Shown: positions 1 to 64,000 of the stretch, in pieces | Numbering within the stretch: the first letter of the stretch is position 1 | Layout of the letters: each line of letters starts with the position of its first letter | Source of the DNA: Nitratireductor indicus C115 | GTDB taxonomy: Bacteria; Pseudomonadota; Alphaproteobacteria; Rhizobiales; Rhizobiaceae | Length of the DNA: 64,000 nt | NCBI RefSeq assembly: GCF_000300515.1 | Contig: NZ_AMSI01000003.1 | Span: forward strand, 186,001-250,000 | Direction of reading: 5' to 3' | Translations under genes and position numbers: made by a program | Notes under the pieces: generated by a model | Told to the model about the DNA's origin: nothing | Seen by the model: the letters and a program-made list of their open reading frames with translations, nothing else | Databases searched by the model: none

Positions 1-1
1 C

Positions 2-1105
2 GAGCCGGCCGCCCTGCCCTTCGTCTGTGAGGCCGACCTGACACTGGCAGCCGGTGAAAGCCGTACCCATGTGGTGACGGTCGAGCTGCCCGCCGAGGGC
101 GGTCTTGCCAACGAGGTCGGCAATGGAGCCGAGGGCCGCAACTGTGCCGCGGTCGTGCCACCCCAGGCGGATGTGCGCGCCATGTCGATGGTGCCTGGTG
201 CCGCAGCCAATGGCGACGAACGTCCCTTCGACTGCCACGAATTCCGTGTGCTGGCAGAGGATGAAGGTCCGGATGTGCAGTGTTCGCCGGGTCTGGTGTT
301 CAACGGCGACGGGCGGTGCGTGTGCCCCGAGGGCACAAGCTTCCGCAACGGCCAGTGCGTCGGCACCTCCACCGTGCCGTTGCCCACGCCGCGTCCGCCG
401 GTCGATCCGCGCCCCGAGCGTCCTGACCGCCCGCAACCGGAGGCTCAGTGCCGCCTGCTGCCAGGTCAGATCCGGACACGGGATGGACAGTGTGTCTGCC
501 CGCGTGGAACGCGCCTCGTGGCGGGTGCCTGTCGCAAACCGGAAGTGCAGCGTGAATGCCCACAGGGCACCACGGGCCGCTATCCGGATTGCCGACCGAT
601 CGTGCGCCCGGTTTGCCCGCCCGGAACCACCGGCAGGCCGCCGAACTGCCGGCCGGTCGTGCAGCAATGCCGCCTGCTTCCGGGCCAGATCCGCACAAGG
701 GATGGACAATGTGTCTGCCCGCGCGGAACGCGTCTGGTGGCCGGAGCCTGCCGCAAGCCGGAAGTGCAGCGTGAATGCCCACGCGGCACCACGGGCAGGT
801 ATCCAAACTGCCGCCCGATCGTGCAGCAGTGCCGCCTGCTTCCGGGCCAGATTCGCACCAAGGACGGGCGTTGCGTCTGCCCGCGTGGAACGCGTCTGGT
901 GGCCGGTGCCTGCCGCAAGCCGGAAGTGCAGCGCGAATGCCCGCGCGGTACGGTTGGCAAGTTCCCCAACTGCCGCCCGATCGTTCGCCCGACCTGCCCG
1001 CCCGGAACGGTTGGCCGGCCACCGAACTGCCGCAAGGTGAACGTGGCGCCCCAACGGGTGACCCCGCAACTCCTGCGGCCACGCGACACGAACCGGATTC
1101 AGTAA
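2..1105 (+). CDS. Cys-rich repeat protein, C-terminal part (gene cut by window start)
   Basis: The frame is already open at the first bases, so only the last 367 or so residues of a longer protein are visible. The first 95 residues look like the end of a folded extracellular domain. After a Pro/Arg-rich linker comes an array of short Cys modules with patterns such as CVCPRGTRLVAGAC and CPPGTTGRPPNC, in which the cysteines recur at fixed spacing and probably form disulfides. This suggests a secreted or surface protein, but the signal peptide would lie outside the window. Function is unknown. A strong hairpin terminator follows the stop codon. I would call it a hypothetical Cys-rich repeat protein; confidence is high for coding, low for role. 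Confidence 0.75.
   Translation, partial: EPAALPFVCEADLTLAAGESRTHVVTVELPAEGGLANEVGNGAEGRNCAAVVPPQADVRAMSMVPGAAANGDERPFDCHEFRVLAEDEGPDVQCSPGLVFNGDGRCVCPEGTSFRNGQCVGTSTVPLPTPRPPVDPRPERPDRPQPEAQCRLLPGQIRTRDGQCVCPRGTRLVAGACRKPEVQRECPQGTTGRYPDCRPIVRPVCPPGTTGRPPNCRPVVQQCRLLPGQIRTRDGQCVCPRGTRLVAGACRKPEVQRECPRGTTGRYPNCRPIVQQCRLLPGQIRTKDGRCVCPRGTRLVAGACRKPEVQRECPRGTVGKFPNCRPIVRPTCPPGTVGRPPNCRKVNVAPQRVTPQLLRPRDTNRIQ
446..1039 (+). repeat. In-frame Cys-module repeat array inside the first gene
   Basis: Near-identical coding units begin at 446, 665 and 827, each opening with a QCRLLPGQIRT motif. Units two and three have a 162-bp (54-codon) period. The first unit is 219 bp because it holds an extra 57-bp (19-codon) CPPGTTGRPPNC module; a related extra module closes the third unit. 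The nucleotide identity between units suggests recent duplication or homogenisation. Confidence 0.8.
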
Positions 1106-1125
1106 CGAACCGGTTCTCACAACAA

Positions 1126-1160
1126 GGCCCCGCCAGTCCGCTGGCGGGGCCATTCTTCTC
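1126..1160 (+). terminator. Rho-independent terminator after the Cys-rich gene
   Basis: An 11-bp perfect GC-rich stem (1126-1136 with 1141-1151) has a TCCG loop and is followed by a T-rich stretch. It lies 20 bp after the stop codon. Confidence 0.75.
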
Positions 1161-1224
1161 AATGATGAATTTCAGACAGGTTCGTTCGAACGATACCTCG
1201 CCCGTTTGAAAACGGAATTGAGCC

Positions 1225-1968
1225 TTACCACGGCTGCCTTGCAGGCCCGATCGTGAATTCATTGACCGTTGTGTCTTCAGGCATATCAAGCGCAAAGGCC
1301 ACGACATCCGCTATACGATCAGGTGAAATCCCGAAATTGGCATAGAGCCCCTTCATTGCATCTGCAGTCTGTTGATCGCTGATGGTTCCAAGAAGCTCGG
1401 TGTTGATGGCGGCCGGATAGATCGTTGCCGTCCGGATATTCGTACCCTCCATCGCCGACTCCATGCGCAGAACTTCCATGAAATCGCGCACGAACCATTT
1501 CGTCCCACCGTAAACCGCGCCGCCAGGATAAGCCTTGAGACCAGCAACTGAAGAGGTGGCGAGAATATGACCCGATTTCTGCTTCAGAAATGTCGGCATC
1601 ACCGCCGCCACTCCGTTAAGAACGCCCTTGATGTTCACATCGACCATTCTGTCCCATTCATCCGTCTTGAGCGCGGAGACCGGACTGCTCGGCATCAGGC
1701 CGGCATTGAGGAAAATCGCATCGACACGCCCGAAAGCGTCCATTGCCAAGCGAACGATATCTTCGTTGCTGGACCGGCTGGTCACGTCCAGGGCGCGATG
1801 GATTGCATGACCGCCACCATTGACGATTTCATCTGCGATGGACTTCAGCCTGTCTTCACGTCGCGCGCCGAGAACAACCTTCGCCCCCTCCCCGGCAAGC
1901 CGCTTGGCAGCAGCTTCTCCTATGCCAGAAGAAGCTCCGGTAATGATAACAACTTTGTCTTTGATCAT
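1225..1968 (-). CDS. Short-chain dehydrogenase/reductase (SDR)
   Basis: A 247-residue classical SDR with a Rossmann fold. The cofactor motif TGASSGIG is at residues 10-17, NAG at 88-90, the active-site serine at 139 or 140, and the catalytic YxxxK pair at Y153 and K157. An Arg-Arg pair after the second strand (GARRED) favours NADP(H). Substrate cannot be read from sequence. It lies 31 bp downstream of a cupin gene on the same strand, probably as an operon, and the pair is divergent from a LysR-type regulator at 2497 that is the likely controller. Such cupin-SDR-LysR sets often accompany small-molecule oxidoreduction or detoxification, but that is inference. Confidence 0.9.
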   Translation of the reverse strand: MIKDKVVIITGASSGIGEAAAKRLAGEGAKVVLGARREDRLKSIADEIVNGGGHAIHRALDVTSRSSNEDIVRLAMDAFGRVDAIFLNAGLMPSSPVSALKTDEWDRMVDVNIKGVLNGVAAVMPTFLKQKSGHILATSSVAGLKAYPGGAVYGGTKWFVRDFMEVLRMESAMEGTNIRTATIYPAAINTELLGTISDQQTADAMKGLYANFGISPDRIADVVAFALDMPEDTTVNEFTIGPARQPW

Positions 1969-1999
1969 GGAATTTGAGCCTTACTGGTTTTCAGTTCGT

Positions 2000-2395
2000 T
2001 CAGCGTTCGTATTGTTCATCGGAGACCTGCTCCATCCAATCGACGGTCTTGCCGTCCTGAACTTCCTGGATGGCCATATGGGTCATGGCCGCATGGGGCG
2101 CTGCGCCATGCCAATGCTTTTCACCCGGTGGGAACCAGACCACGTCTCCACTCCGCACTTCTTCAATCGGCCCACCCCAGCGTTGAATACGTCCCGCTCC
2201 CGAGGTGATGACCAAAGTCTGGCCAAGCGGATGGGTGTGCCAAGCCGTACGGGCGCCGGCCTGAAACGTTACGCTCGCGCCTTGAACGCGTTCCTTGTCG
2301 AACGCATTGAAAAGCGCTTCGACATGCACGGTCCCCGTAAACCAATCGGTCGGACCAGGGTTTACGGAGCGGCTTTCAGCACGAATGATCTCCAT
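2000..2395 (-). CDS. Cupin-domain protein
   Basis: A 131-residue single-domain cupin. The first cupin motif appears as [17 protein letters not shown] and the second as [10 protein letters not shown], giving His ligands for a metal. The frame is open further upstream, but the ATG at 2395 is chosen because an AAAGGGA ribosome-binding site sits at a normal distance before it. Proteins of this type are annotated as cupin or carboxymuconolactone-decarboxylase-associated proteins, some with hydroxynitrile lyase activity; the exact reaction is not known here. It is first in a two-gene unit with the SDR and is divergent from the LysR gene across about 100 bp. Confidence 0.85.
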
Positions 2396-2496
2396 GGAAT
2401 GTCCCTTTCTTTTGCTTTGGTCCTCGCAATGTAGGCCGAGATGGTCTATTCGGTTAGGCATCATAATCTGGATGTACTGCTGAGTAATTCTCATCA

Positions 2497-3390
2497 ATGT
2501 CACGGGACGAGCTAAGCGATCTGAGCGCCTTCATCGCCGTTGCCAATGAACGCAGCTTCACAAAGGCAGCTGCCAGGCTCGGAGTGTCGGCTTCCGCCAT
2601 CAGCCATACGATCCGTGCGCTCGAAGAGCGGCTCGGGTTGCGCCTACTGACGCGAACGACCCGCAGTGTTTCAACGACAGAAGCAGGCGAGCGCCTCTTT
2701 CAGTCAATCGCCCCCCATTTCGAGCAAATCCGCACAGAGCTGGATGCGCTGAGCGAACTGCGGGACAAACCGGCCGGCACCATACGCATCAGCTCCGGTG
2801 TTCATGCAGTAGAGACCATCCTGCGGCCACGCCTGGCGGAATTCCTGCCTGAGTTTCCAGACATCAATGTCGAGGTTTCGGTAAATGATGGATTTGTAGA
2901 CATCGTTGGAGAACATTTCGATGCCGGCGTCAGGCTTGGGGAAGCCGTCAGCAAAGACATGATTGCCGTCCGGATAGGACCCGACTGGAGATTTGTCGTC
3001 GTCGGCACACCTGGATATTTCAGCAGGCGTTCACCGCCCGAACACCCAAGCGACCTGACCAATCATCAATGCATCAACCTAAGGCTGCCGTCAGCAGGAG
3101 GCCTTTATGCGTGGGAGTTCGAAAAGGATGGGCGCGAACTTAACGTGAAGGTCAGCGGGCAGCTCGGGTTTGACAGCATCATGCCCATACTGAACGCTGC
3201 CCTGGACGGTCACGGCCTCGCTTATGTTCCAGAGGATCTTGCCCTGTCGCACATTCAGGCGGGGCGGTTACGCATGGTTTTGACCGATTGGTGCCCGTAT
3301 ATCCAAGGATATCACCTCTATTATGCGAACCGCCGCCTGGCAGCGCCTGCATTTGCCAGACTGGTCGACGCACTCAGATACCGCCAATAA
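2497..3390 (+). CDS. LysR-family transcriptional regulator
   Basis: A 297-residue LysR-type regulator. The N-terminal winged helix-turn-helix covers residues 1-62 ([20 protein letters not shown]), followed by a linker helix and a periplasmic-binding-protein-like effector domain from about residue 90. It is transcribed away from the cupin-SDR pair, the usual arrangement for a LysR protein controlling its neighbour. The about 100-bp gap between the two starts should hold the operator. Effector unknown. It is the last host gene before the integrated element. Confidence 0.92.
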
Positions 3391-3671
3391 GGTCTGCCAG
3401 GCTCTCTAAGCCGATTTCTGCCGCGCGGCGCTCTTGGCGAGCCTTTTCAGGAAGCGGAACGGAGAGCGGTTGATCTTTCGGCGGCGAAAACAGCCAATCA
3501 GAAACACTGATCCCGCCGGTCTATCCATGCGGATTCGTGAAGTCTCAGGCTGGAGAACGCACCGCCTGCATTTGTGCGTGATGACAGGTCCGCACACCTC
3601 GAATACAGTGAGTTACCGGGTTGCCATACAAGGTTCTCACGACACCACAAAGCCTTGAAAATCAAGGAAAA
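3391..3671. other. Host intergenic region left of the element
   Basis: No convincing gene was seen. Short frames here lack ribosome-binding sites and recognisable protein patterns. Before integration this DNA would have lain directly downstream of the tRNA(CAU) gene now found at 13398-13474. Confidence 0.5.
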
Positions 3672-3719
3672 TGGTGGGCCCGGAGGGACTCGAACCCCCA
3701 ACCAAGCGGTTATGAGCCG
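3672..3719 (-). repeat. Attachment site (left): 48-bp tRNA 3'-end copy
   Basis: These 48 bp are identical to 13398-13445, the 3' half of the tRNA(CAU) gene from its anticodon region to CCA. Identity stops sharply at both edges. It is the truncated tRNA copy expected at the distal end of an element inserted by a tRNA-specific tyrosine recombinase. Confidence 0.93.
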
Positions 3720-3856
3720 TATTTCCCCGCTTCTACATGAACCACATGAGATTTCAAGCTACACATTTAAGATATTGATTTAACAGCATAATCCTTTAAC
3801 ATCTGCCAAATCTCCGTCGCATTTGGTTCATTTGACACCACCGAAATGCGTGCTAT

Positions 3857-3876
3857 CTGTAGCTCAATTGTAGCTC
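3857..3876 (+). promoter_or_regulatory. Octamer pair next to left attachment site, possible integrase arm sites
   Basis: TGTAGCTC occurs at 3858-3865 and 3869-3876, 11 bp (one helical turn) apart, just upstream of the integrase start. The same octamer is clustered near the right end (13295-13341). The stretch 3857-3870 also equals the D-arm region of the tRNA target. Possible roles are recombinase arm binding or autoregulation of int. Confidence 0.45.
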
Positions 3877-3882
3877 GCGGGG

Positions 3883-5235
3883 ATGGATATGGCGACGAAA
3901 GCTGACCTCAAAGACACTCACTGTTCGAAGGCAAAGGCGACCGGAAAACGGTACGAAATTTTCGATACGCGCGTGCCCGCATTTGGCATCCGTGTGAGCC
4001 CAAAAGGAGCGGTCACGTTCATCATCTTCACGCGCTTTCCGGGCGGCAAGAGCCCGACGCGCGTTACGCTCGGAAGCTATCCGGCGATGGCGCTGGCCCA
4101 TGCACGCCGCAAGGCGGACGACTGGAAAGACAAAATCAAAGCCGGAACCGATCCCCGACTCGAGGAAGAACAAGAGCGGAAGGCGCTGGAACGAAAGCGC
4201 GTGAACACGTGGAGAGCGGTTGTCGATGACTATATCGCAGACATGCCGAACCGAAAGCGCAATCGCCACATTGAGCAAGACGAACGCGAAATCCGCCGCG
4301 AACTTCTGGAACGCAAGGATCGCAAGACGGGCAAAGTGACGTGGTCAAATCCCTGGGCAGACAAACCTGTGGCGGATATCACCGATAGCGATATTGCCGA
4401 ACTAATCGCCGCCATTCGTGACCGCCCAGCACCCGGAATGGCCTATGTCGCGCTGGGCCACGCCAAGGCAATTTTCGGCTGGGCGATGTGGCCCGAACGG
4501 CGAAGCGGCTACGACCTCGCAGACGACCCAACGCGCAATATCAAACCGAAACACGTCGGACTCGCATCCAAGCAGGACCGCGCCCGTGTCCGCGTGTTCG
4601 GCGATCAGGAAATCCGGGCATTCTGGAAAGCGGCAGATACAACCCCCTACCCGCTCGGTCCATTTTACAAACTCCTGATGCTCACGGGACAACGAAAGAG
4701 CGAAGTGTCCGACGCCAGATGGCCGGAATTCGACCTTACGCGGAACGTTTGGACCGTCCCGCCGGAGCGATTCAAATCCGGACAATCTCATATCGTTCCA
4801 CTGTCATCAGATGCCGTCACGCTGCTCAATTCGCTGGACCGTTTCGAAGGCGAGACTGCGGGCGATTGCCTGTTTTCGACCACGGGGGGCCAAAAACCAA
4901 TCAACGGTTTCAGCCGCGCAAAATCAGCCCTCGACACTGCAATGCTGGCCGCGCTGCGGAAGGACGACCCGGACGCCACCCTCGCCCCCTGGACTTTCCA
5001 TGACGTGCGGCGAACGGTCCGGACTCGCCTGTCGGCATTGAAAGTGAATCGTGACGTGGCCGAACTGGTAATCGGCCACGGCAAGAAGGGTCTCGACCGT
5101 GTTTACGATCACCACGAATTCGAACCGGAAATGCGCGAAGCCCTTGAAAAATGGGCCATCGCGTTGCGCGGGATAGTGAATCCGACGCCTACCGGCAACG
5201 TTACGCGACTCGACGACCATCGGGCGACCGCCTGA
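3883..5235 (+). CDS. int: P4-type tyrosine integrase
   Basis: A 450-residue site-specific recombinase with an N-terminal DUF4102-like arm-binding domain (residues 1-90), a core-binding helical domain (about 105-225) and a C-terminal catalytic domain. The catalytic set is complete: R271 in LTGQRKSE, H373 and R376 in FHDVRRT, H399 in IGHG, and the nucleophile Y408 nine residues later. It presumably integrates and excises the element at the tRNA(CAU) 3' end; it lies 163 bp from the left attachment copy. An alternative ATG six bases downstream (3889) is possible and better spaced from the GGGG upstream. A hairpin terminator follows at 5261. Confidence 0.95.
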   Translation: MDMATKADLKDTHCSKAKATGKRYEIFDTRVPAFGIRVSPKGAVTFIIFTRFPGGKSPTRVTLGSYPAMALAHARRKADDWKDKIKAGTDPRLEEEQERKALERKRVNTWRAVVDDYIADMPNRKRNRHIEQDEREIRRELLERKDRKTGKVTWSNPWADKPVADITDSDIAELIAAIRDRPAPGMAYVALGHAKAIFGWAMWPERRSGYDLADDPTRNIKPKHVGLASKQDRARVRVFGDQEIRAFWKAADTTPYPLGPFYKLLMLTGQRKSEVSDARWPEFDLTRNVWTVPPERFKSGQSHIVPLSSDAVTLLNSLDRFEGETAGDCLFSTTGGQKPINGFSRAKSALDTAMLAALRKDDPDATLAPWTFHDVRRTVRTRLSALKVNRDVAELVIGHGKKGLDRVYDHHEFEPEMREALEKWAIALRGIVNPTPTGNVTRLDDHRATA

Positions 5236-5260
5236 ATTAATACTTATCAATACTTTTAAC

Positions 5261-5296
5261 AGCCCGCCCGGTTTCGCATCGCGGCGGGCTTTGTTT
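5261..5296 (+). terminator. Rho-independent terminator after integrase
   Basis: AGCCCGCC at 5261-5268 pairs with GGCGGGCT at 5283-5290, followed by TTGTTT. It separates int from the alpA-primase unit, so the two are probably transcribed separately. Confidence 0.7.
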
Positions 5297-5440
5297 CGAG
5301 TGCGAAATGACTGGTCTATGCAATAGGCTGACCGGTCGATATTATCAAAATGTAGCGCAAATAACTAACTTAAACACAAAATATGCGAGTATTAAAAGTC
5401 TATTAACACGACATTTAGTGTTTGGTGCTACGAGTGTTTC

Positions 5441-5458
5441 GCATTCGGTGCATTCGGT
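5441..5458 (+). promoter_or_regulatory. Tandem 9-bp repeat upstream of the AlpA-like gene
   Basis: GCATTCGGT occurs twice in direct succession, followed by a third partial match, 20-35 bp before the alpA-like start. A looser version (GCATTTGGTTCATTTG) lies at about 3819-3834 before int. It may be a regulator or excisionase site; this rests on repetition only. Confidence 0.35.
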
Positions 5459-5476
5459 TGAACAGAAAGAAAGGAA

Positions 5477-5677
5477 ATGAAATTGAAATTTTTAAAGATG
5501 AATGAAGTAGTTCAGCGTATCGGATTGAACAAGGCAAGCATCTATCGCCTGATGGCGGCGGGTGAGTTCCCGCGAAGTGTCAAAATTTCAGAAATTCGCG
5601 TCGCATGGATTGAGTCGGAGGTGGACGCGTGGATGGCCGAACGAGTCGCCGCACGCGACGAACGGATCGCAGCGTGA
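5477..5677 (+). CDS. AlpA-family regulator / excisionase-like HTH protein
   Basis: A 66-residue protein matching the AlpA pattern: LKMNEVVQRIGLNKASIYRLM is the winged helix-turn-helix and EVDAWMAERVA the C-terminal helix. AlpA proteins of P4-like satellites and integrative islands activate excision and element genes, and MerR/Xis-like relatives act as directionality factors. Start supported by an AAAGGAA ribosome-binding site. It is the first gene of the rightward replication block. The AT-rich stretch with tandem 9-bp repeats just upstream probably holds its promoter. Confidence 0.85.
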   Translation: MKLKFLKMNEVVQRIGLNKASIYRLMAAGEFPRSVKISEIRVAWIESEVDAWMAERVAARDERIAA

Positions 5678-5742
5678 TGATACGAAAACGGCGACCGATT
5701 TGGAGCCCGGTCGCCGAAAATAGAAAGGATTGAAAGCTAAAA

Positions 5743-6066
5743 ATGTATACTAAAAATAATACAATCTCCAGTGATTGTCAAATTTTCGAGATCACAATTG
5801 GCCGGACGAACGCCGTCGCGGATGACGTGGTTCGACATTTGGTCGCGGCGGGCGTCAAGTTCTATCGGCGAAAACAAGATGATCGGCTAACTGCCCCGAT
5901 TTCAGGCGGTCGCACCGTCGCAGCGACGAACGCCGTTATCCTTCGGGCGGTCGAGCAACGGTGCGAGTTTATCAAAAACGGCAGGCGGGTCGATGCTCCT
6001 GCCGCGCTGGTCACGGCAATACGAATCTCCCCGGTGTGGCCGGATTATCGGGAGGTGCGTCGATGA
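5743..6066 (+). CDS. Small protein of unknown function coupled to the primase
   Basis: A 107-residue protein with no family I recognise. It has a mixed alpha/beta look, with an Arg-rich centre (KFYRRKQDDRL) and no membrane segment. A GAAAGGA ribosome-binding site precedes its ATG. Its stop overlaps the start of the primase gene as ATGA (6063-6066), so the two are translationally coupled and it probably works in replication or its control. Base composition at its 5' end is AT-rich. Confidence 0.7.
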   Translation: MYTKNNTISSDCQIFEITIGRTNAVADDVVRHLVAAGVKFYRRKQDDRLTAPISGGRTVAATNAVILRAVEQRCEFIKNGRRVDAPAALVTAIRISPVWPDYREVRR

Positions 6067-8417
6067 GCGCGCTTCAAACCGCCAAAGAGCTTGCTGAAGA
6101 AGGCTGGCCTATTCTCGCGGCGAACAGCAACAAAATTCCACTCCACAGATGGGGAGAGACGCAACTCACTGCGGAAGATATCGCCCGATATTTCTCCGAT
6201 ACTTCGAATATGGTCGGCATCATCACCGGTCAGCGATCCGGGATATTCGTCATCGACCCGGACGAGAAGGACGGGAAAGGCGGTATTGCCACGTTTCTAG
6301 CGGCTGGAAACGTTCCGGCGACTTTCACGGTCGAAACCCGTTCCGGTGGGCGTCACTATTATTTCCGCCATCCGGGGGCAGGAACGTCAATCGTTACAAA
6401 GTCCGACATCCTCCCCGGCGTGGACGTGCGAGGGGATGGCGGTTATGTCGTGGCGCCCGGTAATGACGGTTATCGGGTTATAGATCGCCGCCCGATTGCC
6501 GACGCGCCGGAATGGCTCCTAAGGCTTGTCGCCAAGCAGGGGCTGCCCGGCGTTGAAACAATCCCGGAACCGATTAACCCACTCACGACTGAAGAACACG
6601 CGAAAGCGCTACGACGTGCTGAAATCTACCTCAGTAACCTCGATGCGAACTGTGACCGGGATAAATGGCTTTCCGCATTGATGGCCGTTCACGCGATGAC
6701 GCATGGAAGTGCTGAAGGCTTCGAAGTCGCTGACCGATGGAGCGCCACCGGGGGTGAACGCTACAAGGGCTCCAAGGACGTTGCGCGACGATGGCGGTCC
6801 TTCACGTTTGATCGTACCGGCGGGATTGGTGAAGGCACGTTGCGTCACCTGACCCGGGGAACCAATGCCGCGCTCGAAATCGCGTTTCCCGATATTCCTG
6901 TGGGTAATTTTTTGCCGATAGCGTCAGAGGCACCAAGGGAACGCCCGAAGGTTTATCTATCAGTCGAACTGCACGAGGTCGCTGACATTACGGAAGCAGC
7001 GCTGATTGCAGACGGAACGCCTTTCTACCAGCGGGGAGGAACCCTTCGGCAGCCGGTCCAAACCGACGCCGGGATGATCCTTTCCGAAGTTGAGGCGCGG
7101 ACTGTTCAAGATAAGATGTCGCGGGCGGCACGCTTCATCGTTGTTTCGGATGATAAGAAAACGGGCAAGCCTGTCGAGTCACAGGTCAAGCCCCCTTTGG
7201 AAATCGCGTCAATTATAATGTCGCGAAACGCCGAGTGGAAATTCCCCGTAGTCAACGGCATTATTTCCGCGCCGACCATGCGACCCGATGGCAGCCTGAT
7301 CCTGCGATCCGGCTTCGATGCTGCAACGGGCCTTATCGTTTCCGAGTCGATTGATCTGCCCGTTATCTCGGAAACGCCGACACGGGATGAGGCGCTGACA
7401 GCCTTGCAGCTTATTCGCGACCTGTTCAATGAGTCCCCGTTCAAGGATGAAGCGTCACGAACCGTTGCCGTGTCGGCTGTCATGACGGCAGTGCTCCGTG
7501 GTGCGCTGGATCGTGCGCCGCTTCACGCTTTTTCAGCGCCAGAGGCCGGAACTGGTAAGTCGTTTGCTTGCGATATTGCCGCTGCCGTCATCTATGGCTC
7601 CGATTCAATGCGCTCAATCTCGATGGGATCACGTCACGAAGAATTTGAAAAACGACTCGTGACGGAAATCATGGCGGGTCAGCCCACGATCTTGATTGAT
7701 AACGTCAACAGGGCGATGGGCGGCGAGTTCTTCTGCCAAGCCATTGAACGACCTGAAGTGTCTATGCGCGTTCTTGGTAAATCGGAAAGTCGGACAGCGC
7801 GGAACACCCACACGCTATTTGCCACCGGGAACAATCTCCGAGTTCTTGATGACGTGGTGCGGCGTACCGTCCGGGCGCAACTCGATGCTGGAATGGAATC
7901 TCCGTGGCGTCGAAAGTTCACCGGCAACCCCATTGCCACCGTCCGCGCCGACCGTGGGCGTTATCTCGCTGCGGTTTTCACTATCGCCAGAGCGTATGCG
8001 GCAGCCGGTGAGCCTGTCGTTGCCGACTCGTTTGGTTCATTCGGTGAGTGGTCGCGGCGGGTCCGTCAGCCGTTGATTTGGCTCGGAATGGCCGATCCGT
8101 TGCTCACGCAAGATGAGTTAAAAAGCGATGATGACGCTCGCGACGTGCTGGCGATAGTACTGGCAAATTGGCCTACCGGGCAGATTTATACCGCCCGCGA
8201 ACTTGTCAGTGAGGCCAATTCGGTAAGCACGGAATTTACGGCGGCGCTTCAACAGGTCCCCGCAGGGTCCCCGCAAGGGTCCCCGCTTGACGTTCAAAAA
8301 CTGGGCACTTGGCTCAAAAATAACGCCGGTAAAATTATCGACGGGCGTAAAATTGTCTTCGAGAAAGACAGTCACACGAAGACTAATAAATACCGCGTGG
8401 AATTAGCTGGATTTTAG
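6063..8417 (+). CDS. Bifunctional primase-polymerase / helicase-like ATPase replication protein
   Basis: A 784-residue replication protein. The N-terminal archaeo-eukaryotic primase (prim-pol) domain shows the metal-binding D65 and D67 in VIDPDE, SGGRHYYF with H98, and GVDVRGDGGYVVAPG. A linker follows, then a P-loop ATPase with Walker A EAGTGKS near residue 496 and Walker B ILIDN near 544, likely a ring helicase as in P4 alpha or SaPI Rep. The ATG at 6063 is chosen over a longer upstream frame because it overlaps the preceding stop codon (ATGA). The end of the gene already contains three copies of an iteron that continues past the stop codon, so the protein probably acts on an origin lying next to its own gene. 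Confidence 0.9.
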   Translation: MSALQTAKELAEEGWPILAANSNKIPLHRWGETQLTAEDIARYFSDTSNMVGIITGQRSGIFVIDPDEKDGKGGIATFLAAGNVPATFTVETRSGGRHYYFRHPGAGTSIVTKSDILPGVDVRGDGGYVVAPGNDGYRVIDRRPIADAPEWLLRLVAKQGLPGVETIPEPINPLTTEEHAKALRRAEIYLSNLDANCDRDKWLSALMAVHAMTHGSAEGFEVADRWSATGGERYKGSKDVARRWRSFTFDRTGGIGEGTLRHLTRGTNAALEIAFPDIPVGNFLPIASEAPRERPKVYLSVELHEVADITEAALIADGTPFYQRGGTLRQPVQTDAGMILSEVEARTVQDKMSRAARFIVVSDDKKTGKPVESQVKPPLEIASIIMSRNAEWKFPVVNGIISAPTMRPDGSLILRSGFDAATGLIVSESIDLPVISETPTRDEALTALQLIRDLFNESPFKDEASRTVAVSAVMTAVLRGALDRAPLHAFSAPEAGTGKSFACDIAAAVIYGSDSMRSISMGSRHEEFEKRLVTEIMAGQPTILIDNVNRAMGGEFFCQAIERPEVSMRVLGKSESRTARNTHTLFATGNNLRVLDDVVRRTVRAQLDAGMESPWRRKFTGNPIATVRADRGRYLAAVFTIARAYAAAGEPVVADSFGSFGEWSRRVRQPLIWLGMADPLLTQDELKSDDDARDVLAIVLANWPTGQIYTARELVSEANSVSTEFTAALQQVPAGSPQGSPLDVQKLGTWLKNNAGKIIDGRKIVFEKDSHTKTNKYRVELAGF

Positions 8418-8520
8418 CGGGGACCTGCGGGGACCTTGCGGAGGCTTGTTTTTCCGGTCCCCGCATAATTGTTCTTTATTTTACAAGGTGTTGCGACGCT
8501 TTGCGGGGACTGCGGGGACC
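8255..8520. other. Iteron cluster, candidate replication origin of the element
   Basis: The nonamer GGTCCCCGC or its complement occurs at 8255-8263, 8266-8274, 8278-8286, 8417-8425, 8427-8435, 8456-8464 and 8512-8520, with an 8-of-9 copy at 8503-8510. Copies are spaced 9 to 12 bp within groups, in opposite orientations on the two sides, and flank an AT-rich stretch at about 8465-8490. This matches the layout of SaPI origins, where Rep iterons flank an AT-rich unwinding region directly after rep. No gene is seen from 8418 to 8773. Confidence 0.7.
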
Positions 8521-8773
8521 CTTTTACATTTTAAGTGTTTTTCATTCATATCTATACCCTCCCTCATGGTGTGCTGGAATCCCAACAGCCGGGAACTCCA
8601 CAAAGCTCCCCGCACCCGCCCGCAACTGGTAATTGGCAGGTCGAAACGCCCGCTCTTCGCATCCTCCGGTCCCTTAACATTTTTCACTCACAACACCGAT
8701 CAGCGGCTTACAACCGCGTGGTTATATGACTTAACCTTCTCAATACATTGAATCATATGCTATTCAAGAGGAA

Positions 8774-9226
8774 ATGAAAGCTACAAATGAGCTACATTTA
8801 ATGAATTTGACGACGAAAAATACCCTCAGTTCCGCCCCCGGTATGCCTGGGCTACCGGGCATGAACGTGCCAACCGCAACGCCGAAGCGGGCCGATACGA
8901 AGAAAGCGCGACTTTTGTCGCTTGACGATTTGGACAAACGCACCGCAGCAGCGCGCTATGCGTTCGACCTTCGTGATAGTGTCATCGCCGATCTGGGCGG
9001 TGAAGGCTCTCTCAGCGCCATTAAACTGGAAATGGCGTCATCGCTCGCCGTCATGTCCGCAATGATTTCCGACGCGTCGGCTCGGTTCCTGCGCGGCGAA
9101 CAGATCGATCCGGGCAGCGTGGCGACTCTTGTCAATTCACGCAACCGCACCGCGCAACTTCTCGGCATGGATCGTGTGATGAAGGATGCGAACGATCTTG
9201 ATGCGTACATCGCAGGGAGGGCGTGA
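8774..9226 (+). CDS. Unknown protein, possible terminase small subunit
   Basis: A 150-residue soluble protein. An N-terminal low-complexity stretch rich in Gly, Pro and Thr leads to a helical region from residue 50 (LDDLDKRTAAARYAFDLRDS) ending in NRTAQLLGM. Size, helical character and position, two genes before the terminase large subunit in a tightly coupled unit, fit a small-subunit DNA-recognition role. I see no clear HTH signature, so this is inference from context. A GAGGAA sequence lies very close to the ATG; a second in-frame ATG at 8801 could be the true start. Confidence 0.65.
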   Translation: MKATNELHLMNLTTKNTLSSAPGMPGLPGMNVPTATPKRADTKKARLLSLDDLDKRTAAARYAFDLRDSVIADLGGEGSLSAIKLEMASSLAVMSAMISDASARFLRGEQIDPGSVATLVNSRNRTAQLLGMDRVMKDANDLDAYIAGRA

Positions 9227-9426
9227 TGGTGGCTGATCCCTATGCCCTCGCTGTGTTGCGCCAGACCGCAGACGAACTGTTGCAGGACGGTAAGATGAGC
9301 CGCCTCGCGACGTTCACAACGCGTCTGTTCATCGAAGAGATGGAACGCACCGCCGAACGTACGAACTATGAGCGCCGGTTTGCATTCGTCGCGCGTGGCC
9401 TTGAAGCCGTGGAGGCCGGGCGATGA
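9226..9426 (+). CDS. Small protein of unknown function upstream of terminase
   Basis: A 66-residue helical protein of no family I recognise. The ATG at 9226 overlaps the preceding stop (TGATG) and has a GGGAGG ribosome-binding site, which decides against the GTG three bases earlier. Its own stop overlaps the terminase start (ATGA, 9423-9426). Coupling on both sides suggests a stoichiometric partner of the packaging complex. Confidence 0.65.
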   Translation: MVADPYALAVLRQTADELLQDGKMSRLATFTTRLFIEEMERTAERTNYERRFAFVARGLEAVEAGR

Positions 9427-10940
9427 TTGGTCTGTCCAAGAAACTCACCATCCGTGAAGCCCTGCACGAACCGAAGCTGCTTGGTCATGCGCTGCCGGGT
9501 GACTCATGGCTCCCGTGGCGCACGATGCTTGTTGCGATCATGGGCGAGGAACTGACGGACGATGAACGCGCGATCTATCGCCAGTTTACCGGACGTGACG
9601 CCGAACCGGGCTTTATCCCTGCCGAGTTCTTCGCGGTAGCTGGTCGTCGCAGCGGAAAGACTCGGGCCGCTGGCACCCTTGCGGCGTTCGTGGGCACCTG
9701 TGTGGACCATTCCGCGTACCTCTCCAGTTCCGAACGTGCCACGATCCCCGTTATGGCCGTTTCGACCGTACAGGCACAGAAAGCGTTCAGCGCCTGTATG
9801 CTGCTGGAAGATAGCCCGATCCTGTCCAAGCAGATCGATACGTCGAACAGCGAAACCATCCGCCTCAAGACCCGCTGCGATATTGAGGTCCGCCCCGGTA
9901 ATCAAAAGACCATTCGCGGCATCACTAGCCCGCTGGCTATCGCGGATGAGATTGCCCACTTCTACACCGAGGGCGTATTGACCGATGCGGGGCTGCTGGA
10001 CGCTGTGCGGCCATCTCTCCAGTCCGGTAAGCACCACGGCCCGCTTGTGGCTATCTCCAGCCCATGGGGGCCGAAGGGCGAGCTATACGATGCGTTTGCC
10101 AAGCATCACGGCCCGAACGGTGATGCTGATATTGTGGTGGCGAAGGGTTCGTCGCTGGAATGGAACAGCACGCTTGATCCTAAGACCGTGCAGCGCGCTA
10201 TGGAGCGTGACGCCGCGATGGCTGACGCAGAATGGAACGGCAATTTCCTCGCTTCAGTGCTGAATATTTTCACAATCGACGGCCTGAACGCCATCACCGA
10301 TATTGGCGTGACGGAGCGTGAGCCGATCCCAGGCATTCGATACGCAGCCTATGCAGACCCGAGCGGCGGCACCGGACTGGACGGCTTCACGCTCACTATC
10401 GCGCACATGGAAGATGGCGTTGTGGTTTTGGATTTGATCCGTGAGACCCTCGCGCCGTTTAATCCTGAGCAGATCGTGGAAGCCTACGCAGCCGACTTGA
10501 AGCGCTACGGCGTGCGCACAATCCAAACGGATCGATACGCTTCGGCATGGAACAGCACATCGTGGGTGCGACACGGCATCGCGCACCGCCCGAGCACAAA
10601 AACTGCGTCGGAATTGTTCGCCGCGCTCCTGCCGGTTGTGAATGCTCAGAATATTCGGCTCTTGGACGATGAGAAGCTGCGTCGGCAGGCGCTAGGGCTG
10701 GAACGTCGCATTTCATCTGGTGGGAAACAGCAGATCGGACACGGCAGAAGCATTCACGCGCATGATGACATTGTGAACGCCGTTGCGGGTGTCTCGTATG
10801 CGCTGACGAAGCCCGCCGCCCATCCGAAATTCGCACTCGCAGCACCCGCATTCAGCCTCAATGGTGGCGAGTTTTCAATGACTTACGCCGATCACAGCGC
10901 GCATGATCCTGCAAGTTTTGGAGCGTCGCGGAGCCGTTAG
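9423..10940 (+). CDS. Phage terminase large subunit
   Basis: A 505-residue packaging motor. The ATPase domain has a Walker A at residues 73-80 (AGRRSGKT) and a Walker B ending in D175-E176 (LAIADEIAH). The RNase-H-like nuclease domain keeps its acidic residues: D312 in YADPSGG, D370 in IQTDRYA, and D448/D449 in HAHDDIVNA. The protein appears complete and catalytically intact. Its presence without any portal or capsid gene is unusual: Gram-positive pathogenicity islands normally bring only a small subunit and borrow the helper's large subunit. It is coupled to the two small genes before it. Confidence 0.9.
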   Translation: MIGLSKKLTIREALHEPKLLGHALPGDSWLPWRTMLVAIMGEELTDDERAIYRQFTGRDAEPGFIPAEFFAVAGRRSGKTRAAGTLAAFVGTCVDHSAYLSSSERATIPVMAVSTVQAQKAFSACMLLEDSPILSKQIDTSNSETIRLKTRCDIEVRPGNQKTIRGITSPLAIADEIAHFYTEGVLTDAGLLDAVRPSLQSGKHHGPLVAISSPWGPKGELYDAFAKHHGPNGDADIVVAKGSSLEWNSTLDPKTVQRAMERDAAMADAEWNGNFLASVLNIFTIDGLNAITDIGVTEREPIPGIRYAAYADPSGGTGLDGFTLTIAHMEDGVVVLDLIRETLAPFNPEQIVEAYAADLKRYGVRTIQTDRYASAWNSTSWVRHGIAHRPSTKTASELFAALLPVVNAQNIRLLDDEKLRRQALGLERRISSGGKQQIGHGRSIHAHDDIVNAVAGVSYALTKPAAHPKFALAAPAFSLNGGEFSMTYADHSAHDPASFGASRSR

Positions 10941-10987
10941 CGCAGGGGCTATGCAATATACCGAATCGCGTGATAATACTTCAAATC

Positions 10988-11488
10988 ATGAGTAAGACAA
11001 AAGAAAAATTATCCGCATCCGAAGAGCTTGAGCGCTTAAACGCATTTCACGCGGAACAGGTCCGTGCATTGTCTCCTCTTGTCGAAGAAGAACGGCAGGC
11101 GGAACTTGAGAGAAAGCGCGTTGAAGAGGAAAAGAAGCTCGAAGGCCGCAAGGTCGAGTGTCAGGAACTGGCAAAACATCTTATCGATGTAAGCGAAAAA
11201 CTTGACAAGGCGGTCGATGCGACACGTCGGGCGCTGCTGGAGCGCCGGGAAATTTATCGGGAAATTGCTGAAAAATCCCGACCGTTCCGGGAATTTCCCC
11301 ATCTTGGCACGGTCGATACTCGCAGTGCTTACTACGAAACGAACCTTCGAAGCGGACTCAATGCCAACGGAATGTTGAAGGCCTGTCGAATCGACCATCA
11401 TTCGGACGGCACTCCGTTTTTGTCGCAGGACGTTCGCACGCTTCATCGCTGGCTTTCGCCGGAAGATATTAAGCGAGCGAAGGCATGA
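10988..11488 (+). CDS. Coiled-coil protein of unknown function
   Basis: A 166-residue protein. Residues 1-95 are strongly charged (Glu, Lys, Arg) and predicted coiled coil; the remainder is a small globular tail ending in LHRWLSPEDIKRAK. The ATG at 10988 is preferred to a GTG at 10970, though neither has a strong ribosome-binding site. It lies just after the terminase and is coupled by ATGA overlap to the next gene. A scaffold-like or capsid-redirecting role would fit the location but has no direct support. Confidence 0.6.
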   Translation: MSKTKEKLSASEELERLNAFHAEQVRALSPLVEEERQAELERKRVEEEKKLEGRKVECQELAKHLIDVSEKLDKAVDATRRALLERREIYREIAEKSRPFREFPHLGTVDTRSAYYETNLRSGLNANGMLKACRIDHHSDGTPFLSQDVRTLHRWLSPEDIKRAKA

Positions 11489-11928
11489 ACGACCTCGACC
11501 GCTTCACCTCATCCGAAATTCATAAATTTGGCCTGACGTCCGGCCTGCTCGCAGCCGTTCGACTCGGTCATGTCGGCGGAACTTCCACGGCGGCGGACGG
11601 CTCGATGCTGGATGTTGCCGGACGGCTCGACAGCACCAAGGCCAAGCCCGTCGAGAAATCACATGCTCGCGGTCCGAACATCATTGACGGTGCCGCAACT
11701 ATGAAAAAAGCCCGCGAATTGGGCATTGGAAAAAAGGAAGAAACTTCGATGACTTATGACGAACTTGTAAAGTCTTATAGCGAGAAATGGGACGTCACCG
11801 AACAGGAGGCGGCTATCCGACTGCTTAAACAGCGGCCCGATCTGATGGCGAAATCTTACGAGTCTGAGGAAAGCGCCTACCGGCAGCGTCTCGAAGAGAA
11901 GCACGCGACAATGTATCCGAACGGTTGA
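11485..11928 (+). CDS. Unknown protein, possible head- or scaffold-associated
   Basis: A 147-residue protein overlapping the preceding gene by ATGA. The first 80 residues are Gly/Ala/Ser-rich and probably disordered. The C-terminal 60 residues (TYDELVKSYSEKWDVTEQEA and onward) loosely resemble the short helical tail found at the end of some phage head-maturation or scaffold proteins. No confident family. It is followed by a hairpin terminator at 12028, marking the end of the replication-packaging unit. Confidence 0.6.
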   Translation: MNDLDRFTSSEIHKFGLTSGLLAAVRLGHVGGTSTAADGSMLDVAGRLDSTKAKPVEKSHARGPNIIDGAATMKKARELGIGKKEETSMTYDELVKSYSEKWDVTEQEAAIRLLKQRPDLMAKSYESEESAYRQRLEEKHATMYPNG

Positions 11929-12027
11929 CAAGTGGTTGGTCGAACCGGTTTGCGTGGCGGTTTTCTCCCACCGTCCGCCGGTTCGCCCCTCAGCAGCCGC
12001 AACTTTGCCCGGAGTTGCGGAAAACAA

Positions 12028-12058
12028 CGCCCCGAGTTGTCCGATCTCGGGGCGTTTT
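12028..12058 (+). terminator. Rho-independent terminator closing the packaging unit
   Basis: A 9-bp perfect stem (12028-12036 with 12046-12054) with a 9-nt loop is followed by TTTT. It lies 100 bp after the last gene of the rightward unit. Confidence 0.7.
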
Positions 12059-12079
12059 GCGTTGTGAGGATTTTTGAAA

Positions 12080-12277
12080 ATGGCAAAGACGAGACGCGAT
12101 GAGGATTTGCTGACGCCCGCGCAGAAGCGATTGGCCCGGCGGCTTGCTAGCGAAGGCTACGAACTTTGCGCAATTGCTGATCGCTATGGCTTGACCGAGT
12201 CCGCGCTTGATGAGGTGTTAAACTCAATCGTCGCGACGGATTGGGCTAAGCGCTTCCGTGAGCTTTCGCGGGACTAG
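12080..12277 (+). CDS. Small HTH-like protein
   Basis: A 65-residue protein. The segment CAIADRYGLTESALDEVLNS fits a helix-turn-helix, preceded by a basic start. A TTG six bases upstream extends the frame, but the ATG at 12080 is the natural start, with a GAGGA ribosome-binding site. It probably binds DNA as a small regulator. It overlaps the oppositely oriented membrane-protein gene tail to tail by 4 bp. Confidence 0.55.
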   Translation: MAKTRRDEDLLTPAQKRLARRLASEGYELCAIADRYGLTESALDEVLNSIVATDWAKRFRELSRD

Positions 12278-12540
12278 AAATTTGGTTCCCTTCGAATCGC
12301 CGGAGCGTTTTCAGGGGACGGATTCTCCGATCCGGCGAGTTTTCTAAGATGGCTTTCGATCAACGACAAATAAGCAACGTACCCGCAGATTAGTACTGCA
12401 GTGAGCGCTCCAACGACAAATCCGATTGATGCTCCGAAGCCTGATAAGGCCCGATAGCCGAAATACGTAAAGCCGAGTACTACGACTATCGCGATTGCGA
12501 TGTTGAGCGCCGAAAGTGCGTCCGCGAGAATCCGGTTCAA
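12274..12540 (-). CDS. Small two-helix membrane protein
   Basis: An 88-residue protein with two hydrophobic segments (about residues 12-32 and 38-62) and a polar, Pro/Glu/Arg-containing tail. It begins at TTG: an AGGGGAGG ribosome-binding site is 7 bases before this TTG, whereas the ATG of another frame overlaps that site. It is the only leftward gene of the element and so is probably expressed independently, for example from the integrated state. Function unknown. Confidence 0.55.
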   Translation of the reverse strand: MNRILADALSALNIAIAIVVVLGFTYFGYRALSGFGASIGFVVGALTAVLICGYVAYLSLIESHLRKLAGSENPSPENAPAIRREPNF

Positions 12541-12805
12541 TGTACATCCTCCCCTATGAAGGTACGCAGATCAGCATAAGGGCAGCGTGCATTCAAGGAT
12601 CGCCAACCCAAGCGAGCGTTGCATTGATCTGAACGCGGGCGTCGATCATCATCGAACTACTGACTCAAATAGCTCACCTGATCGCCGTCGAGATCGATGA
12701 CGAAGAAGAATAGTTGCTTGACGGCCCACTCGTCGTAGTGCGCAATGCCGCGTTATCTCGGTAGTTACTGCGCGGTAGCATAGCTTGCGGATTTAAGAGG
12801 TCTTC

Positions 12806-13219
12806 ATGAACCCCAGAGATGAATTCTTAGGGTGCTTTTCTATAGCAGGGTTCGCTTGGGTGGTCGCCGCTTTGTTCATGTTTGTGTTCCCGGCGCTTCC
12901 CGGTCATTTTTGGGATTACGGGATTAAGCACCACCTTGACAACGTTGTCGCGGTGGCTCTGTCCTCCGGCTTTTTCTCATTTGGCGCGTTTGTTCTTGGG
13001 GGGCTTATTTTCAGCGCTCTTTGCGGCGTGGTTTTTGGATACCTGTCGTCATTCGTGCCAGTGAGGATCAGGGACTTTGTGTCAGCGAACTTCCCTCCAC
13101 GCAGCCCTCTTGGCTTGTTCGTCACGTTGGTCCTAGTCGTTGCATTTTTGATCGGTGTGGTGGCTTCTACATATCTGCTGGCCTTAATGGCCCTCTTGAC
13201 AGGTTCCGCCCTGATTTAA
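12806..13219 (+). CDS. Membrane protein of unknown function at the right end of the element
   Basis: A 137-residue integral membrane protein with about four hydrophobic segments (near residues 12-32, 47-68, 70-85 and 103-135). An AGAGG ribosome-binding site precedes the ATG. No family recognised. Position next to the attachment site, outside the replication-packaging unit, is typical for cargo such as superinfection exclusion or defence genes, but nothing in the sequence shows that. The 265 bp upstream (12541-12805) hold no visible gene. Confidence 0.55.
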   Translation: MNPRDEFLGCFSIAGFAWVVAALFMFVFPALPGHFWDYGIKHHLDNVVAVALSSGFFSFGAFVLGGLIFSALCGVVFGYLSSFVPVRIRDFVSANFPPRSPLGLFVTLVLVVAFLIGVVASTYLLALMALLTGSALI

Positions 13220-13294
13220 CCAGCGGGCCATCTGCCCAAGCGCACGACGCTGTCATTTTGCAGAGTGAATCTGCCGCTGGCAACGAAACACTGT

Positions 13295-13341
13295 GAGCTA
13301 CAAAGCTACAACGTTCAGTCTTGTAGCTCAAAATGTAGCTC
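13295..13341. promoter_or_regulatory. Octamer cluster near the right attachment site, possible integrase arm sites
   Basis: GAGCTACA at 13295-13302 and AAGCTACA at 13303-13310 are inverted relative to TGTAGCTC at 13322-13329 and 13334-13341. The same octamer is paired at 3858-3876 near the other end. Arrangement close to both ends fits arm-type binding by the integrase. Confidence 0.45.
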
Positions 13342-13397
13342 AATTTTCCACAACAAAACCGGGATGAAATCTAAAATATTGTTTTTATTAGATTTTC

Positions 13398-13445
13398 TGG
13401 TGGGCCCGGAGGGACTCGAACCCCCAACCAAGCGGTTATGAGCCG
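13398..13445 (-). repeat. Attachment site (right): 48-bp copy within intact tRNA
   Basis: Identical to 3672-3719. The 5' part of the tRNA (13446-13474) has no second full copy, which shows that this is the junction where the tRNA remains whole. Confidence 0.93.
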
Positions 13446-13474
13446 CCGGCTCTAACCAATTGAGCTACAGGCCC
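13398..13474 (-). tRNA. tRNA with CAU anticodon, probably tRNA-Ile2 (lysidine type); attachment target
   Basis: A full 77-nt cloverleaf including encoded CCA. The 7-bp acceptor stem begins GGGCCTG, the D arm GCTC/GAGC, the anticodon stem GGCGG/CCGCT has loop CTCATAA (anticodon CAU), and the T arm is standard. By anticodon alone it would be called tRNA-Met. The anticodon arm resembles E. coli tRNA-Ile2, and the C4-G69 and C5-G68 pairs are known TilS recognition features, so tRNA-Ile read as AUA after lysidine modification is more likely. Its last 48 bases are the right copy of the attachment repeat, so the gene was restored on integration. Confidence 0.93.
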
Positions 13475-13592
13475 GGTGGGCGATGGATTAGTTGCTTTTT
13501 CGCTGCGGCACAAGAGACCTTGCCGCAATCGCCCCACAATCCCCTAATAGAGGCACTGAATTCTGCTGGAATTCTGCAATGAGGAGTTTTCA

Positions 13593-14312
13593 ATGACCAG
13601 ATCCATGCTTTTCGCCGTTCCGGCGCTTGCCGCATCGCTTATGGCTGCATCACCCGTTTTCGCAGAGGACAGAATGCCCCAGATCATCGTTACCGGCGAA
13701 GGCGAAGCCGCAGTCGCCCCCGACATGGCCATCCTCACCCTGTCGGTTCTTCGCGACGGCGAAACAGCCAGGATCGCGCTCGACGCGAACAACAAAGCCA
13801 TGGGCTCCGTCATCGCAGCCATGAAGGACGGAGGCATCGAGGCCCGCGACCTGCAGACCGGCGGTCTGTCCATCAACCCACGTTACGTCTATCCGGACAA
13901 GAACAACGACGAAAAGGCCCCGCGCATCGTTGGATATGACGTTACCAACACACTTACCGTTCGCATCCGCGACATGGAAAAAGTGGGCGACTTGATCGAC
14001 AAATCCGTAACGCTCGGCGTCAACCAGGGCGGCGGCATCGTCTTCACCAACAACGATCCGTCAAAAACCCTCACCGAAGCACGCAAGCGCGCAGTTGCCG
14101 ATGCCCGCGCCAAGGCCGAAACCCTCGCGGAAGCAGCCGGAGTGAAGCTCGGCAAGGTGACGGAGATTTCCGAGCAGTCCTTCCGTCCCCAGCCCATGCC
14201 CGTGAGCGGCCGCATGATGCGGATAGAAGCGTCAGCCGATTCTGTTCCCGTCGAGGCGGGCGAAAACAGCTACAAGGTCCAGGTCAACGTCACCTTCGAG
14301 CTCGATCAATAA
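13593..14312 (+). CDS. SIMPL-domain (DUF541) periplasmic protein
   Basis: A 239-residue exported protein with a cleavable signal peptide (cleavage near AEDRM, residue 24). The mature part follows the SIMPL/DUF541 pattern: the opening strand QIIVTGEGEAAVAPDMAIL, central ARKRAVADARAKAETLAEAAG and a closing ENSYKVQVNVTFEL strand. Members form oligomeric periplasmic or outer-membrane-associated assemblies linked to oxidative and envelope stress; the precise role is not settled. A GAGGAG ribosome-binding site precedes the ATG. Single gene with a strong terminator after it. Confidence 0.9.
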   Translation: MTRSMLFAVPALAASLMAASPVFAEDRMPQIIVTGEGEAAVAPDMAILTLSVLRDGETARIALDANNKAMGSVIAAMKDGGIEARDLQTGGLSINPRYVYPDKNNDEKAPRIVGYDVTNTLTVRIRDMEKVGDLIDKSVTLGVNQGGGIVFTNNDPSKTLTEARKRAVADARAKAETLAEAAGVKLGKVTEISEQSFRPQPMPVSGRMMRIEASADSVPVEAGENSYKVQVNVTFELDQ

Positions 14313-14352
14313 CGAATAGGTGCGCAGGCCGCCCCAGGCAGCCTGCGCCTGC

Positions 14353-14386
14353 AAAAAAGCCGCCGGAAAATCCGGCGGCTTTTTTC
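14353..14386. terminator. Bidirectional terminator
   Basis: A 14-bp stem (AAAAAAGCCGCCGG with CCGGCGGCTTTTTT) lies between two convergent genes and has a T-run in both directions. Confidence 0.85.
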
Positions 14387-14435
14387 GTTGAGTTGTTTCA
14401 CCGTTGCGGAGAAACAGCCTCCTCCACAAGACAGA

Positions 14436-14849
14436 TCAGCGATACATCGGGCATCCGGGCGCACGTCCGAAAACGAACTGCGCACGATGGTGGTTGACCC
14501 GGCCCGAAACACGGATCGTGCGGCGGTTCACATCGACGATGCGGGCGCGGCGCATACCGTAGCGTTCAGCCTTGCGCATGGCGTCGTTCGGAGTGCAGGC
14601 ACGCGCCTGCTGCCAGCCATGACGACGCCCCCTGTCCCGGTCGAAACGACCATTGTCGTGGCGGCCCCGGTCATAGCGGTCGTTACGATCGCTGCGGTGA
14701 CCGCTGGCGGCAGGCGGCCTCATCTGGGAAGACGTGCCGATACCCAGACCGAAATAGAGATTGTCGGCCTGCGCTGCGCCAGGAGCGGCTGCCAGCGCAC
14801 CCAGTCCGATGAGAACCGATAAGCCAGCCATCTTGATTTTCTTGAACAT
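14436..14849 (-). CDS. Small secreted basic protein of unknown function
   Basis: A 137-residue exported protein: signal peptide MFKKIKMAGLSVLIGLGALA with cleavage near AQADN, then an Arg/Asp/Gly-rich low-complexity region (RSDRNDRYDRGR) and a C-terminal globular stretch with two cysteines. The start at 14849 is chosen because GAGGAGAG precedes it; the frame is open further upstream but without export signal. Similar Arg-rich small periplasmic proteins with this C-terminal pattern are common in rhizobia and uncharacterised. Confidence 0.75.
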   Translation of the reverse strand: MFKKIKMAGLSVLIGLGALAAAPGAAQADNLYFGLGIGTSSQMRPPAASGHRSDRNDRYDRGRHDNGRFDRDRGRRHGWQQARACTPNDAMRKAERYGMRRARIVDVNRRTIRVSGRVNHHRAQFVFGRAPGCPMYR

Positions 14850-14945
14850 GATGCTCTCCTCGAGTGGGCAGGAACGCTTCCTGCAATGGACGCACTTTCT
14901 CATTCCCATCCTGAACCGTTCGGGAATGATCCGTTCATGCGCCAT

Positions 14946-15359
14946 TCACTCCCCGCCAAGGGCTGAAAGCCAGGTCACCGGATTTCGATAAGCGGAAATC
15001 CGCGAAATCCGCCCTTCATCGATTTCGAAGAAAAAGCCGGCCGGCACGGCGTAACTCTGGCCCCGAGCTTCCGGCAGACCATCCGCCGATGTCGTATAGA
15101 CACCACGAACCGTGCATTCGGCAGCGGCCCGAACGCCCCCCTCCTCAGCCATCACCGCAATATCGGCCAGGGTTTCGTCGAAATGGCGTCCCGCCAGCCC
15201 GAGGCGCCAGCGTAGCTTTTCCTTGCCGATCTCACGTTCCGCATCGAAGGGATCATGCGCCACATCCTCGCTCACCAGATCCAGCATGCCGGCATGATCG
15301 GCCGCATTGAAAGCCTCCAGATAGCGCAGCACCAGCGCACGGGTTTCCTGTTCCGACAT
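14946..15359 (-). CDS. NTF2-like / SnoaL-type polyketide-cyclase-fold protein
   Basis: A 137-residue single-domain protein with the NTF2-like fold pattern: an N-terminal helix (ALVLRYLEAFNAADHAGMLD), LVSEDVAHDPFD, a central strand GQSYAVPAGFFFEIDEGRIS and a final strand. SnoaL/ketosteroid-isomerase-like members bind small hydrophobic ligands; the substrate is unknown. It is likely monocistronic. Confidence 0.85.
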   Translation of the reverse strand: MSEQETRALVLRYLEAFNAADHAGMLDLVSEDVAHDPFDAEREIGKEKLRWRLGLAGRHFDETLADIAVMAEEGGVRAAAECTVRGVYTTSADGLPEARGQSYAVPAGFFFEIDEGRISRISAYRNPVTWLSALGGE

Positions 15360-15425
15360 GATAGCTCCTCGACAGAATGTTATATGAAGCCTGATGGCCC
15401 TCCTGAGGAGAAGCCCGGAAGCCTC

Positions 15426-15872
15426 TCAAGGTTCCTCTTCCAATATATATGGGAAATAAGCTTCCGGTTCGTCGAGTTCATCCTCAAGAGCCTCGACACG
15501 GCCCCGGATCGAAATACCCGCCTCATGCACCGTCATTGGGTCGCCCGAAACGAGTGGGTGCCACCAATAGAGGTCTTCCCCTTCCGCAATAAGCCGATAG
15601 GCGCAGGTCGCTGGCAGCCAGCTTATAGTCTTCACGTTGTCCGGCGTCAGGCGAACGCAATCGGCCACTTTCGCAAAGCGGTTTTCATAATCATGGCAAC
15701 GGCAGGCTTCCGCATCGAACAGGCGGCAGCCGACGCTCGTCCAGTAAATCTCGCCGCTATCCTCATCCTCGAGCTTGGCAAGGCAGCATTTTCCGCAGCC
15801 GTCGCAAAGGGATTCCCATTGCTCCGGCGACATCTGAGAAAGAGGGGTCGTTTTCCAGAAAGCTTCGCTCAT
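15426..15872 (-). CDS. YcgN-family (UPF0260) CxxCxxCC metal-binding protein
   Basis: A 148-residue protein starting [15 protein letters not shown]. It has the family's cysteine cluster CDGCGKCC near residue 24 and later Cys at [15 protein letters not shown], which may bind iron or zinc. The frame continues well upstream of the chosen ATG, but the family's conserved N terminus begins here. Function unknown despite wide conservation. Confidence 0.88.
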
Positions 15873-16065
15873 GAGCGGTTGTTTCGCGCGCGCGGAGCCA
15901 GTCGTCAAGCGCCCCTCGACGCATTCGCGCCATTCCCCTGCCACGTCTTCGCCACGGTTCCACACGCACAGGTATCGATCAGCTCTCATTTGTCGCGATA
16001 CCGGAACCTTGCGCCATCTCGCCTGTTTAGTCCGCGATGGGACACCCCCGATCAAGGAGAGTTTA

Positions 16066-18096
16066 ATGAACACGCGAAAGCGCATCATGTCGAAAACGGC
16101 CCTTGGCCTTCTTCTGGCTGCAGCACCGCTTGCAATGTCTGCTGCGCCTTCCATGGCGCAAAAGGCAGGCATCATCCTGGCTCAGGCTGAAAAGCCGGAA
16201 GGGATGAGCGAAGAGGCTTGGCGCGCCCTGTTGAAGAAGCGGCAGGATAAGGGTGAGCAGCGCGAAGAAGCTCCCGGTCGGGAACGCGGTGAAAAAAGGG
16301 GTGAACCGAAGGCCCCAGAAACCCCGCCCGCCCCTGAAGCCAAACCCGAGGCAAAGAAGCCCGCGTCGGCAGAGGAACGCCCGGCCAAGCCTAAAGTGAA
16401 GCCGGAAAAGCCTGAAGTGAGGGAAGAGACGCCTCCGGCCGCGCCCGCCGAACCAGCCAAGCCTGCAACGCCTGAGCCTGCCCCCAAGGCTGAGGAAAAG
16501 CCTGCGCAACCCGAAGGGGCAACGCCCGCACAACCGGCAGAGCCAGCTCCTCGCGCGCAGCAGCGCCGCGAGCGTCCCCGGAGCGAGGAATCCAACCGCA
16601 GACCGGAAGCCAGCCAGCCGTCAGAGAACGAAAAGCGCTCCGGCGCACAGGAAGCACCTGCTCCTGAAGCAGAACAGCCGGCACGCAAAGAGGCCTCCCC
16701 CGAACCGAAGCAGGAACCGCGCGAAGCAACCAAGCCCCGCGTACCGAGAAAGCCTGTGCCTGCCGAACAGCCCGCAAAACCGGAGACTCCGGCAGAAAGC
16801 AGCACACCTGAAGCACCCACGCCGGCACCCCCTGCTCCCGATGCGGGGAATACCCCCGTACCGGCTCCTTCTCCGCGCTCGGAAGGCGCGCCGCAGGAAC
16901 CCAAAATGGAACAGCCTGCCGATGCGGGTCAGCAAGTCCTGCCTGAAAATGCCGCCCCTGTCCTCGACAGTCAGAAGAAGGGCGACGGAGGCGAAAACGC
17001 CGAAGTCCCTGCATCCAACGGAACACCAGAGGCTGCCCCCTCTTCGGCCGGCAAGAAGGCTGCAACCCCGCCTCCTGCCAACGATGCGGAGGCGCAGACA
17101 GAAACCATCAATGTCGAGACGTTGCGCAACGAGATTCAGGGCATCCTGAAGGATCAGGGCCAACGGATCGACATGGGACGCACGCGCGAAGAGCGTCGCG
17201 AACGACGCCGCGAGATGCGCCAGCGTCCCGAGGGAACGGAGGTTGTGAAGCAGTTCAACGATAACCGCACGATCATCGAGATCAACAACCAGATCTTTGT
17301 CGAAAGCCCGGACAGCGACCGCCTCATCCGCGACAGGGATGAGGTCTATTATGAGGAGCTGCCGCGCGGCCGTGTGCGCGAGGTCGTCACACGCCCCAAT
17401 GGGGTGAAGCTCATCACGGTGCGAAACCGCTATGGCGACGTGATCCGCCGCGTCCGTGTGACACCCGAAGGTCGTGAACAGGTTCTCGTCTTCGTTCCAG
17501 ATGAGCGTCTGGACCGAGGCGATCGCTGGCGCGATCCGGCAGAAGATCTGCCGCCGCTGCGCCTGACCATTCCCGTCAGCGACTATATTCTGGAAGCCGA
17601 ACGGGTCGAGGATCCCAACATCTACTACACGTTCCTTGAGAAGCCGCCCGTCGAAACCGTGCAGCGCATCTATTCGCTGGAGGAGGTGAAGCGTTCGGCC
17701 CGCGTGCGTGACATGGTGCGTCGCGTGGATCTCGACACCATCGAATTCGCCTTCGGCTCGGCGGATATCGACGAAAGCGAGATCGATGAGCTGGAGGCCA
17801 TCGCCACGGCCATCGAGCGGATGCTGAAAGACAATCCGGCTGAAACCTTCCTGATCGAAGGTCACACGGATGCGGTCGGCTCCGATCTTTCGAACCTCGC
17901 GCTTTCCGATCGCCGCGCGGAATCGGTGGCCCGTGCCCTCACCGATGTTTTCGGCATCCCGCCGGAAAATCTCGTTACCCAGGGCTACGGTGAGCGCTAC
18001 CTGAAGATCGACACCCAGGAACGCGAACGGCAGAACCGTCGCGTGGCTCTGCGCCGCATCACGCCACTTGTCGCCCCGGTGGCGAGCGCTAACTAA
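16066..18096 (+). CDS. OmpA-family outer-membrane/peptidoglycan-associated protein with long Pro/Ala/Glu-rich region
   Basis: A 676-residue protein starting at an ATG preceded by AAGGAGAG. Order: signal peptide (residues 1-32, cleavage near SMAQKAG), a very long low-complexity segment rich in Pro, Ala, Glu and Lys (about 45-350), a charged middle region (NETIN to RQRPEG), a beta-rich segment with repeated EVV/RVRV strands, and a C-terminal OmpA-like peptidoglycan-binding domain (about 560-676) with [20 protein letters not shown]. The Pro-rich part probably spans the periplasm or cell surface. A 511-codon frame lies antisense to it and is a codon-bias artefact. Confidence 0.9.
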
Positions 18097-18215
18097 AGGC
18101 TTTTGCTGCCGGAAAACAGCGGTCTGAAACCAGCGAACGATCGCACTGCGATCCACACTGCAAAAGCCGGCATGTTCAAGACCGGCGAGAAGCTCTCTTC
18201 CATTTTGAGAGAGCT

Positions 18216-18258
18216 AAAAAAGATCGGCTCCGACCTTCCCGAAAGGCTGGAGCCGATC
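18216..18258 (-). terminator. Probable pyrE terminator
   Basis: On the minus strand a 10-bp perfect stem (GATCGGCTCC with GGAGCCGATC) is followed by TTTTTT. It lies about 107 bp after the pyrE stop. Confidence 0.6.
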
Positions 18259-18310
18259 CCGACCTGAAACTTCCGCTGCGTACCCGCGTCAAAGGGAAAA
18301 GCGGAAGGAG

Positions 18311-18348
18311 CCCGACCGGACGTTCCCTCCTCCGGTCGGGTCTCTTTA
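18311..18348 (+). terminator. Hairpin between ompA-like gene and pyrE
   Basis: CCCGACCGGA at 18311-18320 pairs perfectly with TCCGGTCGGG at 18331-18340, followed by a TCTCTTT stretch on the plus strand. It is a possible distal terminator of the OmpA-family gene. Confidence 0.45.
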
Positions 18349-18364
18349 TATCTGGCGCCGCTCG

Positions 18365-19057
18365 TCAGCCGAGCGAGGAAATCCCGCCATTCACCCCCGA
18401 CCATTCGAGCGGCGAGTTGAGAAATTTCTCGACTTCCGAGAGCGTCTTCTCGTCGAAGAGCTTTTCCTTGCGGGCAACGCCGAGCACATCCCACCAGGTG
18501 GTGAGATAGTGAAGACGCATGCCCGCATCCTCGAGGCGCTTCGGCGTTTCGGGGAAGATGTCGTAGTAGAAAACGGCGAACGTATCGGTGACTTCGGCCC
18601 CTGCACGGCGGATCGCCTCGGCGAACTTCAGCTTGGAGCCACCGTCGGTCGTCAGATCCTCGACCAGAAGCAGGCGCGCGCCTTCCTTCAGATTGCCTTC
18701 GATCTGGGCATCGCGGCCGAAGCCCTTCGGCTTCTTGCGGACATAAAGCATCGGCAGGGCCAGCCGATCGGACAACCAGGCGGCAAACGGGATGCCGGCA
18801 GTCTCACCGCCAGCCACCGCATCGAACTTCTCGAAACCCGCATCGCGCAGCACCACCGAGGCGGCGAAATCGATCACGCCTGAACGGATGCGCGGATAGG
18901 AGATCAACTTGCGGCAATCTATGTAAACGGGGCTCGCAAGCCCCGAAGTGAAAGTATATGGCTCGTCGGCGCGAAAGTGCACCGCTTTGATTTCGAGCAG
19001 CATCTTGGCCACGGTTTCGGCGATCAACGCGCGGTCGGGAAAGGTGTTGGCGAACAT
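18365..19057 (-). CDS. pyrE: Orotate phosphoribosyltransferase
   Basis: A 230-residue PyrE, making orotidine 5'-phosphate from orotate and PRPP in de novo pyrimidine synthesis. The PRPP-binding signature appears as [13 protein letters not shown], with an upstream [12 protein letters not shown] loop and [10 protein letters not shown] containing the catalytic lysines. The ATG at 19057 (MFANTFPDR) is chosen for the GAGGG ribosome-binding site and family length; a longer frame extends upstream. It sits alone here. carA and carB of the same pathway are about 12 and 20 kb away. Confidence 0.95.
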
Positions 19058-19396
19058 GGCTGGCCCTCGGTTTCTGACGCGGCTTCCAGCTATCAGGATT
19101 GCGCGCCAGGAGAAAGTTTTCTGCGAAATATTCCGGTGGATGGCGCTTAGCGCACCGACCCGAAAACCGAAGCCGGTTTTCGGCAAGCGCGATGCTTCGG
19201 CCTAAACACCCTCGGCACCCATGCGGCTCAAAAGGACCCAGTAGAACTTTTGGCCCCGGCTGAAAACACCCGAAACGAAGAAAACCGGCAAAACACCGCC
19301 GTGACGCACTCTTTTTGGCTGATCGGGAAAAAATCTCGACGCGGCATGTCGGATTGCGGCAAGCTCGCACGTCTTGAAGCAAGGAAAGGAACCGGA

Positions 19397-19786
19397 ATGC
19401 TCTACGCCATCCTCTGCTACCACGATGAAGACGTCGTCATGTCCTGGACGAAGGAAGAAGACGATGCCGTTCTGGCCAAGCGCCACAAGGTCCAGCAGGA
19501 GCTTGTCGACAAGGGGCGGATGGGCCCTGCCCTGCGCCTGCTTCCCACCTCCGCCGCCACCACGATCCGAAATTCCGGCGACGAGCAGCTCGTGCTCGAC
19601 GGGCCGTTCGCCGAGACCAAGGAACAGTTGCTCGGTTTCTATGTGGTCGATTGCGAAAGCCTTGAAGAGGTCATCGACTTCGCCAAGCGCATGAAGGAAG
19701 GGGAAAACACCTGCACCTTCGAAATTCGCCCGATGAGCATTTTCCAGACGGGTAATCTGAGTGGAAAGGAAACGCTCGCATCATGA
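19397..19786 (+). CDS. YCII-related DGPF-domain protein
   Basis: A 129-residue DGPF/YCII-like protein with the signature LDGPFAETKEQLLGFYVVD near residues 67-85. Such proteins are the genetic partners of ECF sigma factors of the ECF42 type; they may sense or process an unknown signal. The start at 19397 has AGGAAAGGA upstream. Its stop overlaps the start of the sigma-factor gene (ATGA at 19783-19786), showing an operon. The gene product is cytoplasmic with no membrane segment. Confidence 0.9.
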   Translation: MLYAILCYHDEDVVMSWTKEEDDAVLAKRHKVQQELVDKGRMGPALRLLPTSAATTIRNSGDEQLVLDGPFAETKEQLLGFYVVDCESLEEVIDFAKRMKEGENTCTFEIRPMSIFQTGNLSGKETLAS

Positions 19787-21033
19787 CGGAACTGGCCTGG
19801 ATCGAGAATGCACTGACGGGCGCGCGACCGCAGGCGGTTGCAGCACTTCTGCGCTATTTCCGCGATCTCGACCGGGCTGAGGAGGCGTTTCAGGAAGCCT
19901 GCCTCAGGGCCATGAAGAGCTGGCCTGTCAACGGTCCGCCGCGAGACCCGGCCGCCTGGCTGATTTTTGTTGGCCGCAACGCCACACTCGACCATCTGCG
20001 CCGCGACAGCCGCAACACCGCCCTGCCCGACGAGGAACGCATCTCCGATCTGGAAGACGTGGAAGCCGATATGGCAGAGCGGCTCGACGATGCGCATTAC
20101 CGGGACGACATTCTGCGCCTCATGTTCGTCTGCTGCCATCCCGACCTGCCGGCCACCCAGCAGGTGGCGCTTGCCCTGCGGATCGTCTCCGGCCTCTCGG
20201 TGCGGGAAATCGCGAGCGCCTTTCTCGTCAATGAGAAAGCCATGGAGCAGAGAATTACCCGGGCCAAGCGGCGGGTTTCGCAGGCCAACATACCCTTCGC
20301 GGCACCGGATGCTGCAGAACGGGCAACACGCCTCGGAGCCGTTGCCGCCATGCTCTATCTGGTTTTCAACGAAGGATACTCGGCCTCCGGCGGCGCGGAT
20401 ATGGTTCGCGCCTCGCTTTGCGAGGAGGCAATCCGCCTTGCCCGCCTCTTGCTGCGCCTTTTTCCCGCCGAACCGGAGATCATGGGCCTTCTGGCCCTGA
20501 TGCTTCTCCAGCATGCCCGTTCAAAAGCACGTGTCGACGCCGAGGGTAACGCCGTCCTTCTCGACGACCAGGACCGCAATCTCTGGAACCGGTCGCAGAT
20601 CGACGAGGGGCTGGCGCTGGTGGAGAAAGCCCTGCGTCACAGGGCGCCGGGCGTCTATCAGGTACAGGCGGCAATAGCCGCGCTTCACGCGCGCGCGGCG
20701 AAGCCGGAAGACACGGATTGGGAGGAGATCGACCTTCTCTACCAGATGCTGGAACGTCTCCAGCCCTCGCCCGTGATCACATTGAACCGCTCGGTCGCTA
20801 TTTCAAAGATGAACGGCGCGCAGAGCGCACTCGACCTGATCGCGCCACTTGCCGAACGCCTTTCGGGATACTTCTACTATCACGGCGTGCGCGGTGCTTA
20901 TCTGAGCGAGCTTGGCCGTGCCGGCGAAGCCCGCGAAGCCTTCGGCCGCGCCATCGCTTTAGCGCGTACTCCGGCCGAGGCCGCCCACATTCGCCAGCAT
21001 CTGGACAAGCTGTCAAAAAAAAATTCCGCCTGA
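19783..21033 (+). CDS. ECF RNA polymerase sigma factor, ECF42-type with long C-terminal extension
   Basis: A 416-residue sigma factor. Region 2 lies at about residues 10-75 (YFRDLDRAEEAFQEACLRAM), region 4 at about 115-170 (LRIVSGLSVREIASAFLVNE), then a 230-residue helical, TPR-like C-terminal extension. This architecture and coupling to a DGPF protein match group ECF42, which lack a classic anti-sigma factor; the extension is thought to control activity. No anti-sigma gene is nearby. A VOC-family gene follows and is probably in the same unit. Confidence 0.9.
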   Translation: MTELAWIENALTGARPQAVAALLRYFRDLDRAEEAFQEACLRAMKSWPVNGPPRDPAAWLIFVGRNATLDHLRRDSRNTALPDEERISDLEDVEADMAERLDDAHYRDDILRLMFVCCHPDLPATQQVALALRIVSGLSVREIASAFLVNEKAMEQRITRAKRRVSQANIPFAAPDAAERATRLGAVAAMLYLVFNEGYSASGGADMVRASLCEEAIRLARLLLRLFPAEPEIMGLLALMLLQHARSKARVDAEGNAVLLDDQDRNLWNRSQIDEGLALVEKALRHRAPGVYQVQAAIAALHARAAKPEDTDWEEIDLLYQMLERLQPSPVITLNRSVAISKMNGAQSALDLIAPLAERLSGYFYYHGVRGAYLSELGRAGEAREAFGRAIALARTPAEAAHIRQHLDKLSKKNSA

Positions 21034-21118
21034 ATTGCATCGGCGCTGTCGGATTGGCCCGCGCCCATTCGTCCTCCTGACAAGGCCCGCCATTGGTGCC
21101 TTTCAAGAAGAGAAGACA

Positions 21119-21535
21119 ATGTCGCAAATGCAAGCAGACACACTGGAAATGCCGCAGGTCAAAGGCGGCGTGGTTCCCTATCTCATGGTCGACGGCGCCT
21201 CCCGCGCCGCGCGGTTCTACGAGGAAGCGTTCGGCGCGCGCGAAGTGTTTCGTCAGCCTGAAGACGATCAGGGGCGCACCATGCACATCCACCTCTATAT
21301 CCACGAAGCATCTATCATGCTTTGCGATCCCTATCCCGAATACGGTCAACCTGCTGTTACCCCGCAGGGCTTCACCCTGACCCTCACGCTCGGCGAAGAG
21401 GTCGACAGCTGGTGGGCCCGCGCCATCGGCGCTGGCGTCGAAGTGCTGGTTCCGTTGGAAAAAGCCTTCTGGGGAGACCGTTATGGCGAAGTCCGCGATC
21501 CGTTCGGGTTTCGCTGGGCTTTCGTCGGAAAATAA
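21119..21535 (+). CDS. VOC-family (glyoxalase/PhnB-like) protein
   Basis: A 138-residue protein of the vicinal-oxygen-chelate fold, PhnB-like subgroup: GVVPYLMVDGASRAARFYEE, a central His-containing strand (MHIHLYIHEASIMLCDPYPE) and C-terminal WGDRYGEVRDPFGFRW. It lies about 85 bp after the ECF42 gene on the same strand. VOC and DGPF genes are frequent companions of this sigma-factor type, so it may be a target or part of the signal pathway. Confidence 0.9.
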   Translation: MSQMQADTLEMPQVKGGVVPYLMVDGASRAARFYEEAFGAREVFRQPEDDQGRTMHIHLYIHEASIMLCDPYPEYGQPAVTPQGFTLTLTLGEEVDSWWARAIGAGVEVLVPLEKAFWGDRYGEVRDPFGFRWAFVGK

Positions 21536-21557
21536 GGCTTTACGGCGCGCCCTCGTC

Positions 21558-22259
21558 TCAGGGCGCGTCGTAGGTCTTGAGGCCGGCAGCAAGGTCGCGC
21601 GCAGCGGAAAAGAACTCGCGGTAAAGGATCGAGGCGAAGACCGCGACAGAAACACCTATGGCTGCCCAGATGGACACAAACCACGCGATCATGCCGATCG
21701 CGAAATAATAGGTGCGGATCCCCTTGTTGAAGTTGCGCGCGGCAATCGTGTTGATGCTTGCCATCACCCGGACTTCCTCCGGATCGCCCTCGCCCGTTTG
21801 ATCAGCGGCTCCAAGCAGGATGCAGAAATGGTTGAACTGGCGCAGCGACAGCGTGAACGCCATGAAGCCCATCAGAAACATGATGAGGAACATGACCAGA
21901 TGCCGCTCGATGGCCGTCTTGGTGATATCCGAATCCGGTTGCATCAGAGACACCGCCTCATGAACCGCATCGATCTGGCCGAACACCGCAATGACCGCCA
22001 AAATGATCAGCACTGTGGTCGAGGCAAAAAACGACACCGCACTCATCAGATTGCCCGAAAGGATCGCGTCGAGCGGCGTATCGCGCCGCACCGCATTGCG
22101 CACCCAGCGCTTGCGTTGCTCCGCCATGATGGTTGAAAGCGATGGCCGCCGCTTTTCCAGCCAGGTGGCGAACATGGTGTAGAAGCCCCAGCAAAAGAGC
22201 GGAAACAGGGAAGCGGCCAGGGTAAGAATGGTCTTTCCTTTCAGGCTTTCGATTGACAC
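21558..22259 (-). CDS. DUF599 membrane protein
   Basis: A 233-residue integral membrane protein with four hydrophobic segments (near residues 11-30, 75-95, 122-140 and 193-215) and the DUF599 signature IMAEQRKRWV followed by NLMSAVSFFASTTVLI. The start is GTG at 22259. The family is widespread in proteobacteria and uncharacterised. It lies 22 bp from the convergent VOC gene. Confidence 0.88.
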   Translation of the reverse strand: MSIESLKGKTILTLAASLFPLFCWGFYTMFATWLEKRRPSLSTIMAEQRKRWVRNAVRRDTPLDAILSGNLMSAVSFFASTTVLIILAVIAVFGQIDAVHEAVSLMQPDSDITKTAIERHLVMFLIMFLMGFMAFTLSLRQFNHFCILLGAADQTGEGDPEEVRVMASINTIAARNFNKGIRTYYFAIGMIAWFVSIWAAIGVSVAVFASILYREFFSAARDLAAGLKTYDAP

Positions 22260-22310
22260 CCAATCAAAGCAAAGGCGGGCCGGAACGCCCGCACAAGCAG
22301 GTGTGCAGAT

Positions 22311-22604
22311 TTACCGGAAGATCGCTTCGCCCTGTTCATCGATCACCTGGCGACCTTTCCGGATCGAATGTTCGACGGCAAGGTCGGCGCTCGGAAACCG
22401 GTCGGCCCGCACAAGCCGATGTTCCTTGACCACGCCATCGACTTCCTTGGTGATCATCGCGCAGGTCTGGTACTGTCCGCCTTCGGAGAAGGGCGTCGGT
22501 TGGATGGTGAACCCCTTGTGTTCCACGGCTGCGCCGGCAGGTGTGTCCGCGCCCGCCGTCGCACCCGTTTCACCGCCGCCGAAAAGGCGCTTCAGAAATG
22601 ACAT
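22311..22604 (-). CDS. HlyU-family protein
   Basis: A 97-residue protein with the HlyU domain: GFTIQPTPFSEGGQYQTCAMITK and VRADRFPSADLAVEHSIRKG. Vibrio HlyU regulates haemolysin, but these rhizobial versions are short domain proteins without a visible HTH and their role is unknown. The start at 22604 is chosen over an ATG six bases upstream because GGGAG is 7 bases before it. Confidence 0.85.
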   Translation of the reverse strand: MSFLKRLFGGGETGATAGADTPAGAAVEHKGFTIQPTPFSEGGQYQTCAMITKEVDGVVKEHRLVRADRFPSADLAVEHSIRKGRQVIDEQGEAIFR

Positions 22605-22794
22605 GCCCATACTCCCGTTTCTGTCTGATGCATTCTAAAACATGTCTCCCGGCCGAGGAAACCGGTTCCAGGATAAAGATCGCGCATCGCCCGAACATCC
22701 ATTGCCTGCCCATTCGGAAGTACAAAGGATGCTCCATCCCTTGTTTTCCCAACTTATGCGAATGTCAGGCGTAACCGCCCGGGCGCAAAATGCC

Positions 22795-23214
22795 CTAGCC
22801 GATATGCAGAACCACCTCGCGCCGGTGCGGATTGGCTCGATGCTCGAAGAGATAAAGGCCCTGCCAGGTGCCAAGCATCACTTGCCCATCCGACACGGGA
22901 ATCCCGATGGATGTCTGGGTCAGGGCAGACTTGATGTGAGCGGGCATGTCATCCGGCCCCTCATGGCGATGCACCACCCATCCCATGGACGGGTCGTCCG
23001 ACGGCGGCACAAGACGGTGAAAGAACGCGCTCAAATCGCGCTGAACGTCCACGTCCGCATTTTCCTGGATCATCAGCGAACAGGATGTATGCCGCACAAA
23101 GACCGTCAGAAGCCCGGTTTCCACGCAGCTCTCGTCCACGAAGCGCCGCACACGCTCGGTGAATTCGTAAAGTCCGGCCCCGGATGTGGAAATGCGGATA
23201 ATTGTCTGTCGCAT
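22795..23214 (-). CDS. YjbQ-family (UPF0047) protein
   Basis: A 139-residue YjbQ/UPF0047 protein, a family with secondary thiamine-phosphate synthase activity. Seen are LLTVFVRHTSCSLMIQENAD and the closing HRREVVLHIG, with the conserved His residues of the active-site cleft. The second ATG (MRQTIIRIS) is preferred to one 15 bases upstream because it gives the family's usual length. It is downstream of and convergent with nothing; rpoD follows in the same orientation upstream. Confidence 0.88.
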   Translation of the reverse strand: MRQTIIRISTSGAGLYEFTERVRRFVDESCVETGLLTVFVRHTSCSLMIQENADVDVQRDLSAFFHRLVPPSDDPSMGWVVHRHEGPDDMPAHIKSALTQTSIGIPVSDGQVMLGTWQGLYLFEHRANPHRREVVLHIG

Positions 23215-23269
23215 GTTTTTCTGGAACATCGGAAGGTCGGTTCGTCAAGCGGTGGCAATTCCGGAAATG

Positions 23270-23292
23270 AAAAACCGGGCGCATGCGCCCGG
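23270..23292 (-). terminator. rpoD terminator
   Basis: On the minus strand CCGGGCGC-AT-GCGCCCGG is followed by TTTTTC, 45 bp after the rpoD stop. Confidence 0.75.
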
Positions 23293-23336
23293 CTTCCAAT
23301 GACACTTCTCTGGCCAAACGGCCGTCTACTCCGGTC

Positions 23337-25340
23337 TCAGCTATCGAGGAAGCTGCGCAGCTTGCGCGAACGGCTCGGATGCTTGAGCTTCCTGAGCGCC
23401 TTGGCCTCGATCTGGCGAATACGCTCACGCGTAACCGAGAACTGCTGGCCGACTTCCTCCAGCGTGTGGTCGGTGTTCATGCCGATGCCGAAACGCATGC
23501 GCAGCACACGCTCTTCACGCGGCGTCAGCGAGGCGAGAACCCGCGTCGTGGTCTCGCGCAGATTGGCCTGAATGGCCGCATCGATCGGCAGAACCGCGCC
23601 CTTGTCCTCAATGAAATCGCCCAGATGCGAATCCTCCTCGTCGCCCACCGGCGTTTCGAGCGAGATCGGCTCCTTGGCAATCTTCAGCACCTTGCGCACT
23701 TTCTCAAGCGGCATGGCGAGTTTCTCGGCCAGCTCCTCAGGGGTCGGCTCACGACCGATCTCATGCAGCATCTGGCGCGAGGTGCGCACGATCTTGTTGA
23801 TCGTCTCGATCATGTGCACCGGAATGCGGATCGTGCGGGCCTGGTCGGCGATCGAACGGGTGATCGCCTGCCTGATCCACCATGTCGCATAGGTGGAGAA
23901 CTTGTAGCCGCGGCGATACTCGAACTTGTCCACCGCCTTCATCAGACCAATGTTGCCTTCCTGGATCAGATCCAGGAACTGCAGGCCACGGTTCGTGTAT
24001 TTCTTGGCGATGGAGATCACGAGGCGCAGATTGGCCTCCACCATCTCCTTCTTGGCGATGGCGGCTTCGCGCTCGCCCTTCTGCACCTGATTCACGATGC
24101 GACGGAATTCGCCGATGGAAATGGCTGTTTCCTGCGCAAGATTCTGAATCTCTGAGCGCAGATCGTCGATGGCTTTCGGCTCGTTCTGCGTAAACTCCCT
24201 CCACCCCTTCGAAGAAAGCGTGGCGATGCGTTCGGCCCAGTTGGGATCGAGTTCGGAGCCCTGATATTCCTTCAGGAAGTCCTCGCGCTTCACACCATAG
24301 CTCTCGGCCAGGCGCAGCAGGCGTCCCTCGTTCTGCACGAGGCGCTTGTTGATGTCGTAAAGCTGCTCGACCAGCGTCTCGATACGGGCATTGTTGAGCG
24401 ACAGCGATTTCACCGAGGTGATGAGCTCGCTCTTCAGCTGCTTGTAGCGGCGCTCCTGGCTGGCCGAAAGGCTGTCGCCATCGGCCAGGCTGGATTCGAC
24501 TTCCTGATCCTGCAGCTTGCGCAGCTTCTTGTAGGTGTCGGCGATGAAGTCCAGCGTTTCCATGACGCCGGGCTTGAGCTCGGCTTCCATCGCTGCCAGC
24601 GACAGATTGGCCTCGTCCTCCTCATCGTCCTCTTCCTCAGGGCGGCTCTCGCCGCCGACATCGGTAATATCGTCCTCACCGCGGCCACGCTTCGGCTTTT
24701 CCGCCGCCTGCTTGTCTTCCTCGTCGGGACGCTGCACGACCGGGGCCTGCTTGGCCTCCGGGCCGGCATAGGTGGCCTCGAGGTCGATGATCTCACGCAG
24801 GAGAATCTTGCCTTCGTTCAACTCGTCACGCCAGATGATCAACGCCTGGAAGGTCAGCGGGCTTTCGCAAAGCCCCGCAATCATCGTCTCGCGACCGGCC
24901 TCGATGCGTTTCGCGATGGCGATTTCGCCCTCACGCGACAACAGCTCCACCGATCCCATCTCGCGCAGATACATACGCACGGGATCATCGGTGCGGTCCG
25001 TCGGCTCCTTTTTGGCGGCGGTAGCAACCGCAGTACCGGCTGAAGGCGCGAGTTCGTTGCTTTCCTCGCTCTCCTCGTTGGACGAATCGTTGTCCTCGAC
25101 TTCCTCATCGTCCTCCACGACGTTGATGCCCATGTCGGAGAGCATCGCCATCGTGTCTTCGATCTGCTCGGAGCTGACCTCGCCGGAGGGAAGGACAGCA
25201 TTAAGCTCGTCCATCGTGACATAGCCGCGCTTCTTTGCGGCCTTGATCATTTTCTTGACTGCGTCGTCGGAAAGGTCGAGCAGCGGGCCATCGGACCCTT
25301 CGCGTTCGTTCTCGACCTCTTCCTTCTCTTTTGTCGCCAT
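23337..25340 (-). CDS. rpoD: RNA polymerase primary sigma factor (sigma 70)
   Basis: A 667-residue housekeeping sigma factor. Region 1.1 is at the N terminus ([20 protein letters not shown]), followed by an acidic non-conserved region (about residues 75-260, with long Glu/Asp runs), then regions 1.2 to 4.2. Region 2.4 reads [16 protein letters not shown] and region 4.2 [20 protein letters not shown]. Length is typical for alphaproteobacteria. It lies downstream of dnaG on the same strand, the conserved rhizobial order, with a 369-bp gap that should hold its own promoter. Confidence 0.97.
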
Positions 25341-25709
25341 GCTGTGTCTTCTCCAACCGAGCGGGGGTCCTGCTTTCCCCCGTCGCCGTCGCTGCGCCGT
25401 AACGCAACGACATCCTGCATTCTGATTCGTGATTTATCGTTGGCCGCGTTAAAGCCCGATTAACCCTGATGCCTGGCTTGATGCCTGGACGGACTCCCTG
25501 TGACGTCGAATTCCGCTATTTTGCTTCTGCCCTGCCGCGCCGCACATCATGAAGTGGCGCAATTTCTCGAATCGATCCTGATTCCGTTAATCCGTCCGCA
25601 GGTCAAGACGCAGTGCCATGATTCGTGGCAAAAAAGCGAATCAGAAGCCAAATAAGCCCCTTTGACCACTCTTCAAGCCCTCAGCCCGGCATTCGAACCT
25701 TCGTTCCTG
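25341..25709. other. rpoD-dnaG intergenic region
   Basis: No gene seen. It contains two direct copies of TGATGCCTGG about 11 bp apart near 25467-25490 and the imperfect palindrome GATTCG/CGAATC near 25620-25643. An rpoD promoter is expected here on the minus strand, but I could not fix its position. Confidence 0.45.
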
Positions 25710-27644
25710 TCAGGAGCGATTCGCGCGTCCGGAAAGGAGGCCAAAGCCTTCGATCAGCGCTTCGGTCGCCTGCAGGTTGCTCAGCTCCGCCTGGATTTCA
25801 ACCAGGTGCCGCGCATCCTCTTCGTTCCAATCCGTCGCAAGCGCCAGTTCGGCCGCTTTCAGTTCCTTATGTAGAGAGCTTGCGCGCCGGTGCAAGTGCA
25901 GCGTCTGGGCGAAGGCTTCCCGCGCATCCTCCAGCGCCGCCGTTTCCAGTGCGGGCCACTGATAGGCGGACTTCACACGCGCCTCGGCCTGCTTCCATAT
26001 CGCCGTCAGGCCCGCCGCTTCGATGGCGGAAAGAAGCAAGGCCCGATCGTGCGTCGGATTATGCGCCACCGCATCGAACACGGCGGAACGCAAGCGACCG
26101 AGATCGCCGCTCGTCACCTCCATCTGCTCGACCGCATCGAAATAGGCGTCGATGAGCTCCGGGTGGTTGACGAGGGACACCATCAGCGTCGCCTCGCGCA
26201 ATGGCATGGATTGGGCGGTGCTGCGCACCAATGCGGAACGGGCAAGGCTTTCCGACACCGCAAGCCGCCCGGAGGCGCCGCCGGGCCGACCGCCACCGCC
26301 GCCGCGTCCGCCACGCCCACCCTGCCGGTCGAAACCACCCTGACCGCGCCGCGGCGCCTCATTGCCGAAGAAGGCACGCGCCCGTTCGCGCATGTCTTGC
26401 GCATAATGCCGGCGCAGATTCTCATCGGCGATCCGCGCCGTGAGCGACTGAAGGTTCTTCTCCAGCTCGGCCCGGCGCTCCGGCGTATCGAACATCTTGC
26501 CCGTGGTCTCCCGCATCCACAGGACATCAGCGAGAGGACGGGCGCTCGACAGCGCCGACGCAAAGGCATCCGGCCCGCTTTCACGCACGATGTCGTCGGG
26601 GTCTTTTCCTTCAGGCAGGAGCGCAAAGCGCAGGCTGCGCCCCGGCTGCACGAGGGGCAGTGCCAGATCGGCTGCCCGCCAGGCCGCTTTCAATCCCGCA
26701 TCATCACCGTCGAAGCACAAAACCGGCTCACCGGTCATGCGCCACAGAAGATCGAGCTGGTTTTCGGTCAGCGCGGTGCCGAGCGGCGCCACGGCGTTTT
26801 CGAACCCCGCCTGCGCAAGACCGATCACGTCCATATACCCTTCGACCGCGATCACTGTCTCGCCCTTGGCGGCGGCCCGGCGCGCCTGCGCCAGATTGTA
26901 GAGCACATTGCCCTTGTGAAAGAGCTCCGTGTCCGGAGAGTTCAGATATTTCGCAGGGACATCCGAAGACAAGGCGCGCCCGCCGAAGGCGATCACGCGC
27001 CCGCGTGCATCCTCGATGGGAAACATTACCCGGTCCCGGAAGCGATCATAGGACACGGGAATGTCGGGACCGAACACGACGAGGCCGCAGGCTTCGATCT
27101 GATCTTTCGAAGCCCCCTTGCCTGCCAGATATTCCTTGAGCGCATTGCGGCTGGATGGCGCATAGCCAAGCCGGAAAGACTGTTGTGTCGCGCTCGAAAG
27201 CCCGCGTCCGCGCAGATAGGCCCGCGCTGCCGCGCCGGCCTGCGCCTGAAGAGATTCCTCGAAGAAGCGAGCTGCCATATCCATGACATCGGTCAGCGAC
27301 GCACGCTTTTTCTCCCGTTGTTCCGCCTGCGGGTCGCGTTCGGGCATCGCCACGCCGGCCATATCGGCCACCCGTTCGACGGCCTCGGGAAAGCTGATCC
27401 CGTCGAGCTCGGAGAGAAACTTGAAATGATCGCCAGAAACGCCGCACCCGAAGCAATGGTAGCGGCCCTTGCGGTCCTCGCAGTGAAAGCTCGGCGATTT
27501 CTCGCCGTGAAACGGGCAACAAGCCCAGTAGTCGCCACGCGATGCATTTGTCTTGCGCCGGTCGAATGTCACACGCGAACCGACGACCTGCGAAATGGGA
27601 ACGCGATCGCGAAGTTCGTCGAGGAATGAGTTCGAAAAGCGCAT
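25710..27644 (-). CDS. dnaG: DNA primase
   Basis: A 644-residue DnaG that makes RNA primers for chromosomal replication. The zinc-binding domain is at residues 40-65 (CCPFHGEKSPSFH then YHCFGCG), the TOPRIM catalytic core at about 260-345 (VEGYMDVI with the metal-binding Glu, and DGDDAG), and the helicase-binding C-terminal domain from about 470. A Gly/Arg-rich linker (GGRGGRGGGGGRPGG, near residue 445) separates core and C-terminal domain and is longer and more biased than in enterobacteria. It precedes rpoD. Confidence 0.97.
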   Translation of the reverse strand: MRFSNSFLDELRDRVPISQVVGSRVTFDRRKTNASRGDYWACCPFHGEKSPSFHCEDRKGRYHCFGCGVSGDHFKFLSELDGISFPEAVERVADMAGVAMPERDPQAEQREKKRASLTDVMDMAARFFEESLQAQAGAAARAYLRGRGLSSATQQSFRLGYAPSSRNALKEYLAGKGASKDQIEACGLVVFGPDIPVSYDRFRDRVMFPIEDARGRVIAFGGRALSSDVPAKYLNSPDTELFHKGNVLYNLAQARRAAAKGETVIAVEGYMDVIGLAQAGFENAVAPLGTALTENQLDLLWRMTGEPVLCFDGDDAGLKAAWRAADLALPLVQPGRSLRFALLPEGKDPDDIVRESGPDAFASALSSARPLADVLWMRETTGKMFDTPERRAELEKNLQSLTARIADENLRRHYAQDMRERARAFFGNEAPRRGQGGFDRQGGRGGRGGGGGRPGGASGRLAVSESLARSALVRSTAQSMPLREATLMVSLVNHPELIDAYFDAVEQMEVTSGDLGRLRSAVFDAVAHNPTHDRALLLSAIEAAGLTAIWKQAEARVKSAYQWPALETAALEDAREAFAQTLHLHRRASSLHKELKAAELALATDWNEEDARHLVEIQAELSNLQATEALIEGFGLLSGRANRS

Positions 27645-27896
27645 GGTTCTGGCGGCCGGAAGAGTGCAGGACCATCATATAAGCATGCGCGTCCCAGGAA
27701 GCGAATCGAGGCAGCACTTCTGCACGTAATTCACAACATGCGCCAATTGGCCGTCATACAACTTAACCGATTGTTCAAATCTGACGTGCTACCGCATCAG
27801 AATTGAGGGCAAGTATCAAGTATCGGGCAAATTTCAGTCCTTGGCGTAAAGGCAATAAATCGACGCAAGGACGACCAGTCAGCGCGGTGGGGCAAA

Positions 27897-30269
27897 GTGC
27901 TTACAGTCTACAATTGCATTGTTAACGACCACAATTTAACCTTGGTCTTACTTGCTGGGGTGATCGGGGCGATCGCCTCCTTTGCAGCAGTCAACATCCT
28001 CCAGCATATGCGCAAGGCCCGCGGGCAGATGCGGCTCGTCTGGACGCTGGTTTCAGCGCTTTCCTTCGGTTTCGGCGTCTGGGCCACGCACTTCGTGGCC
28101 ATGTTGTCGTTCTCACCCGGCATTCCCAACGCATATGACATGCCGATCACCTTGCTTTCGCTGGTGATTGCGGTGGTCGTCACGGGTATCGGCATTGCCG
28201 TCGCCGCCACGCGTCAGAAGACCGATCACCATCTGGTGGGTGGCGCCATCGTCGGTGCCGGCGTGGCAGCGATGCATTTTACCGGGATGATGGCGTTTCA
28301 GGTGGAAGGCCGCATCGTATGGGACAAGGCGCTCGTCACATCCTCGGTGATCTTCGGTGTATTTCTGGGTGCTGCCGCCATCCGCATTGCCATGCGCCGC
28401 ACCTCGGGCATGAACAATGTCATCGGCACGATCCTCCTGACCCTCGCCATCTGCACGATGCATTTCACGGCAATGGGCGCGGTGTCGATCTATCCCGACC
28501 CGGCCATGGTGATCGCCCCCTCCTCCGTGCCGTCCAACTGGCTTGCCACAGCCGTGGCGCTCGCCGCCTTCACCATCCTCATGCTGACCGGGCTTGCGCT
28601 GTGGGTCGACATCCGCGACGCACAGCGCGCCAAGCTTGAGGAGCGGCGGATGAATGGTTTGGCCAATGCAGCGCTCGAAGGGCTGATCGTTTGCGACGAC
28701 ACCACCATCGTCACCGCCAACAAGAGCCTCTGCCGCCTGAGCGGCCGTACGTTGGGTGACATGATCGGCAGCGATTTCACCGAACTGTTCAGCGCCATCA
28801 ATCCCTCATCCGGTCTTTCCGCCAACGCGGATCCGATCTGGGAAAGCAACCTCATCCATGTTGACGGTTCCCGCTCTCCGGTCGAGCTTCTGACCCGCGT
28901 CGTCGACTATGGCGGCAAGCCCCATACGGTGATTGCAGTTCGCGACATTCGCGAGCGCAAGAAAGCCGAGGCCGACATTCACCGCCTCGCAATGCACGAT
29001 ACGCTCACGGGCCTGCCCAACCGCCGCTCCTTCACCACCCGACTTGAACAGGAGATGGCGGCACTCGCCGAAGACAAATCCATCGCACTGCTGTGCCTCG
29101 ATCTCGATCGCTTCAAGGAAGTGAACGATCTGTTCGGCCACGCCGCCGGCGATGCCATGCTCCAGAAGGTTGCCGAATGCGCCGGCAGCGTCCTGCGCGA
29201 GGGGCAGGTTCTGGCGCGCCTGGGCGGCGACGAATTCGCCGTCATTGCACCGGATCTTTCGGACCCTGAGGAAGCTGCCGATCTCGCTCAGGACATTCTC
29301 GATGCCTTCCGCAAGGAAAACGAGCGCGCGACCAGCGACGGCCTCATGTCCTCGAGCATCGGCATCGCGCTCTATCCCGCGGACGCCCAGGATCAGGAAA
29401 ACCTCATCAGCCATGCCGACACGGCGCTCTACCGCGCAAAATCCGAAGGGCGCGACACATATCGCTTCTATGAGCACGCCATGGGCCAGGAAGCGCGTTC
29501 GCGCCGCATCATGGAACACGAACTGCGCCATGCCGTTTCGCGCAAGGAATTCCGCCTCGTCTACCAGCCGCAGAAGCGCCTCGATACGGGCGAGGTGGTG
29601 GGATACGAGGCACTGCTGCGCTGGAAGCACCCCGAACGCGGCAATGTTTCCCCGGCGATTTTCGTTCCCGTTGCCGAGGAAAGCGGTGCGATCGTTCCCA
29701 TCGGCGAGTGGGTACTGGAAGACGCTTGCCGCACGGCCGCCAGCTGGGCGCCCCACCTGACCATCGCCGTGAACGTCTCGGCCGTGCAGCTCCACAGCCC
29801 GAACTTCACCCAGACCGTGCATCGCATTCTGCTTGAGACGGGGCTTTCGCCGCGCCGCCTCGAAATCGAGATCACCGAAACCGCTCTGGTGCGCGACATG
29901 CATCGTGCACTGACGACACTGCGCCAATTGAAGTCGCTCGGCGTGCGCGTGGCCATGGACGATTTCGGCACCGGGTATTCCTCCCTGTCGAACCTGCGCG
30001 CCTTCCCCTTCGACAAGATCAAGATCGACGGGTCTTTCATTCGTCAGGTCGACACGAACGAACAGTCCGCCACCATCGTGAAGGCCGTTCTCGGTATTGG
30101 TCGTGGGCTCGGCCTGCCAGTTCTGGCCGAAGGGGTGGAAACCTCGGGCGAAGCCAGCTTCCTGAGCCGCGAGCTCTGTCAGATCGGCCAGGGCTACTAC
30201 CTGGGACGCCCCTCCTCCATCGAGGACATTGAGGGCGACAAGGAAGACAGTTCCGCCAACGCCGCCTGA
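27897..30269 (+). CDS. MHYT-GGDEF-EAL membrane protein (cyclic-di-GMP turnover)
   Basis: A 790-residue protein starting at GTG. Residues 1-235 form a seven-helix MHYT sensor with three His motifs (ATHFVAML, MHFTGMMA, MHFTAMGA) proposed to bind copper and sense oxygen, CO or NO. A PAS-like region follows (about 250-360), then GGDEF with an intact GGDEF at 443-447, then EAL with intact E571-A572-L573 and DDFGTGYSSL. Both catalytic domains look active, so net activity cannot be told from sequence. It is divergent from dnaG and ends at a strong terminator. Confidence 0.95.
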   Translation: MLTVYNCIVNDHNLTLVLLAGVIGAIASFAAVNILQHMRKARGQMRLVWTLVSALSFGFGVWATHFVAMLSFSPGIPNAYDMPITLLSLVIAVVVTGIGIAVAATRQKTDHHLVGGAIVGAGVAAMHFTGMMAFQVEGRIVWDKALVTSSVIFGVFLGAAAIRIAMRRTSGMNNVIGTILLTLAICTMHFTAMGAVSIYPDPAMVIAPSSVPSNWLATAVALAAFTILMLTGLALWVDIRDAQRAKLEERRMNGLANAALEGLIVCDDTTIVTANKSLCRLSGRTLGDMIGSDFTELFSAINPSSGLSANADPIWESNLIHVDGSRSPVELLTRVVDYGGKPHTVIAVRDIRERKKAEADIHRLAMHDTLTGLPNRRSFTTRLEQEMAALAEDKSIALLCLDLDRFKEVNDLFGHAAGDAMLQKVAECAGSVLREGQVLARLGGDEFAVIAPDLSDPEEAADLAQDILDAFRKENERATSDGLMSSSIGIALYPADAQDQENLISHADTALYRAKSEGRDTYRFYEHAMGQEARSRRIMEHELRHAVSRKEFRLVYQPQKRLDTGEVVGYEALLRWKHPERGNVSPAIFVPVAEESGAIVPIGEWVLEDACRTAASWAPHLTIAVNVSAVQLHSPNFTQTVHRILLETGLSPRRLEIEITETALVRDMHRALTTLRQLKSLGVRVAMDDFGTGYSSLSNLRAFPFDKIKIDGSFIRQVDTNEQSATIVKAVLGIGRGLGLPVLAEGVETSGEASFLSRELCQIGQGYYLGRPSSIEDIEGDKEDSSANAA

Positions 30270-30320
30270 ACGCCCGGCGCGCAGTCCAGCACAAGACGGG
30301 GCAGAGCAAGACGGGCACAA

Positions 30321-30360
30321 CAAAACGGGGCTTCCTTCGCAGGAAGCCCCGTTTTGTTTT
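30321..30360. terminator. Bidirectional terminator
   Basis: A perfect 15-bp stem (30321-30335 with 30342-30356) flanked by A and T runs lies between convergent genes. It ends the MHYT-GGDEF-EAL gene and the yqeY-like gene. Confidence 0.88.
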
Positions 30361-30417
30361 GACAAGCCGGATATGCGGCAGGAAGAACGTCCTGCTTCGT
30401 CAAGAGCGCAGAAAACC

Positions 30418-30867
30418 CTAGCGCAACATGTTCTTGACGATGCCGCTCGCCTTGCCGAAATCCATGCGGCCGGAGAACTTCTCCTTGAGGATATTCATAC
30501 AGCGCCCCATGTCGCGCAGGCCATCCGCACCGATTTCCTGCACCACCTCGGCACACACCTTCTTCACGTCATCCTCGCACATCTGCTTGGGCAAGAATTC
30601 CTTGATGATGGCGATTTCCTCGCGCTCCTGCTCGGCGAGTTCGAGGCGGTTGCCCTCCTCGAATGCCTTTGCCGATTCCGCGCGCTGTTTGGCCATTTTT
30701 GCCAGGATCAGCAGGATATCCTCGTCGCTGACGGGATCTTTGCCCGCACCGCGATTGGCGATATCGCGATCCTTGATCGCAGTCTGAATCAGTCGAAGCG
30801 TCGATATACGACGTTTGTCTTTCTGTTTTACGGCGTCATTTAACGCCTTTGCGAACATCTCGCGCAT
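30418..30867 (-). CDS. GatB/YqeY-domain protein
   Basis: A 149-residue YqeY protein, resembling the C-terminal tRNA-binding tail domain of GatB: KRRISTLRLIQTAIKDRDI at the start, and a closing DMGRCMNILKEKFSGRMDFG. Role in aminoacyl-tRNA handling is proposed, not proven. The ATG at 30867 (MREMFAK) fits the family and has AAGG upstream; the frame continues further. It is divergent from carA, a conserved alphaproteobacterial arrangement. Confidence 0.9.
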   Translation of the reverse strand: MREMFAKALNDAVKQKDKRRISTLRLIQTAIKDRDIANRGAGKDPVSDEDILLILAKMAKQRAESAKAFEEGNRLELAEQEREEIAIIKEFLPKQMCEDDVKKVCAEVVQEIGADGLRDMGRCMNILKEKFSGRMDFGKASGIVKNMLR

Positions 30868-31243
30868 TACCTTAGTCTCCCGTACAGGGGGCAACATAGC
30901 GCCGGTCAATTTTGGAAGCAAGCACAGGGAAACCCATAAGTCACTGTAAATATTAGAATAAATATTTTACAGCAGACTGATTTACCCAATAGCCATTGCC
31001 GACCGCCCACGCCCCGAACGGACAATTGCGGTCCTTTCCGGGGCAGTAACGGAACCGCGCCGCACCCCTTGGCACATTCGATGCGCCATATGGCGTAGGT
31101 GGAGGAAGCTTTCAAGCCCCTTGCGCTCGGCGGGAAAAAGTGACAACCGGAAGGCGACAAGCATCACGTACCGAAGATGGCCACGAGCGCAGCCGCCTCG
31201 ACGCGACCGCGCGCCCGGCTACACGAAGGATGGAGACAATCCG
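30868..31243. other. Divergent yqeY-like / carA intergenic region
   Basis: No gene seen. It holds AT-rich DNA at 30940-30970 and a 12-bp perfect palindrome CGCCATATGGCG at 31084-31095. The carA promoter or a leader would be expected here; no recognised pyrimidine-responsive structure was found. Confidence 0.4.
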
Positions 31244-32440
31244 ATGGCAAGCACCGCCCCCTGGAGCGAAACCCGGCCGACCGCGTTGATCGTGCTCGCC
31301 GACGGAACGGTGATTGAGGGCCGAGGCCTCGGCGCAGGCGGACAGGCTGTCGGCGAACTCTGCTTCAACACCGCGCTTACAGGATATGAGGAAATCCTCA
31401 CCGACCCCTCCTATGCCGGGCAGATTGTCACCTTCACCTTCCCGCATATCGGCAATGTCGGCGCCAATGACGAAGACATCGAGGACCTGCACCCCGCAGC
31501 CCGCGCCGGAGCGGTGGGGGCCGTGTTCCGCGCGGATATCTCAAACCCTTCGAATTACCGCTCCGCATCCCATTTCGACGAATGGCTGAAGCGCCGGGGT
31601 ATTGTCGCGATTGCCGGCGTCGATACGCGCGCCCTTACTGCTTTGCTGCGCGAAAAAGGCGCGGCAAATGCCGTGATCGCCCACAATCCCGACGGTGTGT
31701 TCGATGTTGATGCCCTCAAGGCAAAGGCCCGCGAATGGTCCGGCCTTGTCGACCTCGACCTTGCGAAGGAGGTGACCTCCGGTCAGTCCCAGACCTGGAC
31801 CGAAACACCCTGGGTATGGGATGAAGGCTATGGCAATCAGGACGAACCCACCACACATATCGTGGCGGTGGACTATGGTGCCAAGCGCAATATCCTGCGG
31901 CTGCTGGCCGGCCTCGGCGCCAAGGTCACCATCGTGCCTGCGAAGACGAGCGCAGATGATATTCTCGCCCTTCGCCCGGACGGAATTTTCCTGTCGAACG
32001 GCCCTGGCGACCCCGCCGCTACCGCCGAATATGCGGTTCCCATGATCCAGCAGCTTCTCAAGACGGAGATTCCGCTCTTTGGCATCTGCCTCGGACACCA
32101 GATGCTGGCGCTGGCGCTGGGCGCCAAGACGGTGAAGATGCATCAAGGCCACCATGGCGCGAACCACCCGGTAAAGGATTTCACCACAGGCAAGGTGGAA
32201 ATCGTATCCATGAACCACGGTTTCGCGGTGGATGGCGATACCCTGCCCCAAGGCGTCGAGGAGACCCATGTCTCGCTGTTCGACGGTTCGAACTGCGGCC
32301 TGACCATTACCGGCCGGCCTGTCTTTTCGGTCCAGCATCACCCCGAGGCTTCGCCTGGCCCGCAGGATTCGCACTATCTCTTCCGGCGCTTCGCCAACCT
32401 CATCCGTAGCCGCCGCGGCGAGCCCGCCTTGGCTGAGTGA
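31244..32440 (+). CDS. carA: Carbamoyl-phosphate synthase, glutaminase (small) subunit
   Basis: A 398-residue CarA, which hydrolyses glutamine and channels ammonia to CarB for arginine and pyrimidine synthesis. The N-terminal CarA-specific domain shows ELCFNTALTGYEEILTDPSY; the class I glutaminase has the nucleophile in FGICLGHQ and the partner His in QHHPEASPGP. The ATG at 31244 is preceded by GGAG. carB is not adjacent but 6.6 kb downstream on the same strand, separated by opposite-strand genes, as in other Hyphomicrobiales. Confidence 0.97.
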   Translation: MASTAPWSETRPTALIVLADGTVIEGRGLGAGGQAVGELCFNTALTGYEEILTDPSYAGQIVTFTFPHIGNVGANDEDIEDLHPAARAGAVGAVFRADISNPSNYRSASHFDEWLKRRGIVAIAGVDTRALTALLREKGAANAVIAHNPDGVFDVDALKAKAREWSGLVDLDLAKEVTSGQSQTWTETPWVWDEGYGNQDEPTTHIVAVDYGAKRNILRLLAGLGAKVTIVPAKTSADDILALRPDGIFLSNGPGDPAATAEYAVPMIQQLLKTEIPLFGICLGHQMLALALGAKTVKMHQGHHGANHPVKDFTTGKVEIVSMNHGFAVDGDTLPQGVEETHVSLFDGSNCGLTITGRPVFSVQHHPEASPGPQDSHYLFRRFANLIRSRRGEPALAE

Positions 32441-32443
32441 GAG

Positions 32444-32474
32444 CAAAAAAGCGCCGCACGTTTCCGTGCGGCGC
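32444..32474 (-). terminator. Terminator of the VWA gene
   Basis: On the minus strand a 10-bp stem (GCGCCGCACG with CGTGCGGCGC, GAAA loop) is followed by TTTTTTGC. It sits between the carA stop and the convergent VWA gene. Confidence 0.85.
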
Positions 32475-32515
32475 CGACATTGCGTAACCTTCGCTTCGCC
32501 TGTCCGGCATCCCGA

Positions 32516-34234
32516 TCAGGATGAAAGGCGCAGCTTCACAATCTTCTCGCCGATCGCTTTGAAGACATCCTTGAGCTGATTGCGCGACGGCGCGTCGAAA
32601 TATTGCGTCGAGTCGCTCGCACATTGCGCCAGCATCGATCCCGTATTCGTATCGCGTTCTTCCAGGCGGATCGTGTAGATACTGATGTCGTGCTTCTTCT
32701 TCGCATTGCTGCAGGCAGCAAGCGTTTTCTCGTTCATCTTTTCGGTCATCTTGGAGCTGCTTGCAGCCGTCAGCCCGTCAAGGCGTCCATCCACGAGATA
32801 ACCGAAACTCGAATAGCTTGAGCCGAGTGCCGTGCGGGTCGTTCCAAACACATTCGAACCGTCCGTGAGAACGATCATGACCTTCTCAAGGCCGGGACGC
32901 TCCGCCCCACCGGCAAAAGGTTCCTGCGGCGACAGGACCCGCATGCCCCAAGAAACACCCTCCATGATATTGGTGTTGCCGCTGGCTTCCAGCGCACTGA
33001 CCTTACTCTTCAGAAGCCCGTAATCATTGGTGAGCGATGTGATCGGCTGCATGTTGCAGCCCCGATTGGGCCCCCGCCCGCCCTCGATATTGACGCCGCC
33101 TGGGGGAGAAAGCAGCGATCCGAGGAGATCGCCCACACCGTATTTGAGAAGCTTGCGAAGCTCGCCGGTGAGCGACTTGTCGAGCGGATTTACGGAAGAG
33201 TTGATATAGTCGTTGCTGTAGCCGCGCTCATTCGGCTCATCGATGGCGAAAGCCGGCACGAAATAACTTGCCTTGTCCGATTTGAGAACAGGCGTGTCAT
33301 CGGTATCGTGGTCGCCCTTCTTGGACGGCATGCGGGTTTCCACACAACCGGCCCATTCCTGACCAAGATTATGGAAAACCTCAAAACGGCTTACACCCGA
33401 TTTGAGCTCGAGCTGGGGAATCTCGCTGCTGCCCTCGAGATCGAGCCATTCCGCTCCCGTTCCTTTCTTGACCCGGCCATGCTTGTCGAACTCAGGGCCA
33501 TATTGCGGGCCGACATTGACGAAGGTGGCAAACGGGACCAGCGAGAATTTGAGTTTTTCCGTATCTGTGACCTGGCTGGAGATATCCTCGATCAGCCCGA
33601 TCACGGCCTCCTTCATGGACTGCAGCTTTCCACCAGCCATCGAGCCGGTAGTGTCCAGAACCAGCGCGATTTCATAGGAAACCATGGCGAGATCGGCCGT
33701 CGAGGAGGCAAAGACGGGGACGCTTTTCTTGCCCAGAATACCTCCGAAATACAATCCGACATCCACCCCGGCTTCCAGCGTGACAGATGTGTCCTTGCGC
33801 ACCATCTTCAGGTTCACATATTGCGGGTCGAGATTGCCGGACATGAAGCGCCGGGCGATCAGGTTGGCTTCGTCATCGCTGATCTTGACGCCCTTCTGGG
33901 CAACGGCGAGCACGGCCGTGTCGAGTGCGTTTTGAAGCTGCGTGCGCACACGGCTCGTATTGGCGTAATCGACCCCAAGCGCCGCGGCCCCCACAAGCGG
34001 TATGCTGCAGATCGCGGCAAGAATTGCAAAATTGCCCGCACGATCCTCCACGAAGGAGCGCAAAAGCCCCTGGCGCGCCGGAACGTACCCGTTAAAGCGG
34101 GCCTTAACCTTGCCGGGCAAAGCTTGACCTGCGTGCCTTGCAGCCCCCCGCAGCAATCCACTATGAAACCGCCGCAGCACTTTTGAAGAAACTCGCATAG
34201 CCAATACCGCCAACCCTTTTGTTGGCCCATTCAT
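32516..34234 (-). CDS. TadG-like pilus-assembly/VWA-domain protein
   Basis: A 572-residue protein with a TadE/TadG-type N terminus: FVEDRAGNFAILAAICSIPL begins a single membrane segment (residues 67-87), followed by GVDYANTSRVRTQLQNALD. A von Willebrand factor A domain starts near residue 188 with the metal-site motif DTTGSM (194-199) and includes VLTDGSN. Such Flp-pilus-type proteins are exported and may act in adhesion or surface assembly, but no tad cluster is visible here, so it is an orphan. A short DUF2937 gene follows upstream. Confidence 0.88.
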   Translation of the reverse strand: MNGPTKGLAVLAMRVSSKVLRRFHSGLLRGAARHAGQALPGKVKARFNGYVPARQGLLRSFVEDRAGNFAILAAICSIPLVGAAALGVDYANTSRVRTQLQNALDTAVLAVAQKGVKISDDEANLIARRFMSGNLDPQYVNLKMVRKDTSVTLEAGVDVGLYFGGILGKKSVPVFASSTADLAMVSYEIALVLDTTGSMAGGKLQSMKEAVIGLIEDISSQVTDTEKLKFSLVPFATFVNVGPQYGPEFDKHGRVKKGTGAEWLDLEGSSEIPQLELKSGVSRFEVFHNLGQEWAGCVETRMPSKKGDHDTDDTPVLKSDKASYFVPAFAIDEPNERGYSNDYINSSVNPLDKSLTGELRKLLKYGVGDLLGSLLSPPGGVNIEGGRGPNRGCNMQPITSLTNDYGLLKSKVSALEASGNTNIMEGVSWGMRVLSPQEPFAGGAERPGLEKVMIVLTDGSNVFGTTRTALGSSYSSFGYLVDGRLDGLTAASSSKMTEKMNEKTLAACSNAKKKHDISIYTIRLEERDTNTGSMLAQCASDSTQYFDAPSRNQLKDVFKAIGEKIVKLRLSS

Positions 34235-34277
34235 ATGGCGAGCTTCTTAAAAACAATTTAAACGGGTATTCTTAATT

Positions 34278-34793
34278 TTATACACGTATATTGCGCACGG
34301 GAGGCACCTTTCTACGCCGGAAAAGCCTGCCTAAACCCCAGCTCAGCCCACCGCCGAAAATCACCCCCAGCGCAGTCCACACGAGACCATGCGGTGTAAC
34401 GGGTACGGCCGGTTCGAAATCCGAAACAGTTCCCTTGAAAAGAACCGCGTCCGGGTTCTTCAGCAATGCTATCGGGCGCATGATGGGCGGGAGGCTTTCG
34501 AACGCCTGCGATTGGGCAATGAGATTGCCGTACCGGTCTATCGCCACGCGCATGGAAAGCCCGCGATCCCTCAGCACCGGAACCGTCGAAGCGTCATAGA
34601 CCTTTAGGATATCGGCGCGGGACAGATTATTGTTCGCCGCATCACGATCGAAGGCGGCGATCACGCCGCCAAGCTCGTTCATGGCGCCATTCATGCGCTG
34701 GCGGTATTGCTGCGCCAGTTCAGGTGCCTGCGAGGTCACCAGCCCGCCCGATAACGCTACCAGCAGGCCGAGAATTCTTCCCAATCCGAACAT
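34278..34793 (-). CDS. DUF2937 membrane protein
   Basis: A 171-residue protein with an N-terminal hydrophobic segment (LGRILGLLVALSGGLVTSQA), a soluble helical middle (AQQYRQRMNGAMNELGG) and a C-terminal membrane segment (GLVWTALGVIFGGGLSWGL) ending in a basic tail. This is the DUF2937 layout. The soluble middle would lie in the periplasm. Function unknown. It lies 44 bp upstream of the VWA gene. Confidence 0.85.
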   Translation of the reverse strand: MFGLGRILGLLVALSGGLVTSQAPELAQQYRQRMNGAMNELGGVIAAFDRDAANNNLSRADILKVYDASTVPVLRDRGLSMRVAIDRYGNLIAQSQAFESLPPIMRPIALLKNPDAVLFKGTVSDFEPAVPVTPHGLVWTALGVIFGGGLSWGLGRLFRRRKVPPVRNIRV

Positions 34794-34839
34794 GCTCCGT
34801 CATGCCTTTCCTTTGGCAGCGGAACAGCCAGCCCGAGGC

Positions 34840-35778
34840 TCAGATAGGCTCGTTGAACGTATCGCAATCAGCCAACCGTCCGCTCTTGAGCCCCCGCGCA
34901 AACCAGGTGCGCCGTTGCTCCGACGTACCATGGTTGAAACTTTCCGGCACCACATAGCCCTGGGTGCGCTTCTGCAGCGTATCGTCGCCGATCTGGTTGG
35001 CTGCATTGAGCGCCTCTTCCACATCGCCTTCTTCCAGAAGGCCCTTTTGCGCCGTGTAATGCGCCCAGATACCGGCAAAACAATCGGCCTGAAGCTCGAC
35101 CCGCATCGACATGGCGTTTGCTTCCGCCTGGCTCATGCGCTGGCGCATCTCGTTGAAGCGCGGCAGGATACCGGTCACGTTCTGCACATGGTGGCCCACT
35201 TCGTGCGCGACCACATAGGCCTGCGCAAAGTCGCCGGAGGCGCCGAAACGGCGCGCCAGCTGATCGAAGAAGCCAAGATCGAGATAAACTTTCTGATCCC
35301 CGGGACAATAGAACGGCCCGGTGGCTGCGGAAGCATAACCGCAAGCCGAACGAACGGCATCGGTGAACAACACCATGGAAGGTTCGCGATAATCGAGCCC
35401 CTGCGATTCGAAGATACCCTTCCAGGTATCCTCCGTCTCGGCCAGAACGACGCTCACGAACTGTGCCATCTCGTCACTGGCCGCCGAAGTGCCACTGCCG
35501 CCATTGTTCGTGGTCTGGCGCGTCACGACCTGCCCGCCGCTGCCCGGATCGCCGGTCAGCATGCCGATTGGATCGATGCCGCAGGATTTCAGCACGAAGA
35601 ACAGCACCACCAGGATGATGATTCCAGAAAGCCCGCCACCGGCGCTGCGAGAATTGCCGACCGGTAAGCGCATACGGCCACCCGAACGGCCAAACCCACC
35701 CGGAAGTCCGCCGCTACCACCGCCCTCGCTGCGGCGATCCTCGACATTGCTGCTCTGACGGCGATCTTTCCAGCGCAT
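34840..35778 (-). CDS. YpfJ-family zinc metallopeptidase
   Basis: A 312-residue protein. A basic N terminus with a Gly-rich stretch is followed by one membrane segment (about residues 51-64) and a catalytic domain with the zinc motif HEVGHHVQ at 192-199. The family signature FYCPGDQKVYLDLGFFDQL lies before it. It is an inner-membrane protein with the peptidase domain probably in the periplasm. Physiological substrate unknown. Single gene by spacing. Confidence 0.9.
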   Translation of the reverse strand: MRWKDRRQSSNVEDRRSEGGGSGGLPGGFGRSGGRMRLPVGNSRSAGGGLSGIIILVVLFFVLKSCGIDPIGMLTGDPGSGGQVVTRQTTNNGGSGTSAASDEMAQFVSVVLAETEDTWKGIFESQGLDYREPSMVLFTDAVRSACGYASAATGPFYCPGDQKVYLDLGFFDQLARRFGASGDFAQAYVVAHEVGHHVQNVTGILPRFNEMRQRMSQAEANAMSMRVELQADCFAGIWAHYTAQKGLLEEGDVEEALNAANQIGDDTLQKRTQGYVVPESFNHGTSEQRRTWFARGLKSGRLADCDTFNEPI

Positions 35779-35958
35779 TCATTCAACTCCAGATCGTTTC
35801 CGACGCCACGAATAACGCCTAGCGGCTCCCGACGCCAGTGACTTGTGTCCCTGCTGGCGCAAGGTTAGCGGAAAGCCCGGAAAATCGGAATGAAATTCGA
35901 CCTCGGGAATTTAGGCGCGAAGCCGGCGATATGCACATAAGCGCCGGCCCTCGCCCGT

Positions 35959-37134
35959 TCAGCCCATAAGCGCCACACGCCGGCTTTCACGCCGCGCCAG
36001 ATGCATGAGCATCAATGCGACCAGCGGGAAAGCGGCCCCGGCGATACCCAGATCCGAAACATCGGCATATTCAAGAACCCGGCCTCCCACCATCGTGCCA
36101 AGCGCCACACCCAGATAGATGGCCGAAGCGTTGAGGGCCAGCGCAAGACCCGCCACATCCGGTGCAAACCCCGCAAGCCGGCTCGCCTGCGCAGGCGGAA
36201 ACGTCCAGCCCACGAAACCCCATGGCACGATGAGGGCAAAGAGAAGCGGCCCGGCAATATTCACCGGCGCAAACCGCATCAGCACCGAAAAGCCAAGCGA
36301 GAAAAGCGCGGCCAGAAGCATCGAGCCCACCACCACGCGCGAGGCACCGAGCCTGTCGGCAAGGCGGCCGCTTGCATAATTTCCCAGGATCGCCCCCAAC
36401 CCGTAGGCCAGAAGCACCATCGGCAGATAATCCGGAGAAAGTCCCACCCCTTGCGTAGCGATTGGCCCGAGATAGGCGATCACGGCAAACCCGCCCGTAA
36501 GGTAAAGGACCGAAACGGCAAGGCTGAGAAGGATGCCGGGACGACGCACCACCAGAACCCGCTCGGAAAGCGGGATATGCGTGCCCTCGATCGTGCGCGG
36601 CAGCCATATCCACAATGCCGAGAGGCAGAAGAAGCCAACCACGGCCAGCATGACGAAAGCACCCCGCCAACCCACCATATGCGCCAGAAACGAACCTGCC
36701 GGCGCGCCAAAGGCGAGTGCGAATGTCGTGCCGCCGACAACCACCGAAATCGCGGCGGCCCGCCGCTCAGGCCCTGCGAGCGTGACCGCCGCAGCCTGCG
36801 CCGTGGCAGCAAACAGGCCGCCCGCAAGCCCGATGATCACCTGCGCACCGAAGAGAGGCAGAAAACCGCCGCTGAGAGCGGCCACGAGATTGCCGAGCAC
36901 GAAAAAGCTCAAGGCAAGGGCGATGGCGCGGCGCCGGTTCATGCCGCCCGTAAGCGCGGAAAGCACCGGTGTGCCGAGCGCATAGGCCATGGAATAGGCC
37001 GATACGAGATAACCGGCCTCCGCCACCGTCACCCCGGTCTCATCGGATATCAAAGGCAGGAGCCCGGCAAAAACGAAAGCGACGGTGCTGACCGCGAAGG
37101 CGCCCAGCGCCAGCAGGGAAAGACGTTTGTCCAT
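35959..37134 (-). CDS. MFS transporter, DHA1-type drug efflux
   Basis: A 391-residue major facilitator with 12 predicted helices. The loop between helices 2 and 3 reads GGMNRRRAIALALSFF, a motif A variant. The family is AraJ/Bcr-like (DHA1) and exports sugars or drugs by proton antiport; the substrate is not known. It is divergent from an ArsR-type regulator across a 154-bp gap that carries an inverted repeat, so it is probably repressed by that protein until an inducer is present. Confidence 0.9.
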   Translation of the reverse strand: MDKRLSLLALGAFAVSTVAFVFAGLLPLISDETGVTVAEAGYLVSAYSMAYALGTPVLSALTGGMNRRRAIALALSFFVLGNLVAALSGGFLPLFGAQVIIGLAGGLFAATAQAAAVTLAGPERRAAAISVVVGGTTFALAFGAPAGSFLAHMVGWRGAFVMLAVVGFFCLSALWIWLPRTIEGTHIPLSERVLVVRRPGILLSLAVSVLYLTGGFAVIAYLGPIATQGVGLSPDYLPMVLLAYGLGAILGNYASGRLADRLGASRVVVGSMLLAALFSLGFSVLMRFAPVNIAGPLLFALIVPWGFVGWTFPPAQASRLAGFAPDVAGLALALNASAIYLGVALGTMVGGRVLEYADVSDLGIAGAAFPLVALMLMHLARRESRRVALMG

Positions 37135-37150
37135 GGGAGGAGTTGCCTTT

Positions 37151-37176
37151 GTTCAAAATTCATTGAACTATTGAAC
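37151..37176. promoter_or_regulatory. Candidate ArsR-family operator
   Basis: GTTCA-N8-TGAAC is an inverted repeat at 37151-37168, followed by a third half-site TTGAAC at 37171-37176. It lies in the divergent gap close to the transporter start, the expected place for an ArsR-type repressor site. Confidence 0.55.
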
Positions 37177-37288
37177 ATGTACTCGTCCATGTCAATCGCC
37201 ATACGTCGATTGCCGCCGCCTCCTGACACGGTGACACCGCGTCGCGGGTCCTTGCATCCCGATCAGGATCGCTTAGGTTAGACCGATC

Positions 37289-37630
37289 ATGTTGCCGCAT
37301 CCGACTGTCGAGCAGCTCAGTCTGCACACTGTTTTATCCGCGCTCGGGGATCCCACCCGGCTGGCGATCGTCGGCGACCTGGCGCGGCGCGAGGGCACGG
37401 CCCTGTCCTGTTCGCATTTTTCGGGGCTGGGATCGAAGTCGAACCTCTCCTATCACATCGCCAAGATGCGCGAGGCAGGCATCATCCGTGTGGAGCCCTG
37501 CGGCACCGCGCGTCTGGTGACGCTGCGCCGGGCCGATCTCGATTCCCGCTTTCCGGGCCTGCTCGATTCGATCATCTCGACGGCTGTAAGCATGCCGCCG
37601 CCCGAAAAGCGGCTGGCTCCGGTCGATTGA
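37289..37630 (+). CDS. ArsR-family HTH regulator
   Basis: A 113-residue winged-helix protein with LHTVLSALGDPTRLAIVGDL at the start and SNLSYHIAKMREAGII as recognition helix, followed by the beta wing. No metal-binding cysteine pair of the ArsR/SmtB kind is present in helix 3; only single cysteines occur (LSCSHF, EPCGT), so it probably senses an organic ligand. Divergent from the MFS gene. Confidence 0.9.
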   Translation: MLPHPTVEQLSLHTVLSALGDPTRLAIVGDLARREGTALSCSHFSGLGSKSNLSYHIAKMREAGIIRVEPCGTARLVTLRRADLDSRFPGLLDSIISTAVSMPPPEKRLAPVD

Positions 37631-37726
37631 TACCACTTGCCGAAAAGCTCGGGTCCGCGCGCGCCGCGGATTCTCTTCCCTTCTTCCCCGGCCGGCATGC
37701 GGCCCGTTTTGCGAAGGACAGCCAAA

Positions 37727-38047
37727 ATGGCATGGCTCTATCTCGGGGTTGCTGGTCTGCTTGAAGTCGTCTGGGCGACCTTCATGAAGGAATCGGCCGG
37801 TTTCACGAAGCTTGTTCCGACGCTTCTCATGGCTGTGGCCATGTTCGGAAGCTTCTGGTTGCTGGCCGCTGCCATGCGCACATTGCCGCTGGGCACTGCC
37901 TACGCGATCTGGACGGGCATCGGCGCTATCGGAGCCTTTGTGGTCGGCATTCTTTTCATGCATGAACCGGCCACAGCAGGACGATTGGTGAGCGCAGCCC
38001 TGCTTGTGGCCGGTATGGTCGGCCTGAAACTCACCTCCGGCCATTAG
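37727..38047 (+). CDS. sugE: SMR-family guanidinium/quaternary ammonium exporter (SugE/Gdx)
   Basis: A 106-residue, four-helix small multidrug resistance protein. The transport-essential glutamate is E13 in AGLLEVVWAT. The pattern LEVVWATFMKESAGFT matches the SugE/Gdx subgroup, which exports guanidinium ion with proton exchange, more than EmrE. The ATG at 37727 gives the family's standard length. I looked for a guanidine riboswitch in the 96 bp upstream and found none. Confidence 0.9.
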   Translation: MAWLYLGVAGLLEVVWATFMKESAGFTKLVPTLLMAVAMFGSFWLLAAAMRTLPLGTAYAIWTGIGAIGAFVVGILFMHEPATAGRLVSAALLVAGMVGLKLTSGH

Positions 38048-38112
38048 AACATCTCCGCAGTCAGACACTCCGGCGGTATCAGGCCGGCAGTATCAGCCCG
38101 CCAATATCAGGA

Positions 38113-38859
38113 TCACTCGAGAAGCCACCGGAAGGCGCGCTTCAGCTCCTTCGTCCCGTCACGTTCGTACCAGCGCCCGTGAGCGATGATCACGCGTTCG
38201 GGCTGCCACCCGATCATGGTTTCGACTGCCGCTTTCAACGCATCCTTCTGGGCAGAAAAGGTCAGCCGCATGTCGCGCGGCATCTGTCCGTCCGGATCCT
38301 GCACGCCGCCAAGCCATGTCAGAACGCGCATTGGAAACGACAATTTGCGCGGCTCGAAATTCTCGATGAAATCGGTGAGCACCAGCGTGCGCGAGGCACG
38401 GTGGAAAAATTCCACCTCAGTCATGAAACTGCCAGCAATGGGAAGCGTGAAAATCTCTTTGTCCCAGGGATAGCCATCGACGCTCGCGAATTCACGAGCT
38501 TCGAAGTCGATCCGCCCCGCCGCCTGCTCCCTGATCCTGGGGGCGAGCCAAATTTGCGCCTCGGGAAAGGCCTGCCTCCAGAAAGGCACCCACCAATAAT
38601 GTATGCGGTTGGGTGCAACGATATGACGGACGGCCCCCAACACATCGATGGCCTCACGCAGATCCTCGGTAAGATGTGTGGGCGAATGCACGAACAGTTC
38701 CCCGCTTGCGAGCCTCACGATCGTCATCCGCGTGGGGAATTTCATCTTTGGCCATGGCATGCCGAAACGGATTGCCGGACCATCGACGATCCAGACATTC
38801 TCGGCCACGGGCTTGAGGGTGTTGAGCGGTGGATAGGTGACATCGCGGTGAGCAGACAT
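38113..38859 (-). CDS. DUF4336 protein (metallo-beta-lactamase-like fold)
   Basis: A 248-residue protein of the DUF4336 family, related to metallo-beta-lactamases. Seen are ENVWIVDGPAIRFGMPWPKM, HSPTHLTEDLREAIDVLG, IVAPNRIHYWW and the late VIIAHGRWYERDG with probable metal ligands. The start at 38859 has a GGGAGAAAG ribosome-binding site; the frame runs on upstream but without one. Function unknown. It lies between sugE and carB, convergent with sugE. Confidence 0.88.
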   Translation of the reverse strand: MSAHRDVTYPPLNTLKPVAENVWIVDGPAIRFGMPWPKMKFPTRMTIVRLASGELFVHSPTHLTEDLREAIDVLGAVRHIVAPNRIHYWWVPFWRQAFPEAQIWLAPRIREQAAGRIDFEAREFASVDGYPWDKEIFTLPIAGSFMTEVEFFHRASRTLVLTDFIENFEPRKLSFPMRVLTWLGGVQDPDGQMPRDMRLTFSAQKDALKAAVETMIGWQPERVIIAHGRWYERDGTKELKRAFRWLLE

Positions 38860-39059
38860 GGGCTTTCTCCCTTCAGCTCTTCCCCTATAGTCTAACCACA
38901 TCCGACGTGATGAGACGATCTGTCTGTGTCCAGTGCATTTTCGGGGTTCCGTCTCCCGCCGCCATTGCCTATAAGGCCCGCCTAGCCTGACAATTTTCGC
39001 ATGGCCCTTCCGCCTCCCCGCGCGACGGTGCCGTGCGCACGCACAAGATCGGACCTCCC

Positions 39060-42544
<3,485 letters not shown>

Positions 42545-42554
<10 letters not shown>

Positions 42555-43570
42555 TCGGTATCGGGCCGGGGCTGCTCCCCCGGCCCCGCCCCCTCGGCCC
42601 TACCATGCGCGCGAAATTGCCTGCGATAGGCCAGCGGCGAAATCGAAAACGCCTCGATGAAGCGCTGACGCATGGTGACCGGCGAGCCGAAGCCCGCCGC
42701 ATCCGAAACCGCTTCAATTCTCTGATCGGTCGTTTCGAGAAGCCGCTGCACCATTCCAAGGCGCTGCGTCAGCACCCATTGCGAAACAGTGCTGCCCGTC
42801 GCTTTCAGAAAGCGACGGGAAAAATTGCGGCGGCTCATCGCGGCCCTCGCCGCAAGATCGTCCAGACCCAGAGTTTCATGCAGGTTTTCGAGCGCCCATT
42901 GCAGGGTCTGCTCAAAGCGTCCGCCTGAAAAAGCGTCAGGAAGCGGCTGCTCGATATATTGCGCCTGCCCGCCGCTTCGATGCGGAGCAACCACCATGCG
43001 GCGCGCCACCTGGTTGGCGACCGCGGCTCCGTGATCCCTGCGCAGAAGATGAAGACAGCAATCGATGGCCGCTGCAGTTCCCGCCGACGTCAGAATATCC
43101 CCATCATCCACGTAGAGGGCCGCACGATCGAGCTCTACATCCGAAAAACGCTGGGCGAAATCCTCCGCGAACACCCAGTGCGTGGATGCCCGCCGCCCGT
43201 TCAGAATACCGGCTTCTGCCAGCACGAATGACCCGACGCAAAGACCAACCATGCGCGCGCCACGACTGTGCGCTGCCCGTAACGCCTCCAGAAGATGTGT
43301 CGATGGGACCGTCTGCGGATTCGGCCAGGCAGGAATGATAACGGTATCCGCATCCTCAAGCGCGCCAAGATCATGCTCGATCAGCAATGAAAACCCCGAA
43401 AGAGTTTCAACCTTCCCGATCCTTTCGGCACAGACCGTGAGTGCATAGCGCGGCGCGCCGAGCCGTGGCAGATCGTCAGCAAAAACCATGCACGGTACCG
43501 AAAGGTGAAAGGGGCTTACACCGTCATAGGCGACGACAGCGACCCTGTGTGTGCTCATGCAATGGGACAT
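42545..43570 (-). CDS. GlxA-type AraC-family regulator (DJ-1/PfpI sensor domain)
   Basis: A 341-residue regulator. The N-terminal DJ-1/PfpI-like amidase domain (about residues 5-175) has the nucleophile-elbow Cys in [15 protein letters not shown], and the C-terminal AraC DNA-binding domain (about 225-320) has two HTH motifs, including [20 protein letters not shown]. The ATG at 43570 is preferred to one 12 bases downstream because only it has a purine-rich site upstream. It is divergent from the cysteine hydrolase gene, its likely target. Effector unknown. Confidence 0.9.
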
Positions 43571-43713
43571 GGCCCGTTTCCATCGCTCTTTGTCATTCAG
43601 GCCAGTTGTGGCGAAGGGCTTCCTAGTCGATTTTGCCTTTGACGACAACTTTCCTGGTTCAAGATCCGTGAACGGGCACAATTGACCGCAACAACAAGGA
43701 CGTTTGCAGCAAA

Positions 43714-44334
43714 ATGAAGACACATGACACGATCCGCACCATGACCGGCGCCAAGGCCAGAACCAGCTTCGGCACCACGAAGACCGCTCTCATGGTCATC
43801 GATTTTCAGAACGAATATTTCTCCGGCCGCATGCCGATCCCGAACGGCCCGGCAGCTCTTTCGAATGCCAAGCGCCTGATCGAATGGGCGGATGAACACG
43901 GCATACCGGTCTATCACGTCCAGCACGTGACGCCGCCCGGCGCGCCGATATTCGCGGACGGCAGCAGCACGGTGGAATTCCATCCCGATATCGCTCCAGC
44001 CCCCCATCACAAAACCGTTCGCAAGACCTCTGTGAGTGTGTTTCCGACAACGGATATCGACGCACAGCTCAAGAACGCGAAAATCGAAACTCTTATCATC
44101 TCTGGCCTGATGACCCATGCCTGCGTGTCTGGCGCGGCCAGGGACGCCGTTCCGCTCGGCTATGAGGTGGTCATCGCCTCCGATGCCTGCGCAACGCGCG
44201 ACATCACCGGCCCGGACGGCAAAACCATTCCGCATGAGACCTTGCACAACGCGTCGCTCGTCACCCTGTCCGACACGTTTGCCGAGATTCTCGACACAGA
44301 CGCCCTCCTCTCCCTGCCCATTGAAGGCGCGTGA
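43714..44334 (+). CDS. Isochorismatase-family cysteine hydrolase
   Basis: A 206-residue hydrolase with the complete triad of the family: D30 in IDFQNEY, K104 in RKTSVSVF and C137 in THACVSGAARDA. These enzymes cleave amide or vinyl-ether bonds of small molecules such as nicotinamide, N-carbamoyl compounds or isochorismate. Substrate cannot be read from the sequence. The divergent GlxA-type regulator, usually inducer-responsive, points to a catabolic role for a nitrogen compound; this is inference. Confidence 0.9.
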   Translation: MKTHDTIRTMTGAKARTSFGTTKTALMVIDFQNEYFSGRMPIPNGPAALSNAKRLIEWADEHGIPVYHVQHVTPPGAPIFADGSSTVEFHPDIAPAPHHKTVRKTSVSVFPTTDIDAQLKNAKIETLIISGLMTHACVSGAARDAVPLGYEVVIASDACATRDITGPDGKTIPHETLHNASLVTLSDTFAEILDTDALLSLPIEGA

Positions 44335-44636
44335 CACGTCCAGGCAGTGCTTGCCAACCAAGCGAGCCGGGCACCTCCCGGCTCGTTCAGGCTGCGACGA
44401 AGCGCAGCACGCCCAATCGCCGCCTCAAATTTGACAGGAAGAGAGGAGAGGCTCCATGCAGTCACGATATATTTCCGTTTGTTTCATATACTTCAGCCTG
44501 AGTGTCTGGAACCGATACGGATGATTTGGACTGCAACCGGGGGCGGGGCAGACACCGGCACTCTGGAAACGAGCCTGGTCGAAGCGCATCCTCTCCCGGG
44601 CCGATAATCGCCAGCGATGCGCCGGGACAAACGATC
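44335..44636. other. Intergenic region between hydrolase and glycosyltransferase
   Basis: No gene seen. A hairpin with a 9-bp stem CGAGCCGGG/CCCGGCTCG at 44363-44385 is a probable terminator for the hydrolase, though its T-tract is weak. The rest has no recognised structure. Confidence 0.5.
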
Positions 44637-46145
44637 ATGAGGAACACCCTCGCGAAGCTCAGGGCACCGCACGTCATTCTTCTGCTGATCGCGGCGATAC
44701 TTGTCGCCCGACTGGCCGATATGGCGCTTTTTCCGCTGATGGATACGACGGAAGCGCGTTATGGGGAAATGGCCCGCAAAATGGCCCTCCTCGGCGATTG
44801 GATAACGCCCTGGGCTGATGATGGCGTGCCATTCTGGGGTAAACCACCACTTTCCTTCTGGATTACCGCGCTGAGCTTTCGCCTGTTCGGTGTTTCCGAG
44901 TTCACTGCCCGTCTGCCGCATTTCCTTTGTGCACTGCTCATCGGCGCCATGGTGTGGGACCTCGCACGCCGGCAATATGGAGCGCGCGCGGCACTCTTGT
45001 CCGCCTCCGTCCTGACGGGCTCCGCCCTGTTCCTCGTATCCTCGGGCGCCGTCATGACCGACACCGCCCTCGTGCTTGGCACTACGGCTGCAATGTACGG
45101 CTTCTGGCTCGCGCTCAATGATCCATCCCCCACACTGCGCCAGCGTGGCGCCTGGGTGTTTTTCATCGGTGTCGCCATAGGCCTCCTCGCCAAGGGTCCG
45201 CTTACACTCGTCCTCGCCGGTCTGCCGCTTTTCATCTGGGTCACCCTGACGCGCAAATGGAAGGAAACCTTCCGGAACCTGCCCTGGATTCTGGGCACAC
45301 TCTTCGTGGCAGCTCTGGTCCTGCCCTGGTACATCCTCGCGGAGCAAAAAACGCCGGGCTTCCTCGACTACTTCATTATCGGGGAACACTGGAGCCGCTT
45401 CATGGTGCCCGGCTGGAAGGGAGACCTCTACGGCACCGCGCACCGTTATCCGCCCGGCACGATCTGGTTGTTCAGCCTGCTGGCTCTCCTGCCCTGGTCG
45501 ATTTCGTTGTTTGTGGGCGCCTGGCAGTCGCGCGGTGAAACGCAGCCGGACGAGAAGCCCGCCGATGCCTCATGGACCCGCTATCTGCTCCTGTGGGCCT
45601 TGCTGCCGTTGATCTTCTTCACCGCCGCGCGCAACATTATCTGGACCTACGCGCTTCCCTCATTGCCAGCCGCAGCACTTCTGCTCGGCGGCTGGATGGC
45701 GCAACGGTCGCAGAAATCGGAAATCTGGGCCATTGCCGGCCTCTCGATCGTCTTCTGTCTGACGGCCGGCGCGGGCGTTGGTCTGGCCCTGTTTCCGAAC
45801 CTGCTCGAGCGTTCCACGGCCAAATCAGTCGCTCAGGCCTATATGCGCTACAAATACGAACCGGATCAGCCCCTTTTCTTCGTGACTCACAGACCGTTTT
45901 CAGCAGGTTTTTATACGCTCGATCACGCACGGCTCGTCAGCGCGATGGGTGACATCGCGGCAAATCTTGCCAGCCCCGGCGGCTACCTTGCCGTTCCGGC
46001 CAGCCTCATGGCCAAATTCGTGAAGCCGGATGATCTGGAAATCGAATACGACCTCGGCCGCTTCGGCGAATACGAGCTATTGCATGTGCACCGCATGAAG
46101 GCTCCCCATGACGGCGAACACACGCCAATAGCCCTCGCCTACTAA
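44637..46145 (+). CDS. ArnT-like family 39 glycosyltransferase
   Basis: A 502-residue integral membrane protein with about 12 helices of the GT39/ArnT (GT-C) superfamily: early loop with TEARYGEMARKMALLGDW containing the acidic catalytic residues, then WGKPPLSFW. Such enzymes use polyprenyl-phosphate sugars to modify lipid A or other envelope polymers on the periplasmic side. A GGGA ribosome-binding site precedes the ATG at 44637. No arn operon is nearby, so the acceptor is open. Confidence 0.88.
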   Translation: MRNTLAKLRAPHVILLLIAAILVARLADMALFPLMDTTEARYGEMARKMALLGDWITPWADDGVPFWGKPPLSFWITALSFRLFGVSEFTARLPHFLCALLIGAMVWDLARRQYGARAALLSASVLTGSALFLVSSGAVMTDTALVLGTTAAMYGFWLALNDPSPTLRQRGAWVFFIGVAIGLLAKGPLTLVLAGLPLFIWVTLTRKWKETFRNLPWILGTLFVAALVLPWYILAEQKTPGFLDYFIIGEHWSRFMVPGWKGDLYGTAHRYPPGTIWLFSLLALLPWSISLFVGAWQSRGETQPDEKPADASWTRYLLLWALLPLIFFTAARNIIWTYALPSLPAAALLLGGWMAQRSQKSEIWAIAGLSIVFCLTAGAGVGLALFPNLLERSTAKSVAQAYMRYKYEPDQPLFFVTHRPFSAGFYTLDHARLVSAMGDIAANLASPGGYLAVPASLMAKFVKPDDLEIEYDLGRFGEYELLHVHRMKAPHDGEHTPIALAY

Positions 46146-46187
46146 GATCGGAGCAGACTTTGCCTGGGATCGAGGGGCGAGCGACTT

Positions 46188-47012
46188 TCACTCACGCCGG
46201 TAGAGCCAAAGCACGACCGGTGACAGCACCACGGTCAGCAGTGCCGGAGCCAGCAGCGCCAGCAACACATCACCACTGCTTGCCGTACCGGCCATCAACC
46301 CGCGCAGCGCCGTCGTCATGTGCGAGACGGGGTTGCGCACCACAAAAGCTTCCAGCCAGCCTGGCATGGTCTCTGGCCGCACCATGATGTTGGAGGCAAA
46401 CACCAGCGGGAAGATGAAGGTGAAGCCGATGGTCATCACGGTCATCGGCGTTCGGATCAGCAATCCGAGCACGATGAAAATCCAGCCTGTACCGAAGCCG
46501 ATGGCGATCAGTAGCAGGAAAGAGGCGATCACTCCGATGAGCCCCGCTTCAGGCCTATAGCCAAGAATGAGCCCCACGGTCAGGATGATCATGCCGGCAA
46601 TCGTATGCCGCAGCACATCACCCACCATGAGCCCGGCAAAGGGCGAAAGCGACCAGATGGGCAGCGAGCGGAAACGCTCGAACAGCCCTTTCGAGAGATC
46701 GGTCGACAACCCCATGCCGGAATAGACGGAATTGAACACGACCGTCTGCACGAGAATGCCCGGCAGAAAGAATTGCAGATAATCGCCCGTCGAGCCCGCA
46801 AGCGCACCGCCAAACACGAATGTGAACAACAGTGTGAACATGAGCGGTGTCATGATCAGGTCAAACAACTGTTCCGGCACATGCTTGAATTTCAGCATTG
46901 CCCGCCAGCCGAAAACCAGCGCGTTGGAGAAGGCCGAAGGCCGGGGCGGCCGCGCGACATTCGAAAGAGCCGCAGGTGTTGCGGCCACACTGCCCTTGTC
47001 GGCGCCGTTCAT
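46188..47012 (-). CDS. ABC exporter permease (ABC-2, DrrB-like)
   Basis: A 274-residue permease with six hydrophobic segments and the ABC-2 pattern, including GILVQTVVFNSVYSGMGLST and the late FVVRNPVSHMTTALRGLM. Its start overlaps the stop of the ATPase gene (47009-47012), so the two form one unit. DrrAB-type exporters move lipophilic compounds such as antibiotics; the substrate is not known. No biosynthetic cluster is adjacent, so it is probably a generic exporter. Confidence 0.92.
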   Translation of the reverse strand: MNGADKGSVAATPAALSNVARPPRPSAFSNALVFGWRAMLKFKHVPEQLFDLIMTPLMFTLLFTFVFGGALAGSTGDYLQFFLPGILVQTVVFNSVYSGMGLSTDLSKGLFERFRSLPIWSLSPFAGLMVGDVLRHTIAGMIILTVGLILGYRPEAGLIGVIASFLLLIAIGFGTGWIFIVLGLLIRTPMTVMTIGFTFIFPLVFASNIMVRPETMPGWLEAFVVRNPVSHMTTALRGLMAGTASSGDVLLALLAPALLTVVLSPVVLWLYRRE

Positions 47013-48025
47013 CGCGTTTCCTCCTCGTCCTGTTCATCCATGGGCTGCCCCGTGAGGGCAAAGAACACCTCATCGAGGCTTGGCGACCCCATAGAAAAAT
47101 CCGAAAGCTCGATGCCCTGCGCGATCAGCGCGGCGATCGCTTCGTTTGCCACTCCGGCAGAGGCCGCAATTGCTGAAAGCTGTGCTCCTTCCGGGCTTCG
47201 CTGTACCGTCGTGCCCAGCCGGGCGGCGAGTATGGTTTCCGCCGCATCCAGACGGGCCGGCGTCGCATCCGCCAGCGCCACGTGCAAAAAGCCGGAGCCG
47301 ATGGCGGATTTCAGTTCGCGGCTCGTACCTTCCGCGATCTTCCGCCCATGATCGATAACCGCGATCCGCGCGGCCAGCTGATCCGCCTCTTCGAGATATT
47401 GCGTGGTCAGAAGGATGGTGACCCCGGACTGGGCCAATTGCCGGATCATTCGCCACACACCCTGCCGCGCCTTGGGGTCAAGCCCGGTGGTCGGTTCGTC
47501 GAGGAAGAGGACACCCGGCGTCACGATCAGGGAAGCGGCGATGTCGAGCCGCCGGCGCATTCCGCCTGAATAGGACTTCACCTGCTTGGCCGCGGCCTCC
47601 GAGAGTTCGAAAGCGGCAAGGAGTTCGTCAGCGCGGTCCTTGGCGCGACGTCCCGGAAATCCCCAGAGCCGCGCCAACATCACAAGGTTCTCACGCCCCG
47701 TTAGATCCTCGTCCAGCGATGCGAATTGCCCGGTCAGCGCGATGGCGCCACGGACCGCCTGCGGATCGACAGCCAGATCATTGCCCATCACCAGCGCAGA
47801 ACCGGAATCTGCCTTGATGAGCGTGGCAAGCACACGGATCAGCGTGGTCTTGCCCGCACCGTTGGGGCCCAATATCGCGAAGATCATGCCGCGCGGCACG
47901 TCGAGATCGATCCCGTCGAGGGCCCTCACCTCGCCGAAACGCTTGGCAAGGCCGCGCGCCGAAATCGCAAGCGGCACCGTTTCTTGCACCAGCAATGCAT
48001 CCGCCGGTGAAATTGCATCATTCAT
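47009..48025 (-). CDS. ABC exporter ATP-binding protein (DrrA-like)
   Basis: A 338-residue DrrA-type ATPase. Walker A GPNGAGKTT lies around residue 53, the signature YSGGMRRRLDIAASL in the middle, Walker B GVLFLDEPTTGLD after it, then a C-terminal regulatory region ending in MGSPSLDEVFFALTG, the typical DrrA closing motif. The ATG at 48025 is chosen for a perfect GGAGG seven bases before it, over an ATG 18 bases upstream. It is transcribed first, before the permease. Confidence 0.92.
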   Translation of the reverse strand: MNDAISPADALLVQETVPLAISARGLAKRFGEVRALDGIDLDVPRGMIFAILGPNGAGKTTLIRVLATLIKADSGSALVMGNDLAVDPQAVRGAIALTGQFASLDEDLTGRENLVMLARLWGFPGRRAKDRADELLAAFELSEAAAKQVKSYSGGMRRRLDIAASLIVTPGVLFLDEPTTGLDPKARQGVWRMIRQLAQSGVTILLTTQYLEEADQLAARIAVIDHGRKIAEGTSRELKSAIGSGFLHVALADATPARLDAAETILAARLGTTVQRSPEGAQLSAIAASAGVANEAIAALIAQGIELSDFSMGSPSLDEVFFALTGQPMDEQDEEETR

Positions 48026-48297
48026 GATGTTCCTCCAGGACATGGTTTCCCCTCAAGGACGAACCAGCCTCCAAAAATCCGACAGCGCGGACACATACAC
48101 CAACGAATTGCTTCCGGCTAACCGGGCAAGAAGGACTGCTGACATCTACCGCCGAAGGCCTCAACCGGCCCCGCTGCAGTCCATCGGCACACAACGCATC
48201 TGCGCATTCTGCAATCAGATGAGAGCTTCCGTCCGCATAAACGCGAAACACAAAAAGATAGAGGGTTCCTCATGCGGCCAAAGAGACGCACGGCGCT

Positions 48298-48963
48298 CTA
48301 GTTGCGCAGGCCGGTTTCCTTCAGAAGGCCCTTGCGCTTGGCGTCGTAATAATAGCCCCGCGCATAAAAACGCACCGCTTGATCCTCGTTTCCGCCGGCC
48401 GTGATATAGGCTCCGCGCAGATATTTCACGGCATATTTCAGGTTCGTCTCCGCATCGAGGAGCCCCGAAGCAGAACCCCGATAGCCCATCGTCTGGGCGG
48501 TATCGTGACGGATCTGCATAAGCCCCCAATAGACACGATTGCGTGCGGCCGGATCGAAATTGCTTTCCCGCTTGACCACGCGGCGAACGAGCCTTTCCGG
48601 CACTTCGTAATGCCTTGCATAGCGGCTGATGAGAGCATCGAGCTCTGGGCTGCGTGCAGCAACCGGGCCCGAAGGCGCACCGGCCTCGAGCGCCGTCAGC
48701 GCTGCCGGGGCAGGTCGCGAACCGGCAAATGCATCCGGCTTCACGGCTTCACGGCTTATCTGGGCATCCTGTTCGGCAACGAGGCTGCTTGCGACCGTCG
48801 CCGCATCCGTATCACTCTCATCCGGTTGCGGTGCAGTCGTCGCGACGCTGGCCTTGCCCGCATCGGCAAGAGCGCCGTTCGTGGCAGTGCAACCCGAGAC
48901 AAACGGGAATGCGATAACGGCACCAACTGCAAGAAGTCGACGGGTCGAAAACGGCAAGGCCAT
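48298..48963 (-). CDS. Lytic transglycosylase lipoprotein (SLT domain)
   Basis: A 221-residue lipoprotein. The lipobox FVSGC gives lipidated C25, followed by an Ala/Asp/Thr-rich spacer (to about residue 105) and an SLT domain with catalytic E133 in KRESNFDP, then YWGLMQIRHDTAQTMGY. It cleaves peptidoglycan to 1,6-anhydromuropeptides. Length is short for the family, close to MltC/EmtA catalytic cores. The 272 bp between it and the ABC gene hold nothing recognised. Confidence 0.9.
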   Translation of the reverse strand: MALPFSTRRLLAVGAVIAFPFVSGCTATNGALADAGKASVATTAPQPDESDTDAATVASSLVAEQDAQISREAVKPDAFAGSRPAPAALTALEAGAPSGPVAARSPELDALISRYARHYEVPERLVRRVVKRESNFDPAARNRVYWGLMQIRHDTAQTMGYRGSASGLLDAETNLKYAVKYLRGAYITAGGNEDQAVRFYARGYYYDAKRKGLLKETGLRN

Positions 48964-49109
48964 CCCTCAAAATCGTAAAGCCTCCACCCGGCGCGCTTTT
49001 ACAGTGCCCTACCCTTAATGACAATCATCCGTCAGGAGAATTCGCGTTCACTCTTCGTACCATTGCGTTTCCATGTTAGAAGCATAGGCTGCGCGAAGGG
49101 ACGTTTGCC

Positions 49110-49658
49110 ATGAATGGGCACCACATCTTCGAGACGGAATTCGGGTTTTGCGGTGCAGGCTGGTCCGATGCCGGGCTCACTCATTTTGTCTTGCCCATGC
49201 CCCATCCCGGCGGTGCTACCGAGCGTCTTGCAAAGCATATGCCTGCATCCGCAGCAAGAATGCCCACAGGCGCCATAAACGATCTCATTGCCGCCGCCAC
49301 CCGTTATTTTGCAGGGAACCGGGAGGACTTTTCGCACTATCCGGTCGATCTGTCAGGGCAAAGCCCATTTCACACCTCTCTCTATCTGACCATGCGTGAA
49401 CTCGCTTATGGTGAAACCACGACCTATGGAATGCTCTGCGCCAAGGTCGGTCATCCCACGGCCACACGCGAGACTGGTGTCGCCATGGGGCGCAACCCGA
49501 TGCCGCTGATCATCCCGTGCCATCGGGTGCTTGCGGCTGGCGGCAGGATCGGCGGCTTTTCCGCCCATGGCGGCCTGGATACGAAGCGGCGCATGCTGGC
49601 GCTTGAAAATGCCCGTTCCCCGAACCCAATATCGGATCAGGCATCCTTCAGCTTCTGA
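49110..49658 (+). CDS. ogt: Methylated-DNA--protein-cysteine methyltransferase
   Basis: A 182-residue suicide DNA-repair protein removing O6-methylguanine. The acceptor is C137 in the motif PCHRV, within RNPMPLIIPCHRVLAAGG, and the preceding helix has TTYGMLCAKVGHP. The short N-terminal domain lacks the Ada Cys-rich region, so it is an Ogt-type and not an Ada fusion. No regulator is adjacent. Confidence 0.92.
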   Translation: MNGHHIFETEFGFCGAGWSDAGLTHFVLPMPHPGGATERLAKHMPASAARMPTGAINDLIAAATRYFAGNREDFSHYPVDLSGQSPFHTSLYLTMRELAYGETTTYGMLCAKVGHPTATRETGVAMGRNPMPLIIPCHRVLAAGGRIGGFSAHGGLDTKRRMLALENARSPNPISDQASFSF

Positions 49659-49896
49659 GGCAGCAAGCTCTTCAATGGACAAGGCACCGGCCAACTAGCG
49701 CATTGGTTGCAAACCTTCCCTTGCGTCGTCTGACAAGACACGCATAATTAACCACTGTAAGAACCGATTCTTCTCATGGTTGTGCATAGCGTGAACAGCC
49801 ATGATGTTGCCGCTAATCAGTCAAGTTCTCGGCGGCTTTTCGGTTCAGCGTCAGGCGTGTTTGCGGGTTTTGCCAAACAACCGATAGAGCGTTTTA

Positions 49897-50172
49897 ATGC
49901 GTCACAGCGCTGACAGCGACATCAAGAATCGTCTCGTGGAGCCGACGCCCATGATCGCGGAAGTCATGCGGCTCATGGCTTCCGGCGTCGAGAAAGATCA
50001 GGTCGCCGTGGAACTCTCCCGTATTTTCTACGTCGATATCGATCTGCTGAACGCCGTATTACGCGCCATGGACAAGCGCGAACAGGTCTTGCAAGGCCTC
50101 AAAAGAGCGGCCTTGGAAAAGCGAAAAGCACAGGAAGCGACCTTGCCGGACAGAAAGGCTGCGGCCGCCTGA
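49897..50172 (+). CDS. Small protein of unknown function
   Basis: A 91-residue soluble, helical protein: IAEVMRLMASGVEKDQVAVE suggests amphipathic helices, and the tail is Lys/Arg/Ala-rich. I recognise no family. It lies 238 bp after ogt and 152 bp before another small gene, with no visible operon partner. The start is chosen as the only early ATG; the ribosome-binding site is weak (GAGC). Coding is supported by a codon pattern similar to its neighbours. Confidence 0.6.
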   Translation: MRHSADSDIKNRLVEPTPMIAEVMRLMASGVEKDQVAVELSRIFYVDIDLLNAVLRAMDKREQVLQGLKRAALEKRKAQEATLPDRKAAAA

Positions 50173-50324
50173 TCGCTGTCCGATGCGAGCCCCAAAACCG
50201 ACGCTTACCTAAAATTGCAACGAAGCGGATCACTCAATCGATACACATCATCGGTAGAAACACCTCCATTCAATACAACCTGTCATTCGACAGGCGGCTC
50301 AACCAAAGATGGGGGTAATCAATA

Positions 50325-50897
50325 ATGCTCGGCAGCATTCTCAGTCCGCTTTTCGGCGGTTCCAGCAACCGTTCGCCGTCGACCGCCGGTTCCAATCAGG
50401 AAACCGCGCCGGTAAACCTTATCGATGCGCAGGAACCCGTTGAAGAAACCTCGGAGGTTCTTCTTCCGCCAACAGAAGAAGAGCAAGGCGAAACACCTGC
50501 AAGAAACGAGGATGAAACGGCTCCTCCGCCCCAGCAGACAGGAAACGCGAATGCCTCCGCGGCTTCGTCTACGGGCGCAGCCGCCTCGTCCGCCGGAACT
50601 GCCAACGCCAGCAAGGCGGTCAACGCGACCGCTGCATCGGCAAAGACGGCTGAAACCGCCGCAAATGAAGAGGCAACGCCTTCGGATTGGGCACGCGAGG
50701 CGGCTTTGGCGACCCAGCGGAACGAGCGCCTGGCTTCCATGATCCAGCAGATGAGCCAGCCGGAGGCTGCCGGGAACCTGGCTCTCATGCGCGGGCGTGA
50801 AAGCTCGGGCACCGATCTGCAATCGGTCCTTTCCGCCTATCGCGAAAACGGCGAAGGCAATCCGGCAGACTTTGGCTCCGATCTTCAAGCCGCCTGA
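50325..50897 (+). CDS. Low-complexity protein of unknown function
   Basis: A 190-residue protein. After MLGSILSPLFGG comes an acidic then Ala/Ser/Thr/Asn-rich, probably disordered stretch (residues 25-125), ending in a helical segment with RNERLASMIQQMSQPEAAGN. A GGGGG-containing ribosome-binding site precedes the ATG at 50325. It lacks a signal peptide and membrane segment. Family unknown; a scaffold-like or secreted-without-leader role cannot be judged. Confidence 0.6.
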   Translation: MLGSILSPLFGGSSNRSPSTAGSNQETAPVNLIDAQEPVEETSEVLLPPTEEEQGETPARNEDETAPPPQQTGNANASAASSTGAAASSAGTANASKAVNATAASAKTAETAANEEATPSDWAREAALATQRNERLASMIQQMSQPEAAGNLALMRGRESSGTDLQSVLSAYRENGEGNPADFGSDLQAA

Positions 50898-50918
50898 TAT
50901 CGCTAAAACATTGCACTG

Positions 50919-50956
50919 AAAAAACACTCGCCGCCTGATCGAAAGGTCAGGCGGCG
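50919..50956 (-). terminator. Terminator of the EAL pair
   Basis: On the minus strand CGCCGCCTGA pairs with TCAGGCGGCG across an 8-nt loop and is followed by AGTGTTTTTT. It is 46 bp after the last stop of the EAL genes. Confidence 0.8.
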
Positions 50957-51002
50957 AATTCGCAAGAAAAAAGCCTCTTCCCTGCACCGAGTGCCGAAAG
51001 CC

Positions 51003-51857
51003 TTACCGCAGAGGAATGATGACCTTCTCCGGGTCCCGGAAAAACTGGGAAATCTCAACGGCCTGGGGGTCGAACACCGTTCCCGCGCGCACCGGCCTGC
51101 CAAGCAGGTAACCTTGAACGAAATCGGCACCGACCGAGAGTGCAACATTCAGCTGCGCCTGCGTTTCGATGCCCCTGATCAGCACTGCCGCGCCATCCCC
51201 CTTCAGGCCCGCAATCAGTTTTGTCAGAAGCCGCACCGCGCTTTCAAAGCCCGCGATGCGCCGAAACCACCCGCCATCGATCTTCACCACTTCGGGGCGA
51301 ATGCGTTGAATACGGTCAAGAACGGAATGGCCGGGCCCGAAATCGTCCACCGCAAGCCTGAAACCCGCGGCCCGCATGGCACGTGCAAGACTGTCCGGAA
51401 CATCATCCTCAAGGACATCGCGCGCGATGAAACCGCAAACGACAAGCCTCGGATCGAGTTCCACCTCTCCTGCCCGTTCGGCCAGAAAGTCCATCTGGGC
51501 AAACGCATCCCCGCGCTCGCCGGGCTTTCCCGCTTCGCAATTGAGATGCAGCATAAGCCCCTCAATGCCGAGGTGATGGTAATTGCCCATATGCAGCGAT
51601 CGGCACAGCGACCGGACCGGGCCGAGCTTCTCCGGTTCGACTATTGAAAAGAAGGTCGCCGGCTCCACCGGCTCGAAATCGATCAAAGGCTGCACGAAGC
51701 CCTCGACGCCGTGTGGAGCCAGAACATCGCCCGCAACGGCATAGATCGGCTGGTAGGCTGTCTTAAGATGAAATGAGCCATACCGCCCGGTTTCGATGCC
51801 GATTTCGTCCACCAGGACGGAGCCGCCCGGCAGGCCGGGCACATTGGAGACAGTCAT
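51003..51857 (-). CDS. Degenerate EAL-domain protein
   Basis: A 284-residue protein made almost entirely of one EAL domain without a sensor. The catalytic EAL motif is replaced by EGF (GVEGFVQP), and the metal-site loop reads DDFGPGHSVLD. Such degenerate domains usually bind nothing or bind cyclic-di-GMP and act by protein contact. It lies 4 bp downstream of another variant EAL gene, clearly in one operon. Probable loss of phosphodiesterase activity is inference from the missing Ala-Leu. Confidence 0.85.
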   Translation of the reverse strand: MTVSNVPGLPGGSVLVDEIGIETGRYGSFHLKTAYQPIYAVAGDVLAPHGVEGFVQPLIDFEPVEPATFFSIVEPEKLGPVRSLCRSLHMGNYHHLGIEGLMLHLNCEAGKPGERGDAFAQMDFLAERAGEVELDPRLVVCGFIARDVLEDDVPDSLARAMRAAGFRLAVDDFGPGHSVLDRIQRIRPEVVKIDGGWFRRIAGFESAVRLLTKLIAGLKGDGAAVLIRGIETQAQLNVALSVGADFVQGYLLGRPVRAGTVFDPQAVEISQFFRDPEKVIIPLR

Positions 51858-51861
51858 CGGC

Positions 51862-52818
51862 TCAAATCCCGCGCCGGCCGAAAACCTTCGCCGGACGAGC
51901 CCCCTGGCGGGAGGGCTGCTCCTGGGGCGGTGCCTGAACTGCAGCCGGCGAACGCTCCACCGTCACATCCCGTGGCCGCGCGGATGGCGCGGAAGCGACT
52001 GTGGGTCGCCGTGCGGCCGCTTCTAGCGCGGCGCGAAATTGCTGGAAGGCCAGCGGAACGATCTGGGGCCGTGCAAGGGCAAACCCCTGCACCATCGAAA
52101 CCCCGCATTGTTCCGCCGCTTCAAGCTGCTTGCCGTTTTCAATGCCTTCAAACACTGTTCGGATCCGCTTGGCGGAAAATTCCGCCACCATATCCGTAAG
52201 CAGGCCGATCCCGGGTCCCGTGCCGAGCAATTTCCCCGTCCATTGGCCGTCGAATTTCACGATATCCGGCCCAAGCGCCTCGATACGGCGCATGTCGGAG
52301 CTTTCAGCACCGAAATCATCAACGGCCACACGATATCCGCACGCCTTCAGTTCGGTCACGAAATCACGCAATGGCCGCTCTGAGCGGGTTTCCTGTTCGG
52401 TGATCTCGCAGACCACGCGGTCGGCGGAGAGTCCGGCCTCTTTCAACACAAGCTGCGTGTCGCGCAATGCGCTTTTGACCGCATCTTCGTCGATCAGATG
52501 GGAAGGGTCGAAATTCACGAAAAGCGTGGCTGTCGGATCGAGCCCAACACCCGCATTGAGGATATGGACCGTGCGCGCCAGGGTTTCCACATGGAAACGG
52601 TCGACATCGGGAACGCTTGAAAAGAAGGCGCCCGGACTGACCGGCGTCTCATTTCGAAAAGGTCTCACCAGCCCCTCATAGGAAGAGGGTCTCAGGCGAC
52701 CGTCACGAAAGGAAAAAATCGGCTGAAAGGCACTCTTCAGCGTGTAGGCACCCCAAATGCCTACCGCTGTTCCATCTTCCTTGCGGATGATGTGAGCCAA
52801 GCCAATGCTGCGCGCCAT
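51862..52818 (-). CDS. Variant EAL-domain protein
   Basis: A 318-residue protein with an EAL domain (residues 20-245) where the motif is EGL (SYEGLVRPF), with ITEQET and DDFGAESSDMRR present, followed by a Pro/Ala-rich disordered tail (about 60 residues). The ATG at 52818 is chosen because GGGAAG lies seven bases upstream; a GTG 36 bases earlier is less likely. It is the first gene of a two-gene EAL operon. Activity is uncertain. Confidence 0.85.
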   Translation of the reverse strand: MARSIGLAHIIRKEDGTAVGIWGAYTLKSAFQPIFSFRDGRLRPSSYEGLVRPFRNETPVSPGAFFSSVPDVDRFHVETLARTVHILNAGVGLDPTATLFVNFDPSHLIDEDAVKSALRDTQLVLKEAGLSADRVVCEITEQETRSERPLRDFVTELKACGYRVAVDDFGAESSDMRRIEALGPDIVKFDGQWTGKLLGTGPGIGLLTDMVAEFSAKRIRTVFEGIENGKQLEAAEQCGVSMVQGFALARPQIVPLAFQQFRAALEAAARRPTVASAPSARPRDVTVERSPAAVQAPPQEQPSRQGARPAKVFGRRGI

Positions 52819-52971
52819 TCCTGCGCTTCCCAAACCTGAGTTTCTGAAGGGCACAGTCGCATCAAACGCGTTTATTGGCCGTTAATGACTTTCAATAAGG
52901 TCCAGATACGGGTTCCGCCTTGCGATTTTTCGCACTTTCGGACATGAAGGGACACGCTGATATCAGCGTAG

Positions 52972-54201
<1,230 letters not shown>

Positions 54202-54221
54202 AGCCAGCTAAAAAATATTCC

Positions 54222-54258
54222 TTGCGCCGCAAAAATTCTTTTGCGGCGCAATACTCTT
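54222..54258 (+). terminator. aatA terminator
   Basis: A perfect 13-bp stem (54222-54234 with 54239-54251) around a 4-nt loop ends in TACTCTT. It lies 20 bp after the stop codon. Confidence 0.8.
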
Positions 54259-54296
54259 AACGCCTCTTAAACGTTCCCTCTGTCTTTTTCTTAGCC

Positions 54297-54361
54297 AGAA
54301 AACTTGGCCGGCAAGATTGGCCAAAGGGTTTGGCCAATGGGCTTGGCTAATGAGCTTGGGG
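54297..54361 (+). repeat. Five degenerate 13-bp tandem repeats
   Basis: Successive units such as AAAGGGTTTGGCC, AATGGGCTTGGCT and AATGAGCTTGGGG run from 54297 to 54361, immediately before the GGDEF-EAL gene start. The shared core is CTTGGC/TTTGGCC. It could bind a regulator or be replication slippage; spacing of 13 bp is not a full helical turn multiple. Confidence 0.55.
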
Positions 54362-54374
54362 AGACGGCGGGGGC

Positions 54375-55910
54375 ATGAGCATCCTCTCCACCGTGCGGCG
54401 CAACGGCGGCCGCGTTTATGTCGGAGTTCAGGCGCTGCTCGTTTCCGGGACGACGATGGCTGCCGCCGCCTATTTTATGGCGGCGCGCGAAAGCACCATG
54501 ACCAACTGGCTGCTGTTTGCCTGCCTCGTGCTGAGCGCAGCCGGCTTGAGCCTTCTGGAATATCTCAAGCGCACCGTTTCCGACCAGCTCAAGGACGCTG
54601 TGCGCATCGAGACCGAGCGTCACAAGCTCTCCGAAACGGATCTCCTGACTGGAGCGCTCACCCGAGGACGGTTTCTCGACGAACTGAACGCGAGTATCGG
54701 GACATTGTCCAAACCGCGCCGCATCATGCTTCTGCTGGTCGATCTCGATCACTTCAAGCAGTTGAACGACGGGTTCGGCCACAAATTCGGCGACGAGGCA
54801 CTGGCCCATCTGGTGGCCTGCGCCAGGCAGTGCTTTCCCGATTCGACCATCGGTCGGCTGGGTGGTGACGAGTTTGCCATATTGATGTACGGCAACGACC
54901 TTTCCCGCTGCCGCTCGCGCGCTCAAAAACTGCTCACCATGCTTCAGAACGGACGGGCCTGCGAAGGCCATCAGGTGCCGCTCGGTGCTTCCATCGGCAT
55001 TGCCGTGGCCCCTCAGCATGCAAGCAGCCACAAGGAACTGCCGCTCCTTGCCGATCTGGCGCTCTATGAGAGCAAGGGGGCGGGCCGCGGGTGCGTGACG
55101 GTGTTCGACCCGGAGATGCTTTCCGAGAAGCGCCAGAGGCGTTTTCTCGAACGCGAGTTGCGGGCCGCGGTGTTCCTGAACGAACTTGAACTTCATTATC
55201 AGGCCGTCACCGACACGGATCGAAATTGCGTCGCCGTCGAGGGACTTCTGCGCTGGCGTCACCCCGTACGCGGCATGATTTCGCCCGCCGAATTCATTCC
55301 CGTTGCTGAACGTTCAAGCCTTATCGACATGGTCGGTGAGTGGGTTTTCCGCCGCGCCTGCCTCGATCTTCACAATTTTCCCGGAATCCGCATAAGCATC
55401 AACGTTTCGGGCGAACAGCTCAAGCGCGACAGCTTCGTCAATGTCTTCGAGAACGTGCTTCTGGAGACCGGCGCAAACGCGAACCGCTTCATCCTTGAAA
55501 TAACGGAAACCGTCGCGACCGCAGCCACGCCCGAGATCATCGCCCGTATCGAAAGACTGCGTGCCATGGGTTTCCACATCGCGCTCGATGATTTCGGCAC
55601 CGGCCATTGCGGCTTCAACTACATCAAGACGCTGCCCATTGATGCCATCAAGATCGACCGCAGCTACATCCGCAATCTTGGCAGCGACCGTATCGCGCAG
55701 GTGTTCGTTTCCGCGCTTACCCAGATCGCTCGCATCCAGGGCCTTGTAATCGTGGCGGAAGGCATCGAGACGGAAGAGGAGTTTGCCCTGGCGCGTGCGG
55801 CCGGCTGCAACCGCTTCCAGGGTTATCTTCTCGGACGCCCGCAACCGCTTGCTTCCTTCCGCCAGTCTTCCCACCGCCTTCCCCGCCCCGAGCTCGCTCT
55901 CATCGCCTGA
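54375..55910 (+). CDS. GGDEF-EAL protein (cyclic-di-GMP turnover)
   Basis: A 511-residue protein with two N-terminal hydrophobic segments (about residues 17-36 and 45-62), a GGDEF domain with intact GGDEF at 163-167, and an EAL domain in which the motif reads EGL (E289-G290-L291) but with ITETV and DDFGTGHCGFNY retained. Diguanylate cyclase activity is likely; the EAL half may be weak. It is the fourth c-di-GMP gene of the window. A 13-bp tandem repeat lies directly upstream. Confidence 0.92.
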   Translation: MSILSTVRRNGGRVYVGVQALLVSGTTMAAAAYFMAARESTMTNWLLFACLVLSAAGLSLLEYLKRTVSDQLKDAVRIETERHKLSETDLLTGALTRGRFLDELNASIGTLSKPRRIMLLLVDLDHFKQLNDGFGHKFGDEALAHLVACARQCFPDSTIGRLGGDEFAILMYGNDLSRCRSRAQKLLTMLQNGRACEGHQVPLGASIGIAVAPQHASSHKELPLLADLALYESKGAGRGCVTVFDPEMLSEKRQRRFLERELRAAVFLNELELHYQAVTDTDRNCVAVEGLLRWRHPVRGMISPAEFIPVAERSSLIDMVGEWVFRRACLDLHNFPGIRISINVSGEQLKRDSFVNVFENVLLETGANANRFILEITETVATAATPEIIARIERLRAMGFHIALDDFGTGHCGFNYIKTLPIDAIKIDRSYIRNLGSDRIAQVFVSALTQIARIQGLVIVAEGIETEEEFALARAAGCNRFQGYLLGRPQPLASFRQSSHRLPRPELALIA

Positions 55911-56115
55911 GGCCCCTTGCCCAAAAGCCAAAGCCGTGTGACGATATTTTCAGGAAAAATCGGCGCAACGGCATGAGGCATGTCAGGCACGGGTTTCCGT
56001 GAGGAGTGGAGCACCCCGGCCGCCCATAATGGGACCTTGGTCAAAACGCCGAACCTCGCGACGGCCGCAGGGCCGGCCGCCGCTCATGGAAACGCGTGAG
56101 AGGAGGCCGATTGCC

Positions 56116-58164
56116 ATGGGAAAACGCTCAGGTGCGAGAGCAACGGGACCGAAATGCATTGCCATTGTCGGTCCCTTCGCAAGTGGAAAAACCACACTTC
56201 TTGAAGCGCTTCTGGAACGCACGGACGCCATCCAGAAGCAAGCGCCGACCGGCTCGGGATCGACCGTCGGGGATCATTCGGCAGAAGCCCAGGCACACCA
56301 GATGAGCGTGGAGGCTTCCATTGCCACCACCCGTTTTCTGGATGAGAGCATCACCTTCGTCGATTGCCCCGGTTCGGTGGAATTCGCGGCCGAAACCGAT
56401 CCCGTTCTGGCCGCCGCCGACCTCGCAATCGTGGTGACCGAGCCGGACGAGCGCAAGATTGCCGCCCTGCAGCTGATCCTGCACAAACTCGATGCGCTCG
56501 GCATTCCGCGCATGATCTTCCTGAACAAGATCGAAAACGCCACGATGGGCGTGCGCGACATGCTGAAAATCCTTCAGCCGACCAGTTCCGTGCCCTTGTT
56601 GTTGCGCCAGATACCGCTGCGCAAGAACGGCATCGTGATGGGGTCCATCGATCTCGCGCTGGAGCGGGCTTATATCTATCGCGAGCACGCCACCAGCGAG
56701 ATCGCTCCAATCACCGACGACGACAAGGCGCGCGAGGTGGAAGCCCGCTTTTCCATGCTCGAAACGCTGGCCGACCACGACGACGCGTTGATGGAACAAT
56801 TGCTCGAAGAGATCGAACCCCCGCGTGACGCCATCTTCGACGATCTTGCCGCGGACCTGCGTGAAGGCACGGTGACCCCGGTCCTGATCGGCTCGGCAGA
56901 AAAGGGCAACGGCATATTGCGCCTTCTCAAGGCCATCCGCCATGACGCCCCCGATATCGAAGCCACACGCGCAAGGCTGGGTCTCGAAGACAGGGGCGAA
57001 ACAGCGATTCAGGTCTTGAAGACGATCCACACTCCGCACGGAGGCAAGCTTTCGGTATCCCGCATCATGACCGGCACGGTCAATGACGGCATGGAACTGC
57101 GTTCTTCCGCCATCACGGCCAAGGTCTCGGGCATTTACGATCTTCTGGGAAAGACGCAGAACAAGCGCCCGGCAGCCGCAGCCGGCGAGACTGTCGCCCT
57201 CGGGAAGCTCGACGAGGTGCGGACCGGCGATACGCTGACCGGGGCCAAGGCTGCAATACCCTCGCTGGCCGGCCTGGATGGTGGGCAGGCGGTGTTTGCC
57301 GTGTCTTTGCGTCCGAAGGAGCGCAAGGATGAAGCCAAGCTCTCCCTGGCCCTCCAGAAGCTGATGGAGGAGGATCCCTCCCTGTCGCTGGAGCAGCGGC
57401 AGGAAAGTGGAGAAACGATCCTGTCCGGTCATGGGGAGATGCATCTGCGCGTTACGCGGGAGCGCCTTGAAGGCAAATATCAGATTCCCGTCGAGGCAGG
57501 CGCGCCCTCGGTGCCTTATCGCGAAACGATCCGCAAGAACGTTACCCAGCGCGGGCGTCACAAGAAGCAGTCTGGCGGACATGGCCAGTTCGGTGACGTG
57601 GTGCTTGATATCAAGCCCTTGCCGCGCGGCAGCGGCTTCGAGTTCACCGACACGATCACCGGCGGCGTTGTGCCCAAGCAATATATTCCCTCGGTGGAGG
57701 CTGGGGTTCGCGATTACCTGAAATGCGGCCCCCTCGGCTTCCCCGTGGTGGACCTCACCGTCAATCTCGCAGACGGCTCCTATCATTCGGTCGATTCCTC
57801 CGACATGGCCTTCCAGCTCGCCGGACGCCTCGCCATGAAGGAAGGCATGCCAGGTTGCAGCCCCGTGCTCCTGGAACCGGTGCTGAAAGTTGAAATTCAC
57901 ACACCATCGGATGCGACCGCCCGCGTCACGGCGATCGTTTCGCAGCGCCGTGGACAGATTCTCGGCTTCGACGCCCGTCCCGGCTGGAGCGGCTGGGATG
58001 TGGTGGAGGCGATGTTGCCCGAAGCCGAGATTGCCGACCTGATCATCGAGTTGCGTTCCGCGACCGCAGGCGTGGCGAGCTATCGGGCAGCTTTCGACCA
58101 TATGGCCGAACTGACAGGGCGGCTGGCGGACGATGTCCTGAACGCTCAGGGAAAGGCAGCCTGA
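56116..58164 (+). CDS. Elongation factor G-like GTPase (EF-G paralogue)
   Basis: A 682-residue EF-G-like protein with all five domains. The P-loop is GPFASGKTT (residues 19-27), but the G3 motif reads DCPGS (83-87) instead of DTPGH, losing the catalytic His, and G4 reads NKIE (137-140) instead of NKxD. The C-terminal half has HGEMHLRV and the domain IV loop SGGHGQFGDVV. The ATG at 56116 follows an AGGAGG site. It is not a canonical fusA; a role in ribosome rescue or in special translation is possible but unproven. Confidence 0.9.
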   Translation: MGKRSGARATGPKCIAIVGPFASGKTTLLEALLERTDAIQKQAPTGSGSTVGDHSAEAQAHQMSVEASIATTRFLDESITFVDCPGSVEFAAETDPVLAAADLAIVVTEPDERKIAALQLILHKLDALGIPRMIFLNKIENATMGVRDMLKILQPTSSVPLLLRQIPLRKNGIVMGSIDLALERAYIYREHATSEIAPITDDDKAREVEARFSMLETLADHDDALMEQLLEEIEPPRDAIFDDLAADLREGTVTPVLIGSAEKGNGILRLLKAIRHDAPDIEATRARLGLEDRGETAIQVLKTIHTPHGGKLSVSRIMTGTVNDGMELRSSAITAKVSGIYDLLGKTQNKRPAAAAGETVALGKLDEVRTGDTLTGAKAAIPSLAGLDGGQAVFAVSLRPKERKDEAKLSLALQKLMEEDPSLSLEQRQESGETILSGHGEMHLRVTRERLEGKYQIPVEAGAPSVPYRETIRKNVTQRGRHKKQSGGHGQFGDVVLDIKPLPRGSGFEFTDTITGGVVPKQYIPSVEAGVRDYLKCGPLGFPVVDLTVNLADGSYHSVDSSDMAFQLAGRLAMKEGMPGCSPVLLEPVLKVEIHTPSDATARVTAIVSQRRGQILGFDARPGWSGWDVVEAMLPEAEIADLIIELRSATAGVASYRAAFDHMAELTGRLADDVLNAQGKAA

Positions 58165-58368
58165 AAAGCGAAATCGGCTGATGGCGCCACAGCATTGTGA
58201 ATGGGCGTGATTTTACCAAAGGAGCGGCCCGGGCTAGCTATCATGCAGGCCGGGCAGTGGCTGTCCTGCCGTTCGCGCGAACGGCAGAACAACGCATCAT
58301 CGCGGCCAGACACAAGCACGGCACCTTGCCATCCGCCTGGAGGCACGCACGGTGTCAGGGAGGAATAC

Positions 58369-59346
58369 ATGCCCACAATTCACCGCCGTCCCCGCTGGTC
58401 CGTTTCCGAGCTGGAAGTGACGCCCGAGGCGGCATTTATCGGCCGCAGAACCCTGTTGAAAGCCATGGGTGCGGGCGCTATTGCCGGCTCGGCCCTGCCC
58501 ATCTTGCAGGCAGCCGCCGCAGAGGACGGGAGCGCCGCCGGCAGAACTGCCGATCTCTACCCCGCCGGTCGCAACGATACCTACAAGGTTGAGCGCGCAA
58601 TCACCCCGGAAGACATCACCGGCATCTACAACAATTTCTACGAATTCGGATCCCACAAGCAGATATGGCGTGCTGCGCAATCGCTTGTCACCGATCCCTG
58701 GGCGATCACCATAGACGGAATGGTGGAAAAACCGATCACTCTCGGCTTCGATGAGTTGGTGCGGCGCATGAAACTCGAAGAACGGGTCTACCGTCACCGC
58801 TGCGTCGAGGCCTGGTCGATGACGGTGCCATGGACCGGTTTTCCGCTCGCGTCCCTCCTCGCCTTCGCCCGCCCCCTTGGTTCGGCGCAATATGTGGTTT
58901 TCGAAACCTTCAACGATCCCGGCATGGCCAGCGGCCAGAAACAGGTCTGGTATCCCTGGCCCTACACGGAGGGTGTGACCATGGCGGAAGCGGGCAACGA
59001 GCTCGCATTCCTCGTGACTGGCGTCTATGGCAAATCATTGCCCAAACAGTTCGGCGCGCCGCTACGTCTCGCCCTTCCCTGGAAATACGGCTTCAAGTCC
59101 ATCAAATCGATCCGCAGGATTTCGTTCACCGACAAACGCCCGCAGAGCTTCTGGGAAAAGATCGCGCCTTCGGAATACGGGTTCTGGGCAAACGTCAATC
59201 CAGACGTGCCTCACCCAAGGTGGAGCCAGGCGCAGGAGCAGGTGCTCGACACCGGAGAACGCATACCGACCCTGCTCTACAATGGCTATGCCGAGGAAGT
59301 CGCCTCCCTCTACGCAAGCCTTCAGGATGAAATGCTCTACCGTTAA
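58369..59346 (+). CDS. msrP: Protein-methionine-sulfoxide reductase, molybdopterin catalytic subunit
   Basis: A 325-residue MsrP (YedY), a periplasmic repair enzyme for oxidised methionines. A Tat signal carries the twin Arg (GRRTLLKAMG, R26-R27), the molybdenum ligand is C145 in RHRCVEAWSMTVPW, and the closing region has WKYGFKSIKSIRRISF. The ATG at 58369 has GGGAGGAA just upstream. The haem partner msrQ is not encoded directly after it, where it usually is; instead a terminator of the opposite strand follows. Confidence 0.94.
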   Translation: MPTIHRRPRWSVSELEVTPEAAFIGRRTLLKAMGAGAIAGSALPILQAAAAEDGSAAGRTADLYPAGRNDTYKVERAITPEDITGIYNNFYEFGSHKQIWRAAQSLVTDPWAITIDGMVEKPITLGFDELVRRMKLEERVYRHRCVEAWSMTVPWTGFPLASLLAFARPLGSAQYVVFETFNDPGMASGQKQVWYPWPYTEGVTMAEAGNELAFLVTGVYGKSLPKQFGAPLRLALPWKYGFKSIKSIRRISFTDKRPQSFWEKIAPSEYGFWANVNPDVPHPRWSQAQEQVLDTGERIPTLLYNGYAEEVASLYASLQDEMLYR

Positions 59347-59387
59347 GGGCGGATGGGCAGCCTGCTGAAACGCCGGAAGATGAGATC

Positions 59388-59420
59388 AAAAAAAAAAGCC
59401 GGATCACGAAGACCCGGCTC
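59388..59420 (-). terminator. Terminator of the small RNA
   Basis: On the minus strand AGCCGG and CCGGCT enclose a loop with TCTTCGTGAT and are followed by about ten T residues. It is the 3' end of the predicted small RNA and does not serve msrP on the other strand. Confidence 0.85.
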
Positions 59421-59521
59421 AAGTCATTGGAAGTGCCATATAGGCGAAACCTCCAGAGGGGAACACTCGCGGGGGCAAATGGGAGGAGAACACCCCCGGG
59501 AGTGCCCCTCATATGGGCAAT
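59388..59521 (-). ncRNA. AbcR-like (alpha-r15-type) trans-acting small RNA, predicted
   Basis: A leftward RNA of about 130 nt fits between a promoter near 59530 and the hairpin/T-run at 59388-59420. It folds as an outer stem GCCCATAT/ATATGGC, a long GC stem (GAGGGGCACTC with GAGTGTTCCCCTC) and an apical loop with the anti-ribosome-binding sequence CTCCTCCCATTTG. It lies downstream of a VtlR/LsrB-type LysR gene beside trxB, the place of abcR2 in Brucella. The assignment rests on structure, loop and synteny; no family search was run. The start point is an estimate. Confidence 0.65.
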
Positions 59522-59528
59522 GCCCGCC

Positions 59529-59576
59529 TAAATAACAACCACATGTTTTTGCAATTCACCCATGCAAAAATGCATG
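59529..59576 (-). promoter_or_regulatory. Small-RNA promoter with LysR-type palindrome
   Basis: A TATTTA candidate -10 element is at 59534-59529. A perfect 16-bp interrupted palindrome CATGCA-AAAA-TGCATG occupies 59561-59576, about 40-55 bp before the estimated RNA start, where LysR-type activators bind. Brucella VtlR activates abcR2, which supports the interpretation; the site itself is inferred. Confidence 0.5.
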
Positions 59577-59605
59577 ACCGCACTTTTTTGAACAGAAAAA
59601 CGTCG

Positions 59606-60496
59606 TCAAAACGCCCAACTGCGTGATTTCGAGATTAAAAAGTCTCGAAATGCATGGAGTTTCGCCTGGTTTTTCATGACATTTGGGTAACAGAAGTAGG
59701 TATCGAAAGACGGCACTGCTGTTTCCGGCATGATCTGCACAAGGTCGTTGCTCTTGCCCACCATATAATCAGGCAGCATTGCAATGCCCGCTCCGCGCTG
59801 AACGGCGAGCTTTATCGACAGAATGTTGTTGATCTGGAGCGCAGTGATTCGCTTCGAGCCTTCCGGCCGGCCGGCCGTCTCCAGCCAGTTCATGTCGCTC
59901 AGGTGAATGGGCACCTGTTCACCGAAGGTCACGATGCGATGATTGTCGAGATCGGCCACCGAGGTCGGCTTTCCATACCGGTTGACATAGGAAGGCGAGG
60001 CAAACAGGTGGAAATGCACCGTGAACAGCTTGCGCTGTATGAGATCCGGCTGTTGCGGCTGGCGCATGCGGATCGCGCAATCGGCCTGGCGCATGGTGAG
60101 ATCCAGCTCCTCATTGTCCAGGATGAGTTGAAGCTGGATATCGGGATAGAGTTCAAGGAACTCAGGAACCCGTTCAGTCAGCCAGCCGGTACCGAGCCCG
60201 ACGGTCGTCGAGACCTTGAGCAGGCCTGAAGGCCTGTCCTTGGCCTCGGTAAGCCGAACCCGGACGCTTTCGAGCTGCATGAGCACGTCATGGGCCGTGC
60301 GATAGAGCATTTCGCCCTGCTCGGTGAGCACGAGGCCGCGGGCATGGCGGTGAAACAATGGAACGCCCACCTCCTGCTCCAGCGCGCTTACCTGGCGCGA
60401 AATGGCCGACTGCGACAGGTGCAGCGTTTCAGCGGCGTGCGTAAACGAGCCGGCCTCTGCGGCGGCGTGAAATACCCTGAGCTTGTCCCAGTCCAA
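59606..60496 (-). CDS. lsrB: LysR-family regulator, LsrB/VtlR type
   Basis: A 296-residue LysR protein. The HTH reads HAAAEAGSFTHAAETLHLSQ and the effector-binding domain follows from about residue 90. The N terminus is nearly identical in pattern to S. meliloti LsrB and Brucella VtlR, which control oxidative stress, lipopolysaccharide and the AbcR2 small RNA. The start is TTG at 60496 with GAGGAG upstream. It lies between trxB (upstream, same strand) and the predicted small RNA (downstream, same strand), the conserved VtlR neighbourhood. Confidence 0.92.
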   Translation of the reverse strand: MDWDKLRVFHAAAEAGSFTHAAETLHLSQSAISRQVSALEQEVGVPLFHRHARGLVLTEQGEMLYRTAHDVLMQLESVRVRLTEAKDRPSGLLKVSTTVGLGTGWLTERVPEFLELYPDIQLQLILDNEELDLTMRQADCAIRMRQPQQPDLIQRKLFTVHFHLFASPSYVNRYGKPTSVADLDNHRIVTFGEQVPIHLSDMNWLETAGRPEGSKRITALQINNILSIKLAVQRGAGIAMLPDYMVGKSNDLVQIMPETAVPSFDTYFCYPNVMKNQAKLHAFRDFLISKSRSWAF

Positions 60497-60565
60497 CGCC
60501 TCGTTCTCCTCTGTCAGGCGTGTACCGTTATGAGGCTTTTTGCCTCCGTGCTTGTTCCCGTCCCC

Positions 60566-61537
60566 TTATTCGGCGGCCTCTTTATGCGTTTCGAGACCTG
60601 CCAGATATTTTTCCGCCTCAAGCGCTGCCATGCAGCCCAGACCGGCAGCCGTGACCGCCTGACGGTAGATGTCGTCCGCGACGTCCCCGGCCGCGAATAC
60701 ACCCGGCACGTCCGTCTGGGTCGTGCCGGGAACCGTCCACAGATAGCCGTTCGGCTTCTGCTTGAGCTTGTCCTTGAAGAGTTCGACCGCCGGCGCATGA
60801 CCGATGGCAACAAAAACGCCATCGACCGCAAGATCCGTCGTCTCGCCGCTCTTCACATTCTTCACCCGCACGCCCGTCACCGACGGTGGCATCGGCGGCT
60901 TGGCCGGCGTGCCGGTAATCTCGTCAATCACCGTATCCCACAGAACCTTAACATTCTCGCGCGCCATCAGGCGCTCCTGCAGTATGCGCTCGGAGCGGAA
61001 ACTGTCGCGCCGATGCACCACCGTCACGCTCTTGGCTAAGTTCGACAGATAAAGCGCTTCCTCGACAGCCGTATTGCCGCCGCCGATCACCACCACATCC
61101 TTGCCGCGATAGAAAAACCCGTCGCAGGTGGCGCAGGCCGAGACCCCGAAGCCCATGAAGGTCTGTTCCGACGGCAACCCCAGCCACTTGGCCTTGGCGC
61201 CGGTCGCAACGATGAGCGCGTCGCAGGTATATTCCGTGCCCGAATCGCCCTTCAGGCGGAAAGGGCGAGTGGAAATATCCACATCCACGATCAGGTCGTG
61301 GGCGATTTCCGCCCCGACATTCTCCGCCTGCGCGCGCATCTGATCCATGAGCCAAGGCCCCTGGATAGGCTCTGCGAAGCCCGGATAGTTCTCTACCTCG
61401 GTGGTGATCATGAGCTGACCGCCCTGCTCCATGCCGGCAACCAGAAGCGGTTTCAGCATGGCGCGCGCCGCATAGATCGCCGCCGTGTAACCGGCCGGCC
61501 CCGATCCGATGATGAGAACGGGCGCGTGACGTGTCAT
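60566..61537 (-). CDS. trxB: Thioredoxin-disulfide reductase
   Basis: A 323-residue flavoprotein passing electrons from NADPH to thioredoxin. FAD motif GSGPAGYTAAIYAAR is at the start, the redox pair CATC lies in SACATCDGFF near residue 138, the NADPH motif is VVVIGGGNTAVEEA and the second FAD motif GVFAAGDVAD. The ATG at 61537 is chosen on family length, since the frame extends far upstream without the FAD motif. It is 69 bp upstream of the LysR gene, probably in one unit, and divergent from an Lrp gene, an order seen in Brucella. Confidence 0.96.
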   Translation of the reverse strand: MTRHAPVLIIGSGPAGYTAAIYAARAMLKPLLVAGMEQGGQLMITTEVENYPGFAEPIQGPWLMDQMRAQAENVGAEIAHDLIVDVDISTRPFRLKGDSGTEYTCDALIVATGAKAKWLGLPSEQTFMGFGVSACATCDGFFYRGKDVVVIGGGNTAVEEALYLSNLAKSVTVVHRRDSFRSERILQERLMARENVKVLWDTVIDEITGTPAKPPMPPSVTGVRVKNVKSGETTDLAVDGVFVAIGHAPAVELFKDKLKQKPNGYLWTVPGTTQTDVPGVFAAGDVADDIYRQAVTAAGLGCMAALEAEKYLAGLETHKEAAE

Positions 61538-61988
61538 GAGACCTGGTCCTTTCCTATGACCTTGCTGGCAGCGCCCGCCGATTTCGCCAGCGCGCCATGA
61601 ACAATCCTGCCGGGAGGCCCTGGACGGCGCGCATCGCACGCATCCAAAAGCCACCATGGACGGCGGAGCTTCCCCACCATCCATCTTCCAGCGCCATGAT
61701 CTAAGTATTCACCACCCCGTTGTGCAAGGCGAGGAATCGGTTTCCAACAATTACCGATTGCCAGACACAAGGATATCTGGAGCATTTGGGCAAATGCCGG
61801 GTGATTCCACCCGGTGAGAAAATGCTCTTCAGCCCCTCGCCTCCTTTTGGCGGCGCATGGATCGCTGTAGGTTGGTGCATCTGCGGGTCGCGCGATGGAA
61901 AACCGATTCCGGTTTTCAGGCCGATGCGCTAGATTTCGGGGATCGCCGGCTGTCCATATCGGGCGCCTGCCAAGCAATAGGGAAACTC

Positions 61989-62465
61989 ATGCCGCTCAAG
62001 GCCGATCTTGACGCAATCGACTGGAAGATTCTTCGCGAACTTCAGGCCGACGGCAAGATGACCAATGTCGAACTGTCGAGGCGCGTCGGCATTTCGGCCC
62101 CGCCCTGTCTTCGCCGTGTGAAGCGCCTGGAGGAAAGCGGCATCATCCGCGGCTACCGTGCGCTTCTGAATTCGCCCGCTCTGGGCCTGGATGTCGTCGC
62201 CTTCTGCCTCGTGGGGCTCCACTACCAGTCGGAGGCTGAACTGAAGATCTTTGCCGAACGCACGCGCGGCTGGCCCATCGTACGGCGCGCCTGGATGGTC
62301 TCGGGCGATTCCGACTTCATATTGCATTGCGTCGCGACCGACCTCAGCACATTCCAGACCTTCGTCATAGAAGAACTGACCTCCGCGCCGAATGTCGACA
62401 CGGTACGCACCGCATTGACAATCCGGCAGGTCAAGGACGAGGGCCTCGTGGCCATCGACAGCTAG
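61989..62465 (+). CDS. Lrp/AsnC-family regulator
   Basis: A 158-residue regulator with an N-terminal HTH (ILRELQADGKMTNVELSRRV and ISAPPCLRRVKRL) and a C-terminal RAM ligand-binding domain. It likely senses an amino acid. A longer frame exists upstream, but the ATG at 61989 gives the standard Lrp length. It is divergent from trxB across about 450 bp that hold no visible gene. Confidence 0.92.
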   Translation: MPLKADLDAIDWKILRELQADGKMTNVELSRRVGISAPPCLRRVKRLEESGIIRGYRALLNSPALGLDVVAFCLVGLHYQSEAELKIFAERTRGWPIVRRAWMVSGDSDFILHCVATDLSTFQTFVIEELTSAPNVDTVRTALTIRQVKDEGLVAIDS

Positions 62466-62613
62466 ATCATATTGCAATCGGGTGAGGTCACCTGACTTCC
62501 GCATAAATGCGGCAAAGCGAAATGATAGAAGACCCATATCTGCCGGAACCGCAATGAAGCCCCGTTTCTGAGCGCCTTCGACGGAGTGGGCACCCGGGCA
62601 TGGCATCCTCGGG

Positions 62614-64000
62614 TCAGGCTGGATTGCCTCCGGGTTTCGCAGCATCGAAGCCGTCCCGCGCCAGAAACCCAAGATAGGACAGAACGCAACCCGCGAAACC
62701 ATCGGGCGTGCTGCGGTCGTAGTCTCGCGCCACATCTGCGCGCAGTTCGGCGACCTTTTCAGGGTGTTCGAAAAGGTCCTGCAATGTCGTTTTCCAGGCT
62801 TCGAAATCGCCCGCCGGCAGAACCGGCATGAGGTTCTGCGCAGCTTCCCGGAGGGCCGGAACATCCGCATGCACCACGGGCAGGCCGTTTGCCAGGCATT
62901 CCGAAACGCCAAGCCCCCACCCTTCTGCGCTTGAGGGAAACAGCCCGATCAAGGCGTTGCGATAGGCCCAGCGCAGTTGCTTGTCGCTGATGCCGGAGCG
63001 GATATGCACCTTGTCGGCGATATGAGGAGCCTTCTCCAGCTCTTCCTTGACCAGAGAACTGGAATTGCCGGGGCGGCCGATCAACAGAAGATCCGGCACC
63101 CTCTCCGGTCCCAGGAATCGCACGAGCTCCGCCCAGACCGACACCAGAAGATGCTGGTTCTTGCGGATGTCGAAGGTCGAACAGAACACTGCATAGGATC
63201 GCTCCGGCAGATCGGGAATGCGCTCGCTTTCGCCTTCCGTGGACACAAGCGCGGCCCCCAGGGGACACACCTTCACGGCGAAAGGATAAGGCGCCTTCAC
63301 CACATCCCTGTTCCAGGCAACGAGGTCGTCGCGAGTGGCATGCGAGACCGATATGATCGGCTCCGGCTTTGCCAGGATGCGCCGCAGAAAACCGTTCATT
63401 CCCGCATGGAACCGGGAGGTGACAAGCTCCGGCATCAAGACCGGGATGAGATCGTGGACGATGTGCACGCCCCGAAGCCCGGCGTGAGCCAGTCCCCGGT
63501 CGATGAAGCGGTCTCGATTGACCTCATGAGAAACGAGCACGACGGCGCCCTCCGGCGCCCAGCGTTCAGATGCCCCGGCAAGCTTGCCCGCCATCGCACC
63601 AAGCCGTGTCCGCAGGAAGCTGAACAGAAGCATGAAGAACTGCATGATGCGCAGCCCGTATTTCGCCAGCGCATAGGCGATGCCGGAACGGCGGCGGAAC
63701 CCCGAAAGCGCAAAGGCAAGCCGTCGGGCGGTCTCGTTATCGGGGTGCGAGAGCTGGATATCCAGATAGGCGAACGCGCTCTTCAGCCGCTCCGCATGGG
63801 GTGCCGTATCACTCGGCCATTGCCCTTCGATGATGTAGTTGAAAAACGCCCGCTCACGGCGGGATAACGGCCGGTATCGGCTGCCGATCACATCGAAGAT
63901 CGCAAAATCGGCTGCGCCGGTTTCAAGCGCGCGCTTGCAGATCGTGGTCTCGACGCGCTGAATGCCGGTCGGCGGCTGCGCGCCCCAGCGAATGACGCCA
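62614..64000 (-). CDS. Family 1/4 glycosyltransferase, N terminus cut by the window end
   Basis: A glycosyltransferase of the GT-B fold, at least 462 residues; the frame stays open to the last base, so its start lies beyond 64000. The start of the visible part includes the pattern PPTGIQRVE, usual near the N terminus of these enzymes. The C-terminal Rossmann domain has RKNQHLLVSVWAELVRF, then LFPSSAEGWGLGVSECLANG with the nucleotide-sugar-binding EGWGL and SEC motif. It probably builds a surface polysaccharide. Any assignment of donor or linkage would be a guess. Confidence 0.88.
   Translation of the reverse strand, partial: GVIRWGAQPPTGIQRVETTICKRALETGAADFAIFDVIGSRYRPLSRRERAFFNYIIEGQWPSDTAPHAERLKSAFAYLDIQLSHPDNETARRLAFALSGFRRRSGIAYALAKYGLRIMQFFMLLFSFLRTRLGAMAGKLAGASERWAPEGAVVLVSHEVNRDRFIDRGLAHAGLRGVHIVHDLIPVLMPELVTSRFHAGMNGFLRRILAKPEPIISVSHATRDDLVAWNRDVVKAPYPFAVKVCPLGAALVSTEGESERIPDLPERSYAVFCSTFDIRKNQHLLVSVWAELVRFLGPERVPDLLLIGRPGNSSSLVKEELEKAPHIADKVHIRSGISDKQLRWAYRNALIGLFPSSAEGWGLGVSECLANGLPVVHADVPALREAAQNLMPVLPAGDFEAWKTTLQDLFEHPEKVAELRADVARDYDRSTPDGFAGCVLSYLGFLARDGFDAAKPGGNPA

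Follow-up and report, generated by a model that had tools for sequence, protein, structure and literature searches.

Element anatomy and replication genes

The window analyzed here is a 64-kb (64,000-nucleotide) stretch of the Nitratireductor indicus C115 genome, in which a 9.7-kb element (3672-13445) sits in a tRNA-Met gene. The element contains an integrase, an AlpA regulator, a PrimPol-AAA+ protein, iterons and an intact terminase large subunit (TerL) plus eight small genes, and its main frames are open in the list of ORFs. It is bounded by an exact 48-bp direct repeat with a spacing of 9,726. The right copy (attR, 13398-13445) lies inside tRNA-Met (CAT), placed by ARAGORN at 13398-13474 on the reverse strand, and the left copy (attL, 3672-3719) duplicates the 3' part of this integration site. 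The 48-bp core is exact in 10 of 10 congeners, with tRNA-Met there each time, and no relative of the window TerL was found in any of these ten genomes. Two of them (L094 and L095) carry a homologue of the window gene at 71-1105 near that tRNA-Met; the left flank at 1225-3390 was not found near the tRNA-Met of either, so neither provides a clean empty site.

All genes are on the forward strand unless stated otherwise. The tyrosine integrase (3883-5235), with an arm-binding domain, matches PF00589 (7.8e-15) and PF13356 (3e-14), and the AlpA-type regulator or excisionase (5477-5677) matches PF05930 (2.4e-18) and phrog_2790. It is followed by g3 (107 aa, 5743-6066), for which Pfam and PHROGs scans gave no credible family and which overlaps the start of a 784-aa PrimPol-PriCT2 replication protein (6063-8417; PF09250, 3.9e-26; PF08707, 6e-16). 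This protein has a P-loop C-terminal part with the motifs GTGKS and LIDN, and its relatives in phages, among the matches listed, are distant (about 25-30%). A probable origin lies at 8256-8519, where GCGGGGAC occurs eight times in both orientations, out of nine copies in the whole 64 kb. At most three copies arose in any of 100 mononucleotide shuffles of 8100-8773, and the iteron cluster proposed in the preliminary description is thus real.

Near the right end, g10 (67 aa, 12074-12277) has an 82-aa relative at the same place in an element of Rhizobium leguminosarum USDA 2370, hereafter L060 (40% over 57 aa, E = 1.5e-8). Two hydrophobic-looking accessory genes follow: g11 (88 aa, 12274-12540, reverse strand), seen as an ORF, and g12 (137 aa, 12806-13219), an ORF with no phage match at E ≤ 0.1. 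The genes g3, g8-g9, g10, g11 and g12 were missing from the preliminary description. Pfam and PHROGs scans of ten window genes (all but g11 and g12) recognized no capsid, protease, portal or connector gene, and no tail gene was recognized in the element.

A coupled, probable packaging module

The genes g5 (150 aa, 8774-9226), g6 (67 aa, 9223-9426) and TerL (505 aa, 9423-10940) are joined by ATGA overlaps, and g5 and g6 are the two small genes rightly described earlier as coupled to TerL. TerL matches phrog_2 (7.3e-16) and, under the Pfam cut-off, Terminase_6N (2.6e-4), while a profile of 12 TerL sequences, the window's included, matches solved TerL chains at 2e-4. Invariant in 12 of 12 are G74, R75, R76, G78, K79 (Walker A), D175-E176, D312, D370 and D448-D449, among them the ATPase and nuclease motif residues. 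No family in Pfam or PHROGs was found for g6, which in the window separates g5 from TerL. Comparison of g5 with Pfam, PHROGs and the PDB gave no credible family, TerS-profile or structure match.

TerL relatives across Alphaproteobacteria

With a threshold of E ≤ 1e-3, TerL has matches in 8 of 347 genomes at the level of the order, 5 of 385 for the class and 17 of 395 for the family, counts that each include the window's own genome and some partial matches. Our set of 47 loci excludes L018, L058 and L059 (weak or partial TerL), L022, and the duplicates L062, L063, L072, L074, L079 and L081 (whose contigs equal in length those of L040, L041, L042, L044, L012 and L043, respectively). Genes of the relatives come from a codon-usage caller, with small genes and starts approximate; those of the window, 12 in all, were defined manually. 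TerL was called in 45 of the 47 loci (not L067 or L087) and integrase in 41.

Twenty-five alphaproteobacterial elements, the window's among them, are bounded by att repeats. All have an integrase, which helped to judge the bounds, and TerL, which they have by construction; 22 occupy a tRNA site. These 22 are bounded by a repeat at the tRNA, of 14-19 bp in seven (L055, L061, L066, L068, L069, L077 and L080), and the bounds of L060, L040 and L044 are weaker, with repeats of 15-17 bp and no tRNA. Since the repeat search was limited to 6-18 kb, element size is no evidence on decay. A g5 family member is present in 42 of the 47 loci and, beside TerL, in 23 of the 25 bounded elements; from this position and conservation, g5 is the probable small terminase subunit (TerS).

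Two portal profiles gave no match at E ≤ 1 among 1,133 called proteins of the 47 loci, and when 133 proteins encoded beyond TerL in 21 bounded elements were scanned, the Pfam families listed (10 of 10 and 25 of 26) included no portal. These results and the Pfam and PHROGs matches uphold the satellite layout first proposed, with its own TerL and no recognizable capsid. Searching viral contigs with one TerL sequence gave no matches, whereas alignment queries did. Among 19 hand-picked IMG/VR contigs lacking g5, scanning 62 of the 65 proteins downstream of TerL gave 11 matches to Phage_portal_3 and 3 to Phage_portal. One contig, L130, carries g5, TerL, capsid and portal together.

The preliminary description held that relatives with capsid or tail genes beyond the terminase would point to a deletion derivative. 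Such genes do occur in distant relatives, with tape-measure genes downstream of TerL and capsid genes there in at least 3 of the 25 bounded elements; neither capsid nor tape-measure genes were found in the nearest three (L060, L040 and L044). Because the capsid matches fall in unlike families and the nearest three have none, the element is not best explained as a simple deletion derivative. The count of 3 in 25 may understate how common capsid genes are: among the PHROGs families listed (25 of 42 and 25 of 51) for 108 of 124 proteins downstream of TerL, a pooled set that extends past element ends and does not assign matches to elements, there were single head-protein, head-protease and head-morphogenesis matches. 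The window element has an integrase, g5-TerL and att bounds with no detectable portal. It probably belongs to a distinct and apparently unnamed alphaproteobacterial satellite family marked by integrase plus g5-TerL without a portal.

A compact lineage under selection

The nearest three relatives come from R. leguminosarum USDA 2370 (L060) and one Corticibacterium genome. They form one TerL clade with the window (support 100/99), whose own TerL is on a long branch (1.68), and all four share the order primase-repeats-g5-TerL-g8-g9. An alignment of this lineage's TerL matched no viral contig in IMG/VR, and the best TerL matches in the phage collection were at most 30.7% identical, with no group 8 record of Bellas et al. 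(2015) among them.

Repeat clusters occupy the same place in all three relatives, and L040 carries there the same core TCCCCGCA seven times. The L040 replication protein has a chimeric likeness: its C-terminal 528 aa are 52% identical to the window PrimPol, and its N-terminal half resembles L060 and L044. Pairwise comparison found no similarity between the window replication protein and those of L060 and L044, and we rejected a single replication-protein family for these three, which are joined solely through L040. The window integrase likewise has little similarity to those of the three relatives. Synteny of the replication protein and integrase is thus one of function and place.

Downstream of TerL, g8 (172 aa, 10970-11488) is charged and helical-looking and overlaps g9 (147 aa, 11485-11928) at 11485-11488. 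It resembles the L060 gene at the same place (30% over 81 aa, pairwise E = 8e-5), and when its profile was compared with those of the other families found downstream, no score exceeded P 30. The C-terminal domain of g9 is related to scaffold-like proteins of L060, L040 and L044 (hhalign P 92, E = 7e-7), as also seen in pairwise blastp (E = 2e-5 and 1e-4) and in an alignment. At the N-terminus, the L060 protein strongly resembles a phage protein in scaffold position, those of L040 and L044 do so less, and window g9 has lost the resemblance. At the C-terminus, the g9 group resembles that phage protein weakly (hhalign P 7%, E = 0.005), yet above 40 column shuffles; window g9 alone gave no match to it (P 0.5%). 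The earlier view of a whole terminase standing alone has to be amended for the g5 companion of TerL and for g9, akin to proteins that look scaffold-derived.

Window and L060 TerL are 47% identical, and their third codon positions are 33% alike as against 28% when shuffled. With third positions near random, we used codon-position identity in place of dN/dS. Proteins conserved despite near-random third positions indicate selection, not decay, as does the gene order shared by the four elements, and here the preliminary description was correct. The same evidence, with the open frames, makes it improbable that the element is a prophage in decay, descended from a complete phage whose portal, capsid and tail have gone and in which TerL survives by chance. 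That explanation draws on the portal-bearing contigs with the same TerL family and on the relatives that retain capsid or tail genes. However, the reduced layout is the same in four elements, and g5 is tied to integrase-bearing elements: its presence on the TerL tree takes 10 changes versus 21.6 when shuffled (0 of 500 shuffles as low), a result that near-copies among the loci favor.

Candidate helper phages

Three sequences of L060 recur in one set of nine Rhizobium phages. Over its N-terminal 344 aa, the L060 replication protein is 69-83% identical to the phage sequences (next best phage, 41%), and the head-region gene at 12988-13308 is 65-81% identical. The g9-like protein is, over its first 34-45 aa, 63-77% identical to a 363-aa phage protein whose gene adjoins the prohead protease and lies two genes ahead of the one for the major capsid protein. 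At E ≤ 1e-3, this N-terminus and gene 12988-13308 match solely those nine of 50,697 records. On this sequence evidence we nominate the nine phages as candidate helpers of the L060 element, a link that concerns L060 alone.

Window g8, g9 and g12 had no match in any sequenced phage. The C115 genome itself holds three capsid-plus-portal loci; we rejected its prophages as helpers, as comparing window genes with the genes called in these loci gave nothing better than E = 0.14. Against the protease-capsid gene of C33, the g9-like proteins of L060, L040 and L044 reached only E = 0.014-0.021.

A probable satellite with its own packaging motor

We consider it probable that the element is a satellite that packs itself with its own terminase into helper proheads, as a member of a g5-TerL family without a portal. 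Its anatomy shows insertion by the integrase into the 3' end of tRNA-Met. By analogy with known satellites, a helper phage or stress would derepress it and AlpA would promote excision, after which the PrimPol protein may replicate the circle from the iterons. The TerS-like g5 would then select element DNA, and the element's TerL would cut and pump it, as the intact motifs, gene coupling and conservation suggest. Since the element has neither portal nor prohead, TerL would dock on helper-made ones. As kin of shortened scaffold-like proteins, g9 may guide how proheads assemble and perhaps make them smaller; tail and lysis would come from the helper. Relatives themselves encode additional components, frequently a tape-measure protein. 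Both packaging and helper dependence are things we infer.

The element's TerL would need to fit a foreign portal. This lends something to an unlikely alternative, in which the helper's terminase packages the element through pac or cos mimicry, as for PICIs and P4 in the accounts cited (PMC6092414, PMC10690885), and g5-TerL serves another end, e.g., interference with helper packaging. Conserved ATPase and nuclease residues would hardly be needed for interference alone, and the constancy of g5 beside TerL also speaks against it.

There is an even chance that the family swaps out the helper's whole packaging motor, not the selector alone, and borrows the portal. Lineages would then differ in self-supplied parts: the compact lineage of the window would bring a mini-scaffold, many others a tape-measure protein, and a few capsid plus protease. 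Such parts would be taken from the helper: the R. leguminosarum element would have acquired its primase domain and the beginning of its scaffold from its helper group, the nine Rhizobium phages. Terminase and portal are usually a matched pair, so a motor without a portal makes portal-motor compatibility directly testable; TerL relatives are available in the genomes counted above, and one of the elements resides in a Rhizobium that is in culture and has candidate helper phages already sequenced. The family may also explain some "incomplete prophages" of rhizobia. A survey covering 1,860 prophages of Hyphomicrobiales describes the incomplete ones as lacking in head genes but with abundant integrase and tail genes; its account that terminase genes are lost too does not fit the g5-TerL family (PMC11080155).

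Comparison with known systems

P4, like the window element, is an integrated satellite with a primase. Its capsid-size scaffold is Sid and it is described as packaged by the P2 terminase (PMC10690885), whereas the window element encodes TerL. Gram-negative PICIs such as EcCICFT073 share int, alpA, primase and adjacent origin; some carry TerS and none is described with TerL in the account cited, packaging being by the helper (PMC6092414), in contrast to the complete TerL here. PICMIs are also small, with int-alpA-primase and no capsid genes, but are described as lacking identifiable packaging genes and lying beside fis in Vibrionaceae (PMC10803314), whereas the window element has TerL and a tRNA-Met site. 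The Streptomyces phage satellites MulchRoom and MiniFlayer encode small and large terminase, as the window element probably does, but are described with portal, capsid and scaffold genes and without a primase (PMC10690885).

The cf-PICIs are integrated satellites with their own TerL and TerS, of which the window has TerL and, by position and conservation only, a probable TerS in g5; cf-PICIs are described as adding major capsid protein, protease, portal, connectors and HNH (PMC10690885). Despite the PICI-like order of integrase, AlpA, primase and origin, it is therefore very unlikely that the element belongs to an already known cf-PICI, PICI or P4-like family, since here TerL stands without portal or capsid. 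The earlier statement that no such rhizobial family had been described held in our literature searches and needs qualifying for one virome study (Bellas et al., 2015; PMC4490671). Its group 8 cryoconite genomes (ML_43_3791 etc.) are presented as 14-16 kb circles from a virus-size, DNase-treated fraction. As compared by description, one of them resembles the window element in combining integrase, prim-pol and terminase, along with a resolvase and a tail gene, and the group is named there as putative satellite phage-plasmids (PMC4490671).

Anatomy and insertion site of the element

The candidate satellite is flanked by exact 48-bp repeats (attL, 3672-3719; attR, 13398-13445), the right one forming the 3' part of a minus-strand tRNA-Met gene. 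The two repeats are spaced 9,726 bp apart, and the G+C content is 55.4% vs. 59.7% for the window. The order is integrase, AlpA, g3, PrimPol (start at 6063), iterons, g5, g6, TerL, g8, g9, g10, g11 and g12, the g-numbers denoting small unnamed genes, and ATGA overlaps couple g5, g6 and TerL. The preliminary description, which saw a TerL here without any recognised portal, capsid, tail or lysis gene, is borne out by Pfam and PHROGs searches of 10 of the 12 element genes (integrase through g10), as none matched these functions.

The element is an insertion. The exact 48-bp core lies within tRNA-Met in all 10 congeners searched, and a relative of the window TerL was absent from all 10. A homologue of the window gene at 71-1105, whose product has repeated Cys-rich modules, lies near the tRNA-Met in two of them.

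A family of TerL-bearing elements

The window element has relatives and belongs to a family. Genomes with a TerL match numbered 8 of 347 at the level of the order, 5 of 385 at class level and 17 of 395 at family level, each figure counting the genome of the window itself. Matches also lay at 24 loci of named genomes that are partly the same ones, and six of 72,556 plasmid records had one, spanning >80% of the length in four. Matches among 50,697 phage records were at most 30.7% identical. Among the plasmids with a match, Komagataeibacter nataicola pKNA06 (L089) carries ParA, a recombinase, a VapE-domain protein, a TerL of this family and a DUF2213 gene; with two TerL matches and repeated genes, its 25.8-kb record resembles a tandem duplication.

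Across the 47 loci analysed, a TerL was called in 45, a g5 homologue in 42 and an integrase in 41. Ends could be set for 25 elements including the window's, 22 by a repeat located at a tRNA gene and three by 15-17 bp repeats, giving sizes of 9.8 to 17.7 kb in a search limited to 6-18 kb. These bounded elements share an integrase (25/25), g5 (23/25), a tRNA (22/25), a replication gene from two families (17/25) and AlpA (12/25); in 11 of them an overlap of exactly 4 bp joins the end of g5 to the start of TerL. Virus Rctr16k (L088, KX853514.1), a partial genome of 16.7 kb obtained from an enrichment culture, has an integrase, a replication gene and a tail protein; its terminase is distant (27%), its layout is similar, and it may be related to the family.

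Structural genes among relatives

Two portal profiles gave no match at E<=1 among 1,133 called proteins of the 47 loci; the same profiles do find portals in 12 viral contigs, L130 included, and three loci of the window's own genome, and other portal types could escape them. Nor was a portal among the Pfam families listed for proteins 3' of TerL in 21 bounded elements (43 proteins in one scan; 90 in a second, with 25 of 26 families listed). The initial claim that the window element has no recognised capsid gene stands; among its more distant relatives, L045 and L068 carry capsid genes of HK97 type and L080 one of another type. PHROGs searches of 108 proteins 3' of TerL, some lying beyond element ends, added single head-protein, head-protease, head-morphogenesis, neck, tail-fibre and lysis matches. 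Because of these further head-family matches, head genes in at least 3 of the 25 bounded elements is a lower bound.

Tape-measure proteins were recognised in bounded elements by PHROGs (L043, L077, L080, L083) or by gene family (L045, L076), with weak matches in L014 and L069, and also in unbounded L015, L041, L042 and L047; no such match came from the large L053 and L064 proteins. The best-matching families vary among elements, which suggests repeated acquisition. The ten loci with firm matches are short and combine TerL and tape-measure genes with no portal detected, most of them without a recognised capsid gene. We know of no precedent for a satellite setting its own tail length.

A compact lineage under purifying selection

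On the TerL tree, the window groups at 100/99 with L060 of R. leguminosarum USDA 2370 and with L040 and L044, two elements of Corticibacterium sp. UT-5YL-CI-8. All four have the order large replication protein, repeat cluster, g5, TerL, g8-like and g9-like gene, with minor additions: the window has g6, and in L040 a 76-aa gene separates the g8-like from the g9-like gene. By pairwise blastp, window and L060 proteins are 53% identical for g5 (E 1e-44), 30% for g8 (E 8e-5), 26% for g9 (E 1e-4) and 40% for g10 (E 1.5e-8); the integrases are dissimilar.

The replication proteins are mosaic. The C-terminal 528 residues of the window protein are common to L040 (52%), while pairwise blastp detected nothing in common with L060 or L044. 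The N-terminal parts of the latter two are alike (58%), and each resembles that of L040 (36-38%), so that the L040 protein (L040:5865-8408) joins an L060/L044-like N-terminal half to a window-like C-terminal half. The repeat word tracks the C-terminal part: the core TCCCCGCA occurs in the window and L040, and other words in L060 and L044. The L060 protein matches solved DNA primases (E 5e-12). These unlike replication proteins argue somewhat against the tightness of the group.

Proteins are conserved (TerL 47%, g5 56% and the window-L040 replication protein 46% identical) while third codon positions in the three genes are near random (31-33% alike vs. 27-29% shuffled). The lineage is therefore under purifying selection, in agreement with the earlier argument for selection rather than decay.

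Source of the terminase and possible helpers

A second clade of this TerL family was found in 51 IMG/VR loci; in the 50 that were gene-called, TerL was present in 40 and g5 in 16. The two profiles detected a portal in 11 contigs lacking g5, including six with lengths of 54-116 kb or 51 kb (L135, L144, L148, L150, L161, L163), so this TerL is common to the element family and uncultivated phages. g5, the conserved TerL partner and probable small terminase subunit, travels mostly with integrase-bearing loci, since its presence changes label 10 times on the TerL tree vs. 21.6 when shuffled (0 of 500 shuffles as low). The separation from phages is imperfect, g5 also occurring in contigs that, taken whole, reach 84 kb (L127, L129, L131). 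Of all loci examined, only the 7.8-kb L130 (IMGVR_UViG_3300022665_001254) unites g5 and TerL with a capsid and a portal gene; it may represent an ancestral form or a capsid-forming relative.

The 54-kb contig L148 combines a replication-protein-profile match and a TerL of the family with genes for portal, protease and capsid, and is possibly a phage relative of the module's source. Within the window's own genome, L114, L115 and L116 (contigs C34, C33 and C16) all have portal and capsid; two are prophage-like contigs and one is a locus resembling a gene transfer agent cluster.

A clue to helpers comes from three L060 sequences that match the same nine Rhizobium phages of 67.8-69.4 kb (RHph_Y21, Y52, Y60, Y5A, Y2_4, TM3_3_9, TM3_3_10, TM3_3_13 and RHEph19). 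The N-terminal 344 residues of the replication protein are 69-83% identical to a primase-domain protein of these phages (next phage, 41%). Over its first 34-45 residues, the g9-like protein has 63-77% identity to the N-terminus of a 363-aa phage protein whose gene adjoins the prohead protease gene, two genes ahead of the one for the major capsid protein; a slot beside the protease and before the capsid gene is the usual scaffold place (lambda order C-Nu3-D-E). The third, the L060 gene at 12988-13308, shows 65-81% identity to a small phage protein adjoining a head morphogenesis gene, a link that counts for the satellite reading. Judged from sequence, this sharing fits a helper relation for the L060 element, though past recombination could also account for it.

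Roseobacter phage RDJL Phi 1 and Erythrobacter phage R6L encode proteins with similar starts (weak matches, E about 0.1), likewise two genes ahead of capsid. The L044 g9-like protein aligns with the final 39 positions of the S78 prohead protease family at a score below the cut-off (E 0.0016), and the C-terminal domain of the g9 group shows a weak likeness to the C-terminus of the phage scaffold-position protein. Window g9 joins the group through this domain (P 92) and is without the N-terminal motif of its L060 counterpart. Because window g9 has no match among phage records and PrimPol only distant ones among the matches listed, the window element cannot be assigned a helper.

Comparison with known systems

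The sequences establish the anatomy of the element, the existence of a family, selection, and the sharing of sequences between L060 and nine phages; from these we infer excision, helper dependence, self-packaging and size control. The element would supply its own selector and motor for DNA packaging and rely on a helper phage for portal, shell, tail and lysis functions, the shell perhaps being steered by the scaffold-related protein. The view that no rhizobial family of this layout had been described is consistent with the open-licence literature searched, in which we found no portal-less, TerL-bearing satellite family in Alphaproteobacteria. Set against these sources (PMC10690885, PMC11389934, PMC10803314, PMC11080155, PMC6092414), the nearest prior sighting is the group 8 genomes (PMC4490671).
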